NCBI GenBank assembly: GCA_022841325.1
Contig: JALHRS010000027.1
Coordinates: 1 to 64,000 of the forward strand
DNA length: 64,000 bases
DNA from: Lysobacterales bacterium
Lineage (GTDB): Bacteria > Pseudomonadota > Gammaproteobacteria > Xanthomonadales > SZUA-5
Reading direction: 5' to 3'
In this document: positions 1 to 64,000 of the stretch, piece after piece
Layout of the letters: every line of letters begins with the position of its first letter
How positions within the stretch are numbered: position 1 is the first letter of the stretch
Program-made: the position numbers and the translations under genes
Notes under the pieces: model-generated
What the model was told of the DNA's origin: nothing
Databases searched by the model: none
What the model saw: the letters and a program-made list of their open reading frames with translations, nothing else

Positions 1-45
1 CGTGATGTTGAAAGTGGTAGCGTTTGCAGCGAGGGTCGTGGACAT
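1..45 (-). CDS. 5' end of an unidentified protein (partial)
   Basis: The first 15 codons of a minus-strand gene are visible, reading MSTTLAANATTFNIT, and the rest lies beyond the left edge. The ATG at 45 is preceded on the minus strand by GAAGGAG about 8 bases upstream, a strong ribosome binding site, which is the main reason for believing the start. It is divergent from the Nudix-type regulator at 310. The residues seen do not identify a family. Confidence 0.55.
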   Translation of the reverse strand, partial: MSTTLAANATTFNIT

Positions 46-116
46 CAGCGTAGCTCCTTCAGGTTTAGGCACCGCAGAGGATCTCGCGTCCACGGCCCTC
101 ATGGCATCTACTTCAG

Positions 117-278
117 CGCTGCGCTCGCAATGACGAGGCATTTGTAGGTCCAGACTTGTCTGGACGCTCTTTGCAGAGTGCTGGAGAAGCGTCCAGACAA
201 GTCTGGACCTACAGGAGCCGAAGGGCCGTAGCCTTTTCCCCGTGCCCCGTGCCCCGTGCCCCGTGCCCCGTGCCCCGT
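117..278. repeat. Intergenic repeat island: partial CGCAATGACG element, double palindrome, CCGTGCC array
   Basis: The 264-base gap before the regulator holds three modules in order. A fragment of the dispersed CGCAATGACG repeat lies at 117-136. At 144-212 there are two 25-base arms that are exact reverse complements (144-168 and 188-212), and each arm contains the inner palindrome GTCCAGAC-TT/AA-GTCTGGAC. At 239-278 there is a tandem array of the heptamer CCGTGCC. The same modules recur in this order elsewhere in the window. Confidence 0.9.
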
Positions 279-296
279 CTCCTCCCGCCCTCAGGC

Positions 297-302
297 TAGT
301 AT
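297..302 (+). promoter_or_regulatory. Putative extended -10 box for the Nudix-type regulator
   Basis: AGGCTAGTAT ends 7 bases before the ATG at 310. Similar AGGCTAGANT boxes sit just upstream of the genes at 1546, 26159 and 38275. Transcription starting the usual 6-8 bases downstream would begin at or next to the ATG, giving an almost leaderless mRNA. No convincing -35 box is seen. Confidence 0.4.
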
Positions 303-309
303 CCAAGGC

Positions 310-1233
310 ATGCCCCGACATGCCTTGATCAGCCTGGATGCCGTCATTGTGGCCGTTACCGACGGCACGCCGCGCGTGTTGGTGGTCACCGATGCCGGTG
401 TCGACGTGCTGCCCTCGGGGCCGCTGGATCTGGACGCCCATCCCACGCTGGAGCGCGGCATGCGCGCCTGGGTGGCGCAGCAGACCGGTCTGGCGCTGGG
501 CTATGTCGAGCAGCTCTACACCTTTGGTGATCGCTTCCGTGATCCGCGCGAGGCCTCCGGCGGCCCGCGCGTGATCTCCGCCGCCTATCTGGCACTGGTG
601 CGCGAGGGCCGGCTGGCGTCGGGTTTCGAAGCGGCCTGGGCCGACTGGTACGGTTTCCTGCCCTGGGAAGACTGGCGTCAGGGACGTCCGACCCTCATCG
701 ATCAGCGTCTGCTGCCCTTGCTGGCCGCATGGACCGAAGCGCATCCCGAGCATCAGGAGCGGGCGCGGCAGTGCTTTGGACTGGACGGTCGTCCCTGGGA
801 TCCCGAGCGCGCGCTGGAGCGTTACGAACTGCTGTGGGAGGCTGGTGCGGTGCCAGAGGCGGCGCGCACCGCGCGCAGGAACACGCCGCTGGCGCCAGGC
901 CGGGCCATGGGCCGCGATCATCGGCGCATCCTCGCGACCGCCCTGGGACGGCTGCGCGGCAAGCTCAAGTATCGGCCGCTGGTGTTCGAACTGCTGCCGC
1001 AACGCTTCTCGCTGGGTCAGTTGCAACGGGTGGTCGAGGCTCTGGCCGGTCAACCGCTGCATACCCAGAATTTCCGTCGCCTGGTGGCCAACGCCGGCCT
1101 GGTCGAGCCTACCGGTCAGCTCACCCATGGCACTGGCGGACGCCCGGCAGAACTGTTCCGGTTCCGTCGCGAAGTGTTGCAGGAGCGCCCGGCGCCAGGT
1201 GTGGGGCTGCCCAAGGCCGTTCGCGAAGCATGA
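310..1233 (+). CDS. NrtR-like Nudix-domain transcriptional regulator
   Basis: A 307-residue protein with the two-domain plan of NrtR regulators. The N-terminal half is a Nudix fold (SLDAVIVAV, then PRVLVVTDAG, and SAAYLALV near residue 100). The C-terminal ~90 residues form a winged helix (FSLGQLQRVVEAL, then FRRLV). The Nudix box is degenerate: the expected REXXEE core reads MRAWVAQQTG, so hydrolysis is unlikely and ligand sensing more likely. Characterised NrtR proteins bind ADP-ribose-type metabolites and repress NAD-related genes; the target here is unknown. A longer reading from 256 would encode the CCGTGCC repeat, so the ATG at 310 is preferred. Confidence 0.8.
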   Translation: MPRHALISLDAVIVAVTDGTPRVLVVTDAGVDVLPSGPLDLDAHPTLERGMRAWVAQQTGLALGYVEQLYTFGDRFRDPREASGGPRVISAAYLALVREGRLASGFEAAWADWYGFLPWEDWRQGRPTLIDQRLLPLLAAWTEAHPEHQERARQCFGLDGRPWDPERALERYELLWEAGAVPEAARTARRNTPLAPGRAMGRDHRRILATALGRLRGKLKYRPLVFELLPQRFSLGQLQRVVEALAGQPLHTQNFRRLVANAGLVEPTGQLTHGTGGRPAELFRFRREVLQERPAPGVGLPKAVREA

Positions 1234-1360
1234 ACGAACGGGGCTCACGCGCTCCGGAATCGAGCTCGGCAGGCTGCCAGCCCCGATGTTTCATGCGGCC
1301 GCAAGGAAATTTCCGTTAATGACGGCTGGGACGAAGAGTATTCGATCTGCTGTCGCGTGG

Positions 1361-1520
1361 CAGAACTTCTGCCGCCATTTCCTCACTCACGCGGCGCTCG
1401 CTGGGTCCTTGCGCCGCGCTCTGCGTTGCTCGTTGTCGGAATGGAATGACCATTTCTCCGACTCGCGCCTTGATCGCGGCGCAAATCCCGGCGCGATCAT
1501 CCGCGTGCCCTGATGAAGCA
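1361..1520. repeat. Possible degenerate relative of the 165-bp inverted-repeat element
   Basis: The 312-base gap between the regulator and the next gene contains a stretch sharing the core pattern of the element at 23449-23613: TGCGTTGCTCG, then CCAT, then TTCTCC and CTCGCGCCTTG in the same order. Clear terminal repeats are missing. The rest of the gap shows no gene. Confidence 0.3.
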
Positions 1521-1527
1521 TCCGGGC

Positions 1528-1533
1528 TAGACT
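1528..1533 (+). promoter_or_regulatory. Putative -10 box TAGACT
   Basis: GGGCTAGACT ends 12 bases before the ATG at 1546, the same type of box as at 297 and 26147. It supports the ATG at 1546 and a very short leader. Confidence 0.35.
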
Positions 1534-1545
1534 CCTGCGCTTTGA

Positions 1546-2073
1546 ATGCGGATCAAACCGATGCGACGTGTGCTGATTGCCCTGATGTTGTGCTGCATCG
1601 CCTCGCTGGCGCAGGCCCAGAGCCAGAGTTTCTCCTCGCTGGAGGAGCGCATGACAGCCAAGGATTTTCGTGAAGCCGGCCTCGACAAGCTCAGCGACGC
1701 TGAACTCGCGGCCCTGAATGCCTGGATCGAGCGCAATGTGCGTCTGGCCGACCCGGCAGTGGCCGCAGCGGTGGCCAGTGGCCAGCTGCCCGCAGCGGGA
1801 TCCGCGGCACCGGCTGCAGCCCAGGACCGGGTCGGGTTCGAGAACGAGCGCCGGGAGGAATTCACCAGCAGCATTGCCGGCACCTTCAAGGGCTGGTTCG
1901 GCAAGACTGTTTTCGAGCTCGAAAACGGCCAGGTCTGGCAGCAGGTGGAAGACGATCGCTATCCGATGACGGTCGAGAATCCCTCGGTCCGGATCACTCC
2001 GGGTGCCTTTGGCTCCTGGCGGCTGAAGGTCGAGGGGATCAATCGGACCACGCTGATCAAGCGCATTCGTTGA
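1546..2073 (+). CDS. Small exported protein of unknown function
   Basis: 175 residues. It starts with a signal peptide: basic MRIKPMRR, a hydrophobic run, and AQAQ as the likely signal peptidase I site near residue 24. The mature part is rich in Ala and Glu, with a helical segment (LSDAELAALNAWIERNV) followed by a C-terminal half with alternating beta-like segments (VFELENGQVW, VRITPGAFGSW). The ATG at 1561 is an alternative start. It lies 84 bases before purD on the same strand and may be cotranscribed. No family is recognised; a periplasmic location is inferred from the signal. Confidence 0.7.
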   Translation: MRIKPMRRVLIALMLCCIASLAQAQSQSFSSLEERMTAKDFREAGLDKLSDAELAALNAWIERNVRLADPAVAAAVASGQLPAAGSAAPAAAQDRVGFENERREEFTSSIAGTFKGWFGKTVFELENGQVWQQVEDDRYPMTVENPSVRITPGAFGSWRLKVEGINRTTLIKRIR

Positions 2074-2157
2074 GCGAACCCTGAGCCGGGGCGTGGCGGC
2101 TCGCGCCGCGCTGCCGGCTGTGGATCGAATCCTGGCTGAGATGACCGATACAAGCCG

Positions 2158-3438
2158 ATGAAAATTCTGGTAGTGGGTAGCGGTGGCCGCGAACATGCCT
2201 TGGCCTGGCGCATTCGCCAATCACCGCGGGTGCGCGAGATCCTGGTGGCGCCCGGCAACGCCGGAACGGCGCTGGAGCCGGGCATGCGCAACATGCCGGT
2301 GGCGGCCACCGATATTGAAGGTCTTTTGGCGCTGGCACGGCGCGAAGCGGTGGACCTGACCGTCATCGGACCCGAAGGTCCGCTGTCGCTGGGTGTGGTC
2401 GATGCCTTTCAGGCCGCGGGACTGCGCTGTTTCGGCCCCACTCGCGCCGCCGCGCAGCTGGAATCGTCCAAGGCCTTCACCAAGCATTTCCTGGCGCGCC
2501 ATGCCATTCCGACTGCCGCTTATGCGGTGTTCACCGAACTGGATTCGGCCCTGGCCCATGTCCGCGAGCGCGGCGCGCCGATCGTGATCAAGGCCGACGG
2601 CCTGGCGGCTGGCAAGGGCGTGGTCGTGGCGACGACCCTGGAGCAGGCCGAAACGGCGCTCAGGGACATGCTCGACGGCGGCTCGCTGGGTGCGGCCGGC
2701 AGTCGCGTGGTCATCGAGGAATTCCTCGAGGGCGAGGAAGCCAGTTACATCGTCATCGCTGCGGGCGATCAGTATCTGGCGATGGCCACCTCGCAGGACC
2801 ACAAGCGTCGCGATGATGGCGATCAAGGCCCGAACACCGGCGGCATGGGCGCCTATTCACCGGCGCCGGTCGTGACCCACCAGGTAGACGCCCAGATCCG
2901 GCGCACGGTCATCGAACCAACGCTCGCAGCGATGCGCAAGGAGGGCCACCCCTTCACCGGATTCCTCTATGCCGGGCTGATGATCGATCCCAAGGGCGGC
3001 GTCAAGGTGATCGAGTACAACGTGCGTTTTGGCGACCCGGAAACGCAGCCGATCATGCTCAGGCTGAAGAGCGATCTGGTCGATCTGATCGAAGCCGCGC
3101 TGGATCAGCGTCTGGACCAGGTCGATTGTCAGTGGGATCCGCGCCCGGCGATTGGCGTGGTGCTGGCCGCCGAGGGCTATCCGGCCAGTCCGCGCAAGGG
3201 CGATCCGATCCGTGGTCTGTCGGTGACCCAGGTGCAGGGCGTCAAGGTGTTCCATGCCGGCACCCGGCTGGTCGATGGCGAGCCGACCACCGACGGTGGC
3301 CGGGTGCTGACCGTCTGTGCGCTGGGCGAGGATCTGGCCGCAGCCAGACGCTATGCCTATCAGCGCGCCGACAGCATCAGCTGGCCGGGCATGTTCTACC
3401 GCACCGACATCGGCGCGCGGGGCCTGCAGCCGCGGTGA
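2158..3438 (+). CDS. purD: Phosphoribosylamine--glycine ligase (GAR synthetase)
   Basis: 426 residues, the usual length. It catalyses ATP-dependent ligation of glycine to 5-phosphoribosylamine, the second step of de novo purine synthesis, in the cytosol. The N-terminal Rossmann-like part opens with MKILVVGSGGREHALAW. The ATP-grasp region follows (VIKADGLAAGKGVVVA; GGMGAYSPAP near residue 225) with the conserved NVRFGDPETQ, then the C-terminal domain. The ATG is at 2158. Its TGA overlaps a GTG that begins a HIT-like fragment, which suggests a coupled downstream gene was once present. Confidence 0.97.
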   Translation: MKILVVGSGGREHALAWRIRQSPRVREILVAPGNAGTALEPGMRNMPVAATDIEGLLALARREAVDLTVIGPEGPLSLGVVDAFQAAGLRCFGPTRAAAQLESSKAFTKHFLARHAIPTAAYAVFTELDSALAHVRERGAPIVIKADGLAAGKGVVVATTLEQAETALRDMLDGGSLGAAGSRVVIEEFLEGEEASYIVIAAGDQYLAMATSQDHKRRDDGDQGPNTGGMGAYSPAPVVTHQVDAQIRRTVIEPTLAAMRKEGHPFTGFLYAGLMIDPKGGVKVIEYNVRFGDPETQPIMLRLKSDLVDLIEAALDQRLDQVDCQWDPRPAIGVVLAAEGYPASPRKGDPIRGLSVTQVQGVKVFHAGTRLVDGEPTTDGGRVLTVCALGEDLAAARRYAYQRADSISWPGMFYRTDIGARGLQPR

Positions 3439-3547
3439 GCGCAGAAGGCTGCGTGTTCTGCGCCATTGCCGCCGGCCACGCGAACCGGTGAGCGCCGACG
3501 CCGATCTCCGCGAGGACTATGCACGACGCCTGCGCGCGGCACTGTAG
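3435..3547 (+). pseudogene. Possible remnant of a HIT-family gene coupled to purD
   Basis: A GTG at 3435 overlaps the purD TGA in the classic GTGA arrangement and opens a reading frame of 18 codons. It contains CVFCAIAAG, which closely matches the N-terminal Cys motif of HIT hydrolases (CIFCKIAAG type), and then stops at 3491. A second GTG at 3488 in another frame gives VSADADLREDYARRLRAAL and stops at 3547. The pair reads like a gene broken by deletion or frameshift. The identification rests on about ten residues. Confidence 0.4.
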
Positions 3548-3672
3548 GTGCAAGCGCGACTTTGCGCGGCGCATGCACCCTTCGTTGTAGGCTGTGTTTG
3601 AGGGCGTCTGATTCGAATCGACTATCTGGAGTCACCTGCGTCATCCGGTGGTTGCGCAAGGGCGACGAACTG

Positions 3673-3768
3673 GCGTCATTGCGACCCCGGGCTTGATCCG
3701 GGGGAAGCAATCCAGATGCCTTCGCGCGTCCCTGGATTGCTTCGTCGCTGCGCTCCTCGCAATGACGC
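3673..3768. repeat. Dispersed ~95-bp CGCAATGACGC repeat
   Basis: The element begins GCGTCATTGCGACCCCGG and ends CTCGCAATGACGC, with CAATCCAG and CTGGATTG forming inner inverted arms. Close full copies lie at 29922-30020, 31733-31829 and 34830-34950, and half copies at 21385-21415 and 22399-22435. All are in the same orientation. The 395-base gap purD-ribB holds this repeat, the HIT-like remnant and a CTTTTTC array. Confidence 0.9.
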
Positions 3769-3786
3769 CGTTCCCACAACAGCCAG

Positions 3787-3824
3787 CCTTTTCCATTTTC
3801 CTTTTTCCTTTTTCCTTTTTCCCC
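3787..3824. repeat. CTTTTTC heptamer array directly upstream of ribB
   Basis: A pyrimidine-only array with a 7-base period (TTTTTCC units) ends 9 bases before the ribB ATG, leaving only CAAGAG as a possible ribosome binding site. A near-identical array precedes nrdR at 55541-55572. Confidence 0.85.
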
Positions 3825-3833
3825 AAGAGCCCC

Positions 3834-4931
3834 ATGTCCTTCCACAGCATTCCCGAAATCCTGAGCGACATCGCCGCCGGCCGCATGGTGGTGATCCTCG
3901 ATGACGAAGACCGCGAGAACGAGGGCGATCTGATCATGGCCGCCAGCAAGGTGCGGCCCGAGGACATCAACTTCATGGCCCGTCAGGCGCGCGGGCTGAT
4001 CTGCCTGGGGCTGACCCGCGAGCGCTGCAAGCGCCTCGGGATCGGGCCGATGGTGGTCCGCAACACCGCGCGCATGGGCACCAACTTCACGGTGTCGATC
4101 GAGGCCGCTGAAGGCGTGACCACCGGCATTTCAGCCTACGACCGCGCCCACACCATCCGCACCGCGGTGGCACCCGACGCCGTGGCCGATGACATAGTCC
4201 AGCCCGGGCATATCTTCCCGCTGATGGCGCAGCCCGGTGGCGTGCTGGCGCGTGCCGGACACACCGAGGCGGCGGTCGATCTGGCCTGCCTGGCGGGGCT
4301 GGAGCCGGCCGGCGTGCTGGTCGAGATCATGGGCGAAGACGGGCACATGGCGCGGCGTCCGCAACTGGAGGTCTACGCCGCCGAGCACGGACTCAAGATC
4401 GGCACCATCGCCGATCTGATCCGCTATCGACTGGCCACGGAACAGACCATCGAGCGCCTGGCCGAGCAGGCCATCGAGACCGATGCCGGCCCCTTCAAGC
4501 TGCTGGTCTACCGTGATGTGCTGGCCAAGGAACTGCATCACGCCCTGGTCTTCGGCGCGCCCAGCGCCGAGCAGCCGACGCTGGTGCGCGTGCATACCAA
4601 GAACTTCTGGAGCGATGTGCTCGGCATCCATCGCGGCGATTTCGGCTTGCCCCTGCGCCAGGCCATGGCCCAGATTGCGGCAGCCGGCAGCGGCGTGATC
4701 GTGGTGATTGGCGATCGGCCCGACAACGATGCCCAGCTGGCGCGCCTGCACAGCAGTGACGAGAGTGACGATCATGCGGCGCCCTGGCGCATGACCGGCA
4801 TCGGTGCCCAGATCCTGGCTGACCTCGGCCTGCGCCGCCTGCGCGTGCTGGGCACGCCGCGGCGCTATCTCGGTTTGGCCGGATTTGGCCTGGAAGTTGT
4901 GGAATACGTGGGTGTGGCGGCCGGGCACTGA
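3834..4931 (+). CDS. ribB: 3,4-dihydroxy-2-butanone-4-phosphate synthase with a degenerate GTP cyclohydrolase II-like domain
   Basis: 365 residues. Residues 1-~205 are the DHBP synthase: DDEDRENEGDLIMAA holds the Mg/acidic loop, and RAGHTEAAVDL the substrate loop. It converts ribulose 5-phosphate into the four-carbon unit of riboflavin. The C-terminal half aligns with GTP cyclohydrolase II, but the zinc-binding Cys residues are absent: where the family has CLTGDVFGSLRCDCG this protein reads FWSDVLGIHRGDFG. It therefore probably makes only the RibB product, and a separate RibA is expected elsewhere. Starting further upstream would translate the repeat island, so the ATG at 3834 is chosen. No FMN riboswitch is seen upstream. 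Confidence 0.92.
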   Translation: MSFHSIPEILSDIAAGRMVVILDDEDRENEGDLIMAASKVRPEDINFMARQARGLICLGLTRERCKRLGIGPMVVRNTARMGTNFTVSIEAAEGVTTGISAYDRAHTIRTAVAPDAVADDIVQPGHIFPLMAQPGGVLARAGHTEAAVDLACLAGLEPAGVLVEIMGEDGHMARRPQLEVYAAEHGLKIGTIADLIRYRLATEQTIERLAEQAIETDAGPFKLLVYRDVLAKELHHALVFGAPSAEQPTLVRVHTKNFWSDVLGIHRGDFGLPLRQAMAQIAAAGSGVIVVIGDRPDNDAQLARLHSSDESDDHAAPWRMTGIGAQILADLGLRRLRVLGTPRRYLGLAGFGLEVVEYVGVAAGH

Positions 4932-4965
4932 GCGCGGCGGAGTACCTCGATCCAAGCCGCGCCCC

Positions 4966-5069
4966 TGTGGGAGCGGGCTCTGCCCGCGACAGCTGGGCAA
5001 GTTGCATTGGCTATCGCGGCTGAAGCCGCTCCCACCGCGGGTTTGCGGAAGCAGGCTCCGCCCGCGATG
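4966..5069. repeat. REP-like palindromic repeats (GTGGGAGCGGG / CCGCTCCCACC type)
   Basis: The gap after ribB contains GTGGGAGCGGGCTCTGCCCGCGA, then GGCTGAAGCCGCTCCCACC, then GCAGGCTCCGCCCGCGA. These resemble the GTGGGAGCGGGCTTGCCCGCGA REP sequences known from Pseudomonas. They form hairpins just 3' of ribB. Confidence 0.7.
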
Positions 5070-5131
5070 GTCCCGTGGCCCGTCAAAGCCGCTATCTTCA
5101 GACGCATCCGCCCAGCGCAAAGGCCAGATCC

Positions 5132-5548
5132 ATGCTGCCCATTCGAGCTTTCTTCGCCGGTTTCATATCGACTCTGGTCTTCCACCAGGGTGCGCTGTAC
5201 CTGCTGAATCTGCTGACCGGCGCCGGTCGCACGGTCTGGAACATGGCCGCCGTGCCGCCGCTCGGCGTTCCCTCGGTGATCTCGTTGGCCTTCTGGGGTG
5301 GCCTCTGGGGCATCCTGCTGGGCTGGCTGCTGAAATCCCAGCGCGGCATCGGCTACTGGGCCATGGCCATTGTGCTCGGCGCACTGCTGCCCAGCCTGGT
5401 CGCACTGCTGATCGTGTTTCCGCTCAAGGGGTTGCCCTTCGCCGCTGGCGGCGATGTGAACATGTGGATTGCGGCCTTCATCCTCAACGGTGCCTGGGGC
5501 CTGGGTGTCGCGCTGCTGCTGAAGATCCGGGTCGGCATGGCTGGCTGA
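5132..5548 (+). CDS. Small multi-spanning membrane protein, unknown function
   Basis: 138 residues, almost entirely hydrophobic, with about four predicted membrane segments: an N-terminal FFAGFISTLVFHQGALYLL, a glycine-rich FWGGLWGILLGWLL, WAMAIVLGALLPSLVALLIV and a C-terminal segment ending before KIRVGMAG. Gly/Trp-rich helices suggest tight packing. The ATG at 5132 is preferred; a TATCTT box lies at 5093-5098. The next gene starts 5 bases after its stop, so the two are likely cotranscribed. No family is assigned. Confidence 0.75.
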   Translation: MLPIRAFFAGFISTLVFHQGALYLLNLLTGAGRTVWNMAAVPPLGVPSVISLAFWGGLWGILLGWLLKSQRGIGYWAMAIVLGALLPSLVALLIVFPLKGLPFAAGGDVNMWIAAFILNGAWGLGVALLLKIRVGMAG

Positions 5549-5553
5549 GCGCG

Positions 5554-5901
5554 ATGGACGAGTACCCGCTCGACGCCTGGCTGCTGCCGCTGCCCGGGGT
5601 CAGCCGCGAGTTCAAATGGGGCAATGATCTGGTTTATTCGGTGGCCGCGAAGATGTTCGCCGTCACTTGCATCGAAGGCCCCGACATCGGACGGCTGTCC
5701 TTCAAGGTCGAGGACGAGCGTTTCCTCGAATTCACTGATCGCGCCGGTATCGTCCCGGCGCCGTATCTGGCCCGGGCCCGCTGGGTGATGCTGCCGCATC
5801 CGGGTGAATTCGAAGCCGACTGGATCCGCGAGCGACTGCTGATTTCCTACCAGCTGGTGCGGGCGAAGTTGCCGAAGCGGGTGCAGGCGATGGTGGGGTG
5901 A
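5554..5901 (+). CDS. MmcQ/YjbR family protein
   Basis: 115 residues. It has the compact alpha/beta layout of the YjbR/CyaY-like fold: VSREFKWGNDLVYSVAAKMFAV at the N terminus, SFKVEDERFLEFTDRAGIVPAPYLARA in the middle, and a C-terminal helix (RERLLISYQLVRAKLPKR). Members are small cytosolic proteins, sometimes annotated as DNA-binding, with no settled biochemical role. The ATG at 5554 lies 5 bases after the membrane protein, so coexpression is likely. Confidence 0.85.
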   Translation: MDEYPLDAWLLPLPGVSREFKWGNDLVYSVAAKMFAVTCIEGPDIGRLSFKVEDERFLEFTDRAGIVPAPYLARARWVMLPHPGEFEADWIRERLLISYQLVRAKLPKRVQAMVG

Positions 5902-6012
5902 GGGCCTGGTGCGCGTAGCCCGAGATGACCCGCGCAGCGGCTCACCGGGGCTCTATTGGGGCACTGCCCCGGCGCGAAGTTGCGTATCGGCCATGAATCC
6001 CGGCTCGCCGTC

Positions 6013-6097
6013 GTAGGTCATGTTGTCCGCGTCAGCGGACTACGTGACATCGAGTTGCGTCACGTAGCTCGCTTCGCGAGTAACGTGACCTACAACA
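6013..6097. repeat. Dispersed GTAGGTCA...TGACCTAC palindrome
   Basis: GTAGGTCATGTTG at the left and AACGTGACCTAC at the right flank two smaller inverted pairs (CCGCGTCAGCGG and CTCGCTTCGCGAG). A partial relative with CACGTAG and AACGTGACCTAC is at 24701-24737. It is part of the 533-base gene-free stretch 5902-6434, which otherwise holds only the two repeats listed next. Confidence 0.75.
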
Positions 6098-6156
6098 GCA
6101 ATTCAATAACTTACGATATGGGTTCATGGAGCGCCACCTGTTTCGGGTCGCTGTTG

Positions 6157-6264
6157 TGGAGGGCGCCGCGCTGCGGCGCCGCTTTGCGCTGAGCGGAGAT
6201 CAACAGCGGCCGCGCAGGCGCGCGTCCCTCCTCCAAGAGCGGCCGCGCAGGCGCGTCCCTCCTC
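6157..6264. repeat. Dispersed GGGCGCCGCGCTGCGGCGCC repeat
   Basis: The unit starts GGAGGGCGCCGCGCTGCGGCGCCGCTTTGC and ends AGCGGCCGCGCAGGCGCG...TCCCTCC. A second copy is at 21504-21577. Here the last ~40 bases of the unit (AGCGGCCGCGCAGG...) are duplicated in tandem. Confidence 0.8.
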
Positions 6265-6297
6265 AGGGCTGCTTCGGGCCGGCATCGGCGCTTCACC

Positions 6298-6441
6298 GAT
6301 GTCGGAATCCGCCTGACCGGCGGTGGTGCAGGGATGGTGGCTTGGGGTGGGCGGGTTCCGATCTACGCCGATGTCGGAATCCGCCTGACCGGCGGTGGTG
6401 CAGGGATGCTGGCTTGCGGCAGGCGGGTTCCGACCTACGTT
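6298..6441. repeat. 72-bp direct tandem duplication
   Basis: Two copies of a 72-base unit beginning GATGTCGGAATCCGCCTGAC lie at 6298-6369 and 6370-6441, differing at a handful of positions. The second copy runs into the 3' end of the minus-strand permease gene (stop at 6435-6437). Confidence 0.9.
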
Positions 6442-7868
6442 GCGCCGTCGAAGCGGATGGGCCAGCGGATGGCCTGGGCGCGGGCGTAGGCGTAGAAGCC
6501 GCCGGCGCCGGCGAGGACCAGGGCCGCCACCAGGATCGGTGCCCTGGAATACAAGGCCGCCGAGACACACAGCGAGGTCGGGATGGCGCCGAGCATGCCC
6601 AGCACGATCATGCCCAGGATCAGTCGGGGTCGCTCCGAATCCAGCAGCATCAGGACCACGCCGAGACCGGCCAGACTGCTGGCGAAAGCGCCGGCAGTGC
6701 CGCCCAGCAGCAGCGGCCAGCGTTGCTCCTGCGGATAGAGCAGGCTGAGCACCGCCAGCAGCGTCACCGCGAACAGGGTGGATGGCAGCAGCGAGCGAGT
6801 CAGCGCCGAGGCCACGGCTTCGCTGAACGCCAGCTGCGAACGCGGCGCCGACGCCAGATACACATCGACCAGACTGGGGCGCAGCATCAGCGTCGACCGA
6901 TGCAGTTGCTGGAAGCGCAGCGCGGTCAGCAAGCCCACATAACTGGCCACCAGGCTGATCGGCGGCGGACCGGACGTACGCTGGCCGAAGATCCAGGTGA
7001 TGAAGCCGACGAACGCGGCCGTGATCAGTGTCTCCAGGGCCATGCCCCGCCAGTGGGTATTGGGCAACAGCACCATGCCGATGGCGCGGTCTGTCGAGCC
7101 GCGACGACCCTGCCTCAAGGCTCGCAGGGCGCCGTCAAAAGCGGTGGCCGAGAAGCGGTGCTGCAGCTTCTGCATCCAGATCGCGATGCCGCCGGCCTGA
7201 CTGATGCGGGCCTGATCGGCAGCGCTGCTGAGGTCGGCGACATTGAGATCGGCCGGTGACAGCGTCGGCGCACCATCGCTGATCCGCATCAATCGACGCC
7301 AGACGATGCGCATCAGGATCGCGGCCACTGCCAGGAGCAACAGCGGCGACAGTGCCGATCCGGTCAGTGCCAGCCAGATTTCCTTCGCCACATTCGGCCA
7401 GATGCCCAGCGGCAGGGGCAACAGCCAGATCAGTGCCGCCCAGCGCAGGCCGCTGCCGGTGGCCATCGACGTCGACAGCAGCAGGCAGAGGCCACCGACC
7501 ACCAGCAGGCCATTGACACCGCAGGCATGGGCGATGGCGCCGGGCAGCACGGCGAAGACCAGCAGATACCAGGCCCACACCGTGGCCAGTGCGCTGCGGA
7601 AACGCGGCAGCGTCTGCGATTCCGGTCGGCAGACCGAGGTCCAGACCATGGCGCTGAGCATGCCGATGAACATCAGCGCATAGGCGTGCAGTGCCAGCGA
7701 GCCATACACCCACCTGGGCTTGCCTGACCACACCAGCACGCCCCAGCCTGCCGCCATCATCAGGCCCATGAACAGCGCCGCCAGCGGATAGCGCTGCAGC
7801 GGCAGCTTCAGCAGGGCGCTGACCGAGGAGGCAAACTGCCGGCGTTGCCGGATCGAGGGCATGGTCAT
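6435..7868 (-). CDS. Integral membrane component of an ABC transporter
   Basis: 477 residues with many hydrophobic segments, for example PLAALFMGLMMAAGWGVLVW near residue 30, a cluster at 85-170, and a dense C-terminal block (SLLYPQEQRWPLLLGGTAGA to the end). A polar ~60-residue loop with LSSAADQARISQAG separates the halves, and no solute-binding motif is present. The ATG overlaps the TGA of the ATPase gene by one base (TGATG), so the two are translationally coupled. This is the permease of a two-gene ABC-2-like export system; the substrate cannot be told. Confidence 0.75.
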   Translation of the reverse strand: MTMPSIRQRRQFASSVSALLKLPLQRYPLAALFMGLMMAAGWGVLVWSGKPRWVYGSLALHAYALMFIGMLSAMVWTSVCRPESQTLPRFRSALATVWAWYLLVFAVLPGAIAHACGVNGLLVVGGLCLLLSTSMATGSGLRWAALIWLLPLPLGIWPNVAKEIWLALTGSALSPLLLLAVAAILMRIVWRRLMRISDGAPTLSPADLNVADLSSAADQARISQAGGIAIWMQKLQHRFSATAFDGALRALRQGRRGSTDRAIGMVLLPNTHWRGMALETLITAAFVGFITWIFGQRTSGPPPISLVASYVGLLTALRFQQLHRSTLMLRPSLVDVYLASAPRSQLAFSEAVASALTRSLLPSTLFAVTLLAVLSLLYPQEQRWPLLLGGTAGAFASSLAGLGVVLMLLDSERPRLILGMIVLGMLGAIPTSLCVSAALYSRAPILVAALVLAGAGGFYAYARAQAIRWPIRFDGAT

Positions 7869-8761
7869 CAGCCGAGCTCGATGAAGATGTCTTCCAGCGA
7901 CATCGGTGAGGTCACGGCGCTGGCGCCGAAGCGCGCCGCGAGATTCTCCACCGAGGTCGCGTCGAGGCCATCGACGATCCAGTGCGCGCCGCCTTCCTCT
8001 ATGGTCTGGCGCAATATGCCTGGATGGCGCCAGTCTGCCGGCGGCAGCGCCCCCAGCAGATCCACCCGGCGCACCCGCGACTTCAGAGTCGGCAGATCGC
8101 AGGAGAACTGAATGCGCCCGGACTTGAGCAGTGCGATCTCGGCGTCGGCGCGTTCCAGGTCGGTGGTGATATGGGTCGAGAACACCACGGTCTTGCCCGG
8201 GCGCCGGGTAATCCGCAGCAGCTCATCCAGGAACAGCCGCCGCGTCTGCGGATCCAGACTGGCCACCGGTTCGTCCAGCAGCAGCAGATCCGGATCGGGG
8301 GCGATGGCGCGGATGATCGCCAGCTTCTGGCGCTGGCCCTGGGACAGTTCGCCGATCTTCTTGGCGGCATCGACTTCCCAACGTCCCAGCAGGCCGTCCA
8401 CCATCTCGCTGTTCCAGCGCTCGTAGAAGGCGGCGTGAAAGGCCAGGTACTGGCGTACCTTCATCCACGGAAACAGGTCGAAGCTCTGCGGCACGTAGCC
8501 GATCCGGTGCAGCGTCTCCGGGCGCAGCTCGGTCACCGCCTCGCCAAACAGGGTGATGTCGCCGGCGTCCACCGGCGACAGCCCGAGTGCGCAGCGAATC
8601 AGCGTCGACTTGCCGGCGCCATTGCGCCCGAGCAGGCCGACCACCCGCCCGGTGGGCAGGGACCAGTCCAGATAGTCCAGTACGGTCTGCTTGCCGAAGC
8701 ATTTGCGCAGACCCTTGATGCGCAGGGCGCAGTCGGTTGGCGAGGCTGGGGAGCTGTCCAA
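7868..8761 (-). CDS. ABC transporter ATP-binding protein
   Basis: 297 residues, one nucleotide-binding domain. Visible motifs are Walker A GRNGAGKST (near residues 45-53), Q-loop YVPQSF, signature LSQGQRQK, Walker B LLLLDEP and the H-loop STH. The signature uses Q in place of the second G (LSQGQ), common in ABC-2 exporters. The C-terminal ~80 residues (SRVRRVDLLGAL... SLEDIFIELG) are the typical extension of CcmA/NatA-type ATPases. It energises the permease encoded immediately downstream. Confidence 0.92.
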   Translation of the reverse strand: MDSSPASPTDCALRIKGLRKCFGKQTVLDYLDWSLPTGRVVGLLGRNGAGKSTLIRCALGLSPVDAGDITLFGEAVTELRPETLHRIGYVPQSFDLFPWMKVRQYLAFHAAFYERWNSEMVDGLLGRWEVDAAKKIGELSQGQRQKLAIIRAIAPDPDLLLLDEPVASLDPQTRRLFLDELLRITRRPGKTVVFSTHITTDLERADAEIALLKSGRIQFSCDLPTLKSRVRRVDLLGALPPADWRHPGILRQTIEEGGAHWIVDGLDATSVENLAARFGASAVTSPMSLEDIFIELG

Positions 8762-9003
8762 GTGGGGGCATCACATCAATCGAGAACGCGGAGAATACGG
8801 GAACTGGCTGCGGCAGGACTCCCGTAGCGCGGCTCCGGTGCGCGCCATGACCGTTCGGGCCAGGCGCCCGATCGCGCCGGCGGCCGCGGCATGGCCCCTT
8901 CACCGAGCCGGGCGCCTCGCGTATCAGGTGCAGGCATCTGCGGGCGGCGCGGACGCGAGGCCCCGGCCTGCCTGGAATCCCGTAGCGGCATGGCCCGGCT
9001 CCC

Positions 9004-11880
9004 TCAGAAGCGCTGGTTCAGCTGCAGATACCAGAATCGACCCGGGATCGGATAAGCCGGGTCAAAGGAATTGAAGGTGCTGGAATAGGACACCGGCGGG
9101 TCGCGGTCGAAGAGGTTCTGCGCGCCGAGCACGATGCGGCCTTGCCAGGGCGTCTGCCAGCCGATCTGCGCGTCGACGTAGGTGCGCGAGGGCAGATCAT
9201 TCTCGCCGAAGCCGGGATAGGTGCTGCTGTCGACTTCCGGGCGCGAGCACAGATCGGTGCGTCCGGAGCGCACCGGAGTGGAGCAGGCTTCGTCCAGCGC
9301 CGAGTAGTAGTGCAGGCCCAGCGCTGCCGACCAGTCCTGGTAATCCCAGGCCAGCTGCAGATTGGAGCGCAAGCGGAATCCGGGCTCCAGGAAGAAGGAA
9401 TGACCCAGCGCCGAACGCCGGCCGGAACCGCGCGGCACTTCAGTCTCGTAGCGGCTGTAGTAACTGCTGTCCCAGCGGATACTGAAGCGGCCGATGGCGC
9501 TGTCGAAGCGGTAGCTGGCGCTGAAATCATAGCCCTCGACATCCAGCGCCCCGGAATTGAGCAGGCGCGCGTCGAGAAACAGCAATTCGCCGTTCGCATC
9601 GCGTAGCGTGCGGTTACAGGCTTCGGCAGCGCCGCTGTCCGCACAGGCTCGCAGCAGTTGGGCCGCGTCCACCGGCGTGATGGCATTGTCGATACGCACG
9701 CGGTACCAGTCCAGGCTGAGATCCAGGCCGGGAATGGCCGTGGGGCTGAAGACCACACCAGCGGTGCGGCTGGTCGAGCTCTCCGGCTGCAGCGCCTGAT
9801 TGCCGCCGGTCTGCAACTGGTACGGCGCGCCGACGGGCTCGTAGGCGCCACCCGGTACACCGTCCGCGGCACAGTTGCCGCGCTGGACGCTGTTGGGCTC
9901 GTTGAAGGCGGCGCAGGGATCGTCTTCGAGGGCTCCGAAACTCTCGGCATTGGGGAAGAACAGCTCGGACACGATCGGTGCGCGCAAGCCTTCGGAATAG
10001 CTGACCCGCAACAGCAAGGGCTCGATCGGCTTCCAGTGTAATCCGCCCTCGATATTGCTGGTGAAGCCGAAGCTGTCGTAATCGGACCAGCGCGCCGCGA
10101 CGCTGGCTTCCAGCCACTCGGCGCCACGGACCTCGGCCAGCAGCGGTAGCGATAGTTCGGCGTAGACCTCGTTGACCCGGGTATCGCCGCCGAAATTGCT
10201 GTTTGCCAGATTCTCGTTGGCGGCACGGCGCGGATCAATGCGGCTTTCGCCCAGTTCGCGGCGATGTTCAAGGCCTGCCGCAAAGGCCAGCGAGCCGGCC
10301 GGCAGGTCCATCAGCTCGCCGGACAGACCCAGGCTGTAGACCCAGGATTCGGTTTGGGTGCGGTCCTGTCCCTGGTAGTACAGGTAGTCGACCATGGCCG
10401 GGGTCAGGGCTTGCGGGCCGCGAAAGGGATCCAGCGGCACGCAGTCGGCGATCGGCGCGGCCGCGCTGCCACAGCGAGCCTGACCGCTGGCGTCGCGGAA
10501 GCTGGCTCCCAGTGCCAAGGCCAGGCGGGTCGGATCGACCAGCCCGGTGCTGTCGGCCAGGACGCGCGAGCGGCCGTACACGAGATCGGCATTCCAGCTC
10601 CACTGTCGATCAGCCAGATCAATGCTGCCGGTCAGGCCGGCCGCAAACCGCAGGGTATCGGCGTCCTGATCGAACTGCCGCACCTGGCCCCCCGGCCGGA
10701 TGAACAGTCCACTGACGTTCTGGCCGAAGGGGTTGTAGACGTGATCGGCGGGCACCACGATGCGGCTGAGGCCGGGCAACACGGCACCGACCAGGATCGG
10801 GTTGGGCGCCAGCTGCTGACGCGAGCGGCGCTGATTGAACAGCAGCTGCGCGCTGGCTTCGACCGAGTCCGCGAACTGCCGATGCCCGATCAGGAACAGC
10901 GCGCTGCGCTCCTGTGGCGTCTGCAGATAATTGTCCGGCGCAAAGTTGTAGCCATCGCGGCGCGGATCGAACAAACGGTAGCCGCCGGTAGCCGGATCAA
11001 AAGTGGTTCGATTCTGGGTAAGGGGCCGATTGTCCGGACGGGAGCAGCGGCCATTGGCCGGATAGTTGCCGGCCGGATTGTAGGGGCACAGGCCGATCGG
11101 GCCGAAGCCGAACAGGCCGTTGGGGATGAAGCTGCTGGCGCCGGCAAAGGTGTCGTTGCCCGGCAGGCCGAAGGTCGGCACCGCCGAGATGCGCCGGTCG
11201 CCGGCATAGATCTCGTCCTGCCGCACATGACTCAGGCTGGCAGACAGGCCATGGTCATCGCCGGCGACGCCCCAGCTGAGTTCATGGGACTGCTGTTCGC
11301 CGTCGCCAAACTCGCTGGTTCCGAAGCGTGTGCGCAGCTCATAGCCGACAAAGTCCCTGCGCGTGATCAGGTTGACGACGCCGGCGATGGCATCCGAACC
11401 GTACACGGCCGAGGCACCGTCCTTCAGCACTTCGATGCGTTCGATGATGGCCAGCGGGATCGAATTCAGATCGACCGCGCCATCGATGCCGGCGATCCAG
11501 CGGCGACCATCCACCAGCACCAGCGTGCGCTGATCACCCAGATTGCGCAAATCGATGCGGGTGCTGCCGTCGCCGCCGTTGTTGACCGTGGTGTTCAGCG
11601 CCGCACCGTGGACGGCGAGATCCTGCAGCAGGTCGCCGAGCGAGACCTGTCCGGTCTGTTCGATCTCGGCGCGGCTGAGGATCAGCACCGGTTGCGAGGT
11701 TTCCAGGTCGACCCGCTTGATTCTGGATCCCACCACTTCGACGCCGCCGAGGCGGGTATCTGCCGGCGCCTGCTGCAACTCCTCGGCCAGTGCGGGAGCT
11801 GGTACCAGCATCCAGCTGGCTGCCAACACCAGCGCCAGTCGGCTCACGATCAAGCGGCGAGATCGGTGGCGCAGCCTCAT
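9004..11880 (-). CDS. TonB-dependent outer-membrane receptor
   Basis: 958 residues. A signal peptide (LIVSRLALVLAASWMLVPAPALA) is followed by a plug domain at about residues 45-165 (GSRIKRVDLETSQPVLILS, then EVLKDGASAVYGSDAIAGVVNLIT) and a beta-barrel ending in aromatic QLNQRF, as required for barrel insertion. It should import a ligand across the outer membrane using TonB-ExbBD energy. There is no N-terminal STN/secretin signalling domain of the FecA kind, so if it signals to the sigma factors in its operon it must do so another way. The ATG overlaps the kinase stop (ATGA). Confidence 0.93.
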   Translation of the reverse strand: MRLRHRSRRLIVSRLALVLAASWMLVPAPALAEELQQAPADTRLGGVEVVGSRIKRVDLETSQPVLILSRAEIEQTGQVSLGDLLQDLAVHGAALNTTVNNGGDGSTRIDLRNLGDQRTLVLVDGRRWIAGIDGAVDLNSIPLAIIERIEVLKDGASAVYGSDAIAGVVNLITRRDFVGYELRTRFGTSEFGDGEQQSHELSWGVAGDDHGLSASLSHVRQDEIYAGDRRISAVPTFGLPGNDTFAGASSFIPNGLFGFGPIGLCPYNPAGNYPANGRCSRPDNRPLTQNRTTFDPATGGYRLFDPRRDGYNFAPDNYLQTPQERSALFLIGHRQFADSVEASAQLLFNQRRSRQQLAPNPILVGAVLPGLSRIVVPADHVYNPFGQNVSGLFIRPGGQVRQFDQDADTLRFAAGLTGSIDLADRQWSWNADLVYGRSRVLADSTGLVDPTRLALALGASFRDASGQARCGSAAAPIADCVPLDPFRGPQALTPAMVDYLYYQGQDRTQTESWVYSLGLSGELMDLPAGSLAFAAGLEHRRELGESRIDPRRAANENLANSNFGGDTRVNEVYAELSLPLLAEVRGAEWLEASVAARWSDYDSFGFTSNIEGGLHWKPIEPLLLRVSYSEGLRAPIVSELFFPNAESFGALEDDPCAAFNEPNSVQRGNCAADGVPGGAYEPVGAPYQLQTGGNQALQPESSTSRTAGVVFSPTAIPGLDLSLDWYRVRIDNAITPVDAAQLLRACADSGAAEACNRTLRDANGELLFLDARLLNSGALDVEGYDFSASYRFDSAIGRFSIRWDSSYYSRYETEVPRGSGRRSALGHSFFLEPGFRLRSNLQLAWDYQDWSAALGLHYYSALDEACSTPVRSGRTDLCSRPEVDSSTYPGFGENDLPSRTYVDAQIGWQTPWQGRIVLGAQNLFDRDPPVSYSSTFNSFDPAYPIPGRFWYLQLNQRF

Positions 11881-14800
11881 GGGAGCTCTCCTTTCATCGA
11901 AGTCGGGTCATTCGGCACAGCGCTCTCCAGGGTGAGCGCGTAGTACAGCGGAGCCTCCATCGGCCCGTCGCCGATCCCGAGGCGCAGCGCCGAGATAGCC
12001 GCGGCCCCGGCAGGCAGTTCCAGCGTCACCGCATAGACGTGTGCGCCGAACTTGCCGTCTTCGCCGGCGCGCAAACCGCTGGGCATGGCACCGATCCAGG
12101 CGACCTTGGCGCTGGGCGCCGCCAGCTCTGGCTGCCAGGTGGTCACCACATCGCGCATGGTCATGATCTCGAGGCGGTACTCGCGACCATCGATCTCGCG
12201 CACTTCCACCAGCCCGGCGCGGCGCGGCGGGGCATTCGGGCGCAGCGGAATGTGCAACATCATCAGCACGTGCAGGCGCCTGGCGCGGACCTCGGGCACG
12301 GCAATCCAGTCGCTGTGCGGCCGGGTGGGATGCAGGGAGACCGCGGGGCCGCCGCCGCTCAGCTGCACGCCACCCTTGATCAGCCAGTCGATGCCGCCCA
12401 GGCGCTGGATGCCGAGCGCCAGGCTGATCAGCTCACCACTCTGCGCCGACATCCGTGGCCAGGGCTCATCGGTAGGCACGTTGTAGGCCGGACCCAGATC
12501 CAGCGGCACAAAGCGCGGGTCGGGTTCTGCCTGCGCTGGAGTGCCCAGGCGCCGGGCAGCCGGAGGTTCCTGCTGCCGCGCAGCCCCGGCCGATACGGCA
12601 GCACGCAATTCGGCGCGCAGCGTTGCCAGGTCATCGGCAGACAGCTCCCGTTCTGCGGCGGCCGGATTCAGGACCGAAGCCAGCCGACTCAGCGGCGCCA
12701 GTTCCAGTTCCGTCGACGGTAGCGGCCAGCTCAGCCAGTGGCCGACGATGGTCCGGCCCACCAGATGATTGCCATCCGGCGAGAAGGCCAGACGCAGGAT
12801 GCCGTCGTTGCCGCCCAGCGGTGCTGTCAGCAGGGCGCTGAGGCGCTCGCCGTTGGCCAGATCGTAGAGCTGGACCGCCCTGCGGGTAGCCAGTGCAGCT
12901 CTGCGGCCATCGCGACTCAGCGCCAGCTGCGGCAGGGTTTCTGCGGACGGCAGCGTCGCCACGCGCTCGCGCAGTCCCTCGGGACCGTAGATGCCGAGTG
13001 CGTCGCCCAGATGTCGATGGGCGATCACGCCGTTGCCCAGCGCCAGCAAGGTCGAAGCCAATCCCAGATGCTGGCGCTCGTCCACCTGCGTGGTGCTGCA
13101 GCGTTCGAGATCCCAGCGCACCAGCATGGCGCGGCGGGAACCGGCGCTGTAGTGCACCCAGGCCACGGCCCCGTCGTTGCTGATGGTGGCGGAGTCAATC
13201 GTATTGACCTTCGCGGCGGACATCGTCGGGCAGTCAGGTGCGCCGCCGAGGTCGATCAGATTGAGTGCCTGACCGGCCACGGAGGCCGCCAGCACATAGC
13301 GTCCCAGCGGATCCAGCTCGAACACGCCGGTGGTCGGCGGCAATGCCGCAGCACTGGGGCGCAGGCGTGCGACATCAAGGTCAACCACCTGGACCCGTTC
13401 GATGAAATGGCCGTCTTCATTGGCGCCGGTCCGCAGCACCAGGACCGGGGCCGCCTGCGCCAGTTCCGCGCCCAGCGGCGTGGACGGCAACACCAGCGCC
13501 TCACCGTGTGGCTCGGAACTGGCGGCATCGAAGATCCGCACGGTGCGCCCGGCGATGGTCACCAACCAGCGGCCGTCCGCGCTGAGTTCGGCGAAACCGA
13601 TGTTCTGCGGATGCTGCAGGGGCGGCGCCAGCGTGCGCCCGTCGGCGATGTCCACGAGTCGCACGGTATCGCCGGCCACAGCGACCAGTCGCCGGCCGTC
13701 GAAAACCTGACGGCCCGGCGCCAGCGGTGCGGCGTGCTCGGGACGCAGCACCGGGTCGGGCAGGCGCCAGATCGACACGGCACCCTCCGAGCCACCCGAC
13801 GCCAGCAGGCGCTGGGCCGGATCGAAGTCGAAGGCATTGGCCATGAATGGGCGACGCCCCAGAATCCGCGCCGGCATCGGCACGATGCGGTTGTCGAAGG
13901 GCGCCGGTGGCGGCAGGGTGTAAACCGCGATGGCGCTGCCCTGGCTCAGCGCTAGCTGCCCGTCAAGAAGACGCACGCGTCCTTCCCGCGCAAAGATCGG
14001 AGCCTGGATCGGCGCACTGCGCGGACGTCGGGTAGCCAAATCCCAGGCCATCAGCAATCCCGATTCCGACAGTGCCGCCAGGGTCTGTCCCTGGCGGTCA
14101 AACTCCAGCCAGCGCACCGTGTCCACCGGACTCGAGGTCAAGGCAGTCATGTTGCCATCGCGACTGTCCACCAGCAGCACCCCACCGCCCAGCGTACCCA
14201 GCGCCAGCGTCTGGCCGTCCGGGGCAAAGCGCCAGGCACGCACCAGTCGGTCGTCGTCCAGGCTCAGGGACCAGCGTGGCGCCAGTGTGCCGAAATCGAC
14301 GGCCTCGAAATGCTGGAAGTCCTCGGTGCGCAGCAGCCACTCGGCACCGGGTGCAAACAGCCACATGCTGGCACTGTCGCTGTATTCGGGCCCGACTGGC
14401 CGCCAACCATCGACCTCGTAGAAGCGATAGCGGTCGGAGAAGCGCAGCGAGGGGCTGCTGCGGCTGCGGACGATCGCCCGTTCGCCCAGCTCCGAATAAA
14501 CGATGTCGGAATGCCCTGGCGCCAGATCCGGGGGTTGCACGATGCGGCCGTCGGCGGCATCGATCAGGATCTGATCTGCGGTGGCCGGCGCGGCGAAGAC
14601 CGCCATCTGCAGCAGGTTCACCAGTAGATGTCGACCATCGGCGGTGTAACGCAGCATGCCATGCGGCATGCCGTCGGAAATCACCAATGAGCGGGTCAGT
14701 CCGTCAGTACTGGTTTCCCAGGAGGACTGGCCGCTGGCAAGGTCGAACTGCTGCACGCTGCGCTTGCCGCGGGACGAATGGCTGGCGATAGCCACGCGGC

Positions 14801-16217
14801 TGCCATCGGGCGACAGCGCCACGGACGACACCACACGGTCTGCTGCCACCGGGATCCGCTCGATGAGTTTGGGTGCGTTGGCCATCAGCGTGCCGATGCG
14901 CTGGCGCTCGAGCATCGCAGCCCGCAGATCCCCCGCGGCCTCCATTTCGGCCAGATTCTCCACCAGTGCGGGCAATCCCTGAAAGCCGTTGCCGTCGGCG
15001 AGCGCCGTTTCGGCCGTCTGCGCGCGCTCTCGCCAGAGGCTCGCTCGCGCAGTGGTGGCGCTGGCATCGGCGCGGCTCCATTGCACCGTGGTGGCCAGCA
15101 ATCCCGTCATCAGCGACAGCACGAACAGCGCGACCAGTGCGCTCAGGCGCGGTTCGCGACGAACCAGGCGCAGCCCTCGCTGCCAGCGATTCAGACGGCG
15201 CGCCGCGACCTCACGGCCCTGGAGGAAATTGCGCAGATCATCGGCCAGTGCTCCGGCACCGAGATAGCGCCTGGCAGGATCCTTGTGCAGGCATTTCAGG
15301 CAGATGGCCTGAAGGTCCAGCGGGATACGCGAATCCAGCGAGCGCGGCACCGGCGCTGGCATCGCGATCACCTGCTCCAGGGTCTCGCGAGCGGTGGCCC
15401 CGCGGAACGGCGGCCTTGCGGTCAGGGCTTCGAACAGGGTGGCGCCGAGGGCGTAGACATCGGTGCCGATACCGAGGCGGCCATCGCCGGCGGCCTGCTC
15501 CGGTGCCATGTAGCTCGGCGTCCCGGCAACTTCGCCGAGATCGCCGGCGAGGATTTCTTCAAGGCGCCGGGCCAGACCGAAATCGGCCACCAGTGGCTGC
15601 GCGGACTCGTCGAGCAGCACATTGCCGGGCTTGAGATCCAGATGCAGCACGCCCAGCCGGTGGGCATAGTCGACCGCCTCGGCGATCACCCGCATCATCT
15701 CGGCGGCCTGGCGCGGGGTCAGCGCACCGTCGCGCCGGATCTTCTCGGCCAGCGACTCGCCGGTGACCAGACGCATCGAGAAGAACGGCAGGCCGTCGTG
15801 TTCGCCGATCTCGTGGATGGTCACGATATTCGGGTGCTGCATGCGCGCCGCGCTCTGCGCCTCCAGCCGGAAGCGTTCAATGAAGCCGGCAGAGGCCCAG
15901 GGGCCGGCGGCCAGCAGCTTCAGCGCCACCGGACGATCCAGCGAATGCTGATGGGCCTGATAGACCACGCCCATGCCACCCTGACCGAGCTTGCGCTGCA
16001 GCGTGTAATCGCCAAACTGGCACTGGTCGGGATCGCTGAGGTCGAGGTCCAGCACATCGACGGCGGTCGAGGCCGGACGCAGGAACACCGAGCTGCCGCC
16101 GGCGACCATTGTCGCGGCCGGCGTCGACGCGCCAAAGGCCAGTTGCGCCAGGGCAGCCATGCCCGGATCGGCGACGCCGGATCCTGCAAATTCGCTGTTG
16201 GGAAGAGTCGGATTCAT
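11877..16217 (-). CDS. Transmembrane Hanks-type Ser/Thr kinase with predicted extracytoplasmic beta-propeller
   Basis: 1446 residues. The kinase domain spans about 68-335: glycine loop GQGGMG (78-83), catalytic Lys in VALK (100), catalytic loop HLDLKPGN (192-199), DFG (212-214) and APE (238-240). The usual HRD is HLD, a non-RD kinase. One membrane helix (about 358-378) follows, then a short coiled region, then ~850 residues of WD40/PQQ-like repeats (VSSVALSPDGSRVAIASHS, FSPDGNHLVG). The C-terminal ~220 residues look like a beta-sandwich. The topology implied is a cytosolic kinase with a periplasmic sensor. ATG and stop both overlap neighbours by 4 bases (sigma factor upstream, TonB receptor downstream). 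Confidence 0.9.
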   Translation of the reverse strand: MNPTLPNSEFAGSGVADPGMAALAQLAFGASTPAATMVAGGSSVFLRPASTAVDVLDLDLSDPDQCQFGDYTLQRKLGQGGMGVVYQAHQHSLDRPVALKLLAAGPWASAGFIERFRLEAQSAARMQHPNIVTIHEIGEHDGLPFFSMRLVTGESLAEKIRRDGALTPRQAAEMMRVIAEAVDYAHRLGVLHLDLKPGNVLLDESAQPLVADFGLARRLEEILAGDLGEVAGTPSYMAPEQAAGDGRLGIGTDVYALGATLFEALTARPPFRGATARETLEQVIAMPAPVPRSLDSRIPLDLQAICLKCLHKDPARRYLGAGALADDLRNFLQGREVAARRLNRWQRGLRLVRREPRLSALVALFVLSLMTGLLATTVQWSRADASATTARASLWRERAQTAETALADGNGFQGLPALVENLAEMEAAGDLRAAMLERQRIGTLMANAPKLIERIPVAADRVVSSVALSPDGSRVAIASHSSRGKRSVQQFDLASGQSSWETSTDGLTRSLVISDGMPHGMLRYTADGRHLLVNLLQMAVFAAPATADQILIDAADGRIVQPPDLAPGHSDIVYSELGERAIVRSRSSPSLRFSDRYRFYEVDGWRPVGPEYSDSASMWLFAPGAEWLLRTEDFQHFEAVDFGTLAPRWSLSLDDDRLVRAWRFAPDGQTLALGTLGGGVLLVDSRDGNMTALTSSPVDTVRWLEFDRQGQTLAALSESGLLMAWDLATRRPRSAPIQAPIFAREGRVRLLDGQLALSQGSAIAVYTLPPPAPFDNRIVPMPARILGRRPFMANAFDFDPAQRLLASGGSEGAVSIWRLPDPVLRPEHAAPLAPGRQVFDGRRLVAVAGDTVRLVDIADGRTLAPPLQHPQNIGFAELSADGRWLVTIAGRTVRIFDAASSEPHGEALVLPSTPLGAELAQAAPVLVLRTGANEDGHFIERVQVVDLDVARLRPSAAALPPTTGVFELDPLGRYVLAASVAGQALNLIDLGGAPDCPTMSAAKVNTIDSATISNDGAVAWVHYSAGSRRAMLVRWDLERCSTTQVDERQHLGLASTLLALGNGVIAHRHLGDALGIYGPEGLRERVATLPSAETLPQLALSRDGRRAALATRRAVQLYDLANGERLSALLTAPLGGNDGILRLAFSPDGNHLVGRTIVGHWLSWPLPSTELELAPLSRLASVLNPAAAERELSADDLATLRAELRAAVSAGAARQQEPPAARRLGTPAQAEPDPRFVPLDLGPAYNVPTDEPWPRMSAQSGELISLALGIQRLGGIDWLIKGGVQLSGGGPAVSLHPTRPHSDWIAVPEVRARRLHVLMMLHIPLRPNAPPRRAGLVEVREIDGREYRLEIMTMRDVVTTWQPELAAPSAKVAWIGAMPSGLRAGEDGKFGAHVYAVTLELPAGAAAISALRLGIGDGPMEAPLYYALTLESAVPNDPTSMKGELP

Positions 16218-16966
16218 GGCGTTTGCGCCAGCACGCGCAACAGCGCGGCACGCTCAGCTTCCAGATCGCCGGAACTGGACACGGTCTCCGCCAGTTCCGC
16301 CTCGACCAGATCGCGAAAGCGCTGGCGCAGGCGGCGCACGGCCACCTGGATCGCCAGTTTGCCGATGCCGAGTTCCTGCGTCAGTTCGTGCACGCGCTGC
16401 GGATTGGGTTCTACCGTGAGATAGGGGGCGAGACGCTCGAACATCAGCGTCCGGCCACTTTTCTCGGCTTCGACCCTCAGCCGATCGCGGCTGCGCGAGA
16501 TCACCTGCAGACCAAAGCTGCGTTCGAAGATCGATTCCGGTGTCAGCGCCAGGCCGTGTTCATCGAGCAAGCGCTGTTCCAGTTCCGCGACCGCCTGCGG
16601 TGGCTCCGGCAGCGTCAGCGGAGGCGGCGCCGGTGGCGCCTCGACAAAGGACTGCAACTGATCCAGCAGATAGACCCGGAAACGGCCGGACTCGGCGGGA
16701 TTGCCGCTGCGGATGGCATCGGCGAGGTGCGCGAAGAAGCGCCGACAGCCATGCTGGGCGGCCTCGGGTTCCAGTTGCGAACTGCGCAAGAAGGCGTAGA
16801 CCGGGTACCAGTAATTGTGGCTGAGTTCGGTCAGCGGGTCGTTGCCCGACCCGCTGGAATCGGCGCGCAGCGCCGCCACCAGTGACCAGCGGGTATGGCC
16901 GAAGGCATCGGCTGACGATCCGAGTCCGGGATTTTTGCTCTGGTGCTGCACGGCCCACCTCCACAC
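16214..16966 (-). CDS. Sigma-70 family (ECF-like, TRWS-type) sigma factor, divergent
   Basis: 250 residues. Near residue 25 it has HTRWSLVAAL, the N-terminal signature of a group of ECF-like sigma factors common in Planctomycetes and present in Xanthomonadales. Region 2 is diverged (EAAQHGCRRFFAHLADAI where a typical factor has AEDLTQ.FF). The C-terminal part has a plausible region 4 helix-turn-helix (LGIGKLAIQVAVRRLRQRFRDLV). It may be a true sigma factor or a degenerate partner of the paralogue encoded 43 bases upstream. Its stop overlaps the kinase start by 4 bases. Confidence 0.7.
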   Translation of the reverse strand: MWRWAVQHQSKNPGLGSSADAFGHTRWSLVAALRADSSGSGNDPLTELSHNYWYPVYAFLRSSQLEPEAAQHGCRRFFAHLADAIRSGNPAESGRFRVYLLDQLQSFVEAPPAPPPLTLPEPPQAVAELEQRLLDEHGLALTPESIFERSFGLQVISRSRDRLRVEAEKSGRTLMFERLAPYLTVEPNPQRVHELTQELGIGKLAIQVAVRRLRQRFRDLVEAELAETVSSSGDLEAERAALLRVLAQTP

Positions 16967-17009
16967 CCCTGTCTTTCAATCCATGGCATACCGGCGGTGG
17001 CGGCGTCGA

Positions 17010-17777
17010 TTACAAGCTGGCCCGACCTCTGCCTGATCGCCTGGCCGCCATGTCCTGCAACGCCCCGCCCAGAGCCTCGCGCAGAATCTGCATCTCGGCT
17101 TCGACCGCTTCCTCCGAATCCACGGTTTCTGCCAGTTCGGCGCGAACCTGGGCACGAAGCCGGTGCCGCAAGCGATGGGTCGCGACCGCCAGGGTGTTGC
17201 TGCGCATGCCGAACTCTGCCGCCAGGCGGGCGTAATCCTCGGGATCCGGGGCCTCGATCAAAAAGCCGCGCAGCGCATCGAACAGCCTCAGCTTGCCGTT
17301 GCCTGCGGCCTCCTCGCGCAGCGCAGCCAGCGCCCGATCGACCACCGTCAGCGCCCATTGGCGCATGAACACGCGCTCCGGCCCGGCATCTTCGGAAACG
17401 TGCAGTTCCTCGATCACCTCGAGGCCATCGGCTATCTGCGCCCGAATCGTGCTGCTGCGCGCAGCGGCGGCATTGATCAGAAAACGCTTCAGCGCCGTCA
17501 GCAGCAGCGCCCGGAAGCGACCGCGCAGCGGATCGGCCTGGGTATCGATGCGGCGCTCGATCAGCGCCGTGAAAAAGGCCTGGGTCAGATCCTCGGCTTC
17601 GCTGGACGATCTGGCCCAGCGTCTCACATAGGCCAGCACCGGGCGCCGGTAGACCTGGCACAGGTGTGCGAGTGCCGAACGCGCGGCATCGGGGTCATCG
17701 CGACCGGCAAGAAAGACGCTCCAGCGCGTGGTGGGAAACATGCCCATCGCAGATCCCGGATCGGCCACCCAAGGCAC
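17010..17777 (-). CDS. ECF-like sigma factor, TRWS-type
   Basis: 255 residues. FPTTRWSVFLAG near the N terminus and a well-kept region 2 (SSEAEDLTQAFFTALIER, then GRFRALLLTALKRFL) mark a TRWS-type ECF sigma factor. Region 4 is visible as YARLAAEFGMRSNTLAVATHRLRHRLRAQV. ATGs at 17747 and 17741 are alternative starts closer to the TRWS motif. It is the first gene of the operon sigma-sigma-kinase-TonB receptor and is the better conserved of the two sigma factors. No anti-sigma factor is encoded nearby, so control by the kinase is a reasonable guess. Confidence 0.85.
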   Translation of the reverse strand: MPWVADPGSAMGMFPTTRWSVFLAGRDDPDAARSALAHLCQVYRRPVLAYVRRWARSSSEAEDLTQAFFTALIERRIDTQADPLRGRFRALLLTALKRFLINAAAARSSTIRAQIADGLEVIEELHVSEDAGPERVFMRQWALTVVDRALAALREEAAGNGKLRLFDALRGFLIEAPDPEDYARLAAEFGMRSNTLAVATHRLRHRLRAQVRAELAETVDSEEAVEAEMQILREALGGALQDMAARRSGRGRASL

Positions 17778-17816
17778 AGGACTATAGCGAGGAGCCGGGC
17801 GCCGCGGAAAACGGGA

Positions 17817-17957
17817 AACGGGGCACGGGGCACGGGGCAGGGGAAGAGCATGCGACCTGGCGCCTTACTGAAACCAGACAAGTCTGGACCCACCAATGGC
17901 CGGCAATGTGCCAGCCTTTCCCGCCCCGTGCCCCGTGCCCCGTGCCCCGTGCCCCGC
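17817..17957. repeat. Inverted heptamer arrays flanking a half palindrome
   Basis: A GGGGCAC array (17817-17843) and its reverse complement CCGTGCC array (17923-17957) flank a single CCAGACAAGTCTGG palindrome (17875-17893). The island separates the sigma operon from the divergent hutU. Confidence 0.88.
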
Positions 17958-18007
17958 TTCCGCCGGCGCCGCTATCATGCCGCTACCGAATTCTGTGAGT
18001 GGCGCCC

Positions 18008-19672
<1,665 letters not shown>

Positions 19673-19676
19673 GGGC

Positions 19677-20105
19677 TGGTTGTTGGTTGTCGGTTGTCGG
19701 TTGTCGGTAGAAGCGGGCTCACGCGGAGACGCGGAGGGCGCGGAGACGAGCGGTTGTCGGTTGCTGGTTTCGGCAATGGAGCGGGAGTTGGAGCTTGGTG
19801 CCGTTATCGGTGCGTCTTGCCATGAAGCCGCGTGAAATTGGCCGTCGCCCGAGGCGAGGTGCTGCGGCGCCGCGTTGCCAGAGGCTGCAGTAGCGTAGGG
19901 TGGATCCGCCGCAGGCGTATCCACCGTTGAGTTTGCGGCAAGCTTGGCGGCAGAATCCGCTGCGCGGGTTCCGCCCTACCGAAGCTGTAGCTGTCCGTCG
20001 CAGCTTTTCTCCGTGCCCTCCGCGTCTCCGCGTGAGTTGCTCCTACCGACAACCGGCAACCGACAACCGACAACCGACAACCGACAACCGACAACCGACA
20101 ACCGC
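19677..20105. repeat. Heptamer-armed inverted repeat island between hutU and pgk
   Basis: The gene-free stretch between the two convergent genes is symmetric. Outer arms are GGTTGTC repeats (19677-19708) and GACAACC repeats (20046-20105). Inner 22-base arms CTCACGCGGAGACGCGGAGG.. (19718-19739) and their exact reverse complement (20015-20036) follow. The middle holds a GTAGGGTGGATCC...CCGCCCTACC repeat (19895-19980). The right array ends at the pgk stop codon. No ORF is believable here. Confidence 0.9.
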
Positions 20106-21284
20106 TCACCCCGCCGCGCGCTGCTCCAGCATGGCCACCGCTGGCAGGGTCTTGCCTTCGAGGAACTCGAGGAAGGCGCCGCCGCCGGTGCTGATGTAGC
20201 CGACGTCGTTTTCGATGCCGTATTTCTCGATGGCGGCCAGGGTGTCGCCACCGCCGGCAATCGAGAAGGCCTGGGATTTGGCAATCGCCAGCGCGATCGC
20301 CTTGGTGCCCTCGCCGAAGGCGTCGAATTCGAACACGCCGACCGGACCGTTCCAGACCACGGTACCGGCCTTGGCGATGAGTTCGGCGTAGAGCGCGGCG
20401 GTCTTCGGGCCGATATCCAGGATCATCTCCTCGGCGGAGACGGTCTCGATGCCCTCGATCGTGATTTCCGAATCAGCGGCGAAGGCTGGCGCAGTGACCA
20501 CGTCCAGCGGTAGCGGAATGCTGGCGCCTCGGGCCTCGGCCTTGGCAACGATGGCACGGGCGGCGTCGAGCAGATCGGGTTCGTGCAGGGATCGGCCCAC
20601 ACCGAAACCGGCGGCGGCGATGAAGGTATTGGCGATGCCGCCGCCGACGATCAGCTGATCGACCTTGTCGACCAGGCTGCCCAGCAGTTCCAGTTTGGTC
20701 GAGACCTTGGAGCCGGCGACAATAGCCAGCAAGGGCCGTGCCGGCTGTTTCAGCGCTTTGGCCAGCGCATCGAGTTCCGCGGCCAGCAAGGGGCCAGCGC
20801 AGGCGACGGGCGCATATTTGGCAACACCATGGGTCGATGCCTGGGCGCGGTGAGCGGTGCCGAAGGCGTCCATGACAAACACATCGCAGAGTGCGGCCAT
20901 GCGCCGAGACAGGGCTTCGTCATCCTTGCCCTCGCCGGCGTTGAAGCGCACGTTCTCGCACAGCGCGAGTTCGCCGGGCGCGAGCTCGACACCATCCAGC
21001 CAGTCGCGCACCAGTGGCACCGGCTGCCCCAGATGTGCACTCAACCATTCCGCCACCGGCGCCAATGAGGAGTCCGGATCGTAGACGCCCTCCTTGGGTC
21101 GCCCCAGATGCGACATGACCATGACCCGGGCGCCGGCAGCCAGCGCCGCGCGGATCGTCGGCAGTGCTGCTGTCAGACGCTGTTCGCTGCTGATCTGGCC
21201 ATCCTTGATCGGTACGTTGAGGTCTTCCCGGATCAATACACGCTTGTGGTGCAGATCCAGGTCGGTCATGCGCAGGAAGGTCAT
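20106..21284 (-). CDS. pgk: Phosphoglycerate kinase
   Basis: 392 residues, the normal length. It transfers phosphate between 1,3-bisphosphoglycerate and ADP in glycolysis and gluconeogenesis. Visible are the N-terminal REDLNVP (usually RVDFNVP), [10 protein letters not shown], the hinge and nucleotide site [12 protein letters not shown], and [16 protein letters not shown] 21284 gives MTFLRMTDL; the ATG at 21269 (MTDLDLHHK) is a possible alternative. Upstream on the minus strand CTATCCTATCC could contain the -10. pgk is separate from gpmI and pyk, which lie 13-15 kb away. Confidence 0.97.
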
Positions 21285-21352
21285 GGGCAAGTTTCTCGGG
21301 CTGGCGGGTCTTGGGGGATAGGATAGCTGGCGGGCAGGGGGCGCGGGACTTC

Positions 21353-21659
21353 GGGACTCGGGACTCGGGACTCGTCTCGCGACAGCGTCATTGCGAGCGC
21401 AGCGAAGCAATCCAGTGCTGTTGCAAGGGGCATCTGGGAGTTGTTGCTGCGCTTGCCTCGTCCCGCATGCAAGCCATGCCTGCAAGACGATGCGGGCTGC
21501 CTGGGAGGGCGCCGCGCTGCGGCGCCGCTTTGCACCAACCGAAGATCAAGAGCGGCCGCGCAGGCGCGCATCCCTCCACATGCACGCTCCGATCCGGGCG
21601 ATTCGTTCATTGGGCCTGGGCCGAACGCCCGTAGCCTTTCCCCGTGCCCCGTGCCCCAT
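21353..21659. repeat. Mosaic repeat island: GGGACTC array, half CAATGACG element, GGCGCC repeat, CCGTGCC array
   Basis: Within the 580-base gap pgk-receiver gene, four modules occur in order: GGGACTC heptamers (21353-21374), a half copy of the GCGTCATTGCGA...CAATCCAG element (21385-21415), a copy of the GGGCGCCGCGCTGCGGCGCC repeat (21504-21577), and a short CCGTGCC array (21639-21659). The remaining ~200 bases before the next gene show no feature. Confidence 0.88.
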
Positions 21660-21864
21660 CTTCGACGACCATCGGGCAATTTCCCACCATCCGCTGGCGC
21701 ATGGCCCCCTGTTTGACGGATGCTTGCAGCGTCGGCATCTTGGCGGGCGTCTGCGGACGTGAACCATGCCGCAGGAAATGCAGTGCCGAATCGGCATGCT
21801 CTCGCTCCCGCTGTCGGCTGGGGAGCCGCGGCGGGACCGATGACTGTGGACACAAGGGGAAACC

Positions 21865-22344
21865 ATGGGCCTGTTCGACTTTATTCGCGGCGTGTTTGGC
21901 GGCAAGAGCTCCGACGATCGCCGCACCAGAAACCGACCTCGGGTCAAACGCGGCACGCAGATTCTGATCGTGGACGATTCCACCACCGTCGTCACCTTGC
22001 TGCGGCGCATGCTTGAGCAGAACGGCTACGAGCCGCTCGAAGCCTTTGATGCCGAAACCGGCATCGAACTGGCCAAGGAAAACCTGCCGCGGCTGATCTT
22101 TCTCGACATCGTCCTGCCCGGCATGAACGGCTTTGCGGCGCTCCGTGCGCTGCGCCGTGATCCGCTCACCGCGGAAATCCCGATCATCATGATGAGCGGC
22201 AATGAACAGGCCACCGAGCATTTCTGGGCGCAGAAGATCGGCGCCGACGATTTCATGAAGAAGCCCTTCTCCAGGCCTGAAGTCTTTGCCCGCGTCGATC
22301 GCCTGCTGGCCCAGGCCAAGGCCAGGTCTGGGGAGCAGGAGTAG
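21865..22344 (+). CDS. Single-domain response regulator (PilG/PilH-like receiver)
   Basis: 159 residues. A ~32-residue basic N-terminal extension (MGLFDFIRGVFGGKSSDDRR...) precedes one receiver domain: acidic pair in ILIVDDS, phospho-acceptor Asp in IFLDIVLPGMNG, Thr/Ser switch MMSGN and conserved Lys in FMKKPFS. There is no output domain, so it probably acts by protein contact, as PilG, PilH and CheY do. No kinase is encoded beside it. The stop codon TAG runs directly into a GGTTGTT heptamer array. Confidence 0.85.
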   Translation: MGLFDFIRGVFGGKSSDDRRTRNRPRVKRGTQILIVDDSTTVVTLLRRMLEQNGYEPLEAFDAETGIELAKENLPRLIFLDIVLPGMNGFAALRALRRDPLTAEIPIIMMSGNEQATEHFWAQKIGADDFMKKPFSRPEVFARVDRLLAQAKARSGEQE

Positions 22345-22632
22345 GTTGTTGGTTGTTGGTTGTTGGTTGTTGGTTGTCGGAGCAGAGCTGGTTGGTAGGC
22401 GTCATTGCGAGGAACGCAGTGACGAAGCAATCCAGAATCGGCCCGCATCAATGCCCAGCGCTGGGTTCCTTCGCTGCGCTTGCCCCGACGCCGACGCCAG
22501 ACTGTTGTAGGTCCAGACAAGTCTGGACCTACGGAAAGCCTCAAGCCTGTAGCCTTTCCCCGTGCCCCGTGCCCCGTGCCCCGTGCCCCGTGCCCCGTGC
22601 CCCGACAACCGACAACCGACAACCGACAACCC
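22343..22632. repeat. Mosaic repeat island bounded by inverted heptamer arrays
   Basis: Order along the plus strand: GGTTGTT/C array (22343-22380), half GCGTCATTGCGA element (22399-22435), single palindrome GTCCAGACAAGTCTGGAC (22507-22532), CCGTGCC array (22559-22603), GACAACC array (22603-22632). The outer arrays are reverse complements. The left one begins at the stop codon of the receiver gene and the right one ends 9 bases before the SDR stop. Confidence 0.9.
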
Positions 22633-22641
22633 TGAACGGCC

Positions 22642-23400
22642 TCAGGCCAGATAGCCGCCATCGACCGGCAGCACGGTGCCGGTGACATAGGCGGCGCCGG
22701 GGCTGAGCAGGTAGAGCACGGCGGGGGCGATTTCGTTGGGCTGGGCCATGCGCTGCTGCGGAATCAGCGGCATGATCATCTTCAGGATGGCCGGCGTCTG
22801 GGTAATGGCGCTGGCAAACTTGGTGTCGGTCAGTCCCGGCAGTACCGCGTTGACGCGGATCTGCTGCTGCGCCAGTTCCTTGGCCCAGGCCTGGGTCATC
22901 GAAATGATCGCGGCCTTGGAGAAGGAATAGACGCCCTGGCCCCAGGCCGGGCGCACGCCGTTGACGCTGGCGATGTTGACGATGGAACCACCCTGCTGCA
23001 TGCGTCTGGCGGCCTGCTGGGTCATGTACCAGTAGCCGCGGATATTGACGTCGACGGTCTTGTGATAGGCGTCCAGACCCATGTCGAGCATGGGCCCGAA
23101 GTAGGGATTGGCGGCGGCGTTGTTGACCAGCAGTTGCGGCGTCAGGCCTTTCTGATCCAGCTCCGCGAACAGCGCGTCGATGGCTTCGGGCTCGCCGATA
23201 TGGGCGGCTACCGCGACGGCCTCGCCGCCGCCATCGCGGATGCTCCGGGCCACCGCCTCGCAGGCGTCCTGCCTGCGGCTGGAGATGATCACCCTGGCGC
23301 CGTGTGCGGCCAGCAGGCGCGCGGTCGCCTCGCCGATGCCGCGGCTGGCGCCGGTGATCAGGGCGGTCTTGCCGGAAAGATCGAAAGTGGCGGCGGACAT
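22642..23400 (-). CDS. SDR family oxidoreductase (3-oxoacyl reductase-like)
   Basis: 252 residues, classical short-chain dehydrogenase. The cofactor loop is TGASRGIG, NNAAANP is the NAG-type motif, the catalytic Ser is in NIASVNG, and Tyr/Lys are in YSFSK. The C terminus has the usual VLPGLTDT and GTVLPVDGGY. HSSRR-like residues after the second strand (IISSRRQD) favour NADP(H). The substrate cannot be told; FabG-like or sugar/steroid SDRs are all possible. It converges with the receiver gene. Confidence 0.9.
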   Translation of the reverse strand: MSAATFDLSGKTALITGASRGIGEATARLLAAHGARVIISSRRQDACEAVARSIRDGGGEAVAVAAHIGEPEAIDALFAELDQKGLTPQLLVNNAAANPYFGPMLDMGLDAYHKTVDVNIRGYWYMTQQAARRMQQGGSIVNIASVNGVRPAWGQGVYSFSKAAIISMTQAWAKELAQQQIRVNAVLPGLTDTKFASAITQTPAILKMIMPLIPQQRMAQPNEIAPAVLYLLSPGAAYVTGTVLPVDGGYLA

Positions 23401-23448
23401 GCAATTCTCCTGAGCTTTGGCTTGAGCGGATGGCCCCGAGTCTGCATG

Positions 23449-23613
23449 CTAGTGTGGTGTGTCATAAATACCTTGAACTATTTCCGCGTCTTTCGACGCC
23501 GATGCTGCGTTGCTCGTCGGCGCCATGGCGCTGCCATGACTTCTCCTCGCGCCTTGCCTCGGGCCGAAATCCATCGGAAATTTCTTCAAGCTATTCATGA
23601 CACACCACACTAG
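23449..23613. mobile_element. MITE-like element, 165 bp, with ~38-bp terminal inverted repeats
   Basis: The ends CTAGTGTGGTGTGTCATAAAT and (reverse complement of the right end) CTAGTGTGGTGTGTCATGAAT match almost base for base for about 38 bases, down to CTTGAA...TTTCCG. The interior has no credible gene, though short ORFs run through on both strands. It sits between two SDR genes and may carry the promoter region of the plus-strand one. A degenerate relative of the core may be at 1361-1520. No transposase is in the window, so it would be non-autonomous. Confidence 0.75.
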
Positions 23614-23640
23614 ATCGTGATCCATCCAAGGGGACAGGCC

Positions 23641-24447
23641 ATGGCGGGGCGGCGGGTGCTGGTGACCGGTGCGGGCAGCGGACTGGGCCGTGAGCTGGCG
23701 CTGGGTTATGCCCGACGCGGCGATCGGGTCGCCTGCGTCGATCTCTACGCCGATCGGGCCGATGAAACCGTGCGCCTGTTGCCGGGGGGCGGACATCTGG
23801 CGCTGGTCGCCGATGTCGGCTCGGATGCGGCCATGGCGGCGCTGAAAGCCCAGGTCATGGGCGCCTGGTCGGGTCTGGACGTGCTGGTCAACAACGCCGG
23901 CATTGCCTGTGGCGGAGAGTGTGCCCGCACCAGCGCCGCGGAATGGCAGCGCACCATCAACGTCAATCTGATGGGCGTGGTTCGTGGCGTGCGCGAATTC
24001 GTGCCGATGATGGAAGCCCAGGGCTCCGGCCGGGTCATCAACGTGGCGTCCTTCGCCGGGCTGGCCGGTGCACCGGGCCTGGGTGCCTATGGCGTGTCCA
24101 AGGCCGGCGTGGTGGCCCTGTCCGAGGGCATGCGCGCCGAACTGCAGCCCAGGGGCATCCACGTCAGCGTGCTTTGTCCGAGTTTCTTCAAGACCAATCT
24201 GCTGCAGTCCTTCCAGGGCGAATCCGATGTGCCGCTCAAGCACATGGCCGCCAAGCTGATGGAAAGCAGCCCGATCAATGCCGCCGATGTGGCCCGCTTC
24301 ACCATCGAGGAGAGCGAGCGCGGCCGCTTCCTGCTGCTGCCACACAAGGACACCCGCATCCGCTGGTGGCTGAAGCGTTGGCTACCCGGCCTGTATTTCC
24401 GCGAACTGCTGCGCTATGTGGCCAAGAACACGCGCAAGGCGGGGTGA
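23641..24447 (+). CDS. SDR family oxidoreductase
   Basis: 268 residues. Motifs are TGAGSGLG (cofactor loop), NNAGIACGG, NVASFAG with the catalytic Ser, and YGVSK with the catalytic Tyr and Lys. The C-terminal tail is long and basic (IRWWLKRWLPGLYFRELLRYVAK), which could make a membrane-associated amphipathic helix, as in several lipid-acting SDRs. ATG 23641 is preceded by AAGGGGA at a good distance, so the GTG at 23617 is not used. It is divergent from the SDR at 22642 but too different to be a recent duplicate. Confidence 0.9.
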   Translation: MAGRRVLVTGAGSGLGRELALGYARRGDRVACVDLYADRADETVRLLPGGGHLALVADVGSDAAMAALKAQVMGAWSGLDVLVNNAGIACGGECARTSAAEWQRTINVNLMGVVRGVREFVPMMEAQGSGRVINVASFAGLAGAPGLGAYGVSKAGVVALSEGMRAELQPRGIHVSVLCPSFFKTNLLQSFQGESDVPLKHMAAKLMESSPINAADVARFTIEESERGRFLLLPHKDTRIRWWLKRWLPGLYFRELLRYVAKNTRKAG

Positions 24448-24454
24448 GGGCGGG

Positions 24455-24876
24455 CTGTTGGTTGTCGGTTGTCGGTTGTTGGTTGTGGGTTGTGGGTTGT
24501 GGGTTGTGGGTTGTGGGTTGTCGGTCAAAGCTGGCGCAGGCGAGGACCTGCGCCGGTGCTTGCTGTTGTAGGTCCAGACTTGTCTGGACGCTTTGCCATC
24601 AACCGGAGCAGAAGCGTCCAGACGAGTCTGGACCTACAGACGTTCCCTTATCCGGAGTGGCCGGACAAGTCCGGACCTGCACGAGCTCCCGCACGTAGAG
24701 CGTCACGTAGCCCGCTACGCGGCCAACGTGACCTACGGAAGCAGGCGCCACTCCGCGTGAGATCATTCTTGCCAACCAGCAACCCGCAACCCGCAACCAG
24801 CAACCAGCAACCAGCAACCAGCAACCGACAACCGACAACCGACAACCGACAACCGACAACCGACAACCGACAACCG
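24455..24876. repeat. Heptamer-armed repeat island between SDR and ispA
   Basis: The left array has GGTTGTC and GGTTGTG units (24455-24526). The centre holds a full double palindrome GTAGGTCCAGACTTGTCTGG.. / ..CCAGACGAGTCTGGACCTAC (24568-24637), a variant CCGGACAAGTCCGG (24661-24675) and a CACGTAG...GTGACCTAC fragment (24701-24737). The right array (24772-24876) passes from AACCCGC to AACCAGC to AACCGAC units and stops three bases before the ispA stop codon. No gene lies in this 431-base stretch. Confidence 0.9.
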
Positions 24877-24878
24877 CC

Positions 24879-25775
24879 TCAGCTCTCCCGCTCGGCCACA
24901 TAGTGAGCCAGCCCGCGCAGCGTGTCGGCCTTCTGATCGAATTCACTGAGGGCGCCGATGGCGGCCGCCAGATGCAGTTGGGTCAAGCGTCGCGATTCAT
25001 CTATGCCGACCAGGGCCGGATAGGTCGGCTTGCCGCGGGCCAGATCGGAACCCTGGGGCTTGCCCAGGATTTCGGTGGTGCCGAGCACGTCGAGGATGTC
25101 GTCATGAATCTGGAAGGCAAAGCCCAACTCGCGGCCATAGCAATCCAGTGCTGCGTATTGCTCGCTATGCTCTGCACAGCCGGCCGCCAATGCCCCGAGC
25201 AGTACCGAGGCTCGAATGAGCTCACCGGTCTTGTAGCGATGCATCCGCTCCAGTTCCGGCAGCGTCAGCGACTGCCCTACGGCGGCCAGGTCTATGGCCT
25301 GCCCACCGGCCATGCCGCGCGATCCGCAGGCGCCGGCCAGCAGCCGCAGCATGGCCAGCTGCGCCGTGGCCGGCCACAGACCCGAGGCGCTGGCCAGCAC
25401 CTCGAAGGCTAGGGCCTGCAGGGCGTCTCCGGCCAGAATGGCCTCGGCTTCGCCAAAGGCGATATGGCAGGTGGGCTTGCCGCGGCGCAGCTCGTCGTTG
25501 TCCATGGCCGGCAGATCGTCATGGATCAGTGAATAGGCGTGGATGATCTCCACCGCCGCGGCGGGAGGATCGAGCTGCTCGGGCGGCGCACCCAGCGCCT
25601 TGCCGGCGGCGTAGACCAGGGCCGGCCGCAATCGCTTGCCGCCGCCCAGCACGCTGTAGCGCATGGCCTGGTGCAGGCGCTGGGGGAGCTGCTCGGCCGC
25701 TGGCAGCGAGCCTTGCAGCGCGTGCTCGGCGCGTGCGGCCGCCTCGGCAAGAAACTCCAGAACCGGAAAAGGCAT
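24879..25775 (-). CDS. ispA: Farnesyl diphosphate synthase (polyprenyl synthetase)
   Basis: 298 residues. It condenses IPP with DMAPP/GPP to farnesyl diphosphate, the precursor of undecaprenyl and quinone side chains. The first Asp-rich motif is DDLPAMDND and the second DDILDVLG; GGGKRLRP binds IPP. The length and motif spacing match IspA of gammaproteobacteria. It follows xseB by 11 bases, the common xseB-ispA pair; dxs, often third in that operon, is not here. The 3' end abuts a heptamer array. Confidence 0.95.
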   Translation of the reverse strand: MPFPVLEFLAEAAARAEHALQGSLPAAEQLPQRLHQAMRYSVLGGGKRLRPALVYAAGKALGAPPEQLDPPAAAVEIIHAYSLIHDDLPAMDNDELRRGKPTCHIAFGEAEAILAGDALQALAFEVLASASGLWPATAQLAMLRLLAGACGSRGMAGGQAIDLAAVGQSLTLPELERMHRYKTGELIRASVLLGALAAGCAEHSEQYAALDCYGRELGFAFQIHDDILDVLGTTEILGKPQGSDLARGKPTYPALVGIDESRRLTQLHLAAAIGALSEFDQKADTLRGLAHYVAERES

Positions 25776-25786
25776 CGTGCGGTGGC

Positions 25787-26050
25787 TCAGGGTGTTTCCG
25801 GATCCAGCCGCACGCGACCGCTGGGATCGTTGCCCTTGAGCAACAGATCGACACGCAACTCAGCCTCGTTCAGCGCCTGCTGGCAGTTCTGGTACAGCAA
25901 CATGCCGCGCTCGAAGGCCTTGACCGAATCTTCCAGCGTCAGTTCGCCATGCTCCATGCGCGCCACCAGCGACTCGAGTTCGTCCAGAGACTTCTCGAAA
26001 TCAGCGATGGCACCGGGCTGCGCCGGGGAATTGGATTCGGTCTTGCTCAT
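25787..26050 (-). CDS. xseB: Exodeoxyribonuclease VII small subunit
   Basis: 87 residues. The conserved core is FEKSLDELESLVARMEHGELTLEDSVKAFERGM, followed by LYQNCQQAL. It is the small helical subunit that multimerises on XseA to form the single-strand-specific nuclease ExoVII. The ATG at 26050 lies 9 bases after a plausible TACCTT -10 box. xseA is not in the window. Confidence 0.95.
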   Translation of the reverse strand: MSKTESNSPAQPGAIADFEKSLDELESLVARMEHGELTLEDSVKAFERGMLLYQNCQQALNEAELRVDLLLKGNDPSGRVRLDPETP

Positions 26051-26058
26051 GGGCGCGC

Positions 26059-26087
26059 AAGGTAGCGCAGCCGCCTTGCCGGGGCAA
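26059..26087 (-). promoter_or_regulatory. Putative xseB-ispA promoter
   Basis: On the minus strand, TTGCCC (26087-26082) and TACCTT (26064-26059) are separated by 17 bases, a sigma-70-like arrangement ending 8 bases before the xseB ATG. It would give a very short leader. Confidence 0.45.
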
Positions 26088-26146
26088 GCACCCGTGCCGC
26101 AGACGAACTTTCCGCGCCGGCCGCAGTCCGTTAACCGCAGGCAGGC

Positions 26147-26152
26147 TAGAAT
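26147..26152 (+). promoter_or_regulatory. Putative extended -10 box for gspA
   Basis: AGGCTAGAAT ends 6 bases before the ATG at 26159, so transcription should start at or beside the ATG. It matches the boxes before the genes at 310, 1546 and 38275. Confidence 0.45.
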
Positions 26153-26158
26153 GAGCCG

Positions 26159-27766
26159 ATGTACCTAGATTTCTACGGCCTCTCCGAGGCGCCCTTCTCG
26201 ATTACCCCGGATCCGCGCTTCGTCTATTTGAGCGAGCGCCACCGGGACGGGCTGGCACATCTGTTGTACGGTGTCGGCCAGGGAGGCTCTGGCGGTTTCG
26301 TGCAGCTGACTGGCGAGGTCGGCACCGGCAAGACCACCCTGTGCCGGTTGCTGCTGGAGCAACTGCCTGACAAGACCCGGGTGGCGCTGTTGCTGAATCC
26401 GCTGCTGAGCCCGGTGGAGCTGCTGGAGACCATCTGCGAAGAACTGCATCTCGAGATCGAGGATGCGCGCGGCAGCCTGAAAACGCTGACCGATAGGCTG
26501 AACGCCTTTCTGCTCAAGGCGCACGCCGCCGGCGAGCGGGTGGTCGTGATCATCGACGAGGCCCAGAACCTTTCGGTCGAATCGCTGGAGCAGGTGCGGC
26601 TGCTGACCAATCTGGAAACGGCCACGCAGAAACTGCTGCAGATCATCCTGCTGGGCCAGCCGGAACTGCGCGAACTGCTCGACCGGCCGGACCTGCGACA
26701 GCTGGCACAACGGATCACGGCGCGTTACCACCTGACGCCGCTGGAGGCCGACGAGACCGAAACCTATGTGCGGCATCGGCTGCATGTGGTGGGCAGCGAG
26801 CGCCTGCCCTTCACCCGGCTGGCGCTGCGCACCCTGCATCGCCGTTCCGGTGGCGTGCCGCGCCTGATCAATGTGATTGCCGATCGCGCCCTGGTGGCGG
26901 GCTATGCACGCTCGCTCGACAGCATCAATGAGCGGGTCATCGACGAGGCCGCCGATGAGGCACTGCATGGCGGTTCCCGGCGCCGCCGCCGGTTGTGGAT
27001 GAGTGTGGCGGCGGCGCTGGCGCTGATCGCCCTGTCGCTGATGGCATGGCGCTGGCCGCGGGCACCGGAATCTGCCACTGAAGCGGTGGCCGCCGATGCC
27101 CCAGCGGCGCCCACCGAGGCTCCGGCCGATGCGCTGCAGCGCTTGCTGGGGAGTCACCAGGAGTCGGACATGCGCCCCTGGCAGCGCCTGGCCGAACTCT
27201 GGCAATGGCCGGCGACGGCGGATCAGCTGACCAGACTCGCCGCCTGCGGTGGTCGGATCGAACCCGGTATCAACTGTTTGCGAGCCTCCGGGCCGCTTGG
27301 ACGGCTGGGCAAGCTGGGTCGTCCGGTGATACTCCGATTGCGTAGCGAGAGCGGTTTTGCCTCGGCGGTACTGCTGGCACTGGATGAGCGGCAGGCCCGA
27401 ATCGAGCTGGGTGGCGAGATTCTGACCCTGCCGCGGTCCTTGATCGAGCTCCACTGGTTGGGAGACTATCGGGTGATGTGGCGTGCACCAGAATGGGTGC
27501 CGGCCACCTTGCGCAACGGCGATCGCGGACCCGGAGTAGACTGGCTGCGTGAACGTTTGGCCGCGGCTGAGGTCCAAGAAGGTCTGGAAGGCCCGATTGG
27601 ACAGGGCGAAGTCTTCGATATCGAGTTGGAACGCCGCTTACGACGCTTGCAGATTCGTTTGGGGCTGGTCGCTGATGGGATTGCCGGGCCGGAAACACAG
27701 ATGGCCCTGGCCAGTTACGATGAGGATGGCCCGCGCCTTGCGCGCCTGGAATTGCCCCGAGGTTGA
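26159..27766 (+). CDS. gspA: GspA/ExeA-type ATPase with peptidoglycan-binding C terminus
   Basis: 535 residues. The N-terminal AAA+ ATPase (1-~270) has Walker A GEVGTGKTT, Walker B VVIIDEAQN and sensor-like ILLGQPELRELL. A single membrane helix lies near 280-298 (SVAAALALIALSLMAW). The periplasmic part ends in a putative peptidoglycan-binding domain (LRRLQIRLGLVADGIAGPETQMAL). In Aeromonas, ExeA with ExeB helps pass the type II secretin through peptidoglycan. gspB follows after 3 bases. No other gsp gene is in the window, so the secretion operon must be elsewhere. Confidence 0.92.
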   Translation: MYLDFYGLSEAPFSITPDPRFVYLSERHRDGLAHLLYGVGQGGSGGFVQLTGEVGTGKTTLCRLLLEQLPDKTRVALLLNPLLSPVELLETICEELHLEIEDARGSLKTLTDRLNAFLLKAHAAGERVVVIIDEAQNLSVESLEQVRLLTNLETATQKLLQIILLGQPELRELLDRPDLRQLAQRITARYHLTPLEADETETYVRHRLHVVGSERLPFTRLALRTLHRRSGGVPRLINVIADRALVAGYARSLDSINERVIDEAADEALHGGSRRRRRLWMSVAAALALIALSLMAWRWPRAPESATEAVAADAPAAPTEAPADALQRLLGSHQESDMRPWQRLAELWQWPATADQLTRLAACGGRIEPGINCLRASGPLGRLGKLGRPVILRLRSESGFASAVLLALDERQARIELGGEILTLPRSLIELHWLGDYRVMWRAPEWVPATLRNGDRGPGVDWLRERLAAAEVQEGLEGPIGQGEVFDIELERRLRRLQIRLGLVADGIAGPETQMALASYDEDGPRLARLELPRG

Positions 27767-27769
27767 TGT

Positions 27770-28654
27770 ATGTCCCTGATACTGGATGCGCTGAAGAAAT
27801 CCGAGGCTGAACGCCGACGCGGTCTGCCGCCGAATCTGCATGCGCAGTTCGGTACGCCGCGACGCCCGCGTCGCGCCCCCTGGGCCGTGGGCGCCGGTGC
27901 GGTGCTGTTGATGGCCGGGCTGGGCGGCAGCTGGTTTTTCCTGGCGCGGGATCCTGCGGCACCCACCGCTGAGCCAACCGGCGCCGCGCTGGCAGGTGTT
28001 GATCAGAGTGAAACGGTCGACACGACCAGTCCACCACCGGCAATGGCCAGCGCGGCTGCACCAGCGCCTGTGGCTGCAGCCTCGGCTGCCGTGCCGGCTC
28101 GCCCGGCCGCCGAAGCGGCTTTTGGCGGGGTCGGCGGCGACGGCAATGGCGGCACGGTGTCCGGCGGCGGACTACCGGTGCCGCAACGCGCGGCCCTGTA
28201 TACGCCATCGGTCAGCCCGACCACGGCCGTAGCCAGCCAGACGCCCGCAGTTCCGGTGGCCACTCCGCCGAGCGCGCCGGTCGCCACGCCCCAAGCCATG
28301 CCTGAACCGGCCGCAGCAACGGTGGCTGCGCCCACTGCGACCGTGGCGATGGCCACGCCGCCGGCCGACTTCAATCCCGCTGCGGCTGATCCGTCGACGA
28401 TGAAGCCGGAAGAGAAGTTGCCGCTGATGTATGAGTTGCCTTATGGCACGCGCAAGGAATTGCCGAAGCTGGATCTGACCATGCACGTCTACAGTCCGGT
28501 GCGAGAAGATCGCTTCATCGTGCTCAATGGCAAGCGTTTCACGGTGGAGTCGCCGGCCCCCGGGCCTGAACTGACCCTGCTCGACATCGTCGCAGATGGC
28601 GTCGTGCTCGAGTTCCGCGGTCAGCGCTTCCTGCTGCCCAACCAGGCCTACTGA
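27770..28654 (+). CDS. gspB: General secretion pathway protein B
   Basis: 294 residues. It starts with the typical MSLILDALKKSEAERRRG, then one membrane helix (about 36-58), a long Ala/Pro/Val-rich periplasmic linker (60-215), and the C-terminal GspB domain (LPYGTRKELPKLDLTMHVYS, FIVLNGKRF, VVLEFRGQRFLLP). It partners GspA in the cell envelope to assemble the type II secretin. The linker is low-complexity and longer than in many homologues. Confidence 0.92.
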   Translation: MSLILDALKKSEAERRRGLPPNLHAQFGTPRRPRRAPWAVGAGAVLLMAGLGGSWFFLARDPAAPTAEPTGAALAGVDQSETVDTTSPPPAMASAAAPAPVAAASAAVPARPAAEAAFGGVGGDGNGGTVSGGGLPVPQRAALYTPSVSPTTAVASQTPAVPVATPPSAPVATPQAMPEPAAATVAAPTATVAMATPPADFNPAAADPSTMKPEEKLPLMYELPYGTRKELPKLDLTMHVYSPVREDRFIVLNGKRFTVESPAPGPELTLLDIVADGVVLEFRGQRFLLPNQAY

Positions 28655-28671
28655 GCCCGCGGGAGCAGGCG

Positions 28672-29346
28672 GTGTTCGTTCACATCGACGAGAAGCGCAA
28701 GCGCAGACTGCGCTGGGCGACACCTTTGCTGGTCTGCGCCTGTCTGGTGATTGCGGTCTGGCAGGCCTTGATGTCACCTTCAGAAAGGCTGGTGCTGCTG
28801 CAGAGCTGGGGAACCGTGCCAGCCGAGCTGCAGTTGAACTTATCGGCCCTGTTGGCAGGTCCTGGATTGCGCTTGTTCAGCGCCCTGTTCGTGCACGCCG
28901 ACTGGACCCATCTGTTCGGCAATCTGCTGTTTCTGGGGCTGTTTGGTGGTGCCGTGGAACGCAATCTCGGACCGTTCAGAATGCTGTTGCTGTTTCTGAT
29001 TGCCGGTGCCGCGGCGAATCTGTTTGCGGCGCTGGTGTCGCCTCTGGCAAACGCGCCGATCATTGGTTCCAGCGGCGCGGTTTCGGCCCTGATCGGTGCC
29101 TATGTGCTGCTGTTCCCGACCTCGAACCTGGGCGTGATTCTGCCGCTGGGGCTGTATTTCCAGCTGGTGCGGGTGCCGGCCGTGCACCTGATCGGCATCT
29201 GGCTGCTGTTCCAGGTGCTGGAGACCATGGGCTCACGCACCGGCGCCATCGCCTGGTGGGCGCATGTCTTCGGCTTCGTCAACGGCCTGTTCCTGGCGCT
29301 GACGCTGCGGCCTTGGCTGTATCGGCGCGATGCGAGGTTGGTCTAG
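28672..29346 (+). CDS. Rhomboid-family intramembrane serine protease
   Basis: 224 residues with about six membrane helices. HADWTHLFGNLLFLGLFGG is the rhomboid helix-2 signature, the catalytic Ser is in GSSGAVSALIGAY, and the catalytic His in WWAHVFGFVNGL. It should cleave substrates within the inner membrane; the substrate is unknown. The start is a GTG at 28672 preceded by GGGAGCAGG, 17 bases after gspB, so it is likely in the gspAB transcript. Both catalytic residues are present. Confidence 0.9.
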   Translation: MFVHIDEKRKRRLRWATPLLVCACLVIAVWQALMSPSERLVLLQSWGTVPAELQLNLSALLAGPGLRLFSALFVHADWTHLFGNLLFLGLFGGAVERNLGPFRMLLLFLIAGAAANLFAALVSPLANAPIIGSSGAVSALIGAYVLLFPTSNLGVILPLGLYFQLVRVPAVHLIGIWLLFQVLETMGSRTGAIAWWAHVFGFVNGLFLALTLRPWLYRRDARLV

Positions 29347-29364
29347 GGGTGAAGCGGTGAAGCA

Positions 29365-29431
29365 GTGAAACGTAAAACGTCAACTGGAGCGCGCTGCAGC
29401 GGCGTGCGACCATTGACGTTTTACGTTTCAC
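29365..29431. repeat. 19-bp perfect inverted repeat
   Basis: GTGAAACGTAAAACGTCAA (29365-29383) and its exact reverse complement (29413-29431) are separated by 29 bases. The arms and flanks show a rough 7-base rhythm (GTGAAGC, GTGAAAC, CGTAAAA), like the other heptamer arms. It could act as a transcription end for the rhomboid gene, but no U-run of terminator type follows directly. Confidence 0.85.
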
Positions 29432-29458
29432 TTTTTACTGCCTTGACGGCTTTTCGAA

Positions 29459-29782
29459 ATGGCCACCAGGAAACTCTACAAGATCGTCTTCCACAATCAG
29501 GGCAAGGTCTACGAGCTGTATGCGCGGCACGTGACCAGCAGCGAGCTCTGGGGCTTCACCTGCGTGTCGGATCTGGAATTCGGTTCGCGCGAGGGCATGC
29601 TGGTGGATCCCACCGAGGAGCGCCTGCGCGAGGAATTTGCCGACACCAAGGTGTTGCATCTGCCGATGCAGAGCATCGTCCGCATCGAGGAAGTCGCGAC
29701 GCGCGGGGTTGCGGTCATCCGCGACGGCGTCAGTGGCGACAAGATCGTGACCCTGCCCCTGCCACCTTCGCGTCTGGGTTGA
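29459..29782 (+). CDS. DUF1820 family protein
   Basis: 107 residues. The sequence follows the family closely: KLYKIVFHNQGKVYELYARHVTSSELWGF, then DPTEERLREEF, then LHLPMQSIVRIEEV. These are small cytosolic proteins of unknown function widespread in gammaproteobacteria. The ATG at 29459 has no strong ribosome binding site. An inverted repeat separates it from the rhomboid gene, so it may have its own transcript. Confidence 0.88.
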   Translation: MATRKLYKIVFHNQGKVYELYARHVTSSELWGFTCVSDLEFGSREGMLVDPTEERLREEFADTKVLHLPMQSIVRIEEVATRGVAVIRDGVSGDKIVTLPLPPSRLG

Positions 29783-29827
29783 GGCGGGTTGCTGGTTTCG
29801 CGAAGAGCGGTTCAAAGCGGGCTTCTG

Positions 29828-30020
29828 TGGGTCCAGACTTGTCTGGACGCTCATGCACCAGGAGGCGTTCTTGCCAGCCACCTGTTCCGTCCCGAATCTG
29901 CCCACATGCCATGAACCCCCGGCGTCATTGCGACCCCGGACTTGATCGGGGGGAAGCAATCCAGACGCACAGCCGCAGAAGCACTGGATTGCTTCGTCGC
30001 TGCGCTCCTCGCAATGACGC
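29828..30020. repeat. Half palindrome plus full CAATGACGC element
   Basis: The 413-base gap between the DUF1820 gene and ctpA holds a single GTCCAGACTTGTCTGGAC palindrome (29828-29850) and a full copy of the GCGTCATTGCGACCCCGG...CGCAATGACGC element (29922-30020). The remaining ~175 bases before the ctpA stop show nothing recognisable. Confidence 0.88.
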
Positions 30021-30195
30021 ATCAACAACTTGCGACTTGGATTCCTGGAAAGCCCAGCGAAGCAATCCAGACCCACAGCTTCAGCGGATTGGATCCTCTC
30101 TTCCCTTTCCGTCCCTAGTCTGGCTCCAGGCCTTGGCCTGAATCAAAACTGGATCGTCGCATCCCCGGCCGCGCCGCAAGGGCGCTCTGCAGTCC

Positions 30196-31566
30196 TCACT
30201 CTCGCGCGGATTCTGACGGCGCCTCGGCCACGTCCCCGGCTGCGCTATCAGCCGGCGCGGTCCAGCGCGCCAGTGCCTTGAGGATGTTCAGCGCCTCGCC
30301 GAGCACGAAATCGCGGGTCGGATCGCTGCTGGGGACTGCGGTTGCAGTCGCTTCATGGTCGTCCTCGGGGATGCTGCGGCTGTTGCCGTTGCCGAGATGA
30401 CCGGGTAGATCGGCCTCGGTCAGATCGCGGTTGATGGAACCGAGTGGCTTCAGTTCGGCTGCCTGCAGCTGCACATCGGGTTCGATGCCCTCGGCCTGGA
30501 TCGAGCGGCCGCTGGGCGTGTAGTAGAGCGCGGTGGTGAGCTTGATGGCCTCGCCACTGGCCAGCGGCAGTACCGATTGCACCGAGCCCTTGCCGAAGGT
30601 GCGTTGGCCCAGGATCAGCGCTCGTTTGCGATCCTGCAGGGCGCCGGCCACGATCTCGCTGGCCGAGGCCGAGCCGCCGTCGACCAGAATCACCAGCGGC
30701 GCGCCCTTGAGCACATCGCCCGGATTGGCGGTGAACTCGGCGCTGGCCAGCGCCACCCGTCCGCGCGTGCTGACGATCGGGCCGGACTCCAGAAACAGAT
30801 CGCTGACGTCGACGGCGGCGTCGAGCAGGCCACCGGGATTGCTGCGCAGATCGAGCACCAGACCGTTCAGCGGCTCGCCCGGCTTGATCAGGGCAGCGAT
30901 GCGCTTGGCGGTTTCGGTGGCGGTATTGGTCTGGAACGCGGCGATGCGCACATAGCCGAAACCCGGTGCCAGCAGGCGTCCGCGCACGGCGGTGATGTCG
31001 ATGACTTCGCGCACCAGGGTCAGATCGAAGGAGGGCTGTCCGGCGCGCATCACGGTGAGTTCGACCTTGCTGCCAGCCTTGCCACGCATGCGGTCGATGG
31101 CGACATCGGCGTTCTCGCTCTCGACGGCAACGCCATCGATGCGGGTGATGACATCGCCGGGCTGAATGCCGGCACGCGCTGCCGGGGTGTCGTCGATGGG
31201 GGCGATCACGGTCAGCATGCCGCCGCGGATCTGGACTTCGATGCCCAGGCCACCGTAGCGGCCACTGGTGTCATCAGTGAGTGATTGCAGATCGGTCTTC
31301 TGCAGATAGGCGCTGTGCGGGTCCAGATCCAGCAGCAGGCCGCGAATCGCCGACTTCATCAGCTGCTCGGCGCTGACCGGTTCGACGTAGGAGCGCTGGA
31401 CCTCGCGGAACACGGCCGTGAACACGCGGATGTCCTCGACGCTGACCTCGTCGCTGAGGGTGGCCTCGGGGTCCTGCGTTTCCGTGACCTCCCCGGCTGC
31501 CCAGATCGCAGGCGCGCAGAGCAGTAGCCAGGGCAGAAGGATTCGTATCAGCAGACGTGCATTCAT
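30196..31566 (-). CDS. ctpA: Carboxy-terminal processing protease (S41 family)
   Basis: 456 residues. A signal peptide (LLIRILLPWLLLCAPAIWAAG) is followed by an N-terminal helical region, a PDZ domain (GGLGIEVQIRGGMLTVIAPIDDTPAARAG, starting near 105) and the S41 catalytic core with Ser in GGSASASEIVAGAL and Lys in GKGSVQSV. Such periplasmic proteases cut C termini of envelope proteins, including cell-wall hydrolases. It lies downstream of gpmI-envC, a frequent neighbourhood, but is separated from envC by a 437-base repeat island. The ATG at 31566 is chosen for the signal peptide; 31599 is an alternative. Confidence 0.93.
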   Translation of the reverse strand: MNARLLIRILLPWLLLCAPAIWAAGEVTETQDPEATLSDEVSVEDIRVFTAVFREVQRSYVEPVSAEQLMKSAIRGLLLDLDPHSAYLQKTDLQSLTDDTSGRYGGLGIEVQIRGGMLTVIAPIDDTPAARAGIQPGDVITRIDGVAVESENADVAIDRMRGKAGSKVELTVMRAGQPSFDLTLVREVIDITAVRGRLLAPGFGYVRIAAFQTNTATETAKRIAALIKPGEPLNGLVLDLRSNPGGLLDAAVDVSDLFLESGPIVSTRGRVALASAEFTANPGDVLKGAPLVILVDGGSASASEIVAGALQDRKRALILGQRTFGKGSVQSVLPLASGEAIKLTTALYYTPSGRSIQAEGIEPDVQLQAAELKPLGSINRDLTEADLPGHLGNGNSRSIPEDDHEATATAVPSSDPTRDFVLGEALNILKALARWTAPADSAAGDVAEAPSESARE

Positions 31567-31679
31567 GGGTGCCGGGAAACCAGGATCAGAGAAGGACATA
31601 TTTGGCGACGGCGCGTGGAATTGCCAGAGCTTTGTGCGGGGGATGGCCGGTTGGGCCACGCGTCGTGGGTATTTCCGCT

Positions 31680-31998
31680 GTCGGGACCCGGGACCCGGGA
31701 CTCGGGACTCGGGACTCGGGACTAGACCTCCGGCGTCATTGCGACCCCGGACTAGATCCGGGGGAAGCAATCCAGTGGCGTGCGGTGATACCCTGGATTG
31801 CTTCCTCGCTGCGCTCCTCGCAATGACGCAGGTTGGGGTAGGTCCAGACTTGTCTGGACGCTCTTGGTCTGGCGTTCGACTAGCGTCCAGACAAGTCTGG
31901 ACCTACAAAAGCCCTCAAGCCTGTAGCCTTTCCCCGTGCCCCGTGCCCCGTGCCCCGTGCCCCGTGCCCCGTGCCCCGTGCCCCGTGCCCCGTGCCCT
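31680..31998. repeat. Mosaic repeat island: GGGACTC array, CAATGACGC element, double palindrome, CCGTGCC array
   Basis: Four modules in order: GGGACCC/GGGACTC heptamers (31680-31724), the full ~95-bp element (31733-31829), a full double palindrome (31838-31906) and a long CCGTGCC array (31932-31998). The array stops 6 bases from the envC stop codon. The bases between palindrome and array (GCCCTCAAGCCTGTAGCCTTTCC) are shared with the islands at 22343 and 36445. Confidence 0.92.
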
Positions 31999-32003
31999 CG
32001 CCC

Positions 32004-33146
32004 CTACTTCCGCCACCACGCGGCAGGATCCAGGGCCTGGCCGCGGTGGCGCAGCTCGAAATAGAGGCCGGTCTGGCTGGCGCCGCCGGAGTCGCCGGCC
32101 AGAGCCACGGTGGCGCCGGCATCCACCCATTCACCTTCGCTGGCGAGCAGTGACTCGCAGCGCCCGTACAGACTCATGTAGCCATCGCCATGATCCAGGA
32201 TCAGTAGCAGTCCATACCCGCGCAACCAGTCCGAGAAGGCCACCCGGCCGCGGGCGACTGCGCGCACCTCGGTGCCGCGCGGCGCACTGATGCGGACCCC
32301 GGCGCTGGTGCGGCCCAGGTGCTCCTCGCCGAATCCCAGCGTGAGCTCGCCGGCCAGCGGTTTGGCCAAGCGACCCTTGAGTTCGACAAAGGGCCGGTCG
32401 TCCGGCATCAGCGCCGGCACATCGCCGATGACGTCGCGCAACTGGGCGAGCAGATCCTCGATCTCGCCGCGATCGCGGTCGAGTTCTCCGACTCTGGCTT
32501 CGACCTTCGCCAGGGCCTTGCGCAGCCCCGCGAGAATCACGGCGCGCCGTTGGCGCTCGTCCTTCAGCGCGGCCACGTTTTCCGATTCGGTCTGGCGTAG
32601 TGCGGCCAGCGCCGCCCTGGCGGTTTCCGTGTCCTGCTGCACCTGCTGCAATGAACGCAGCAATTCACGCACATGGGTGATCCGGCTCAGGCGCACCCGC
32701 TGCAGCTGCGTGTGGTAGGCGAGCAAACGACCGGTATCGGCCAACTGATCCTGGGCCAGCACCAGTTTGAGCGTGTCCAGCTTGCCGAGCGCGTAGGTGG
32801 AGCGCAGCAGGGCAGCCAGCGACTCCTTCTCCCCGGACAGTTCGGTTTCGAGGCGGGTGCGTTCGGCCAGCAGTTCGATCAGCCTCGCTTCTTCGGCAGC
32901 GGTTTTCTCGGCCAGTTCCTGGAGCACCCGGTTGCGCTCGGCAATCTGGCGCTCGATCTTCGCCAGCTCGGCCAGCGCCTGATCAACCGCGCCGGCGCGC
33001 TCGGCGCGTTCGCGTTCGGCTTTCGCCAGTTGTTCGCGCACCGCGCCCAGTCGATCCACCAGATTGGCTTCATCGCTGCTGCTGGGCAGATCCTGTGCCC
33101 CAGTCGCGGCACCGAACAGCAGCAAGATCAGCAGCGCGGCGCGCAT
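32004..33146 (-). CDS. envC: Murein hydrolase activator EnvC (LytM domain)
   Basis: 380 residues. A signal peptide is followed by a long coiled-coil (about 25-235) and a C-terminal LytM/M23-like domain (AGVRISAPRGTEVRAVARG, LILDHGDGYMSLYG, GLYFELRHRG). The zinc ligands of active M23 peptidases are not all present, as expected for EnvC, which activates amidases at the septum rather than cutting murein. It starts 4 bases after gpmI and is surely cotranscribed with it. Confidence 0.93.
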   Translation of the reverse strand: MRAALLILLLFGAATGAQDLPSSSDEANLVDRLGAVREQLAKAERERAERAGAVDQALAELAKIERQIAERNRVLQELAEKTAAEEARLIELLAERTRLETELSGEKESLAALLRSTYALGKLDTLKLVLAQDQLADTGRLLAYHTQLQRVRLSRITHVRELLRSLQQVQQDTETARAALAALRQTESENVAALKDERQRRAVILAGLRKALAKVEARVGELDRDRGEIEDLLAQLRDVIGDVPALMPDDRPFVELKGRLAKPLAGELTLGFGEEHLGRTSAGVRISAPRGTEVRAVARGRVAFSDWLRGYGLLLILDHGDGYMSLYGRCESLLASEGEWVDAGATVALAGDSGGASQTGLYFELRHRGQALDPAAWWRK

Positions 33147-33150
33147 CGGC

Positions 33151-34686
33151 TCAGGACTCCCCGGTGCTCAGTTCAACCAGGGACTCGCCGGTCATCTGCG
33201 CCGGTTTGGGCAAACCCATCAGCGCCAGCACGGTTGGCGCCACGTCCTGCAGCGAGCCGCCGCTGCGCAGGCTGGCGGCGCGGCCGACGTAGACCAGCGG
33301 CACCGGGTTGGTCGAATGCTGGGTGTTGGCCTGGCCGCTGTCTTCGTCCCACATGTCTTCCAGATTGCCATGATCGGCGGTGATCAACATCTCGCCGCCG
33401 ACTTCGATGATCGCCGCCTCCAGTGCGCCGAGGGCCACGTCCACGGCCTCGACCGCCTTGATCGCCGCCTTGAGGATGCCGGTATGACCGACCATGTCCG
33501 GGTTGGCGATATTGCAGACGATGAAGTCGTGGCGCTGTTCGCGGATCGCCGCGACCAGCTTGGCGGTGACTTCCGGACAGCTCATTTCCGGCTGCAGATC
33601 GTAGGTGGCGACGCGGGGCGAGGGCACCAGTACCCGTTCCTCGCCGGGATAGAGCGACTCCCGACCACCGCTGAAGAAGAAGGTCACGTGTGCGTATTTT
33701 TCGGTTTCGGCAATCCGCAGCTGCGTCAGGCCGGCGGCCGCCAGAATCTCCGGTAGCGTCTGCTGCATGCTCTGCGGCGGAAAGGCCACGGTGGTGGGCA
33801 GATCGCTGGCGTATTCGGTGAGGCTGACAAAATCGGCCAGTGCCGGGACATGGCGGCGGCTGAAACCGGAGAAATCGGCGCGCACAAAGGCCTGGGTGAT
33901 CTCGCGCGCGCGATCGGCCCGGAAATTCATGAACACGACGGCATCGCCGTCGGCGATGCGGCAGCCGCCGGCGATGGTGCTGGGCTGCACGAACTCGTCA
34001 TTTTCGCCGCGAGCGTAGGCGGCTTCCAGCGCCGCCGCGGCATCGCCGTAGTCAAAGGCGCCGTCGGCATCGACCATGGCCCGCCAGGCCCGTTCGACCC
34101 GATCCCAGCGCTGATCGCGATCCATGGCGAAATAGCGCCCGCCGATGCTGGCAATGCGCGCCGAGGGCAGGCTCTCGCACAGCGACTGCAGCCGGGCCAG
34201 GGATTCGGCGGCGCTGCGCGGCGGGGTGTCGCGGCCATCGAGGAAGGCGTGGACGGCGATGCGGGCACCGCGTTCGGCCGCCAGTCTGATCAGCGCAAAA
34301 AGCTGTGACTCGTGGCTGTGCACGCCGCCCGGAGACAGCAGTCCGAGCACGTGCAGCGTGTGCCCGCCGGCCTTCACCGACTCGGCGGCGCCGACCAGAG
34401 CCGGATTGTGCTCGAAGCTGCCATCGGCGATGGCAGCGTCGACCCGGGTCAGGTCCTGGTAGACGATGCGGCCGGCCCCGAGGTTCATGTGTCCCACTTC
34501 GGAATTGCCCATCTGACCCTCGGGCAGGCCCACGGCCAGACCATCGGTGCGGATCAAGGTGTGCGGCCACTGCGACCAGATCCGCCGCCAGTTGGGGCAT
34601 TGCGCCTGGGAAATCGCATTGTCGGCGGCGGCCTCGGCATGGCCCCAGCCATCCAGAATGAGCAACAAGATCGGTTTGGGTCGCAT
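33151..34686 (-). CDS. gpmI: 2,3-bisphosphoglycerate-independent phosphoglycerate mutase
   Basis: 511 residues, the family length. It interconverts 3- and 2-phosphoglycerate using two Mn ions. Visible are the N-terminal LLILDGWG, the phospho-Ser motif NSEVGHMNLGAGR, HAFLDGRDTPP, and the C-terminal metal site ITADHGNLEDMWD with QHSTNPVPLVYVG. Starting at the ATG at 34686 gives MRPKPILLL. It is first in a gpmI-envC operon. A 674-base gene-free stretch with repeats lies upstream, so its promoter is probably close to the ATG. Confidence 0.97.
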   Translation of the reverse strand: MRPKPILLLILDGWGHAEAAADNAISQAQCPNWRRIWSQWPHTLIRTDGLAVGLPEGQMGNSEVGHMNLGAGRIVYQDLTRVDAAIADGSFEHNPALVGAAESVKAGGHTLHVLGLLSPGGVHSHESQLFALIRLAAERGARIAVHAFLDGRDTPPRSAAESLARLQSLCESLPSARIASIGGRYFAMDRDQRWDRVERAWRAMVDADGAFDYGDAAAALEAAYARGENDEFVQPSTIAGGCRIADGDAVVFMNFRADRAREITQAFVRADFSGFSRRHVPALADFVSLTEYASDLPTTVAFPPQSMQQTLPEILAAAGLTQLRIAETEKYAHVTFFFSGGRESLYPGEERVLVPSPRVATYDLQPEMSCPEVTAKLVAAIREQRHDFIVCNIANPDMVGHTGILKAAIKAVEAVDVALGALEAAIIEVGGEMLITADHGNLEDMWDEDSGQANTQHSTNPVPLVYVGRAASLRSGGSLQDVAPTVLALMGLPKPAQMTGESLVELSTGES

Positions 34687-34734
34687 AGGGTCCCACGGCA
34701 GGTTCCGAGGGCTGCGATGGTAGCTTGACTTGCT

Positions 34735-35246
34735 TGTCGGTTGTCGGTTGTCGGTTGTCGGTTGTTGGTTGTCGGGGCACGGGGCACGGGGCACGGGGGG
34801 ACCCAGGATTTGGGGCCTTCCCGTAGATGGCGTCATTGCGACCCCGGACTAGATCCGGTGGAAGCAATCCGGGACGTGTGGCGATACCCTGGATTGCTTC
34901 GTCCCGCCACGCTGCGCTCGCGGCTAAAGGCGCGCTCCTCGCAATGACGCCTCCAGGGGCAATAGCGGAGCCCGCGGCCGCCGGCGCGACCCACCGTGGC
35001 GCACAACCCGATCTTCCGCGCGCCGGAGCCGCGCTACCTCACTGATGGCCTGTGGGCCGGCTGAAGCCAAGAGCGTCCAGACAAGTCTGGACCTACAGAT
35101 CCCGCAGGTTCGGGGCAAGAGCCTGCCCCGTGCCCGGTGCCCGTGCCCCGACAACCAACAACCGACAACCGACAACCAACAACCAACAACCAACAACCAA
35201 CAACCAACAACCAACAACCAACAACCAACAACCAACAACCAACACC
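34735..35246. repeat. Mirror-symmetric mosaic repeat island
   Basis: Order: GGTTGTC array (34735-34773), GGGGCAC array (34773-34796), a CAATGACGC element enlarged by an internal insertion (34830-34950), a single palindrome (35072-35096), CCGTGCC-like units (35124-35150), and a CAACCAA/CAACCGA array (35150-35246). The arrays on the right are the reverse complement of those on the left in mirrored order. The ~115 bases between the element and the palindrome contain no recognised gene. Confidence 0.9.
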
Positions 35247-35360
35247 CCCCCTGCCATCGGTTTACCCGCAGACCCATAACCAAGGGCCCTGTCGGTGCGT
35301 CCAATGGATGGCATAGGGTATGCGTCAACGCCGATACACGGAGACCACAAGGAGTCAGAC

Positions 35361-35510
35361 ATGGACAACTCAATGGAAGCACGCTTTGTCGATCGCCTGC
35401 TGCATGCCCTGGCCGAGATGAGCGAATACGCACCGGCTGAGCCGGTTGCTGCCGAGACTGCGGAGACATCGCCGCCGGCAGCAGCCAGCGAGCCCCCTGT
35501 CAAACATTGA
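35361..35510 (+). CDS. 49-residue protein of unknown function
   Basis: The ATG at 35361 follows ACAAGGAG at an ideal distance. The product begins MDNSMEARFVDRLLHALAEMSEYA, an amphipathic helix, and ends in an Ala/Pro/Glu-rich tail (AAASEPPVKH). It has no signal peptide. The next gene starts 10 bases after its stop, so the two are likely cotranscribed. The strong ribosome binding site is the main support. Confidence 0.6.
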   Translation: MDNSMEARFVDRLLHALAEMSEYAPAEPVAAETAETSPPAAASEPPVKH

Positions 35511-35520
35511 GGTTGATGCC

Positions 35521-36255
35521 ATGAGAAAACAGATTCTGGTTGTTGCGTTGCTGACGGCTGTCGCCGGTTCGGTCTGGGCTGCCACCGTGGTGGAGCCGGG
35601 CACCAGCGGCGATTCGGTCAACAAGTCGCTGACGGTTCGTGCCGGCACGGCGGTCAAGGATGTGGAGACGGTCAACGGCAGCATCGGTCTGGAAAGCAAG
35701 TCCAGCGCCGATGGCGTGGAAACCGTCAACGGCAGCATTGATGTTGCCGATGATGTCAGCGTAAGCAAGCTGGAAACCGTCAACGGCAGCATCCGCGTCG
35801 GCGCCGGGCTGACAGCGTCCGGTGATGTTGAAACGGTCAACGGACGCATCGAGATCGGTGCTGGATCGACCGTGCAGGGTTCGGTGTCCACCGTCAATGG
35901 CCGGGTGCAGCTCGATCAGGTCAGCGTGGCCAGGAACGCAGAGACCGTCAATGGCGGTTTGCTGCTGCGGGCCAGCCGGATCGGTGGCAATGTCGAGATG
36001 GTCAATGGCCGTGCCGAAGTGCTGGATGGCAGCATCGTTGGCGGCGACGTCATCGTGCGCAAACCCAAGGGCAACTGGGGCTGGGGCGGCAAGTCGAAGC
36101 CCCCGGTGGTGGTGATCGGCCCGGGCAGCGAAGTGCGCGGCCAGATCCGGATCGAGAACGATGCGACCAAGCTCTACATCAGTGACTCCGCCCGGGTAGG
36201 CAGCGTCGAAGGTGTGAAGGCGATCAGTTACTCGGGCGCGGAAGCCCCGGAGTGA
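35521..36255 (+). CDS. Exported beta-repeat protein with 'ETVNG' repeats
   Basis: 244 residues. A signal peptide (MRKQILVVALLTAVAGSVWA) is followed by about seven repeats of roughly 20 residues centred on (E)TVNG(S/R)I, for example VETVNGSIGL, LETVNGSIRV, VETVNGRIEI and AETVNGGLLL. This pattern predicts a right-handed beta-solenoid similar to polymer-forming bactofilin-like or DUF4097-type solenoids. A Gly/Trp/Lys insert (KGNWGWGGKSK) precedes the final strands. Location is probably periplasm or outer surface; function unknown. GAGGTTGATGCC precedes the ATG. Confidence 0.75.
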   Translation: MRKQILVVALLTAVAGSVWAATVVEPGTSGDSVNKSLTVRAGTAVKDVETVNGSIGLESKSSADGVETVNGSIDVADDVSVSKLETVNGSIRVGAGLTASGDVETVNGRIEIGAGSTVQGSVSTVNGRVQLDQVSVARNAETVNGGLLLRASRIGGNVEMVNGRAEVLDGSIVGGDVIVRKPKGNWGWGGKSKPPVVVIGPGSEVRGQIRIENDATKLYISDSARVGSVEGVKAISYSGAEAPE

Positions 36256-36394
36256 TTCTGTTGTCGCAGAGTGAACGGGTCTGATGTTGATCGTGGAAGC
36301 TGGAACTAAGCGTAGCCAAGCCGGTCTTAATGGCAAGGGCGCAACACTCCGCATTCTTTCCCGGGAATGGCAAGCGACAGCGAACGGGATTTGA

Positions 36395-36422
36395 CGCCGG
36401 GCAGGACGCCCGGCGTTTTTTT
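36395..36422 (+). terminator. Rho-independent terminator
   Basis: An 8-base GC stem, CGCCGGGC (36395-36402) with GCCCGGCG (36408-36415), a 5-base loop and a run of seven T. It should end transcription of the solenoid-protein gene 140 bases upstream. It is the clearest intrinsic terminator in the window. Confidence 0.85.
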
Positions 36423-36444
36423 GTTTCGTCAAGAGCACTCTCCT

Positions 36445-36605
36445 GTAGGTCCGGACTTGTCTGGACGCTTTTTCGGCACCTCGCCAGGAGCGTCCAGACA
36501 AGTCTGGACCTACAACAGCCTCAGACCTGTAGCCTTTTCCCGTGCCCCGTGCCCCGTGCCCCGTGCCCCGTGCCCCGTGCCCCGTGCCCCGTGCCCCGTG
36601 CCCCG
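36445..36605. repeat. Double palindrome followed by a long CCGTGCC array
   Basis: A full double palindrome with a CCGGAC variant in the left arm (36445-36513), the shared spacer GCCTCAGACCTGTAGCC, and about nine CCGTGCC units (36539-36605). The array stops 4 bases from the pyk stop codon. Confidence 0.92.
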
Positions 36606-36608
36606 CAG

Positions 36609-38072
36609 CTACAAGTCGCTCATGCCCTCAGGCGTGCCATCCACTCCCACGCGCAACAGTTTGAGCGTGTTGGTGCCACCGAGCAGTCCGGTGTGATCGC
36701 CGGTGGTGACCACCACGCGATCACCGCTGCTGAGGCGGCCCTGCGCGTGCAGCAGCTCCACCGCCAGTCGGGTGGAATGGGTCACGCCGCCGCCCTGGGG
36801 ATCGAAAGCCACCGGATAGACATCGCGGTACAGGCTCATGCGCTGACGCGCCATCTGATGGCGGCTCATGGCATAGATTGGAATGCGCGAGCGGAAACGC
36901 GACAGCCACTGCGCGGTCGCGCCGGATTCGGTCAGGGCGATGATGGCGCGCACGCCGATGCGGTTCGACAACGCCATGGCGGCCATGGCGATGGCCTGAT
37001 CGGTGCGGTGGATTTCCGGCGGCGTGACCATGCTCGATTCCATCGGCTCGAACTGGCGTTCGGCGGCCTCGCAGATGCTGCGCATGGCCGCCACTGCCTT
37101 GTTCGGATGTTTGCCCGAGGCGGTTTCGGCCGAGAGCATCACCGCGTCGCTGCCGTCGATCACGGCGTTGGCGACATCCAGCACCTCGGCCCGTGTCGGT
37201 ATCGGCGAATCCACCATCGATTGCAGCATCTGGGTGGCGGTGATCACCACCCGCTGGCGCGCCAGCGATTCGCGGATGATGCGTTTCTGCAGGCCGGGCA
37301 GCTCGGCGTAGCCGATCTCCACACCGAGATCACCACGCGCCACCAGCACGGCGTCGGAGGCGTCGATGATCTCGCCCAGATTCTCGATCGCTTCGGCGCG
37401 CTCGATCTTGGCCACCAGTGCTGCCGAGGAGCCGGCGCCGCGCAGCAACGCCCGGGCCTGATTCATGTCCGCGGCCGAGCGCGGGAAGGACACGGCCAGA
37501 TAGTCGGCGCCCATGCGGGCGGCCAATTCGATATCGCGGCGATCCTTGTCGCTGAGCGCATCCACCGACAGGCCGCCGCCGAGGCGGTTGATGCCCTTGC
37601 GGTCGGAGAGCATGCCGCCGATCAACACCCGGGTGTGAATTTCCAGACCTTCGATGCGCTCGACGGCGAGGCTGAGCAGGCCATCGTCCAGCATCAACGT
37701 GTCGCCAGGGAAGACATCCTGGCACAGCCGTTTGTAGCTGACGCCGACGCGATGCACGCTGCCGGGCGCCGGCTGGTCGGCGCAATCGAGAATGAAGGGC
37801 TGTTCTGCTTCGAGTTCCACCGGGCCCTCGGCGAAGCGCTCGATACGAATCTTGGGGCCCTGCAGATCGGCCAGAATGGCCACTTCCACACCCAGTGAGG
37901 CGGCAACCCGGCGCAAGTCATCGGCCCGACGCAGCTGGTCTTCGGCGGTACCGTGGGAGAGGTTGAGGCGGATCACATCAGCCCCGGCTTCGATGACCTT
38001 GGCCAGCATGCCGGGTTTGTCGGTGGCTGGTCCCAACGTGGCAATGATCTTGGTTCGACGACTCTGCGCCAT
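36609..38072 (-). CDS. pyk: Pyruvate kinase
   Basis: 487 residues. It makes pyruvate and ATP from phosphoenolpyruvate and ADP. Motifs are TKIIATLGPAT, LNLSHG, DLQGPKIR, the catalytic Lys region LVAKIERAEAI, the metal site ARGDLGVEIGYAEL and the allosteric-type C-terminal domain (ALTESGATAQWLSRFR). The ATG at 38072 gives MAQSRRTKI. It is monocistronic by position, convergent with the solenoid gene and separated from it by a terminator and a repeat island. Confidence 0.97.
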   Translation of the reverse strand: MAQSRRTKIIATLGPATDKPGMLAKVIEAGADVIRLNLSHGTAEDQLRRADDLRRVAASLGVEVAILADLQGPKIRIERFAEGPVELEAEQPFILDCADQPAPGSVHRVGVSYKRLCQDVFPGDTLMLDDGLLSLAVERIEGLEIHTRVLIGGMLSDRKGINRLGGGLSVDALSDKDRRDIELAARMGADYLAVSFPRSAADMNQARALLRGAGSSAALVAKIERAEAIENLGEIIDASDAVLVARGDLGVEIGYAELPGLQKRIIRESLARQRVVITATQMLQSMVDSPIPTRAEVLDVANAVIDGSDAVMLSAETASGKHPNKAVAAMRSICEAAERQFEPMESSMVTPPEIHRTDQAIAMAAMALSNRIGVRAIIALTESGATAQWLSRFRSRIPIYAMSRHQMARQRMSLYRDVYPVAFDPQGGGVTHSTRLAVELLHAQGRLSSGDRVVVTTGDHTGLLGGTNTLKLLRVGVDGTPEGMSDL

Positions 38073-38274
38073 GCGTGATGCCCTTCCCGAATGCTGACAA
38101 ACTGCCTAGAGCCGCGACTCTAGCAGGCTGATCCGACTGCTGATCGTCGCCCGTCACGATGCCAGCGTCATGCCATCCTTGGTTCACGTCGGTGACCCGG
38201 CCTTAGCCATTCGTCGACTTTTCCCACCCGGCATTCAGGCTAGACTCGATGGATCTGGCCATGCCGGGTAGTCC

Positions 38275-40620
38275 ATGGAGCCTTCCCCCAAACTCATCGC
38301 CGCGTTTGCCGACAAGGCCAAGGGCGTCCTGATCGAGACCCACCGGCTCAATGCCAGCGACTGGGAGGCCGATCAGGCCGAGCGCCATCAGGATGATCTG
38401 GGCAATCTTGCCGACTACGCCGGCAATCTGGCGTTGGACGCCATTCATGCCGCGGTGCTGGATCTGTATGCCTACGTCAGCGTTTTTGCCGAGGGCACGG
38501 TCAAACCCAGTCCGCAGCAGCGCAGCGAACTCGATCAGCTGATCCAGAACGCCCAGGCGGCGGTGATGGAACTGACGCCAGCACTGGGGTCGGTCTCCGG
38601 TGCCGTGGTCTTCCTGCTGGCGCCCAGCCTGGAGGTGCCGACCAGTCTGCGGCCGCGATTGCGCCAGGAGGGCATGCAACTGGCGATTTTCGACGACGGC
38701 GACGCCTTTGCCGATGCACTGCGCACGCATTTGCCGCAATCGATATTGGTGGAATCGGCGCTGGTGGCAGCGGTATCGGAGATGCTGGATGAACTGGCGC
38801 CCTCGATGCCTGAAGCCACCCGGCTGCCGCTTGTTGGCGTCAACAGTGGCGAGGCTTCGGCGCGTCTGCAATCACTGGTCGGCGGCGCCGATCTGTTTCT
38901 GGCGCAGCTCGATGATCCCACCATCGGCGCCCAGCTGAAGGAACTGCTGGCCAGCCAGAGTACCGAGCCCTTCCGGGTGCTGGTGGTCGATGACGATCGC
39001 CAGATGTGCACCTATTGCGAGTCCATCCTGGGTCGCGCCGGCATGCGCGTCGAGTCGGTCATGGACTCGGCCGCCGTCGCCCATCGCGTGCGCCAGTTCA
39101 AGCCTGATCTGATCCTGATGGATCTGTACATGCCCGGCGTCGACGGCCTGACCCTGACCGCGCAACTGCGGCTGCAGGCCGATGCCGTGGTTCTGCCGAT
39201 CGTGTTTCTGTCCGGCGAGCAGAGCGAGCAGGCGCGCTTTCAGGCCATCCAGGTCGGCGGCGATGACTTTCTGACCAAGCCGATCCGGCCACGGCACCTG
39301 GTGACTGCTGTTCGCAGCCGCATCAAGCGCGTGCGGGCCCTGGGCAAGCAGCTCGGCAGCCGGCCTGGGGATGCCCAGGGCCATCTGCGCCGCGGTGCCT
39401 TTCTGGATCTGCTGCGCCAGGTCAAGCAGCGCCCGCCGGGCCCTATCGTCGGTCTGATCGTGATCACCGTGGATCAGGCCTCCGAGCTGCAGGAACGACT
39501 CAGTCTCTCCGTCGGGCATGAGCTGGAGCAGGCCATGGCACTGAGACTGGCGCAGAGCTTCGAGCGTGGCGACAGCTATTGCCTGATTCAGGAATTTGGC
39601 TTCGGCCTGCTGATCGAGCGTGAGCGCCGGGATCAGCTGCTGCCCTTCGTCGAGGCGTTGCGAACGGCCGTCTCCGAGCTGCCCTTCAAGGTGGACGGAC
39701 ACGACATGTCGCTGACGGTCAGCCTCGGCATGGCCTTGATGCCGCGGGTGGACCGGAGCGTGGACGACTGGATCAACGCTGCCTTCGCCGCCGTGCGCGC
39801 TGCCGCGCGCATGGGCGGCAATCGGGTCGAGGGCATCCTCTCGGAGTCGGGCAGTCTGTCGCCCGAGCGCCTGATGTACGTCCGCGAGTTGCTGCGCAAG
39901 GGTATCTCGAAGGCAGCGATGGCGATCGACTACCAGCCGCTGATTCCGCTGCGGGCCAGCGAGCCCGGGCGCTATGCCCTGAACATGCACTTGCGCGATC
40001 GCCGCTCGCCGCTGTCGGGTATTGCCCGCCAGGAGTTTGTGCCGGTAGCGCGGGAGCTCGGCTTGCAGGCCGAGATCGATCGGCTCGCGATCAGTCTGGC
40101 GCTGCAGGCACTGGACGACCAGCGCAGTCGCAACCGGGTCAGTGACATTCTCGTGCCGGTGGATTTCCGGTCCATAGACCGCCAGCAACTGGCCTGGATC
40201 CAGGGTGAGTTCAGCCAGCGCAAGCTGACGGAGCAACGGCTGACGCTGGAATTCGATGCCGCCTTTCTGACCGAATCCAGTCATGCCGGCCGGCTGCTGG
40301 ATCGGCTGCGCACGCAGGGCGTGCGCCTGGGCGCGATCGAGCGCTCGGGCAGGCTTTCGCATATCGAACAGCTGGCGAAGCTGCCACTTGAGGTCATGCG
40401 CTTGCCGGCAGCTGCGCTGCAGGCCATGGAACCGGAGGTCATCGGCCCGATGCTCGAAGTCTGGTATCGGGGACGGCGCGAATTGATTGCCGAGGATGTG
40501 CGCGATCTGACTGCCATTGCCCGCTTCTGGAGCATGGGCTGCGATTATCTGCAGGGCGATTCCCTCGCTGCTGCCAGCCCACGGCTGGATTTCGATTTTT
40601 CCGAGATCAACCTGAGTTGA
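38275..40620 (+). CDS. Receiver protein with degenerate GGDEF and EAL domains (copy 1 of tandem pair)
   Basis: 781 residues. Order: an N-terminal helical region with HQDDLGNLADYAGNLAL, reminiscent of a degenerate Hpt; a pseudo-receiver (about 108-225); a complete receiver (233-350) with VVDDD, phospho-acceptor D283 in LMDLYMPG and K335; a GGDEF-like domain with QEFGF where GGDEF is expected; and an EAL-like domain whose motif region reads YQPLIPL...ALNMHL. Synthesis and hydrolysis of c-di-GMP are both unlikely. A TAGACT -10-like box is at 38241-38246. It is followed 58 bases later by a close paralogue. Confidence 0.85.
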   Translation: MEPSPKLIAAFADKAKGVLIETHRLNASDWEADQAERHQDDLGNLADYAGNLALDAIHAAVLDLYAYVSVFAEGTVKPSPQQRSELDQLIQNAQAAVMELTPALGSVSGAVVFLLAPSLEVPTSLRPRLRQEGMQLAIFDDGDAFADALRTHLPQSILVESALVAAVSEMLDELAPSMPEATRLPLVGVNSGEASARLQSLVGGADLFLAQLDDPTIGAQLKELLASQSTEPFRVLVVDDDRQMCTYCESILGRAGMRVESVMDSAAVAHRVRQFKPDLILMDLYMPGVDGLTLTAQLRLQADAVVLPIVFLSGEQSEQARFQAIQVGGDDFLTKPIRPRHLVTAVRSRIKRVRALGKQLGSRPGDAQGHLRRGAFLDLLRQVKQRPPGPIVGLIVITVDQASELQERLSLSVGHELEQAMALRLAQSFERGDSYCLIQEFGFGLLIERERRDQLLPFVEALRTAVSELPFKVDGHDMSLTVSLGMALMPRVDRSVDDWINAAFAAVRAAARMGGNRVEGILSESGSLSPERLMYVRELLRKGISKAAMAIDYQPLIPLRASEPGRYALNMHLRDRRSPLSGIARQEFVPVARELGLQAEIDRLAISLALQALDDQRSRNRVSDILVPVDFRSIDRQQLAWIQGEFSQRKLTEQRLTLEFDAAFLTESSHAGRLLDRLRTQGVRLGAIERSGRLSHIEQLAKLPLEVMRLPAAALQAMEPEVIGPMLEVWYRGRRELIAEDVRDLTAIARFWSMGCDYLQGDSLAAASPRLDFDFSEINLS

Positions 40621-40678
40621 CTGCTCGTTCATCCGCGGCGCATAGACTGCAGCTCTCCTTGTTTGCAGGATTGACTAC

Positions 40679-43027
40679 GTGCAGCCTTCGTTGAGCCCGA
40701 TATCGGCCTTCGTCGAGAAAGCCAGGGCAGTACTGGTCGAGACCCAGCGACTGATGGCGGCCGACTGGCCCAACGAACCCACTCAGACCCATCAGGATGA
40801 TCTTGCCAGCCTGGCGGACCATGCCGGCAACCTCGGTTTGGCCGAGGTACAAGCTGCCCTTCTCGATGTTTACGCCTATGTCGGCGTTTTTGCCGAGGGC
40901 GCGAAGGTGCCGAGCGCGGCGCAGCGCGAGGAGCTGGCAGCCCTGATCCAGACCGCCCAGGATCGGGTGCTCGATCAGGCGCCAGCAGGCCGGGTGGCGA
41001 GCGCGGCGGTGGTGTATCTGCTGACACCCAGCCTGGATGAACCGGTAGGGCTGGAAGCGGCGCTGCGGGTGCAGCACCTGCTGCTGGCTGCTTTCGCCGA
41101 TGCGTCCACGCTGTCCGATGCGCTGCGTTGCCATCTGCCCGAAGCGATATTGGTGGAAGCGGGATTGGTGGCTACCGTTGCCGAGATGCTGGACGAACTG
41201 GCCCTGACCCTGCCCGATGCTGCGCGCCTGCCGCTGATCGGCATCGATAGCGGTGACCCGGCAGCACGTTTGCAGGCGCAGCTCGGTGGTGCCGATCTGG
41301 TACTCGCGCAGCTGGATGCCCCTTCGGTGGTGGCGCGTGTCAAGGAGTTGATGGCACCAGTGAGTGCCGAGCCCTTTCGGGTGCTGGTGGTCGACGACGA
41401 TGCGGATCTGTGCGCCTTCTGCGAGGTCATTCTGGGCCGCGCCGGCATGCAGGTCCAAACGACATCAAATCCCGAGGCCGTGCCCGGGCTGGTGAGCAGC
41501 TTCAGGCCCGATGCGGTGCTTACCGATCTGTACATGCCTGGCGTCGATGGCCTGACCCTGACTGCCCAGCTGCGGCAGCAGGTCGATGCCATGGTGCTGC
41601 CCATCGTGTTTCTGTCAGCCGAACACAGCGAGCAGGCGCGCTTCAAGGCGATACAGGCCGGCGGCGATGATTTCCTGACCAAGCCGGTCAGGCCGCGCCT
41701 GCTGGTGAGCGCGCTGCGCAGCCGGGTCAAGCGCGTGCGTGCGCTCAGCAAGCAGCTTGGTCGGCGCCCTGCGGACGCGCATGGCCACTTGCGTCGCGGG
41801 GCCTTTCTCGAGGAAGTGCGCGAAGTCGGTCAGAGAGCCGGCCCGCAGGACGTCGCCTTGCTGGTGATCCTGGTGGATCAGGCTCACGAATTGCAGGAGC
41901 GTCTGAAGCTGTCGGTCGCGCATGAGCTGGAGCAGGCGATCGCCGTGCGCCTCACTCGTCACTTCGCCCCTGATGACCGCTACTGCCTGATTCAGGAATT
42001 CGGCTTTGCGGTGTTGGCTGAACGTGGCAATCGTGAAGACTTCCTGGCCCTGGCGGAGGCTTTGTGCAAGAGCGTTCATGAGTTGGCGTTCAAGGTCGAA
42101 GGGGAAGACCAGAGGCTCAGCGTCAGCGTAGGTTTGTCGCTGGCCAGCAAGGCCGCGCGCAGCGTTGATGACTGGTTGGGAGCGGCATTCTCGGCTGCAC
42201 GCACGGCCTCCAGGCTGGGCGGCAACCGCGTCGAGGGTATCCTGTCGGCGTCGGCACACGGTCTGACGCCCGAGCGCATCCTGCTGATTCGCGAATTGCT
42301 GCGCGAAGACAAGGCCGTGCGTGCCATGGCCATTGATTATCAGCCTCTGATTCCGCTGCGCGGAACCGAGGCCGGGCGTTATGCGATGGTGCTGCATCTG
42401 CGCGACTCCAGGCAGCCGCTGGCCAGCATCGGCCGCGAGGAATTCGCGCCCATCGCCCGCGAACTCAAGTTGCAGGGCGCCGTGGACCGCATGGCCATTG
42501 GACGCGCGCTGCAGGCGCTGGAAGAGAAGCACGGCCCCAATCGGGTCAGCGATCTGCTGGTGCCGGTGGATTACCCTTCCTTTGATCGCGCCCAGCTGGT
42601 CTGGCTGCATGGCGAAATCACCCGGCGCAAGTCCAGCGAGCAACGTCTGACCCTGGAGTTCGAAGCCTCCTTCCTGATCGAATCGGCATACGCCACCCGT
42701 CTGCTCGAACGGTTGCATGCCCTGGGCCTGCGTCTGGGCGCGGTCGAACGATCGGGCCGTCTGGCCCATGTGGCGGAACTGGCCAAGTTGCCCCTGGACG
42801 TTCTGCGCTTGCCCGCTGGGGTGCTGCAGGCCAGTCAGCCCGAGATCATCGGGCCGATGTTGCAGCCCTGGTATCGCGAGCGCCGTGAGCTGATCCTGGA
42901 GGAGGTCCGCGACCTCAACGCCATCGCCCAGTTCTGGAGCATGGGCGCGGATTATCTACAGGGCGACACCCTGGCCACCGCCGGCCCACGCCTGGATTTC
43001 GACTTCTCCGAGATCAATCTCAGCTGA
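40679..43027 (+). CDS. Receiver protein with degenerate GGDEF and EAL domains (copy 2 of tandem pair)
   Basis: 782 residues with the same domain order as the preceding gene and an identical C terminus (FDFSEINLS). The receiver keeps VVDDDADLC, the acceptor Asp in LTDLYMPGVDG and FLTKPVRP. The GGDEF site again reads QEFGF and the EAL site YAMVLHL, so the degeneracy is conserved between copies and probably selected. The start is GTG 40679 with AGGA 8 bases upstream. An ancient tandem duplication with later divergence is inferred; the proteins may form hetero-oligomers or respond to different kinases. Confidence 0.85.
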   Translation: MQPSLSPISAFVEKARAVLVETQRLMAADWPNEPTQTHQDDLASLADHAGNLGLAEVQAALLDVYAYVGVFAEGAKVPSAAQREELAALIQTAQDRVLDQAPAGRVASAAVVYLLTPSLDEPVGLEAALRVQHLLLAAFADASTLSDALRCHLPEAILVEAGLVATVAEMLDELALTLPDAARLPLIGIDSGDPAARLQAQLGGADLVLAQLDAPSVVARVKELMAPVSAEPFRVLVVDDDADLCAFCEVILGRAGMQVQTTSNPEAVPGLVSSFRPDAVLTDLYMPGVDGLTLTAQLRQQVDAMVLPIVFLSAEHSEQARFKAIQAGGDDFLTKPVRPRLLVSALRSRVKRVRALSKQLGRRPADAHGHLRRGAFLEEVREVGQRAGPQDVALLVILVDQAHELQERLKLSVAHELEQAIAVRLTRHFAPDDRYCLIQEFGFAVLAERGNREDFLALAEALCKSVHELAFKVEGEDQRLSVSVGLSLASKAARSVDDWLGAAFSAARTASRLGGNRVEGILSASAHGLTPERILLIRELLREDKAVRAMAIDYQPLIPLRGTEAGRYAMVLHLRDSRQPLASIGREEFAPIARELKLQGAVDRMAIGRALQALEEKHGPNRVSDLLVPVDYPSFDRAQLVWLHGEITRRKSSEQRLTLEFEASFLIESAYATRLLERLHALGLRLGAVERSGRLAHVAELAKLPLDVLRLPAGVLQASQPEIIGPMLQPWYRERRELILEEVRDLNAIAQFWSMGADYLQGDTLATAGPRLDFDFSEINLS

Positions 43028-43216
43028 GGTGGTCGTGCCATTGATCTTGCCGTCACCGAAATAGGGGCAGGGGGCAAGTGGCACCGGACCCACCCTGTCG
43101 CGCGATCTGGGTTTGTATCGAGCTTGGGTCCTTTCCACTGCGGCTCGCCCCTTGTTTGTCGCGTGAATGAGCACAACCCACTCCGCCGCACGATCTGCCT
43201 TTGCAGCGAGCTTGGC

Positions 43217-43243
43217 CCCCTGCCCCCTGCCCCCTGCCCCTGT
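43217..43243. repeat. CCCCTGC heptamer array
   Basis: About four CCCCTGC units end 3 bases before the stop codon of the minus-strand M23 peptidase gene. A reverse-complement GGGGGCA-type array is at 50892-50919, and a shorter GGGGCAGGGGGCA run at 43064-43077. The rest of the 219-base gap shows no feature. Confidence 0.85.
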
Positions 43244-43246
43244 CCT

Positions 43247-44158
43247 TTACGGCGCCACCAGCGCCGGATCCAGCTTGACCTCAAACCAGTTCAGACCCCA
43301 GTGCAGATGCGGGCCGCTGGCGCGGCCGGTCATGCCGATGGCGCCGATCGGGTCGCCGGTCTTGAGGACTTGACCCTGCTGCACGTCGGTACGGCTCATG
43401 TGGATGTAGACCGAGTTGACGCCGTGGCCGTGGTCGACGATCACCGTCTGTCCGGACAGCAGCATGCCCGGATGCACCAGGGTCACGACCCCCGGAGCCG
43501 GCGCCCGGATCTGGGTGCCGGTGGGTGCGGCAATGTCCAGACCCAGATGCGGGCTCCTGGGCTCACCATTGAGGATCCGCTGGCTGCCGTAGACACCGCT
43601 GATGCGACCTTGCGCCGGGCGTACCCAGGGCAGCAGGAAGTCGCTGCGCGGCTCGTCGCGCTCGCGGGCCTGCGCAATCAGCGCATTCTCGCGGGCAATC
43701 CGCGCCTGTTCTTCCGGATCCGGGGTTACCGTGGCTGGCGGCAAGCCGCTGACCCGCTCGATGGCGTAATCGCGCGCTGCCACCGCCAGACCTGCGCACC
43801 GGGCGCGGGTGTCGGCAGCCAGCCTTACGCACAGGCTGATACGCCGCTGATCGCGGGCCAGGCCAAAGACGAAACGACCCTGTGCATCCACGCGCAGATT
43901 GCGCTGATCGACACTGACCCGCGCCCCGGCTTCGGTGTGGCCGACGACCAGCTGGCCCTGCCGCAACGGTTGATCGAGCGTGATTCCGGCCGGCAGCGTG
44001 GCCGACTGCGCGGCGGTGAGCATGCCGAACAGCAGTGCCAGAACGAGCGCACAACGGCCTCGAAGATCTACCCGGTAGCGGCGGCTCGGTTCGGCCTTGT
44101 GGCTTTCGTGGGTCCGGACTTGTCCGGACGCCTCTGCTCTCACCCTGCCCACTGTCAT
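43247..44158 (-). CDS. M23-family metallopeptidase
   Basis: 303 residues. After a basic N-terminal stretch comes a hydrophobic signal (ALVLALLFGMLTAAQSA), a domain of about 110 residues, and a C-terminal LytM fold with zinc ligands H and D in SPHLGLDIAAP and H in GPHLHWGLNWF, so it should be an active endopeptidase acting on peptidoglycan. ATG 44158 has GGGAG at a proper distance; the ATGs at 44191/44194 lack one. The first ~15 residues are encoded by one copy of the dispersed GTCCGGAC-TT-GTCCGGAC palindrome (44109-44131). It lies downstream of coaX. Confidence 0.88.
   Translation of the reverse strand: MTVGRVRAEASGQVRTHESHKAEPSRRYRVDLRGRCALVLALLFGMLTAAQSATLPAGITLDQPLRQGQLVVGHTEAGARVSVDQRNLRVDAQGRFVFGLARDQRRISLCVRLAADTRARCAGLAVAARDYAIERVSGLPPATVTPDPEEQARIARENALIAQARERDEPRSDFLLPWVRPAQGRISGVYGSQRILNGEPRSPHLGLDIAAPTGTQIRAPAPGVVTLVHPGMLLSGQTVIVDHGHGVNSVYIHMSRTDVQQGQVLKTGDPIGAIGMTGRASGPHLHWGLNWFEVKLDPALVAP
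44109..44131. repeat. Palindromic repeat copy inside a coding region
   Basis: GGGTCCGGACTTGTCCGGACGC, a CCGG variant of the dispersed GTCCAGAC palindrome, lies inside the N-terminal coding part of the M23 peptidase, between its start and signal sequence. Confidence 0.75.
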
Positions 44159-44261
44159 CCATTGAACTCCCTGTCCTGGCGGTGGGGTCATCATGCACCA
44201 CGATGCGTGGGCGCGCGCTGGGTGGCGCTCCCCGGCCGTGGCAACAGTGGCCGTCGGGAGA

Positions 44262-45020
44262 TCAGCCGGCAGCGGCCAGCGTGGTGCTGGCCCACAACGA
44301 CAGGCCTTCGAGCACCAGATTCGGCAGGTGCCGATGCGGCATGCTCAGGTGCGGAGCCAGCGCCGGCATCGAGCCGCCGGCGAGCAGCAGTTCGACGTCG
44401 GCGCCCACGCCCAGCGCCCCGTGCCGGTAGGCGTGGCCGATCAGCGCTGCGCATGCCAGGCAGGCACCGCTCCATACGGCATCGTCGGTGTTGCGTGCGA
44501 ATTCACGCACGCGCACCCGTTCGCCAGTGCGGATACCGGCGGTGCCGCGGTGCAGTGCATCGCGCATCAACACCGGGCTGGGCACGATCAAGCCGCCCAG
44601 GTGCTGACCACCGTCGTCGACCATGTCCAGGGTCAGGGCGGTACCGGCATCGGCCACCAGAAAGGCCCCCGAAACCTGGGTGCGGGCGCCGGCCATGGCC
44701 AGAAAACGGTCGCTGCCCAGACTGGCGGGTTGGTCGTAGGCGCTGCGGATGCCGAGGGCTTCCTTGGGCGAGACGAAGACCTGGGTCTCCAGATCCAGGC
44801 GCTCAGCGACGGCCCGAACCAATGCCGGACTCAGGCTCAGGGCGGTGGACGACAGCCAGACCGAGCCGGCGCCTGCTGCTGCAGCCCATAGCGGCGCCAG
44901 ATCGCCCAATCCACCGGGCTCATGGGCGACAGGCGCGCCGAGTTGCAGCTGGCTGCCATCGGCCAACGCCCATTTCAGGCGGCTGTTCCCCAGATCCAGC
45001 AGCAGTCTCGGGCTTGTCAT
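44262..45020 (-). CDS. coaX: Type III pantothenate kinase
   Basis: 252 residues. It phosphorylates pantothenate, the first step of CoA synthesis, and belongs to the ASKHA fold. Motifs are LLLDLGNSRLKWAL (phosphate 1), LGSDRFLAMAGA, VADAGTALTLDMVD and GGLIVPSPVLM. It follows birA by 15 bases, a common birA-coaX pair. Type III enzymes are not inhibited by CoA and need a monovalent cation. Confidence 0.95.
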   Translation of the reverse strand: MTSPRLLLDLGNSRLKWALADGSQLQLGAPVAHEPGGLGDLAPLWAAAAGAGSVWLSSTALSLSPALVRAVAERLDLETQVFVSPKEALGIRSAYDQPASLGSDRFLAMAGARTQVSGAFLVADAGTALTLDMVDDGGQHLGGLIVPSPVLMRDALHRGTAGIRTGERVRVREFARNTDDAVWSGACLACAALIGHAYRHGALGVGADVELLLAGGSMPALAPHLSMPHRHLPNLVLEGLSLWASTTLAAAG

Positions 45021-45035
45021 GAGTTACACCTCGAT

Positions 45036-45815
45036 TCAAAAGGGGCGGACGCTGACTTCGCCAGCCGACAGCAGTCGCAGCTTGCCGTCGATGTCCACAC
45101 GCAGTCTACCGAGCTCATCGACCCCGAGGGCATGACCGCGCTCAACGCCGGCGCTGCCACGCCACCAGAGCTGTTGCCCGGACAGAGCATCGGCGCTTTG
45201 CCATTCGTCGGCGAAGGCGCCGAAGCCGGCAGCTTCAAAGCTGCACAGCACGCCCTGGAGTTCGTGCAGCAGGCGGCCGATGAGCAGATTGCGTGAGGGC
45301 AGTGGCGACAGCCAGTGCGAGAGTTCGGTCCAGGGCTGGTCCAGATCCTGGGCAGCGCTTTCCGGTAGCCGTAGATTGAGCCCGATGCCGATCAATAGCT
45401 GCGCACCGGGGGGCTGCGCGAGCACATCGATCAGCACGCCGGCCAGCTTGCGCTGGTCCACCCAGACATCGTTGGGCCATTTCAGTCGGGCATCGACCTG
45501 CCAGTGCGCCAGCGTGCGGCGGATTGCCAGACCCACCGCCAGCGACAGGCCGGCCAGCTGCGCCGGTGTTCGCGCCGTCGGCCAGTTCGCAGTCAGATAG
45601 ACCGCCGCGCCGGGCGGCGACAGCCAGCGGCGGCCATGCTGGCCGCGTCCGGCGCTCTGGGTATCGGCGACGACCGCAGAAGGAACTGCCTGGCCCAGCA
45701 GCAGGCGCTGGCGGGCGCGATCCTGGGTCGAGTCCAGCTGCGCGTGGATTTCGAGTTCGAAGGCGCGGCTGTGCCGATAAATGGCCTCGGCGTTGAGCGG
45801 CTCCAGGGTCTGCAT
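45036..45815 (-). CDS. birA: Biotin--[acetyl-CoA-carboxylase] ligase, ligase domain only
   Basis: 259 residues. It activates biotin with ATP and transfers it to AccB. The biotin/ATP loop is SAGRGQHGRRWLSPPG, followed by LKWPNDVWVDQRKLAGVLI and the C-terminal SH3-like domain (GHALGVDELGRLRVDIDGKL). The N-terminal winged helix found in the E. coli repressor is missing, so it should not regulate biotin genes directly. It is 23 bases downstream of plsY. Confidence 0.94.
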   Translation of the reverse strand: MQTLEPLNAEAIYRHSRAFELEIHAQLDSTQDRARQRLLLGQAVPSAVVADTQSAGRGQHGRRWLSPPGAAVYLTANWPTARTPAQLAGLSLAVGLAIRRTLAHWQVDARLKWPNDVWVDQRKLAGVLIDVLAQPPGAQLLIGIGLNLRLPESAAQDLDQPWTELSHWLSPLPSRNLLIGRLLHELQGVLCSFEAAGFGAFADEWQSADALSGQQLWWRGSAGVERGHALGVDELGRLRVDIDGKLRLLSAGEVSVRPF

Positions 45816-45838
45816 GGATCAGCGACGGGCGGCCTGGT

Positions 45839-46501
45839 TCAAGGGCCGCGACGGCCGAACAGCAGCGCCAGCAGACGCACCCTCTCGAAGCGGTGCTCGT
45901 TGCCGGCGCGCAGGCGCGCCAGGTTGCTGCGATGGGTGTAGACCAGCAGGGCGGCGGCGGCCACGGCCATGGACGCCAGGCCAGCGCTCAGCGGTGACTG
46001 CAGCAGGTACAGGGCGATCGGGAAGCACAGGCCCGCCAGGACTGTGCTCAAGCCGACATAGCCTGTGCTGATCAGCACCAGCAACCAGACTGCCAGCATC
46101 GCCAGCGCGACCATCGGGAACATCCACAGCACCACGCCGATCAGGGTGCCGGCGCCCTTGCCGCCGCGGAAACCGTGGTAGAGCGGGTAGCAGTGGCCGA
46201 CCGCGGCGGCCAGTCCGCAGGCGAGCTGGGTTTCGGTCAGGCCCAGCGGCGAGTCGACGATCGCCAGCGGTGCAATCAGCGCCGCCGCCAGCACGCCCTT
46301 GCCGAAATCGATCAGCGCCGTGCCCAGTGCAAACAGCTTGCCCTGGGTACGCAGCGCATTGGTGGCGCCGGCATTGCCGCTGCCCACGTTGCGGATATCG
46401 ACACCGCGCAGACGCCCGAGCAGCAGGCTGCCGACCACGCTGCCCAGCAGATAGCTGGCCAGCAGCTTGGCCAGCAGCACGATCACGGCTCCGCCACCCA
46501 T
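45839..46501 (-). CDS. plsY: Acyl-phosphate:glycerol-3-phosphate acyltransferase
   Basis: 220 residues, integral membrane, 5 or more helices. It transfers the acyl group from acyl-phosphate to glycerol 3-phosphate, the first step of phospholipid synthesis. The three conserved loops are present: GSGNAGATNALRT, GHCYPLYHGFRGGKGAGT and THRSNLARLRAGNEH. The ATG at 46501 overlaps the upstream gene by 19 bases; a GTG at 46486 would give a 4-base GTGA overlap and is an equally good start. The upstream gene encodes a putative fatty-acid kinase, i.e. a supplier of its substrate. Confidence 0.93.
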   Translation of the reverse strand: MGGGAVIVLLAKLLASYLLGSVVGSLLLGRLRGVDIRNVGSGNAGATNALRTQGKLFALGTALIDFGKGVLAAALIAPLAIVDSPLGLTETQLACGLAAAVGHCYPLYHGFRGGKGAGTLIGVVLWMFPMVALAMLAVWLLVLISTGYVGLSTVLAGLCFPIALYLLQSPLSAGLASMAVAAAALLVYTHRSNLARLRAGNEHRFERVRLLALLFGRRGP

Positions 46502-48324
46502 TGCAGACCGACCACCAGAGAGCCGGGCCCGGCGTGCACGCCGATGGCGGGCCCGGTTTCCACCACCCAGATCTTGCCCAGCGTGGGAATGGTGTGGCGC
46601 ATGACCGCCGCCAGATTGGCGGCATCGTCGGCGGCATCGCAATGGCCGACCACGGCTCTGCAGCTGCGATGTGCAGGCAGGCGACGGGCGATCACCGCCG
46701 CGTAGCGCTCGATCAGGCGTTGGCGCCCGACCAGGGCCGAGAACGGTCGCACCAGCCCGTCCTTGTCGGCGATCAGCACGGTCAGGCCGAACCAGCGGGC
46801 CAGGCGCTCGGCGATAGCCGGCATGCGGCCACCCTGCACGCCGTAGCGCAGATCCCGGATCAGGGCGAAAGTGCGGGTGCGGGTCATGGCATCGCGGGCG
46901 GCGGCCAGGACGGCATCGGCGTCGCCACCGGCCTGGGCGCATTCCGCCGCCACCATCGTGATCAGGCCCTGACCGGCCGAGGCATTGCGGGTGTCGAGCA
47001 CGCTGATGCGCTCGCGCCCGCTCTCCCTGGCGGCGGTCTGCGCGGCCTGGAAGGTGCCGGACAGCCGGCTCGACAGCTCGACCGACACCAGCTGCTCGCA
47101 ATGTGCCAGGACCAGATCGTAGGCCCGGCGGAAATCGCCGGGTGGCGGTTGCGAGGTCTGCGGCGGCTTCAGGTTCTGGCGCAGACGGGCGTACAGCTCA
47201 CGCGGCGACAGGGTGATGCGATCGAGGTAGTCATCGTCACCAAAATTCACTCGAACCGGGACGATGGTGATGCCCAGGCGTTCGGCCTCGGTCGCCGGCA
47301 CGTCGCCAGCGGAATCGGTGACGATGCGGACGCGCTGGAACGGCGCAGCCCGCATCCGGGCCTGTGCCTGCATGTCGTCGGCCTTGCGCTGGGTGACGGT
47401 GCCCAGGCCCGAGAGCTGCTCGAACAGCTGATTGGGGCGATCGATATGGGCATGCACACGCACGCGCTCGCGGCCGCCGGCCACCACCAGAGAATCCAGC
47501 GCCAGCTGCGTCAGCGCACCGCGCACCCGGGTCAGGTCCAGATCGCTGCCGGTGAGCACGCACTCGGTGCAATAGCGGTACTGACTGGCGCTTTCGACCG
47601 CCTCCAGGTGCACCTCATCATGGGCGCAGCCATCGTGTACGCGCGCATCCGGGGCCACGCGCAGGGCACCGCGACCACGCTCGATGAAATCCTGGACGCC
47701 CTCCAGAAAGTCGACGAAGCCGGCGGCGCCGGCATCGACCACTCCCGCAGCGCGCAGCACGGGCAACTGGTTGGGTGTATTCGCCAAAGATTGGCGAGCT
47801 CGCTCAAGTGCTCGCTTGAACAACAGTGTCAGATCAGCCACGCCCAGTTCGACCTGACGCTTCAGTTCATGGGCGAAATCGGTGATGACGCTGAGCATGG
47901 TGCCCTCGCGCGGGTCCGCCAGGCAGGCACGGGCGGCCAGTGCCGCGCTGCTGGCGGCGCCGGCCAGATCTGCCGCTCCCGCATCTCGGCAGCGCCCCAG
48001 GCCATCGGCAAGTCCTTGAAAGAACTGGGCCAGAATTGCGCCCGAATTGCCGCGTGCACCGTCGATGGCTTCACGGGCCACGCCGCCCAGCACGGTGCTG
48101 ACGTCAGCACCGCGCAGGCGGCGCACGGTCTTCAGCACCGCGATCATGGTGAAGGCGAGATTGGTGCCGGTATCGCCGTCTGGCACCGGAAACACATTGA
48201 TGCGGTTGAGATCGTCGCGCTTGGACAGCACGCGACCCGCGCCGGCGATCAGCGCGCCCTTGAGGCGGGCGCCACTGAGCCGATCCAGCGCTTTGGAGGT
48301 GGGCCATTCGATGATTGCTTGCAT
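46483..48324 (-). CDS. DhaL-DegV fusion, putative one-chain fatty-acid kinase (FakA-FakB)
   Basis: 613 residues. Residues 1-~205 are a DhaL/DAK2 nucleotide-binding domain (VFPVPDGDTGTNL at 44-56; DGARGNSGAILAQFF near 88-102). Residues 240-315 match the middle domain of FakA (YCTECVLTG, DSLVVAGG, VRVHAHIDRP). Residues ~320-613 are a DegV fatty-acid-binding domain with VTDSAGDVP (325), TSQP (390-393) and LSSRLSGT (417). In Gram-positive bacteria FakA and FakB are separate proteins that convert fatty acid to acyl-phosphate. The 3' end overlaps plsY. A TATGCT box sits 9 bases before the ATG at 48324. Confidence 0.85.
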   Translation of the reverse strand: MQAIIEWPTSKALDRLSGARLKGALIAGAGRVLSKRDDLNRINVFPVPDGDTGTNLAFTMIAVLKTVRRLRGADVSTVLGGVAREAIDGARGNSGAILAQFFQGLADGLGRCRDAGAADLAGAASSAALAARACLADPREGTMLSVITDFAHELKRQVELGVADLTLLFKRALERARQSLANTPNQLPVLRAAGVVDAGAAGFVDFLEGVQDFIERGRGALRVAPDARVHDGCAHDEVHLEAVESASQYRYCTECVLTGSDLDLTRVRGALTQLALDSLVVAGGRERVRVHAHIDRPNQLFEQLSGLGTVTQRKADDMQAQARMRAAPFQRVRIVTDSAGDVPATEAERLGITIVPVRVNFGDDDYLDRITLSPRELYARLRQNLKPPQTSQPPPGDFRRAYDLVLAHCEQLVSVELSSRLSGTFQAAQTAARESGRERISVLDTRNASAGQGLITMVAAECAQAGGDADAVLAAARDAMTRTRTFALIRDLRYGVQGGRMPAIAERLARWFGLTVLIADKDGLVRPFSALVGRQRLIERYAAVIARRLPAHRSCRAVVGHCDAADDAANLAAVMRHTIPTLGKIWVVETGPAIGVHAGPGSLVVGLQWVAEP

Positions 48325-48560
48325 AGACTGCCGAGCATAAGGGGCGCAGCGGCCGCGGTCGTGCTGCGCTGCAGCGTGTCCGCCAGCGGACACCCCGGTG
48401 TACGCCAGCGGACGCACTTGGCCGAGCTGCCCGCAGTTCGGCGTGCCATGGAGGCATTTCGGGGCGTGCCGACGGTTTCTCCACGGCTGTGGGGCCATTC
48501 TTGCGCCTGGCACGAATTGTGCTCGAACGTACCCGAGCAAGACGCTCGAAGAGGTGGATC

Positions 48561-48788
48561 ATGAACCCCAAACGCATGCGCTTCAGCATCCTGGTACTGG
48601 CGGTCTACGCCGCGCTCGGTGTGGTGGGCGTCTTCAGTCAGGTATCGTCTTCTGGCGATGGCGATCGTAGCCCGAATCTGGCCGAGACCGTCGCGCCGGC
48701 GGAACGTGGCGTCGGCAACTCGGGCGGCGATGTCTCCGCCGAGCAAAGCCTGCAGTGGCACTCTTTCCTGCCGGGTTCCTTCCGCTGA
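48561..48788 (+). CDS. Small single-span membrane or exported protein
   Basis: 75 residues. One hydrophobic segment near the N terminus (FSILVLAVYAALGVVGVFSQV) is followed by a polar tail rich in Ser, Gly and Asp. Whether it is cleaved is unclear. ATG 48561 follows AGAGGTGG, a reasonable ribosome binding site. No family is recognised. It is divergent from the fatty-acid kinase gene. Confidence 0.5.
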   Translation: MNPKRMRFSILVLAVYAALGVVGVFSQVSSSGDGDRSPNLAETVAPAERGVGNSGGDVSAEQSLQWHSFLPGSFR

Positions 48789-49058
48789 GTCGGAATCGGC
48801 TGGTTCTGTCGGGACGTGGGGGCGGCAATCGCGCCACGTCCTGCCACGGGGTCCAGTGCTGAAGCGGCGCAGCACTCGCCCCATCCCCGGGCTGGTCAGC
48901 CCGCGTTTGAAACTCCGTCGCTGATCCGCCATCCCTGCTCCGCCTTGCGCTGACGTTCGCTGCTGCCGGCATGGGCCATGCGCGAGCAGGTCGAGCGCCG
49001 CTGCCACCGGATGCCGCGTTAATTTCGACTTGAAATGCCCTAATTGATGGTTTGCGCT

Positions 49059-49086
49059 TGCCGCTGTCATGGGCTTGGGTTATATA
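49059..49086 (+). promoter_or_regulatory. Putative dksA promoter
   Basis: TTGCCG (49059-49064) and TATATA (49081-49086) are 16 bases apart, 79 bases upstream of the dksA ATG, in an AT-richer stretch of the 376-base gap 48789-49164. The rest of that gap shows no feature. Confidence 0.4.
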
Positions 49087-49164
49087 GCTCGGCTTGCTTT
49101 CCGGCGCCCCGGTCGGCGGCTACTGTGATCGGCGCGATCCGAAGTAGAGGAGAGACGAACAAAA

Positions 49165-49713
49165 ATGGCGACCACCAAGGCAAAGACCAAGGCAGCCAAG
49201 CCCAGTGCTGCTGCTGTCAAGGCCGCAAAATCGAAACAGAACAAGAGCTTGCCCGAATGGGTGAGTGCAGCTGATCAGGCCTTGCCCAAGGGTTATGTGC
49301 CCAAGCTCGAATTGCCGGCGGGCTATCGCCCGAGCAGTTCCGAGGAGTACATGTCCCCGGAGCATCTGGAGTACTTCCGGCGCAAGCTGTCGATCTGGCG
49401 GCATGAACTGATCGAAGAGTCACAGCAGACCATCGAAAATCTGCGTGACGAAGTCCGCGATGTCGGTGACGAGGCGGAGCGGGCAACGCGTGAAACCGAG
49501 AACTCGCTGGAACTGCGCACGCGGGATCGCTATCGCAAGCTGATCGGCAAGATCGACAAGGCGATCAAGCGCATTGATGACGGCCGCTACGGTTATTGCG
49601 AAGAAACCGATGAGGAAATCGGCCTGGACCGGCTCGAAGCTCGTCCGATCGCCACCCTGTGTCTGGATGCCCAGGAACGCTGGGAACATCGCCAGCGGCA
49701 GATGGGCGACTGA
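49165..49713 (+). CDS. dksA: RNA polymerase-binding transcription factor DksA
   Basis: 182 residues. It works with ppGpp on the RNA polymerase secondary channel. A Lys/Ala-rich extension (1-~28) precedes the globular part, the coiled coil (DEAERATRETENSLELRTRDRYRKL) and the zinc-finger fold. Two of the four Cys are replaced: CEET in place of CXXC, and CLDA in place of CXXC. The coiled-coil tip reads DEAERA, so the second tip Asp is Glu. This Cys-poor type resembles DksA forms that work without zinc. AGGAGAG precedes the ATG. Confidence 0.93.
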   Translation: MATTKAKTKAAKPSAAAVKAAKSKQNKSLPEWVSAADQALPKGYVPKLELPAGYRPSSSEEYMSPEHLEYFRRKLSIWRHELIEESQQTIENLRDEVRDVGDEAERATRETENSLELRTRDRYRKLIGKIDKAIKRIDDGRYGYCEETDEEIGLDRLEARPIATLCLDAQERWEHRQRQMGD

Positions 49714-49723
49714 TTGGTCAGCG

Positions 49724-49774
49724 GCGCCGGTGATCTACCGGCGCTCGTGGCTGGAACAGGCAACAGCAGCCACG
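49724..49774. terminator. Two hairpins between convergent dksA and GPP34 genes
   Basis: GCGCCGGT-GATCT-ACCGGCGC (49724-49744) and CGTGGCTG...CAGCCACG (49746-49774) follow the dksA stop. Neither has a T-run, so intrinsic termination is uncertain. Confidence 0.35.
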
Positions 49775-49814
49775 CCAGTTCGCAGCAGTGCTTCTCCTGC
49801 CTCGGTGAAGCAGA

Positions 49815-50453
49815 TCACTCCAGCGGCAGCAGCTTCAGCATCGCAGCGAGACGTTCCCGTCTGACTGCAAGTTCCGTCGAATCGTCGGCCAGCGGCAACG
49901 CCGCCTTGCGTGCCCATGCGCGCATCTTCAGGCGCTGTTCCGGGCCGAGGAAATAGGCGCTGACGCCGAAGGCCTCGGCCAGCAGGGCCAGCGCGACTGC
50001 AGCCAGATCTTCCAGATCGAGCGCATCGTATCCGCGTTTGAGCTTGGCCAGGCGCTCGCCGCGTGTCTGCGTGGACTGCAGCGCATAGCGGCTGCCGCCG
50101 AATCGTCCGAACAAGCCACCCGACAGACGATGCACGATCCCCAGACGCTCGAAGCCGTCGAGCAGGTCGCTGCGCACCGACCACATGCGTCGTCGCAACC
50201 GGGCCACGGCCTTTTCTGGCGCCAGTCTGGCATCGCCCAGCGCGTGAGCGGCCTCGGTCAGCAATCGATGCGACTGCGGTAGCGGATCGACCAGCCGAAA
50301 ATCGCCGCTTTCCAGCACCACCGCGCCGCGCGCGATCAGGTCCACCAGCAAGGCCCGCGCCAGTGCATCGCGACTGGTCGCATGCTTGCCATCGCCAACC
50401 AGGCCGCCGACGGGATCGATGGTCAGGATCAGCAGATCTTCGGCCAGCAGCAT
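49815..50453 (-). CDS. GPP34 (GOLPH3-like) family protein
   Basis: 212 residues. It has the family layout: N-terminal LLAEDLLILTIDPVGGLV, the ARALLVDLIARGAVVL helix, DALDLEDLAAVALALLAEA in the C-terminal half. Eukaryotic GOLPH3/Vps74 binds PI4P at the Golgi; bacterial members are mostly uncharacterised and best known from actinobacteria. There is no signal peptide. GTG 50459 is an alternative start. It is next to sufE on the same strand but has no evident link with Fe-S assembly. Confidence 0.8.
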   Translation of the reverse strand: MLLAEDLLILTIDPVGGLVGDGKHATSRDALARALLVDLIARGAVVLESGDFRLVDPLPQSHRLLTEAAHALGDARLAPEKAVARLRRRMWSVRSDLLDGFERLGIVHRLSGGLFGRFGGSRYALQSTQTRGERLAKLKRGYDALDLEDLAAVALALLAEAFGVSAYFLGPEQRLKMRAWARKAALPLADDSTELAVRRERLAAMLKLLPLE

Positions 50454-50468
50454 TGGCACGGGAGGGAC

Positions 50469-50876
50469 TCAGATCAGGGTGGCGCGGGCGTACTCGCGGA
50501 TCTTGGCCAGCATCGCAGCCAGGCCATTCTTTCGAGTCGGCGACAGGTGTCCAGACAGGCCGATGCCCTCCACGAACTCGGGCTCGGTACTGGCGATTTC
50601 CTCGGCGCTGCGCCCGGAATAGACGCGCAGGACCAGCGCAATCAGGCCGCGGACTATGGCCGAATCACTGGTCGCGGAAAAATCCATCCGTGCAGCCGAT
50701 CCTTCAGGCTTGAGCCAGACCATGGACTGGCAGCCCAGCACCCGCCAATGCTCGTTGCGGTCGGCCTCGGGGTACTCCGGCAGCTTCTTGCCGAGATCGA
50801 TCAGATACTGATAGCGCTCGGACCAGTCACCGAACAGGGCGAACTCGTCGACGATGTCTTGTTGGCGGGAGTCCAT
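50469..50876 (-). CDS. sufE: SufE-family cysteine desulfurase sulfur acceptor
   Basis: 135 residues. It accepts persulfide from a SufS/CsdA desulfurase and passes it to Fe-S assembly. The reactive Cys is in LGCQSMVWL near residue 49; YQYLIDLGKKLP and the C-terminal LSPTRKNGLAAMLAKIREYA are conserved. The rest of a suf operon is absent. The GPP34 gene begins 15 bases after its stop. Confidence 0.93.
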   Translation of the reverse strand: MDSRQQDIVDEFALFGDWSERYQYLIDLGKKLPEYPEADRNEHWRVLGCQSMVWLKPEGSAARMDFSATSDSAIVRGLIALVLRVYSGRSAEEIASTEPEFVEGIGLSGHLSPTRKNGLAAMLAKIREYARATLI

Positions 50877-50891
50877 GGAGATCAGTAGAAG

Positions 50892-51020
50892 CGGGGCAGG
50901 GGGCAGGGGGCAGGGGGCACGGGCGCAAGGCCGGCAGCGATACGCTCAGATTGGAGTGCGCGCAACAATCCGCGGGCCTTGTGCTTTTCCCGTGCCCTGT
51001 GCCCCGTGTCCCTTGTCCCG
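50892..51020. repeat. Inverted heptamer arrays (GGGGGCA and CCGTGCC-like)
   Basis: GGGGGCA units (50892-50919) lie 16 bases upstream of the sufE ATG, and degenerate CCGTGCC/CCCTGTG units (50984-51020) end near the aceF stop. They are roughly reverse complementary. In this position the left array may overlap the sufE promoter. Confidence 0.75.
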
Positions 51021-51027
51021 CTCTTCC

Positions 51028-52419
51028 TCAAAGCAGCAACCTCCGGATATCCCCCAGCTGTTGTGCCAGATAGCTCGTGAAGCGCGCGGCTTCGGCGCCG
51101 TCGATGACGCGGTGGTCGTAGCTCAGTGACAGGGGCAGCATCAGCCGCGGCGTGAACTCCTTGCCGTTCCATACCGGTTTGGTGGCGCTCTTGCTGACGC
51201 CGAGGATGGCCACTTCCGGGGCATTGATGATCGGCGTGAAGGCGTTGCCGCCGATGCCGCCCAGGGAACTGATCGAGAAGCAGCCGCCCTGCATGTCGGC
51301 CGGTCCCATCTTGCGCTCGCGTGCCTTGGCCGACATCACGCCGAGGTCCTTGGCCAGTTCGACCAGGCCCTTCTGATCGCAGTCGCGGATCACCGGCACC
51401 ACCAGACCATCGGGCGTGTCCACGGCGATACCCACGTGGAAATACTGCTTCAGCACCAGGTTCTCGCCGCTGGCATCCAGCGAGGCATTGAAACTCGGGA
51501 AGCGCTTCAGGGCAGCCACCACGGCCTTGATCAGGAACACCAGAGGCGTGACCTTGAGCTCCTTGTTCTCCTCCGCCAGACGCTTGCGGAAGGCTTCCAT
51601 CTCGGTGATGTCGGCTTCGTCGAACTGGGTGACGTGCGGAATCATGGCCCAGTTACGGGCCAGATTGGCGCCGGAAATCTTCTTGATCCGCGACAGCGCC
51701 TGGGTTTCCACCGGCCCGAATTTGGAGAAATCCACCTGTGGCCAGGGCAGCAGATTGAGCCCGTTGCCACCACTGGCGCGGGCAGGCGCGCCAGCCGGCG
51801 CCGCCAGGGCCGCCTTGACATGCGCCTGCACGTCTTCGCGAGTGATCCGACCCTTGCGGCCGCTGCCGCTGACCCGAGTCAGGTCGACGCCAAGCTCGCG
51901 TGCAAACAGGCGCACACCGGGACTGGCATGGGGTCGCTCGGCCGGAGGCAGTTCGCTCGCCGAGGCGCTGACCGCAGCCGTTTCAAAGGCTGATCTGGCA
52001 GCAGGAGCCGGTGCCCGTGATGAAGCGGGGGCGGGCGATGCATCGGCTGTCGGTTTCGGAGCCGAGCTCGAATCCGCAGCCGAGGACTTGTCTGCGGATT
52101 TGTCGGACTGGTCCGGGACCTTGTCCGTGGGCTTGTCCTTCGACTTGTCTGCAGGCTTGTCGGACCCGTCCGATTCGCCGGCCTCGGTTTCGATCAATGC
52201 CACCAGATCACCTTCAGACAAGGTGTCGTCGACCTTGACCTTGAGTTCGATGATCCTGCCGGCAGCGGGCGACGGCACTTCCATGGTGGCCTTGTCGGAC
52301 TCCAGGGAGATCAGGCCCTGGTCGAGTTTGACCACGTCGCCAGCCTTCACCAGCAGCTCGATCACAGGAACGTCTTGATAGTTACCGATATCCGGTACTT
52401 TGGCTTCGATGGTGGCCAT
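51028..52419 (-). CDS. aceF: Pyruvate dehydrogenase E2, dihydrolipoyllysine acetyltransferase
   Basis: 463 residues with a single N-terminal lipoyl domain (lipoyl Lys in ESDKATMEVPSP, near residue 43), a peripheral-subunit-binding domain (ASPGVRLFARELGVDL...GRKGRITREDV) and the catalytic domain ending with SYDHRVIDGAEAARF, whose His is catalytic. The linker (about 80-125) is a Lys/Asp/Ser repeat built on DKxxDKS, unlike the usual Ala/Pro linker, followed by an Ala/Pro/Ser segment. aceE and lpd are not adjacent in the window. Confidence 0.95.
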   Translation of the reverse strand: MATIEAKVPDIGNYQDVPVIELLVKAGDVVKLDQGLISLESDKATMEVPSPAAGRIIELKVKVDDTLSEGDLVALIETEAGESDGSDKPADKSKDKPTDKVPDQSDKSADKSSAADSSSAPKPTADASPAPASSRAPAPAARSAFETAAVSASASELPPAERPHASPGVRLFARELGVDLTRVSGSGRKGRITREDVQAHVKAALAAPAGAPARASGGNGLNLLPWPQVDFSKFGPVETQALSRIKKISGANLARNWAMIPHVTQFDEADITEMEAFRKRLAEENKELKVTPLVFLIKAVVAALKRFPSFNASLDASGENLVLKQYFHVGIAVDTPDGLVVPVIRDCDQKGLVELAKDLGVMSAKARERKMGPADMQGGCFSISSLGGIGGNAFTPIINAPEVAILGVSKSATKPVWNGKEFTPRLMLPLSLSYDHRVIDGAEAARFTSYLAQQLGDIRRLLL

Positions 52420-52523
52420 GTGCTCTCCCGACGGCGCTTGCAGCTGGGCTAGACAATACAGGAGCCGGTGCCCGACTTTGGAGTCGGCGCAGCCAGCTCA
52501 TCGACCGTGCCGGTGGGAGGCGA

Positions 52524-52558
52524 TCGTGCCGAGGCGCCATTGCAGCGCCCCGGCACGA
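52524..52558 (-). terminator. Hairpin downstream of the FadL-type gene
   Basis: TCGTGCCG..GGCGC and GCGCC..CGGCACGA form a long GC-rich stem just 3' of the stop on the minus strand. No T-run follows, so it may be a stability hairpin or a weak terminator. Confidence 0.4.
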
Positions 52559-52563
52559 CGGGC

Positions 52564-53802
52564 TCAGAAGCGCACCACACCCGAAGCTGAGTAGCTGTCG
52601 ACGTTGTCTGACCAGTCGGCAGCCAGATCAAACTGGAAGCGCGGAAAAGCCCAGCCCAGGCCCAGTGTGTAATGCATCTCGTCGCTGCCGCGGCGGAAGA
52701 ACGCGCGATCCACATCGACATTGGGATCATCCGCCGGCCCAGTCGCGAACAGCGCGTGCTCGGGTTCATGCCAGAGTCCGCCCCGCAGCGAGAAGGGATT
52801 GGCGAATTGGGTGAATACGTATTCACCGCCGAGACGGACCTCGGTGCCGTCGCTGGACTTGAGCACCGTCGCCGAATTGAAGATGTCGTCATAGCTGTCG
52901 GTCAGCCGGCTGTAGGACACCCGGTTGACGTCCAGCGCCAGCGCGAAGTTGTCGCTCGGTCGCCAGCTCACGCCCAGTCCGAACACGTGCGGCACATCAA
53001 AGCCGGTGTCGACGACAATCAGCGGATTGCCCTCGGTGTCGAAATTGCCGGCGCGGTACTTGAAGCTGCCGCCGCGGCGGTAGGCGGCGCCCAGCGCCCA
53101 GCGATCGTTGACCGTCCACAACGCGCCGACGGTGTAGGTGACGTCGGAGTCATCACCCCGCTGCAGCTGGATGTTCTGTCCGGCACGGATCGTGTCGGAT
53201 TCCAGATCGAACTGCGAATAGACCAGGCCTATGCCCATCGAGAAATGCTCATTGAAGCGATAGGCGCCGGACACGCCGTAATTGATCAGATCGGTTTCCA
53301 GGCGGGTGGCCTTGGTCGGCAGGTTGGCGATCTGGGTACCGCCCGGGCCCAGCACGGCAATATCGTCCTGCAGATACTGCAGGTCGAAGGCCAGCGGCTG
53401 GTGTCGGTAGGCGGCCAGTGCCCAGCCGTCACCGGCATAGGTGTAGGACAGGAAAGACAGCGAGTCATTGTTGCTGTCGGCACGGGAACTGCCCAGATTG
53501 CTGCCGTCGAAGGGTGTGGTGCGGAAGCTGCCACCGGAGCTGAAAGGCGTGGTGAAATCGGTATGGCGATACTCAACGGCAATTTCTGAAGCCGCCAGAA
53601 TCGTCAGGCCCGCCGGATTGGTGTAGGCGGCCGTGGCGTCATCGGCGAGGCCGAGGAAGGCGCCGCCCATGCCCAGTGCGCGCGCGCCCGGGTTGGCGAA
53701 ATTGAACTGGATACCGGCGTTGACCTCGTCCGAGGTAATCGCCAGAGCCTGCGTGGCCAGCGTGCCAGCGGCCAGGGCCAGGAACAGTCGTGTGAGGCGC
53801 AT
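52564..53802 (-). CDS. FadL/OmpP1-type outer-membrane transport protein
   Basis: 412 residues. A signal peptide (RLFLALAAGTLATQALA) is followed by the N-terminal hatch segment NPGARALGMGGAFLGLADDATAAYTNPAGLT, typical of the family, and a 14-strand-type barrel ending in VVRF with a terminal aromatic. Family members take up long-chain fatty acids or other hydrophobic compounds. If it brings in fatty acids, the DhaL-DegV kinase and PlsY at 46-48 kb could use them; this link is only inferred. Confidence 0.92.
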   Translation of the reverse strand: MRLTRLFLALAAGTLATQALAITSDEVNAGIQFNFANPGARALGMGGAFLGLADDATAAYTNPAGLTILAASEIAVEYRHTDFTTPFSSGGSFRTTPFDGSNLGSSRADSNNDSLSFLSYTYAGDGWALAAYRHQPLAFDLQYLQDDIAVLGPGGTQIANLPTKATRLETDLINYGVSGAYRFNEHFSMGIGLVYSQFDLESDTIRAGQNIQLQRGDDSDVTYTVGALWTVNDRWALGAAYRRGGSFKYRAGNFDTEGNPLIVVDTGFDVPHVFGLGVSWRPSDNFALALDVNRVSYSRLTDSYDDIFNSATVLKSSDGTEVRLGGEYVFTQFANPFSLRGGLWHEPEHALFATGPADDPNVDVDRAFFRRGSDEMHYTLGLGWAFPRFQFDLAADWSDNVDSYSASGVVRF

Positions 53803-54049
53803 GCGGAGACTCCCGACAATAAGTTAACAGAAGGTGAAGTTTGCATCCTGCACCAGACGCTGTAAACGGACGAAAGTCAGGGGCGGGGCCGCATCGGGAC
53901 CGCTGTCCGCCTGAAAACCCGAATCCTGGCTACCCGGGCGGGTGAAGCCGGTGGCTGCACTTTGCCATCAGCCTGCCCGGCGGCTTTTCGCATTAGACAC
54001 GCTGGCGCCGTTATGCTCTGTGCCCCCGACTTTTGGACGGCCTGCCGCC

Positions 54050-55303
54050 ATGTTCTCGCGCTCGATGACCATTGCCGATCTGGATCCCGAACTTGCCGCC
54101 TCGATGGTGGCCGAACGCCAGCGCCAGGAAGATCATGTCGAACTGATCGCGTCGGAAAATTATGCCAGCCCACGTGTGCTGGAGGCCCAGGGCTCGGTGC
54201 TGACCAACAAATATGCCGAGGGCTACCCGGGCAAGCGCTATTACGGGGGCTGCGAGTATGTGGACGTGGCCGAGCGCCTGGCCATCGAGCGCGCCAAACA
54301 GCTGTTCGGCTGCGACTACGCCAATGTGCAGCCGCACGCCGGTTCGCAGGCCAATGCGGCGGTGTTCCTGGCGCTGCTCAATCCCGGCGACACCATCCTC
54401 GGCATGAGTCTGGCCCACGGCGGTCATCTGACCCATGGTGCCAAGGTCAATTTTTCCGGCAAGCTCTTCAACGCCGTGCAGTACGGTCTGGACCCGGCCA
54501 CCGAGCAGATCGACTACGTCGAGATGGAGCGGCTGGCGCAGGAACACAAGCCGAAGATGCTGATCGGCGGATTTTCGGCCTACTCGCAGGTGGTCGACTG
54601 GGCGCGCATGGCCGCGATCGCCAGGTCGGTGGATGCCCTGTTCGTGGTCGACATGGCCCATATCGCCGGCCTGGTGGCGGCCGGCGTCTACCCCAGCCCG
54701 ATTCCGCATGCCGACGTGGTCACCAGCACCACCCACAAGACCCTGCGCGGTCCGCGCGGCGGCGTGATCCTGGCCAAGGCCAATCCGGAGATCGAAAAGA
54801 AGCTGCAGTCGATGGTGTTTCCGGGCACCCAGGGCGGTCCGCTGATGCACGTGATCGCGGCCAAGGCGGTCGCCTTCCTGGAAGCCCTGCAGCCCGAATT
54901 CAAGGCCTACCAGACCCAGGTCGTGGTCAACGCCAAGGCCATGGCCGAGGTTCTGATCGAGCGCGGCTACAAGATCGTTTCCAGCGGCACCGAGAACCAT
55001 CTGTTCCTGCTCAGCCTGGTCGGCAAGGAGCTGACCGGCAAGGATGCCGAGGCCGCGCTCGGCGCGGCCCACATCACGGTCAACAAGAACGCCGTCCCCG
55101 GCGATCCGCGCTCGCCCTTCGTCACCTCGGGTCTGCGTCTGGGCACCCCGGCCATCACCACCCGCGGCTACGACGAGCAAGAAGCCCGCGCGCTGGCCGG
55201 CTGGATCGCCGACGTCCTTGACGCTCCCACCGACGAAGCCGTCATCGCCCGCGTACGTACTGCCGTGACCGAGCAGTGCCGGCGGTTTCCGGTGTATGGG
55301 TGA
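54050..55303 (+). CDS. glyA: Serine hydroxymethyltransferase
   Basis: 417 residues. It converts serine and tetrahydrofolate to glycine and methylene-THF with PLP. The PLP Lys is in [14 protein letters not shown]; other marks are [43 protein letters not shown] and [12 protein letters not shown]. The ATG at 54050 gives [15 protein letters not shown]; a TATGCT box at 54012-54017 may be the -10. It heads the glyA-nrdR-ribD-ribE cluster, which is interrupted by a 278-base inverted-repeat element before nrdR. Confidence 0.97.
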
Positions 55304-55308
55304 GTGGA

Positions 55309-55574
55309 GCGGGAAAAAAGGAAAAGGGAAAATGGAAAAGGGAAGAGCAAGCCTCGTGGTCCGATTGGCGGGTCGCCTGATTGATGCGTTCGGCGGCTCT
55401 GTCGCGGATCTTTGGGACTCTGCTGCACCTGGTCAACTCCTGTCCTTGTCCACGAGTTCCCTTCTTCGCTTTGACCCGAGTGTGCCGGGTACAAGAATAG
55501 GAGGGAAAGCAACAGTCTGGCCCCGGGCCGCCTTTGCTCTTCCCTTTTCCATTTTCCTTTTTCCTTTTTCCCGC
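55309..55574. repeat. 266-bp element with ~41-bp purine/pyrimidine inverted arms
   Basis: The left arm GCGGGAAAAAAGGAAAAGGG... to GAAGAGCAA (55309-55350) is nearly the exact reverse complement of the right arm TTGCTCTTCCC... to TTTTTCCCGC (55534-55574). The arms have a 7-base rhythm (CTTTTTC). The 183-base interior has no ORF of note. It fills the gap glyA-nrdR; the right arm ends 7 bases from the nrdR ATG. Confidence 0.88.
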
Positions 55575-55581
55575 CCCTGAC

Positions 55582-56100
55582 ATGCGCTGCCCCTTCTGCA
55601 GTCACGACGACACCCGGGTGGTGGATTCGCGGGTCACCGAGGATGGGATGCAGGTGCGTCGGCGCCGCGAGTGCCCGGAATGCAGCGCCCGCTTTTCGAC
55701 CTATGAAACCGCCGAGATCAAGCTGCCGCAGATCGTCAAGCGCGACGGTCGACGCGAGCCCTTCAATGAACAGAAGTTGCGCGGCGGCCTGGCACGGGCC
55801 TTCGAGAAGCGGCCGGTGTCGCTGGAGGACATCGATCACGTCATCGATGTGCTGATGCGCAAGCTGCGCACCAGTGGCGAGCGTGAGATTCCGGCCGGCA
55901 CCGTGGGCGAATGGATGATGGAGGAACTCAAGCGCATCGATCAGGTGGCCTATGTGCGCTTTGCCTCGGTCTACCGCCGCTTTGAGGATGTGCAGGCCTT
56001 TCGCGAGGAGGTCGAACGCCTGGAAAAGGAGTTGCCGGGGCTCAGCGCGCAGCAATTGCCACTGCTGGAAGAACTGGTCCTGGTCAACAAGAAAAGCTGA
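55582..56100 (+). CDS. nrdR: Transcriptional repressor NrdR
   Basis: 172 residues. It represses ribonucleotide reductase genes in response to ATP/dATP. The zinc ribbon is CPFC (3-6) and CPEC (31-34), and the ATP-cone follows (VKRDGRREPFNEQKLRGGLARAFEKRPVS). The family is about 150-160 residues, so the tail (EKELPGLSAQQLPLLEELVLVNKKS) is slightly extended. No clear ribosome binding site precedes the ATG: the 5' flank is the CTTTTTC array. Confidence 0.96.
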   Translation: MRCPFCSHDDTRVVDSRVTEDGMQVRRRRECPECSARFSTYETAEIKLPQIVKRDGRREPFNEQKLRGGLARAFEKRPVSLEDIDHVIDVLMRKLRTSGEREIPAGTVGEWMMEELKRIDQVAYVRFASVYRRFEDVQAFREEVERLEKELPGLSAQQLPLLEELVLVNKKS

Positions 56101-56209
56101 ACGGCTGCGGTTTTCACCCTTTGTCACGAGGGCGTGATGAGACATCTGGAGCGTGCGCGACATCTAGTGGTTATGACGGCGCAATCGCTGTGCCGGGCGT
56201 TTTCAGTCG

Positions 56210-56488
56210 ATGGACAACTTCAAGAGCGAATGCAGCGACGTAGCGCGGACCGCCACCGAAGCGGATACCCGCTGGTCTCCGCAGCCGGGCCAGCAACTGG
56301 CCGTGATTGCCGGCGAAGGCCAGGGCTGGATGGCGCAGGTCATTGCCGCGCAGGTGGGGGCGCGCGAACGCGTTTACTGGGTGCGGCTCGCCGACGGCCG
56401 CCGTCTGGTCAAGCTGGCCAGTGAACTCGCCGAACTCACCGGGATCGACGACCGCGGCTGGACCGTCAGCGGACGCCATTTCGGCTGA
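56210..56488 (+). CDS. 92-residue protein of unknown function between nrdR and ribD
   Basis: The product has a compact beta-rich middle (QLAVIAGEGQGWMAQVIAAQ, RVYWVRLADGRRLVKLASEL), which could be an SH3- or KOW-like barrel, and no signal or membrane segment. It lies 109 bases after nrdR and 10 bases before the ribD ATG, so it is likely part of the same operon. No ribosome binding site of note precedes ATG 56210. Confidence 0.5.
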   Translation: MDNFKSECSDVARTATEADTRWSPQPGQQLAVIAGEGQGWMAQVIAAQVGARERVYWVRLADGRRLVKLASELAELTGIDDRGWTVSGRHFG

Positions 56489-56498
56489 TCAGCACTAC

Positions 56499-57638
56499 AT
56501 GCGTCAGGCGCTGGAGCTGGCGCATCGCGGCCTTTACACCACCCATCCGAATCCGCGCGTAGGCTGCATTCTGGTGCGCGATGGGCGGATCGTTGGCTCA
56601 GGCTGGCATCGGCGTGCCGGCGAGGCCCATGCCGAAGTGCACGCGCTGGCGCAGGCCGGTGAACTGGCCCGCGGCGCCACGGCCTACGTCACGCTCGAAC
56701 CCTGCGCCCATCATGGGCGTACCCCACCGTGTGCGGATGCGCTGATCGCCGCCGGCGTGGCGCGCGTGGTGGTGGCCCTGGAAGACCCCTACCCGCAAGT
56801 GGCCGGTGCCGGACTGGCGCGGCTGCGCGCCGCCGGTATTGCCGTGGACGTCGGCGTCGAAGCGGCCGCTGCGCATGAACTCAACGCCGGATTCATCTTC
56901 AGGCACACGCGCCAGCGGCCGTGGATCCGGGTCAAGCTCGGAGTCAGTCTGGATGGCCGGACGGCGCTGGCGGATGGCCGCAGTCAATGGATCACCTCGC
57001 CCGAGGCGAGGGCGGATGTGCAGCACTGGCGGGCGCGCTCCAGCGCCATCGTCACCGGCATCGGCAGCGTACTGGCCGACAACCCGCGGCTGACGGTGCG
57101 CTTGCCCGGCGATTCGGGGCACGGCACGCCCGAGCGCATCGTGCTCGACAGCCACTATCGCTTGCCGGCCGGCTCACGCCTGCTCGACGAGCCCGGGCCG
57201 ATACTGATGGTGACCGCTGCGGATGCGCCCGATCGCGCCGAGCTGGCCGAGCGGGTCGAGCAGATCACGGTGCCGCGGCAGGATGGCGGTCTGCAATGGT
57301 CGAGGCTGGTATTTGCGCTGGCACAGCGCGGCCACAACGAAGTGCTGGTGGAGGCCGGCCCCAGACTGGCCGGTGCGGTGATCGAATCCGGACTGGTCGA
57401 TGAGCTGATCTGGTATGTGGCGCCGACCTTCCTGGGGCATCAGGCGCGACCGGCTCTGCAGCTGCGCGAACCGGCTGCGCTGGATGAACTCAGCCGCTGG
57501 TCCTGGCACTCGATCGATCCCGTCGGTCCGGATCTGCGGCTGATCCTGCGACCACCGCCGCCAGCTCCCACCTGGTCGTGGACCGATCCGGCCCGTGCTC
57601 ACGGCAGCGGACCCCATACGAACGCAGACTCGAGGTAG
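56499..57638 (+). CDS. ribD: Riboflavin biosynthesis deaminase/reductase
   Basis: 379 residues. Residues 1-~140 are the pyrimidine deaminase with zinc site HAEVHAL and PCAHHGRTPPC. Residues ~143-379 are the reductase (GVSLDGRTALADGRSQWITS, then EAGPRLAGAVIESGLVDELI). It performs steps two and three of riboflavin synthesis. The C terminus is extended by a Pro-rich tail (LRPPPPAPTWSW). The ATG at 56499 starts inside what is often the first helix (MRQALELAHRGLYTTHPNP), so a slightly longer start with a non-ATG codon is possible. ribE follows 7 bases later. Confidence 0.94.
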   Translation: MRQALELAHRGLYTTHPNPRVGCILVRDGRIVGSGWHRRAGEAHAEVHALAQAGELARGATAYVTLEPCAHHGRTPPCADALIAAGVARVVVALEDPYPQVAGAGLARLRAAGIAVDVGVEAAAAHELNAGFIFRHTRQRPWIRVKLGVSLDGRTALADGRSQWITSPEARADVQHWRARSSAIVTGIGSVLADNPRLTVRLPGDSGHGTPERIVLDSHYRLPAGSRLLDEPGPILMVTAADAPDRAELAERVEQITVPRQDGGLQWSRLVFALAQRGHNEVLVEAGPRLAGAVIESGLVDELIWYVAPTFLGHQARPALQLREPAALDELSRWSWHSIDPVGPDLRLILRPPPPAPTWSWTDPARAHGSGPHTNADSR

Positions 57639-57645
57639 AAGCACC

Positions 57646-58239
57646 ATGTTCACCGGATTGATACAGGCGATAGGACGCATTCAGGCCGTGGAGGCCCGCG
57701 GCGGCGATGTCCGTCTGCGCATCGCCTGTGGCGGGCTCAGTCTGGAAGGCGTCAGCGAGGGCGACAGCATCGCCGTCTCAGGCGTCTGTCTGACGGCACT
57801 GGATCTGGACGCCGCAGGTTTTGCGGCCGACGTCTCGGTGGAAACCCTGGAGCACACGACGCTGGGCGCCTGTCGCGCTGGTGATGGGGTGAACCTGGAG
57901 CGCTCGCTGACGCTGGCGACGCCGCTGGGCGGGCACTTCGTCAGTGGCCATGTCGATGGCGTCGGAACCGTCCGATCGATCAGCAACGAGGCGCGCTCGC
58001 AGCGCTGGGTTTTCGAGATTCCGGCCGCGTTGCGCGGCTTTGTCGCCAGCAAGGGTTCGATCGCCGTCAACGGCGTCAGCCTGACCGTGAATGAGTTGTA
58101 CCCCGAGGGTTTTGGCGTCAATCTGATTCCGCATACGCTCGAAAACACCACTTTTGGCACGCTCGCCACTGGTGCCGCGGTGAACATCGAAGTGGATCTG
58201 CTGGCCCGTTACGTGGAACGTCTGCTGCAGGTGCGTTAG
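57646..58239 (+). CDS. ribE: Riboflavin synthase alpha subunit
   Basis: 197 residues, two lumazine-binding repeats. It dismutates 6,7-dimethyl-8-ribityllumazine to riboflavin. The N terminus MFTGLIQAIG is diagnostic; the first repeat has SIAVSGVCLTAL, the second SIAVNGVSLTVNEL, and GHFVSGHVDGVG lies between. GAGGTAGAAG precedes the ATG. ribBA/ribH, which commonly follow, are replaced by a diguanylate cyclase gene. Confidence 0.96.
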   Translation: MFTGLIQAIGRIQAVEARGGDVRLRIACGGLSLEGVSEGDSIAVSGVCLTALDLDAAGFAADVSVETLEHTTLGACRAGDGVNLERSLTLATPLGGHFVSGHVDGVGTVRSISNEARSQRWVFEIPAALRGFVASKGSIAVNGVSLTVNELYPEGFGVNLIPHTLENTTFGTLATGAAVNIEVDLLARYVERLLQVR

Positions 58240-58327
58240 TAACAGCGCTGGAGGGCAGAAGTTGTTGACCCTGTCACCCGATGAGCAGAGGTAGACTCAG
58301 CTAAGTTGCGAATCGGGGGTAGGCTGA

Positions 58328-59845
58328 ATGCGGGGGCGCGCCATTCGCATGCTGGTGGGCTGGATCGATCACTTTCTGCCGGGAGACACCTTCCCGCGCA
58401 ACGATCTGCGTCGGCGCATGCGTGGCAGCTTTGTGCTTGCCCTGGTGCTGATGCAGGGCGGCGCCAGCGTCCTGTTCGCGCTGTCCGAGCTGTTGGTTGG
58501 CCATCTGCTGGTCGCGGCGCTGCTGGCTGTGGGCGCGTTGATGCCGATATGGCCGGCCTGGCGCCTGCGCCGCGATGGCAATGTCGATTTCTGGTCGCAG
58601 GTGTTCATCGCCAACATGTTCTTCCTGACCGGCTTCATTCATCTCGCTTCCGGCGGCCACAGCATCGGCATCGTCATGGCGCTGCCAGCCTTGCTGCTGA
58701 TCAGTTCGCTGGTGTCGACGTTGCGCCAGATCCTGTTGTGGGGACTCGTGGTGATACTGATCCTGGTGATCGGCAATGTCCTGCGCGAGCTGCCCGGCCC
58801 CTGGTGGATCAATATCGACCCGGCCTGGGCGCGGGCCTCGGTAGGCAGAGTGCCGGTGATGCTGGCGATCTGCGTGCTCGGGATGGCGGTGCTGCTGCGC
58901 TGGTTGCTGGACAGCGTGTTTGCCGACCTCGGCTCCACCCGGCGACGCGAACAGGAAGCCATGGAACGCGCCCAGTTCGATCAGCGGCGTTTTGCCGACT
59001 TTTCCGAAATTGCCGCTGACTGGTTCTGGGAAACCGATGCCCAGCTGCGCATGATCTTCATCTCGCCCTCGCTGACCGAACACACCGGTCTGAGGCCCGA
59101 GCAGCTGTTGGGCCAGCACCCTCTGGCCTTCGTCCGCCGACGTTACCCCGACAGCACGCGCCTGCGGGAGATCGAGGGCAAGATGGCGCGCGGCGAGGCC
59201 TTCGCCGATGAACTGCTGGCCTGGCACGATGAGTCGGGCAAGATCGCCATGTTTCGTCACGTCGGGCGGCCCTTTCGGGACAGCAGCGGCCGGCTGCTGG
59301 GCTATCGTGGCGCGGCCACTGATGTCACCGAAAACTGGCGACTGACGCGCGAGCTGGAACGTCTGGCGCGCACCGATGCGCTGACCGGTCTGCTCAATCG
59401 CCGCGCCTTTGGCGAGGTCCTGAGCAAGACCCTGGCGCAGGCGCGTGAGCCGGGCAGCAGCTGGTGGCTGCTGCAACTGGATCTGGATCATTTCAAGCAG
59501 GTCAATGACCGATCCGGTCATGCCATGGGCGATCAGGTGCTGATCAAGGTCGCAGACTTGCTGCGTCAGAGCGGCATGCCCACGGAAACGCTGGCGCGGC
59601 TGGGCGGCGACGAATTCTGCGCTCTGGTGCGCGAGCCGGAGGTCGAAGCGCTCACCGACTATGCCGATTTGATCCTCGCCGGCTTTGCCCGGCTGGCCTC
59701 CGAATTCGGCCAGCCGATCGGGGCCAGCATCGGCATTGCCCGGCTGCACCCGGAGAAGGGCGACGAGAGTCATCAGCTACGCGTGGTCGACGAGGCCTGT
59801 TACCAGGCCAAGCGCGAGGGCCGTGGTCGGGTGGTGATCGCCTGA
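58328..59845 (+). CDS. Membrane-anchored PAS-GGDEF diguanylate cyclase
   Basis: 505 residues. The N-terminal ~200 residues form about six membrane helices (LALVLMQGGASVLFALSELL, IGIVMALPALLLISSLV, ILLWGLVVILILVIGNVL), a PAS domain follows (FSEIAADWFWETDAQLRMIFISPSL), then a GGDEF domain with an intact RLGGDEF and DALTGLLNRRAF. It should make c-di-GMP. No RXXD inhibitory site is found five residues before GGDEF. It is the only GGDEF protein in the window with an intact active site. A TAGACT box lies at 58292-58297. Confidence 0.92.
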   Translation: MRGRAIRMLVGWIDHFLPGDTFPRNDLRRRMRGSFVLALVLMQGGASVLFALSELLVGHLLVAALLAVGALMPIWPAWRLRRDGNVDFWSQVFIANMFFLTGFIHLASGGHSIGIVMALPALLLISSLVSTLRQILLWGLVVILILVIGNVLRELPGPWWINIDPAWARASVGRVPVMLAICVLGMAVLLRWLLDSVFADLGSTRRREQEAMERAQFDQRRFADFSEIAADWFWETDAQLRMIFISPSLTEHTGLRPEQLLGQHPLAFVRRRYPDSTRLREIEGKMARGEAFADELLAWHDESGKIAMFRHVGRPFRDSSGRLLGYRGAATDVTENWRLTRELERLARTDALTGLLNRRAFGEVLSKTLAQAREPGSSWWLLQLDLDHFKQVNDRSGHAMGDQVLIKVADLLRQSGMPTETLARLGGDEFCALVREPEVEALTDYADLILAGFARLASEFGQPIGASIGIARLHPEKGDESHQLRVVDEACYQAKREGRGRVVIA

Positions 59846-59953
59846 GGCTGGTCCGCGGCCCGCGCATGAACAGGCGTGCCCATCGCCGACCGTGACGCTT
59901 GCGCCTGCGAGGACGCGCTGCAAGACTCCGCGCTCACCGTAGCGAGTGTGGTC

Positions 59954-61144
59954 ATGCCCATCGTTTCACTGCTTTGTCCCGTACCGATCCGTCGCCGTCT
60001 GGCCATCGCGCCGCGCGACTATGCGCGTCGGGATCGTGCCATCGAGGCCTTCGAGGCCGGTCAGTACCTGGAATCGGTCAGCGAAACCCTGCGCTATCTG
60101 CTGCCGCGGCTGGAGCTGCCAGACCTGGCGCAGCAGCCGCTGTGCTTTGTCCAGGGTTCGGCGCGGGTGCGGCTGGCGATCGATGACGGCGTGTTGCGGC
60201 TGACGACAGCCCTGGCCGCGCTGCGTGAAGATTCGCAGTCGACCGCGGCACTGCGCTATGTGCTGACTCGATTGAGCGCCACCGGTCAGCTGTTTCAGCC
60301 ACGCCTGCGCGGGTCCGAGCTGACCCTGGAGTTCAGCGATCGGCTGTCGCTGCTGCATCCGGCCAAGCTGGCCGAGGTACTGCAACGCCTGCCGATGGAA
60401 TCGGACAGCAACGATGGCTGGCTGCAGGAGCGCTTCGGTCTGGATCCGCTTGACCGCGAGCCGATTGCCGAGCTGGGTGCCGAGGAAATGACCCGGGCGC
60501 TGGAGATCTGGAATTCGCACTGGGCGGCAGTGGACGAGCTGATGGTGGAATCGCGGCGGCGGCGCTCGGTGCGCTTTCTCGACGCGCTGGGTTCCTATGC
60601 CGCCAATCAGGTGCGCTACACCTTGCCGCTGTTCGGCAGTGTCCGGGCGCGCCTGAACGAAAGTGCCGATGATTTCACCGACAAGGACGAGAACCCGAAC
60701 AAGCGCGACAGCGCCCTGGCCAAGGCCATCAAGGACATGCGCCAGGTCGGCGAGGCCGAGTTGCGGCAGTGCCTGGGCCATGCCGAGTTCGCGATGAACC
60801 CGCTGTACGAGGGCACGCCCTCGCTGCTGACCTCCATGCTCGGTGCCGGACAGCGCATGCAGACCACCGGAGAACTGCGCGCCACCGGACGCTCGCTGGA
60901 GGCAGCGCTGGAACTGATCGCTGATTATCTTTATCTGCTGGCCGAACATTCCTGGCCGGCCGAAGTCGAGAGCGCACTGCGCACCGGACTGGACCTGGTG
61001 TCGAGCAAGCCCTGGCGCGAAGCCGCCGACGTGCTCTGGAATCATGCCAATCAGACCGCCCGCATCTTCGGCAGCCACGGCGAGCGCGATCGCGAAGAAG
61101 AAGAGCCAGACTACGGCCCGGGGAGTACCAGTTATGAATCCTGA
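59954..61144 (+). CDS. Uncharacterised protein with an N-terminal YbjN/CesT-like region
   Basis: 396 residues, no signal or membrane segment. After RRDRAIEAFEAGQYLESVSETL, residues ~60-170 (CFVQGSARVRLAIDDGVLRLTTAL ... LTRLSATGQLFQPRLRGSELTLEF) have the strand-helix-strand pattern of YbjN or type III chaperone-like folds. The C-terminal half is helical and charged, ending with an acidic EEEEPDYGPG tail. The ATG at 59954 is preferred over 59876. Its last 11 bases overlap the protease gene, so the two are probably made in equal amounts. Function unknown. Confidence 0.6.
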   Translation: MPIVSLLCPVPIRRRLAIAPRDYARRDRAIEAFEAGQYLESVSETLRYLLPRLELPDLAQQPLCFVQGSARVRLAIDDGVLRLTTALAALREDSQSTAALRYVLTRLSATGQLFQPRLRGSELTLEFSDRLSLLHPAKLAEVLQRLPMESDSNDGWLQERFGLDPLDREPIAELGAEEMTRALEIWNSHWAAVDELMVESRRRRSVRFLDALGSYAANQVRYTLPLFGSVRARLNESADDFTDKDENPNKRDSALAKAIKDMRQVGEAELRQCLGHAEFAMNPLYEGTPSLLTSMLGAGQRMQTTGELRATGRSLEAALELIADYLYLLAEHSWPAEVESALRTGLDLVSSKPWREAADVLWNHANQTARIFGSHGERDREEEEPDYGPGSTSYES

Positions 61145-62291
61145 GATCAGCGCAGCCGCGCCGGGCCTGAACACGCTCGATGACATCGACAGCCTGGGCG
61201 TCTACCAGGTCTACACCGGCACCGGCACCGGCTCGGGCTTTCTGATCGATGCCACCCATCTGGTGACCAATTGCCATGTGGTCCAGCCCTACCGCGAAGT
61301 GGCCATCGAGATGCGCGACCGCAGTCGCATCATCGGCCGCGTGCGCCGGGTGCACCCGCATCGTGATCTGGCCATCGTCGAGCTGTCGCGCCCGGTCAGT
61401 GGCGAGGTGCTGGCGCTCAGCGACGGCGAGCAGCTGCGCCCCAAGCAGGCCGTGCACATCCTCGGATTTCCCGTGGGCCTGCCGCTGTCGCTGACCGAGG
61501 GCGTGATCTCGCACGCACGCCAGCTGCTCGACGAGCAGTATTTCCTGCAGACCGATGCCGCCATCAATCCGGGCAACTCCGGCGGGCCGATGCTGGACGA
61601 TCACCGCCGCATCATCGCCGTCACCACCTGCAAGCTGAACGCCGCCGATTCGGTCGGCTTCGGCATCCCGATCGCCGATGTACGCCGTTTCATCGATGAA
61701 TTCCGCGCCCAGACGGTGGATTTCGGGGTCAATTGCCCGACCTGCGAGGAACTGATCGATCAGGCCGTGCGCTACTGTCCCAGCTGTGGCTCGGATCTGG
61801 AAACCCATCACGATTTCGGTGAGTACTTCGAGGCACCCGAGGCCCATCCGCTGGCGGAATTCGTCGAGATGGCCCTGCGCAAGGCGCAGATCAATCCGGT
61901 GCTGGCGCGGCACGGCAGCCACAACTGGTCATTCCACATCGGCAGCGCCCCGATCAAGATCTGGTGCTGCTGCTCGGAGCACCTGAATTTCTCCTCGCCG
62001 ATGGCGCAGACCGGTCCGCGCGGGCTCAATGAGCTGTTCCAGTACCTGCTCTCGGCCGAGCACCTGCCCTATGCCTTCGATCTGGTCGGCAGCACCATCC
62101 GCCTGAATCTGGTGGTGCACATCTCCGACGTGTTCCTGCCCGACGAGCACGAGCACCTGGCCGAACGCGTGCGCCAGTTCATTGCCAAGGCCGACGCCGC
62201 CGACGATGTGCTGATCCAGCAATACGGCTGCCAGCCGGCGCCTGAAACCCAGCTCGATACCCTCAAGGGCGGCGAGCACCACGGCGGCTAG
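61134..62291 (+). CDS. Intracellular trypsin-like serine protease with zinc ribbon and CesT/YbjN-like C terminus
   Basis: 385 residues. Residues 18-190 are a trypsin-like (S1C/HtrA-type) core with the complete triad: H48 in TNCHVV, D78 in HRDLAIVEL, S149 in GNSGGPML. No signal peptide, membrane helix or PDZ domain is present, so it should act in the cytosol. A zinc ribbon follows (CPTC at 201-204, CPSC at 215-218). The C-terminal ~140 residues have a CesT/YbjN-like pattern (WSFHIGSAPIKIWCCC ... LNELFQYLLSAEHLPYAFDLVGSTIRL), like the protein encoded just upstream. The ATG overlaps that gene by 11 bases. Confidence 0.8.
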   Translation: MNPEISAAAPGLNTLDDIDSLGVYQVYTGTGTGSGFLIDATHLVTNCHVVQPYREVAIEMRDRSRIIGRVRRVHPHRDLAIVELSRPVSGEVLALSDGEQLRPKQAVHILGFPVGLPLSLTEGVISHARQLLDEQYFLQTDAAINPGNSGGPMLDDHRRIIAVTTCKLNAADSVGFGIPIADVRRFIDEFRAQTVDFGVNCPTCEELIDQAVRYCPSCGSDLETHHDFGEYFEAPEAHPLAEFVEMALRKAQINPVLARHGSHNWSFHIGSAPIKIWCCCSEHLNFSSPMAQTGPRGLNELFQYLLSAEHLPYAFDLVGSTIRLNLVVHISDVFLPDEHEHLAERVRQFIAKADAADDVLIQQYGCQPAPETQLDTLKGGEHHGG

Positions 62292-62373
62292 CGGGGACGA
62301 GGGCAGTCAGTAGTAGGCCGAGGGTGCCGCGCAGCGGCTCCCCGGCAGTTGCAGGGCATGAGGGCGTCAGGCG

Positions 62374-64000
62374 TCAATCGCCGCGCGCTGGCGGCAACCC
62401 TTCCTCAAAACCGTCGGCAAAAATCTCCGGCGGCATTCCCGGCTCGCAGTTGTAGCAGATCAGGGCGAAATCCTGCTGAGGGCTTGCCGGTTCCCAGGGG
62501 TTCAGGGCGTCGGCGGCGATCACCGCGGCCAGCACGCGCACGCGGAAATCCTGGCCAGCGTGTACCGCCGGCGCCAGAAACACGCCCTCCAGATTGTTCC
62601 GGTCGTCGGCCACGCCGCCAGGAACCGAATAGCCGTCGCCCTCGGCAAACACATTGCCGAGGTAGGTGTTCGCGCCCAGTCGTAGCTGCAGATCCAGATC
62701 ATTGGTCCAGGACGGCGTGGTTCCGCCCAGGCCCGGGCCGGCGGCATCGGTCCAGGCCAGCATGATCCGCACCGGCTGGTCCGGATCGGCGGGGCGCAGA
62801 TAGGCGTTCCAGCTCGCGCCGCTGTCGCTCAACACGACGGTCTGATCAAGCAGCCAGACGGCAACGCCCGGGTTGATCACGGCGTCCAGATCGAGGCGGC
62901 CCCAACCGGCAAAGCGGTTGGGGCGCTGCGGCATGGCCCGGGCATCGGCGTCGAGGCGGCCGGCCAGATTGGCGGCCGTGGCCGTAAAGGCGGCCTTGAC
63001 CAGCGCCGGGCTCGGATCAACGCCGTGCAGCGTGCGATATTGCTCGAAGTACAGGGCGGCAGCGCCCGACACCATGGGCGAGGCCATGCTGGTGCCGCAC
63101 ATCAGGGTGTAGGCGCTGTCGCTGCTGCCATTGGTGCTGTCGGTGTAGCAACCCGGTGCCACCAGATTCGGCACCCGGCGGCCATCGCAGGCCGGTCCGT
63201 GGGCACTGTTGATCGACAGATCGAAGAGCGCGTCGATCTGACCGGCGCTCGCCGACAGCAGTTGCGTGGAGCCCACCGACAGCAGGTTCTTGGCCTCATC
63301 GGGCGAGCCGAGTGAGCTCGGCGCGCAAATGCCGGTATTGCGTTCGCCGAAGCCGTTCATGATCGACCACACGGCCAGCAGCTGCTGGTTGCCCGGCATG
63401 GCCGCACTGGCGTCGCGAGCGATCATGTCCACCTGCATGGTCGGGATGTCATAACCCTGTGGCGTGCCGGTCGGTCCCCAGGAGTTGTTGGCCAGCTGCG
63501 CGCCGCTGGTGGCCACATCCCGATACAGGTCGATCATGCCGTCGACCACCATGCTGCCGGGCCCGGCCGCCAGAAACGGGGCGTAGCGGTGCTGGATCAC
63601 CTTGGCACCCGGGGCCACGCCCAGACCGCGCAGGAAGCCGCCGCCATCGAGGACGCCGGAGAAGCCGGTGCCGGCGATGGCGCCGGCCACATGGGTGCCG
63701 TGGTTGTCATCGAGACTGGTACAGCTGCCGGCCGTGCCCTGGCAGGGGGCGACATTGCCGAGCAGATCCTGATGCGAGCTGCGGAAGCCGCCATCGACGA
63801 CGCTGACCTTGACGCCGAGACCGCTGACGCCGCTGTTTGACAGCCAGTCGAGGTAGCCCGGGTAGATGCCCGGATTGCCGTTGTAAGCGCCAACGATCGA
63901 CTGATTGCTGATCTCGCCGCGCGGGCCGGCGCCGGCGGCGATGTGCTGCAGCGTGTAGACCCCGGGTACCTGCGCTGCAGCCAGATAGCGCTCGCCCGAC
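62374..64000 (-). CDS. Subtilisin-family (S8) serine protease, N terminus beyond window
   Basis: 541 C-terminal residues are visible and the reading frame runs off the right edge. The catalytic triad is complete: Asp in VSVVDGGFRSSHQDL (about 63790), His in NHGTHVAGAIAG (about 63700) and Ser in CGTSMASPMVSGAAAL (about 63080). The oxyanion Asn is in NNSWGP. The C-terminal ~180 residues after the catalytic core look like a beta-sandwich (PVRIMLAWTDAAGPG, NDLDLQL), seen in secreted subtilases. It is probably a secreted enzyme; a signal peptide cannot be checked. Confidence 0.92.
   Translation of the reverse strand, partial: SGERYLAAAQVPGVYTLQHIAAGAGPRGEISNQSIVGAYNGNPGIYPGYLDWLSNSGVSGLGVKVSVVDGGFRSSHQDLLGNVAPCQGTAGSCTSLDDNHGTHVAGAIAGTGFSGVLDGGGFLRGLGVAPGAKVIQHRYAPFLAAGPGSMVVDGMIDLYRDVATSGAQLANNSWGPTGTPQGYDIPTMQVDMIARDASAAMPGNQQLLAVWSIMNGFGERNTGICAPSSLGSPDEAKNLLSVGSTQLLSASAGQIDALFDLSINSAHGPACDGRRVPNLVAPGCYTDSTNGSSDSAYTLMCGTSMASPMVSGAAALYFEQYRTLHGVDPSPALVKAAFTATAANLAGRLDADARAMPQRPNRFAGWGRLDLDAVINPGVAVWLLDQTVVLSDSGASWNAYLRPADPDQPVRIMLAWTDAAGPGLGGTTPSWTNDLDLQLRLGANTYLGNVFAEGDGYSVPGGVADDRNNLEGVFLAPAVHAGQDFRVRVLAAVIAADALNPWEPASPQQDFALICYNCEPGMPPEIFADGFEEGLPPARGD

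Follow-up and report, generated by a model that had tools for sequence, protein, structure and literature searches.

The closest described systems are EcfK-PknS of Xanthomonas citri and EcfP-PknT of Vibrio parahaemolyticus, of group ECF43, in which an ECF sigma gene adjoins that of a Hanks-type kinase that spans the membrane and carries a periplasmic domain, and no anti-sigma gene is present (PMC13147305, PMC8999054). Of the mechanisms of kinase-linked ECF sigmas, that of ECF43 is the one resolved so far; according to reviews, other groups may differ (PMC8999054). TRWS sigmas also adjoin kinases in Planctomycetes and Verrucomicrobia, where Ser/Thr kinases with one membrane pass are known to carry WD40 domains on the periplasmic side (PMC11032199); these pairs have one sigma with intact motifs. 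In PhyR-NepR-EcfG of the Alphaproteobacteria, a true sigma is regulated by a sigma-like protein whose contacts to core and promoter are degenerate, and PhyR is the precedent for sigma mimicry (PMC8103513). SigO-RsoA of Bacillus subtilis are two co-encoded sigma-related proteins with one domain each, and FecI-FecR-FecA combines an ECF sigma and a TonB receptor within one signalling locus.

The window analysed here, 64,000 nucleotides of contig JALHRS010000027.1 from a Lysobacterales bacterium, contains an operon of four minus-strand open reading frames (Table 1), referred to as SIG1, SIG2, KIN and TBDR. As described in the initial annotation, two of the junctions are 4-nt overlaps, SIG2/KIN at 16214-16217 and KIN/TBDR at 11877-11880. 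The precedent it had cited, EcfK-PknS, is real (PMC13147305), and its statement that an anti-sigma factor is absent agrees with our scan of the operon and neighbouring genes, in which no recognisable anti-sigma family was found. In distinction to the ECF43 pairs, SIG1 retains the acidic region 2.2 motif and a second sigma-like protein is present. Where PknS has TPRs, the ectodomain of KIN is a double propeller, and an outer-membrane barrel is co-encoded. Compared to FecI-FecR-FecA there is neither an STN domain nor a FecR, and a kinase is found instead.

Table 1. Features of the operon, with the evidence for each.
Feature	Position	Strand	Evidence
SIG1, ECF sigma factor of TRWS type, motifs of regions 2.2 and 4 intact	17010..17747	-	ORF, Pfam, alignment; longest ORF 17010-17777 from GTG 17777, ATG 17747 preferred
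TATAGT, candidate -10 of a housekeeping promoter for the operon	17781..17786	-	CATAAT/TATAAT enriched upstream of orthologues
EAEDLTQAFF, region 2.2 motif of SIG1 for contact with core RNAP	17571..17600	-	Read from sequence
SIG2, conserved sigma-derived protein without core-binding and 2.4-side motifs	16214..16966	-	ORF, alignments, family counts, dN/dS, model
SIG2 segment AAQHGCRRFF in place of region 2.2 motif	16733..16762	-	Alignment; position counted from translation
KIN, membrane Ser/Thr kinase, 1446 aa	11877..16217	-	ORF, Pfam, topology
KIN cytosolic kinase domain, residues 71-319	15261..16007	-	Non-RD catalytic loop HLDLKPGN, lysine VALK, DFG
KIN single transmembrane helix, approximately residues 356-380	15078..15152	-	A single strongly hydrophobic stretch
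KIN extracytoplasmic double WD40-type beta-propeller	12723..14870	-	AlphaFold2 pLDDT 82; Foldseek E 1e-24 to tandem-propeller proteins
C-terminal beta domain of KIN, without Pfam match	11916..12512	-	Predicted structure
TBDR, TonB-dependent receptor (Plug and barrel, no STN)	9004..11880	-	ORF, Pfam

The ATG is the more likely start of SIG1, because orthologues begin M..F.TTRWS and because TATAGT (17786-17781) lies only 3 nt before the GTG. CATAAT or TATAAT occurs in 12/35 orthologous upstream regions, against 0.55 expected. Scanning the window with a strict promoter consensus gave no full promoter, and no convincing ECF-type -35/-10 pair was seen upstream of SIG1, the best gapped words being GC-rich, derived in part from shared coding sequence and present in only 7 of 35 regions. 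SIG2 may start at GTG 16951, behind GGAGGTGG.

The cassette is common to several dozen relatives of Xanthomonas. The order SIG1-SIG2-KIN was found in 31 further Lysobacterales loci, so that chance adjacency of the genes is rejected; the sigma homologues are linked to the kinase in related genomes, which is the synteny by which the initial annotation had proposed to judge its own reading. SIG1 lies directly upstream of SIG2 in 37 of the 40 sampled SIG2 genes, and the remaining three start no more than 113 bases from a contig end. Among the exceptions, genome L148 keeps SIG2 and KIN beside an internally deleted SIG1 remnant, and two SIG1-kinase loci carry no SIG2, one of them in genome L159, where the reading frame of the propeller kinase is broken. 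A search of the openly accessible literature found no description of the cassette.

Judged by its motifs, SIG1 is the sole conventional sigma of the operon, and core binding and transcription are predicted for it. It matches Sigma70_r2 (6e-6, 26.4 bits against a cutoff of 24), its region 2.2 reads EAEDLTQ, with the Asp and Gln kept in 35/35 SIG1, and its region 4 is intact. Since the acidic motif is retained, the EcfP/EcfK mechanism, in which a phosphate substitutes for missing acidic residues, is not directly transferable.

The initial annotation had counted two sigma factors, which is not supported as worded: SIG2 has lost residues that a functional sigma should have, and its loss of them is conserved. 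SIG2 has no Pfam or NCBIfam match, yet is related to SIG1 (33% identity, E 1.5e-22) and aligns with sigmas over all its 250 aa. The 40 sampled SIG2 form one clade (SH-aLRT 100) in a tree calculated with the motif columns removed, sister to the single TRWS sigmas. Region 2.2 reads AAQHGCR in the window, and the Asp and Gln pair contacting core RNAP is kept in 4/40 SIG2 (the Asp in 22/40), as against 35/35 SIG1 and 42/43 single sigmas. After region 2.4, the KRG motif is found in 0/40 SIG2, compared to 33/36 SIG1 and 42/43 single sigmas, and the NT of the region 4 turn, present in 35/37 SIG1, is found in none of the 40 SIG2, 33 of which have PL instead. The basic region 4 helix (K/R-RLRQRF, KRLRQRF) is strongly conserved and could still bind DNA. 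Decay as a pseudogene is rejected by the open frames and by dN/dS values of 0.08-0.45 between SIG2 pairs, and SIG2 is a conserved and probably non-canonical sigma. The structure predicted for it shows a well-formed fold (pLDDT 90.8). Foldseek of the model against the PDB gave no match with E <0.001, and as ferritins are mixed with anti-sigma-bound ECF sigmas at E 0.6-2, the structure does not help in choosing a function; a search of solved structures with the sigma alignment gave yeast RAP1 as a spurious top match, followed by the ECF SigE at E 0.009. Like PhyR, SIG2 is a sigma-like domain with degenerate contacts, but it has no fused receiver domain, and the operon contains neither NepR nor a histidine kinase, the kinase being of the Ser/Thr type.

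Tests on distance matrices place SIG2 between SIG1 and the kinase. The partial distance correlation is 0.49 for SIG1-SIG2 given KIN, 0.57 for SIG2-KIN given SIG1 and 0.08 for SIG1-KIN given SIG2, values which are robust to subsampling, although the loci are not independent of one another and the position of SIG2 as middle gene and fastest-evolving of the three could give the same pattern. The parts, their conserved order, the loss of SIG2 motifs under purifying selection, the kinase topology, the propeller fold and the matching of ectodomain and barrel were all obtained by computation.

The reading we prefer, with a probability of about one half, is that a double-propeller Ser/Thr kinase, matched to an outer-membrane barrel, signals via a sigma-derived regulator to one competent sigma. 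The ectodomain of KIN would sense a periplasmic or outer-membrane state tied to the matched barrel, here the TonB receptor, and the cytosolic kinase domain would then phosphorylate SIG2 or a SIG1-SIG2 complex. SIG2 would be a regulatory subunit derived from a sigma, and would most likely act as a sigma mimic, holding or positioning SIG1 in place of an anti-sigma factor; upon kinase action on SIG2, SIG1 would be freed or made competent and would direct its regulon. SIG2 probably passes the signal on to the intact SIG1 or keeps it in check, while its binding to SIG1, its phosphorylation, the sign of control, the ligand and the regulon are what we infer. Counterpoints to this reading are the single sigma-kinase pairs elsewhere, which need no SIG2, the four SIG2 that keep both Asp and Gln and the 22 that keep the Asp, the basic region 4 helix, and the L148 and L159 loci.

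The topology given for KIN in the initial annotation, a cytosolic kinase, one helix and an extracytoplasmic propeller, was borne out by Pfam (Pkinase 2e-46 and WD40/propeller matches), hydrophobicity and AlphaFold2. The Hanks-type fold is recognised by the Lys of VALK, the catalytic Asp of HLDLKPGN and DFG. The catalytic loop is HLD in all 33 dual-sigma kinases, including that of the window, in contrast to HRD in the Planctomycete and Verrucomicrobia kinases where this loop is readable. TBDR has Pfam matches to Plug, which starts at residue 60, and to the TonB barrel, and none to STN, as had been noted initially. A TonB receptor is present here but is not obligatory for the cassette: the gene that follows the kinase was assignable in 22 loci, and encodes a TonB receptor in 12 of them and a small outer-membrane barrel in the other 10. 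The initial interpretation is supported for a kinase/sigma operon free of a recognisable anti-sigma, its topology, the lack of STN and the synteny, but not, as worded, for the two sigmas.

The kinase ectodomain is matched to the type of outer-membrane partner. Receptor and small-barrel loci are separated by 1 change on the KIN ectodomain tree (support 100), against 5 on the SIG1 tree and 4 on the SIG2 tree, and four loci added later were placed as this split predicts. The outer-membrane gene could alternatively be a regulon member or a passenger carried with the kinase, without a role in sensing, and the match would then reflect joint transfer of neighbours. We regard this as a serious though somewhat doubtful possibility: KIN and the outer-membrane gene are adjacent and overlap in the window, and FecA-type receptors signal via the STN domain which is absent here, but joint transfer would have to split kinase and barrel repeatedly from SIG1-SIG2, which can happen and is left unexplained without a functional link.

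The remaining alternatives concern SIG2. It could be a working but intrinsically weak sigma activated by KIN phosphorylation, as EcfP is by PknT via charge in region 2.2, giving an operon with one constitutive and one switchable sigma. A kinase gene beside the sigma gene is the known hallmark of control by phosphorylation, and EcfP is without the acidic motif (PMC8999054); the four motif positions of SIG2 contain on average 0.93 acidic residues, compared to 2.37 in SIG1. We nevertheless consider this unlikely, as the uncharged motif with conserved Thr of ECF43 is found neither in SIG1, whose motif is intact, nor in SIG2. A search for the conserved Thr/Ser of EcfP-type sigmas found none in the SIG2 motif, where a single column has such residues, with Ser/Thr in 15/40, and has them more commonly in SIG1 and the single sigmas, and the Gln and KRG motif are likewise lost.

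Rather improbable is a two-subunit sigma in the manner of SigO-RsoA, in which SIG1 would bind core and recognise the -10, and region 4 of SIG2 would supply or alter -35 recognition. While SIG2 is always encoded beside SIG1 and combines a strongly conserved basic helix with a degenerate region 2 side, SIG1 carries both regions 2 and 4 and SIG2 is a full-length relative, so that no part is missing, and the NT pair is gone from the region 4 turn of SIG2. That the two are independent sigmas with different promoters, the motif loss of SIG2 being merely an unusual core contact, is quite improbable despite the Asp and Gln kept in four SIG2, its well-formed fold and the atypical region 2.2 of some kinase-linked ECFs (PMC8999054), as three separate sigma motifs are lost in nearly all of one clade and the position of SIG2 depends on SIG1.

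Under the preferred reading of SIG2 as a regulator, it would be the first known sigma converted into a dedicated regulator, anti-sigma or adaptor, of an adjacent sigma under the control of a Ser/Thr kinase, in a cassette where an exchangeable outer-membrane barrel matches the sensor ectodomain, a claim we make tentatively and at less than even odds. As a conserved protein, SIG2 is a candidate for the component by which a kinase-linked ECF sigma with an intact core-binding motif is held off. The cassette occurs in cultured environmental strains, with Pseudoxanthomonas daejeonensis DSM 17801 and Rhodanobacter sp. B05 among the cultured carriers, so that the question is directly testable. If true, these bacteria would signal from the outer membrane to transcription through a Ser/Thr kinase, by a path which needs neither an STN domain nor an anti-sigma factor.

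The four minus-strand genes of the operon follow one another in the order SIG1 (a TRWS-type ECF sigma factor with intact motifs), SIG2 (a sigma-derived neighbour), KIN (a membrane Ser/Thr kinase) and TBDR (a TonB-dependent receptor). SIG2 and KIN overlap by 4 nt, as do KIN and TBDR. This arrangement, proposed in the initial annotation, is borne out by the reading frames, the Pfam matches and the SIG1-SIG2 homology; SIG2 itself has no match among Pfam or NCBIfam models. For SIG1 the ATG at 17747 is a more likely start than the GTG at 17777, and SIG2 possibly starts at the GTG at 16951. Just downstream on the same strand are an ABC transporter ATPase (7868-8761) and a hydrophobic 477-aa protein without Pfam match (6435-7868); as about 240 bases lie between them and the operon, these genes probably form a unit of their own. 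A 72-bp unit is present in two copies (93% identity) at 6296-6439, and short tandem arrays, several of them intergenic, are found at 17818-17843, 17923-17956, 19678-19708, 20045-20104 and 21344-21374; their units (ACGGGGC, GCCCCGT, GGTTGTC, ACCGACA, CGGGACT) differ while the 7-bp period is constant.

Features of the operon and of related loci
Feature	Position	Strand	Basis or remark
SIG1	17010-17777	minus	ORF; Pfam sigma region 2
SIG2	16214-16966	minus	ORF; homology to SIG1, 33% identity
KIN	11877-16217	minus	ORF; Pfam kinase and WD40-like propeller sequence
TBDR	9004-11880	minus	ORF; Pfam Plug and barrel
TATAGT	17786-17781	minus	window counterpart of CATAAT/TATAAT
~170-aa family members	L055:9779-10279, L066:15002-15541 and similar		beside small outer-membrane barrel

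A single scan of the genome collection with a SIG2 alignment gave 79 loci. The order SIG1-SIG2-KIN was present in 31, all from Lysobacterales or from unplaced Proteobacteria grouping with them, so that the linkage of the sigma genes to the kinase holds in related genomes, contrary to the case that the initial annotation named as refuting it, and the cassette is real and conserved. SIG1-SIG2 tandem pairs also occur in other families of the order. Of 40 SIG2 genes sampled, 37 have SIG1 directly upstream; the other three start so near a contig end (113 bases at most) that their upstream gene is not visible. The loci of Verrucomicrobiota, Planctomycetota and Acidobacteriota carry one TRWS sigma, and most of them have a kinase nearby. 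Among the exceptions, L148 has intact SIG2 and KIN, but the minus-strand sequence upstream of its SIG2 is a SIG1 remnant in which the N- and C-terminal ends are fused and the middle of the protein is missing. Two loci have SIG1 without SIG2, L159 with the sequence of a propeller kinase whose reading frame is broken and L160 with an HLD-type kinase whose ectodomain is repeat-rich and non-propeller. SIG2 is degenerate to a still greater degree in L161, and L058 and L102 have SIG1-SIG2 with no kinase in view. The SIG1-SIG2 set is duplicated in tandem in L049 and L070, L048 has an additional SIG1-like gene ahead of the cassette, and L047 and L057 have a second kinase.

Motifs were compared in 118 aligned genes, including single TRWS sigmas. 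The DxxDxxQ-type motif of region 2.2 is a contact to core RNA polymerase (PMC13147305, PMC8999054); its Asp and Gln are both kept in 35/35 SIG1 and 42/43 single sigmas and in 4/40 SIG2 (in the window EAEDLTQAFF in SIG1 versus AAQHGCRRFF in SIG2, which is among the most degenerate copies). The KRG motif just past region 2.4 is found in 33/36 SIG1, 42/43 single sigmas and 0/40 SIG2. As the single sigmas were gathered with SIG2-derived patterns they are biased to SIG2-like sequence elsewhere, and the motif difference is therefore conservative. The NT of the region 4 turn is present in 35/37 SIG1 and 0/40 SIG2, with PL instead in 33 of the latter, a loss specific only relative to SIG1, because just 1/43 single sigmas has NT. 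With the motif columns removed, all 40 SIG2 still form one clade (SH-aLRT 100), and their pairwise dN/dS of 0.08-0.45, slightly above that of SIG1, indicates a gene maintained under selection in its altered state. The AlphaFold2 model of SIG2 is confident (pLDDT 90.8) and gave no significant PDB match in Foldseek, so the fold adds little. Judged by its motifs, SIG2 is probably not an ordinary sigma factor; the "two sigma factors" of the initial annotation were a misreading in its case, core-contact and KRG motifs being lost in nearly the whole clade.

A non-RD HLDLK catalytic loop was found in all 33 dual-sigma kinases tested, including the window's. The kinase domains of these proteins group in one clade (support 100), and one single-sigma kinase from the window's own genome, encoded on contig C28, falls within it; in other phyla, the kinases next to single sigmas have HRD wherever the motif is readable. 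Each complete kinase has a single transmembrane helix, with about 1060-1140 residues after it (L081: 1293). In the window the ectodomain model (pLDDT 82) consists of helices, two beta-propellers and a C-terminal beta domain, and matches tandem-propeller proteins in Foldseek (E about 1e-24). Given the single helix and the cytosolic need of the kinase for ATP, the propellers would lie outside the cell membrane. WD40 kinases with this layout have been described in Planctomycetota (PMC11032199).

Where the gene after the kinase was assignable, 12 loci, the window among them, have a TonB receptor there, and another 10 have a protein of about 310-350 aa with weak outer-membrane-barrel matches (PF13505, PF13557), so that the cassette has either of two partners and the receptor is no constant member of it. 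The small barrel is mostly accompanied by a protein of about 170 aa with an apparent N-terminal signal peptide; this family has a conserved ACGEVMYRMGGALRY at the start of the mature part, and its L055 member has no Pfam match. The two partner labels change once on the ectodomain tree (branch support 100; shuffled mean 7.7), versus five times on the SIG1 and four times on the SIG2 tree of identical loci; in L057, where the barrel comes after the second of two tandem kinases, that kinase was labelled. Four loci fetched later (L146, L154, L155, L156) all have the partner predicted by the nearest ectodomain. Ectodomain and barrel are thus matched to each other, whether through function or through joint transfer.

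In the 28 loci having SIG1, SIG2 and KIN, rank correlations of pairwise distances were 0.66 for SIG1-SIG2, 0.70 for SIG2-KIN and 0.50 for SIG1-KIN, and with the third protein held constant 0.49, 0.57 and 0.08. The ranking held when columns were sampled to equal size, when similar loci were removed and when random subsets of loci were drawn, with SIG1-KIN the smallest term in every subset. This pattern would fit SIG2 as the physical link of SIG1 and KIN, but is weak as evidence: SIG2 is both the middle and the most variable gene, partial Mantel-type tests are liberal and loci share ancestry.

Upstream of SIG1, CATAAT/TATAAT occurs 12 times in 35 regions versus 0.55 expected, always 51-82 nt ahead of the TRWS codon; several regions are related, and the 12 are not a count of independent events. 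A scan of the window found no full promoter consensus. The hexamers suggest a housekeeping promoter, and SIG1 would therefore be made without a signal and need control after synthesis.

For all steps beyond the anatomy we infer that, most likely, the matched KIN ectodomain reads the state of the barrel, that KIN then targets either SIG2 or SIG1-SIG2, and that SIG1 is thereby released or made active. In the EcfP route a phosphate on a conserved Thr supplies a missing charge; SIG1 retains its acidic motif and would not need this, and SIG2 lacks the Thr. The nearest parallel in logic is PhyR, a sigma mimic whose contacts are degenerate (PMC8103513), although SIG2 has no receiver domain and the operon no NepR. 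The cassette is a new form of sigma/Ser-Thr-kinase signalling and would amount to a new kind of regulator if SIG2 were shown to control SIG1.

Follow-up and report, generated by a model that had tools for sequence, protein, structure and literature searches.

What would a fatty-acid kinase in a single polypeptide be doing in a Gram-negative bacterium, where its gene overlaps the one for PlsY, the acyltransferase that uses acyl-phosphate? The available text of one source treats FakAB as a Gram-positive strategy (PMC10146087). The window analysed here is a stretch of 64,000 nucleotides from a Lysobacterales genome (365 contigs, 6 per cent contamination), and the coordinates that the initial annotation gave for the fusion are correct; the strand, which it left unstated, is minus (Table 1). 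We consider it likely that this one-chain fatty-acid kinase is a dedicated, and possibly the only, source of acyl-phosphate for a divergent PlsY that works beside PlsB.

Table 1. Features of the fusion locus, in window positions
Feature	Position	Strand	Remarks
Single-chain fatty-acid kinase (FakA_N + FakA_M + FakB/DegV)	46483..48324	minus	613 aa
Dak2 / FakA_N nucleotide-binding domain	47692..48189	minus	residues 46-211; Pfam 124 bits
FakA-like_M middle domain	47356..47583	minus	residues 248-323; Pfam 53 bits
FakB/DegV fatty-acid-binding domain	46507..47331	minus	residues 332-606; Pfam 204.7 bits (cut-off 27)
plsY	45839..46486	minus	GTG start; alternative in-frame ATG at 46501
birA-type biotin-protein ligase	45036..45815	minus	next gene after plsY
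Type III pantothenate kinase (coaX)	44262..45020	minus	after birA
dksA	49165-49713	opposite to fusion	pointing away

The Dak2, FakA-like_M and DegV domains of the 613-aa protein all score above their curated Pfam cut-offs, and both the VTDSAGD and TSQP motifs (the latter at residues 390-393) are in its sequence, which bears out the earlier claim that DhaL, the FakA middle domain and a FakB-type DegV domain lie in one chain. The DegV family model TIGR00762 is likewise exceeded (220.8 bits, cut-off 99.7). The NCBIfam cut-offs missed by the fusion are those for FakA_VfrB (141.4 of 975 bits), YloV (258.3 of 396.1 bits), the FakB1 equivalog NF038249 (88.8 of 350 bits) and the DhaL family dha_L_ycgS (21.6 of 138.3 bits). 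A Pfam profile search found no match to FakA-like_C (PF13684) in the protein, and because FakA_C is missing the fusion is not just a FakA joined to a FakB: the predicted DegV domain occupies the position where FakA_C normally sits.

The neighbouring gene product is PlsY (PF02660, 153 bits; TIGR00023, 143.0 bits against a cut-off of 137.2), and the reported overlap stands, since the TGA of the fusion (46485-46483) shares 4 bp with the GTG of plsY (46486-46484); from the alternative ATG the overlap becomes 19 bp. Such an arrangement argues for co-expression of the two genes and, taken with the fusion itself, would fit direct channelling of acyl-phosphate. The birA gene downstream probably belongs to the same operon and forms no part of the kinase.

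Across 26 aligned fusions, with identities to the protein of the window of 29-70%, the residues N43, D49, D51, C252, H291 and H293 are invariant throughout, as are T390, S422, T424, R500 and H597. N43, D49 and D51 align with Staphylococcus aureus FakA N32, D38 and D40 (N43 lying just ahead of the Pfam Dak2 stretch), C252, H291 and H293 with the FakA triad C240, H282 and H284, and R500, in a GGR sequence, with FakB1 R173; T390 is the TSQP-type threonine. The S. aureus FakA/FakB1 counterparts of seven invariant residues are tied to catalysis in the available text of a study that also assigns kinase activity to FakA_N and the middle domain (PMC9136124). The catalytic residues on which the initial annotation depended are therefore present, including both aspartates (D49 and D51) in all 26 proteins.

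An AlphaFold model of the fusion (pLDDT 85.8, pTM 0.77) gives a similar picture. Residues 12-223 superpose on FakA_N (8vip; Z 35.0, rmsd 1.1 over 209 residues), and residues 330-610 superpose on DegV (2dt8; Z 34.0, rmsd 2.2 over 278 residues) and on FakB2 (7w7h_E; Z 32.8, rmsd 2.7 over 276 residues), the DegV half matching fatty-acid-loaded DegV/FakB structures along its full length. The kept residues and the fold matches together describe a FakA minus its docking domain, whose position is taken by a full FakB domain. Dihydroxyacetone kinase has the Dak2/DhaL fold in common with the fusion (2btd, Z 25.8), and the match of the DegV half to DhaK is weaker (1uoe, Z 18.4); in contrast to DhaK/DhaL, the fusion carries Asn43, as FakA does, rather than a third Asp, and has a FakA middle domain besides. 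The missed DhaL cut-off and the FakA-type Asn at position 43 rule out a dihydroxyacetone kinase.

It might be supposed that the DegV domain provides only FakA_C-like docking and that a separate FakB is needed, given that FakA_C resembles FakB in structure and binds it, according to the accessible part of PMC9136124, and that the divergent fusions L059 and L061 each give a weak second hit to FakA-like_C in this region. That reading is extremely improbable: the window protein scores 205 bits for DegV with no FakA-like_C match, keeps the FakB residues T390 and R500, and matches fatty-acid-binding DegV structures over the full length of the domain; its genome contains no second DegV match, nor does any other of the 37 fusion genomes described below. 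A second Dak2 match occurs among those 37 in G033 alone.

The pairing with plsY is not peculiar to the genome of the window. Among 61 genomes (its own and 60 relatives, up to order level) the one-chain fusion is present in 37, and all 37 have plsY, which lies adjacent on the same strand in 34; these counts rule out both an artefact of assembly or annotation and a linkage confined to one genome. In G033 the fusion and plsY both lie near contig ends, and a contig break probably accounts for their non-adjacency; G018 and G019 carry the two genes at separate places. Just 3 of the 24 fusion-free genomes have plsY: G005 (86% complete), where it lies at its contig end, G026, and G014, which also has no PlsX match. 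The spacing between fusion and plsY is negative in 26 of the 34 adjacent pairs and exactly -4 in 19, these lengths being approximate because gene starts came from a codon-usage caller, which in the window chose the ATG (-19) and not the GTG (-4).

The co-occurrence of plsY with the fusion has a Fisher p of 1.7e-13 with relatedness ignored, and since the genomes are related such values overstate the association. A PlsB tree was used as a stand-in for the species tree ('quick' method, 58 rows; G001, G005, G026 and G045, with no PlsB above cut-off, are left out). On it, fusion and plsY agree in 3.7 of 4 independent pairs and are never opposed (p 0.125), a coupling that is suggestive but below significance, four pairs being too few. 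One clade of 31 rows has no PlsX at all, and within it fusion and plsY are either both present or both absent. As a separate observation, 11 fusion-free genomes (G009, G020, with two DegV, G028, G029, G037, G043, G044, G049, G050, G055 and G056) have a free-standing DegV with no Dak2 match and no plsY, and thus something FakB-like without a recognisable kinase.

The usual source of acyl-phosphate for PlsY is PlsX, which current papers regard as its partner. The genome of the window has one DegV, one Dak2, one PlsY and two PlsB matches and none to PlsX (PF02504), a profile that matches 8 of 14 control genomes, Escherichia coli and Bacillus subtilis included, and 332 of 369 class-level genomes. 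At the normal position of plsX, rpmF directly adjoins fabH across a gap of 53 bp; the gap, measured in 35 of the 60 rpmF-bearing genomes, runs from -7 to 233 bp in 24 PlsX-negative genomes as against 1018-1217 bp in 11 PlsX-positive ones. The bypass of acyl-ACP that the initial annotation predicted is better supported than it could know, because PlsX is absent from this genome.

PF02504 is unmatched in 23 of the 37 fusion genomes, the present one included, and the other 14 keep PlsX, so that the fusion does not need its loss. Nor does plsY follow PlsX: it occurs in 15 of 23 PlsX-positive and 25 of 38 PlsX-negative genomes (Fisher p 1.0), and the two never agree in 5 independent pairs on the PlsB tree. 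Set beside the 37/37 and 3/24 for genomes with and without the fusion, these counts indicate that plsY tracks the fusion, not PlsX. Among titled loci, a fusion with a nearby downstream plsY and no PlsX match was found in Dyella ginsengisoli LA-4, Dyella lutea, Arenimonas fontis, Arenimonas maotaiensis, Lysobacter daejeonensis and a Silanimonas MAG (L042). PlsX was present in 3 of the 16 genomes reached through such loci (L039, Natronospirales; L041, Silanimonas; L045, Thioalkalivibrio), the two Silanimonas MAGs differing in this respect, with contamination possible in L041.

PlsB is found in 58 of the 61 genomes. The second PlsB of the window's own genome is very divergent (G000:C44:19302-21602, L179; 826 bits against 925, on an end branch of 1.09) and is possibly contamination of the genome bin. 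Eight genomes have PlsX and PlsB without a PlsY match (G016, G024, G034, G041, G046, G047, G053 and G059).

The plsY genes of the order form one branch (support 77) apart from 18 canonical PlsYs, 17 of which are joined at support 97. The branch includes both of the non-adjacent plsY genes; the plsY of G014 sits on a very long branch of its own, whose placement is unsure. The tree leaves out seven loci that yielded no usable row (L012, L019, L025, L030, L039, L045 and L197) and contains near-duplicate loci from the same genomes. This divergence, along with the near-ubiquity of PlsB, could be taken to mean that PlsY in PlsX-less genomes is an inactive relic and its linkage non-physiological. We regard this as very unlikely, for the plsY of the window is intact and in frame, the printed PlsYs of its relatives keep the GSGNxGxTN and GGKG stretches, which we take to be PlsY motifs, and open plsY frames persist through most families of the order, the lineages without the fusion mostly having no plsY at all. 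Xanthomonadales, which is Lysobacterales in NCBI naming and has Dyella and Arenimonas as members, has been said, in the text available from two sources, to have only PlsB/PlsC or no PlsY (PMC11633183, PMC13400652). Groups f2 and most of f12 lack plsY and agree with that claim, whereas the remaining groups disagree, and it is contradicted by the named Dyella, Lysobacter and Arenimonas genomes.

Outside the order the partnership fades. In an even class-level sample of 369 genomes, the query has a match in 18, of which 12 carry one-frame full-length fusions (G000, G019, G065, G076, G088, G118, G159, G225, G239, G302, G346 and G424). Only in G000, the genome of the window, and G065 is plsY adjacent; the fusions of G239 and G302 lie near contig ends, with the plsY of G302 on another contig, and plsY was not found in G159 (67% complete). 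The survey of linkage that the initial annotation called for is thus positive within the order (34 of 37 fusion genomes) and mostly negative elsewhere in the class, where linkage is rare, and a universal association of the fusion with plsY is ruled out. G122, G146 and G269 hold fragments of the fusion, and a homologue in G355 (G355:C48:115003-116850, L060) has two in-frame stops, TAG and TAA, and is perhaps a decaying copy. The matches in Chloroflexota (L049, L051) are not longer fusions but split fakA-fakB neighbours, as is that of the gammaproteobacterium G128 (L063).

The fusions of the wider class sit mostly away from plsY, mostly in genomes with PlsX, and some have other neighbours: L045, L054, L057 and L058 lie directly behind the type II secretion genes gspA-gspB, gspA (the one of the two tested there) is near the fusion of L039, and L061 follows a glycerol-3-phosphate-oxidase-like gene. 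That the gsp-adjacent fusions have to do with secreted lipases is no more than a guess. Such settings lend something to the idea that the fusion is a fatty-acid kinase whose product serves mainly signalling, other envelope acylation or fatty-acid detoxification, the overlap with plsY being an inherited operon accident. We think this unlikely, since plsY accompanies the fusion in all 37 genomes that carry it and occurs in just 3 of the 24 that do not, both genes are jointly absent in several lineages of the PlsB tree, and we know of no other source of acyl-phosphate for a PlsY retained without PlsX. Because fusions outside the order are mostly unlinked to plsY, the fusion is wider than its partnership with that gene; it is perhaps also older.

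A dedicated supply of acyl-phosphate to PlsY remains our preferred reading, and its conditional parts are the enzyme activity, the substrate, the use of the product by this PlsY and any channelling. The DegV half would hold a free fatty acid taken from the membrane, the DhaL half would supply ATP and phosphorylate it to acyl-phosphate, and the Cys-His-His triad of the middle domain together with the DegV arginine would complete the active site. PlsY from the overlapping gene could then acylate glycerol-3-phosphate with the acyl-phosphate, and free fatty acids, whether external or from lipid turnover, would reach phospholipid in the first acylation step, bypassing acyl-ACP, while PlsB would handle the acyl chains of de novo synthesis. 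With PlsX deleted, the fusion is the sole source of acyl-phosphate that we could identify for PlsY, which would imply no passage through acyl-ACP; and with no PlsX to exchange acyl-phosphate with acyl-ACP, salvage should be one-way and confined to the first acylation. That a PlsY can draw on such a kinase is suggested by the E. coli enzyme, which in vitro accepts acyl-phosphate that B. subtilis FakA/B has produced, according to the available text of PMC13400652.

A broader version, to which we would give about even chances, is that in most Lysobacterales lineages PlsY has been rewired and PlsX deleted, leaving the kinase as sole supplier, with a PlsB lane fed by acyl-ACP or acyl-CoA insulated from a Fak-PlsY lane fed by free fatty acid, and with the fused FakB replacing FakA_C. 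The kinase would manage without FakA_C because the fused FakB domain stands in its place, and in a putative dimer the DegV domains of two subunits may meet in the way that FakA_C meets FakB when the enzyme is split.

With FakA/FakB of S. aureus, B. subtilis and streptococci the fusion shares a DhaL-type domain, the Cys-His-His middle domain, the FakB/DegV fold and equivalent catalytic residues. It differs in being one chain with FakA_C replaced in position by a FakB domain, in having one fixed FakB where the split system has exchangeable ones, and in a Gram-negative host that has PlsB but no PlsX. The split fakA-fakB neighbours have the same domains in adjacent genes, in that order, but their FakAs keep FakA-like_C (213-236 bits in three proteins) beside a separate FakB. 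As in the PlsX/PlsY pathway, PlsY is an acyl-phosphate-dependent glycerol-3-phosphate acyltransferase; here, however, PlsX is absent, and in place of a transacylase that works on acyl-ACP the presumed supplier, encoded next to plsY, is a kinase for free fatty acid.

No description of a FakA-FakB fusion or of Fak-PlsY linkage in Gram-negatives was found among the titles and abstract openings listed in searches of open-licence literature. All the domains are known; new within what was searched are a Gram-negative single chain lacking FakA_C, the order-wide pairing of this chain with a PlsY that is divergent, and the loss of PlsX. The data point to a Gram-negative lane of acyl-phosphate salvage independent of acyl-ACP and to a natural PlsY expected to rely solely on a kinase; they also matter for the question of whether Lysobacterales could bypass inhibitors of fatty-acid synthesis. 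A one-chain Fak also offers a compact route to a closed active site, which is still lacking as far as the available text of PMC9136124 goes. Elsewhere in the window, a Pfam match identifies a GPP34 (Golgi phosphoprotein 3-like) protein at 49818-50459 on the minus strand of this Gram-negative genome.
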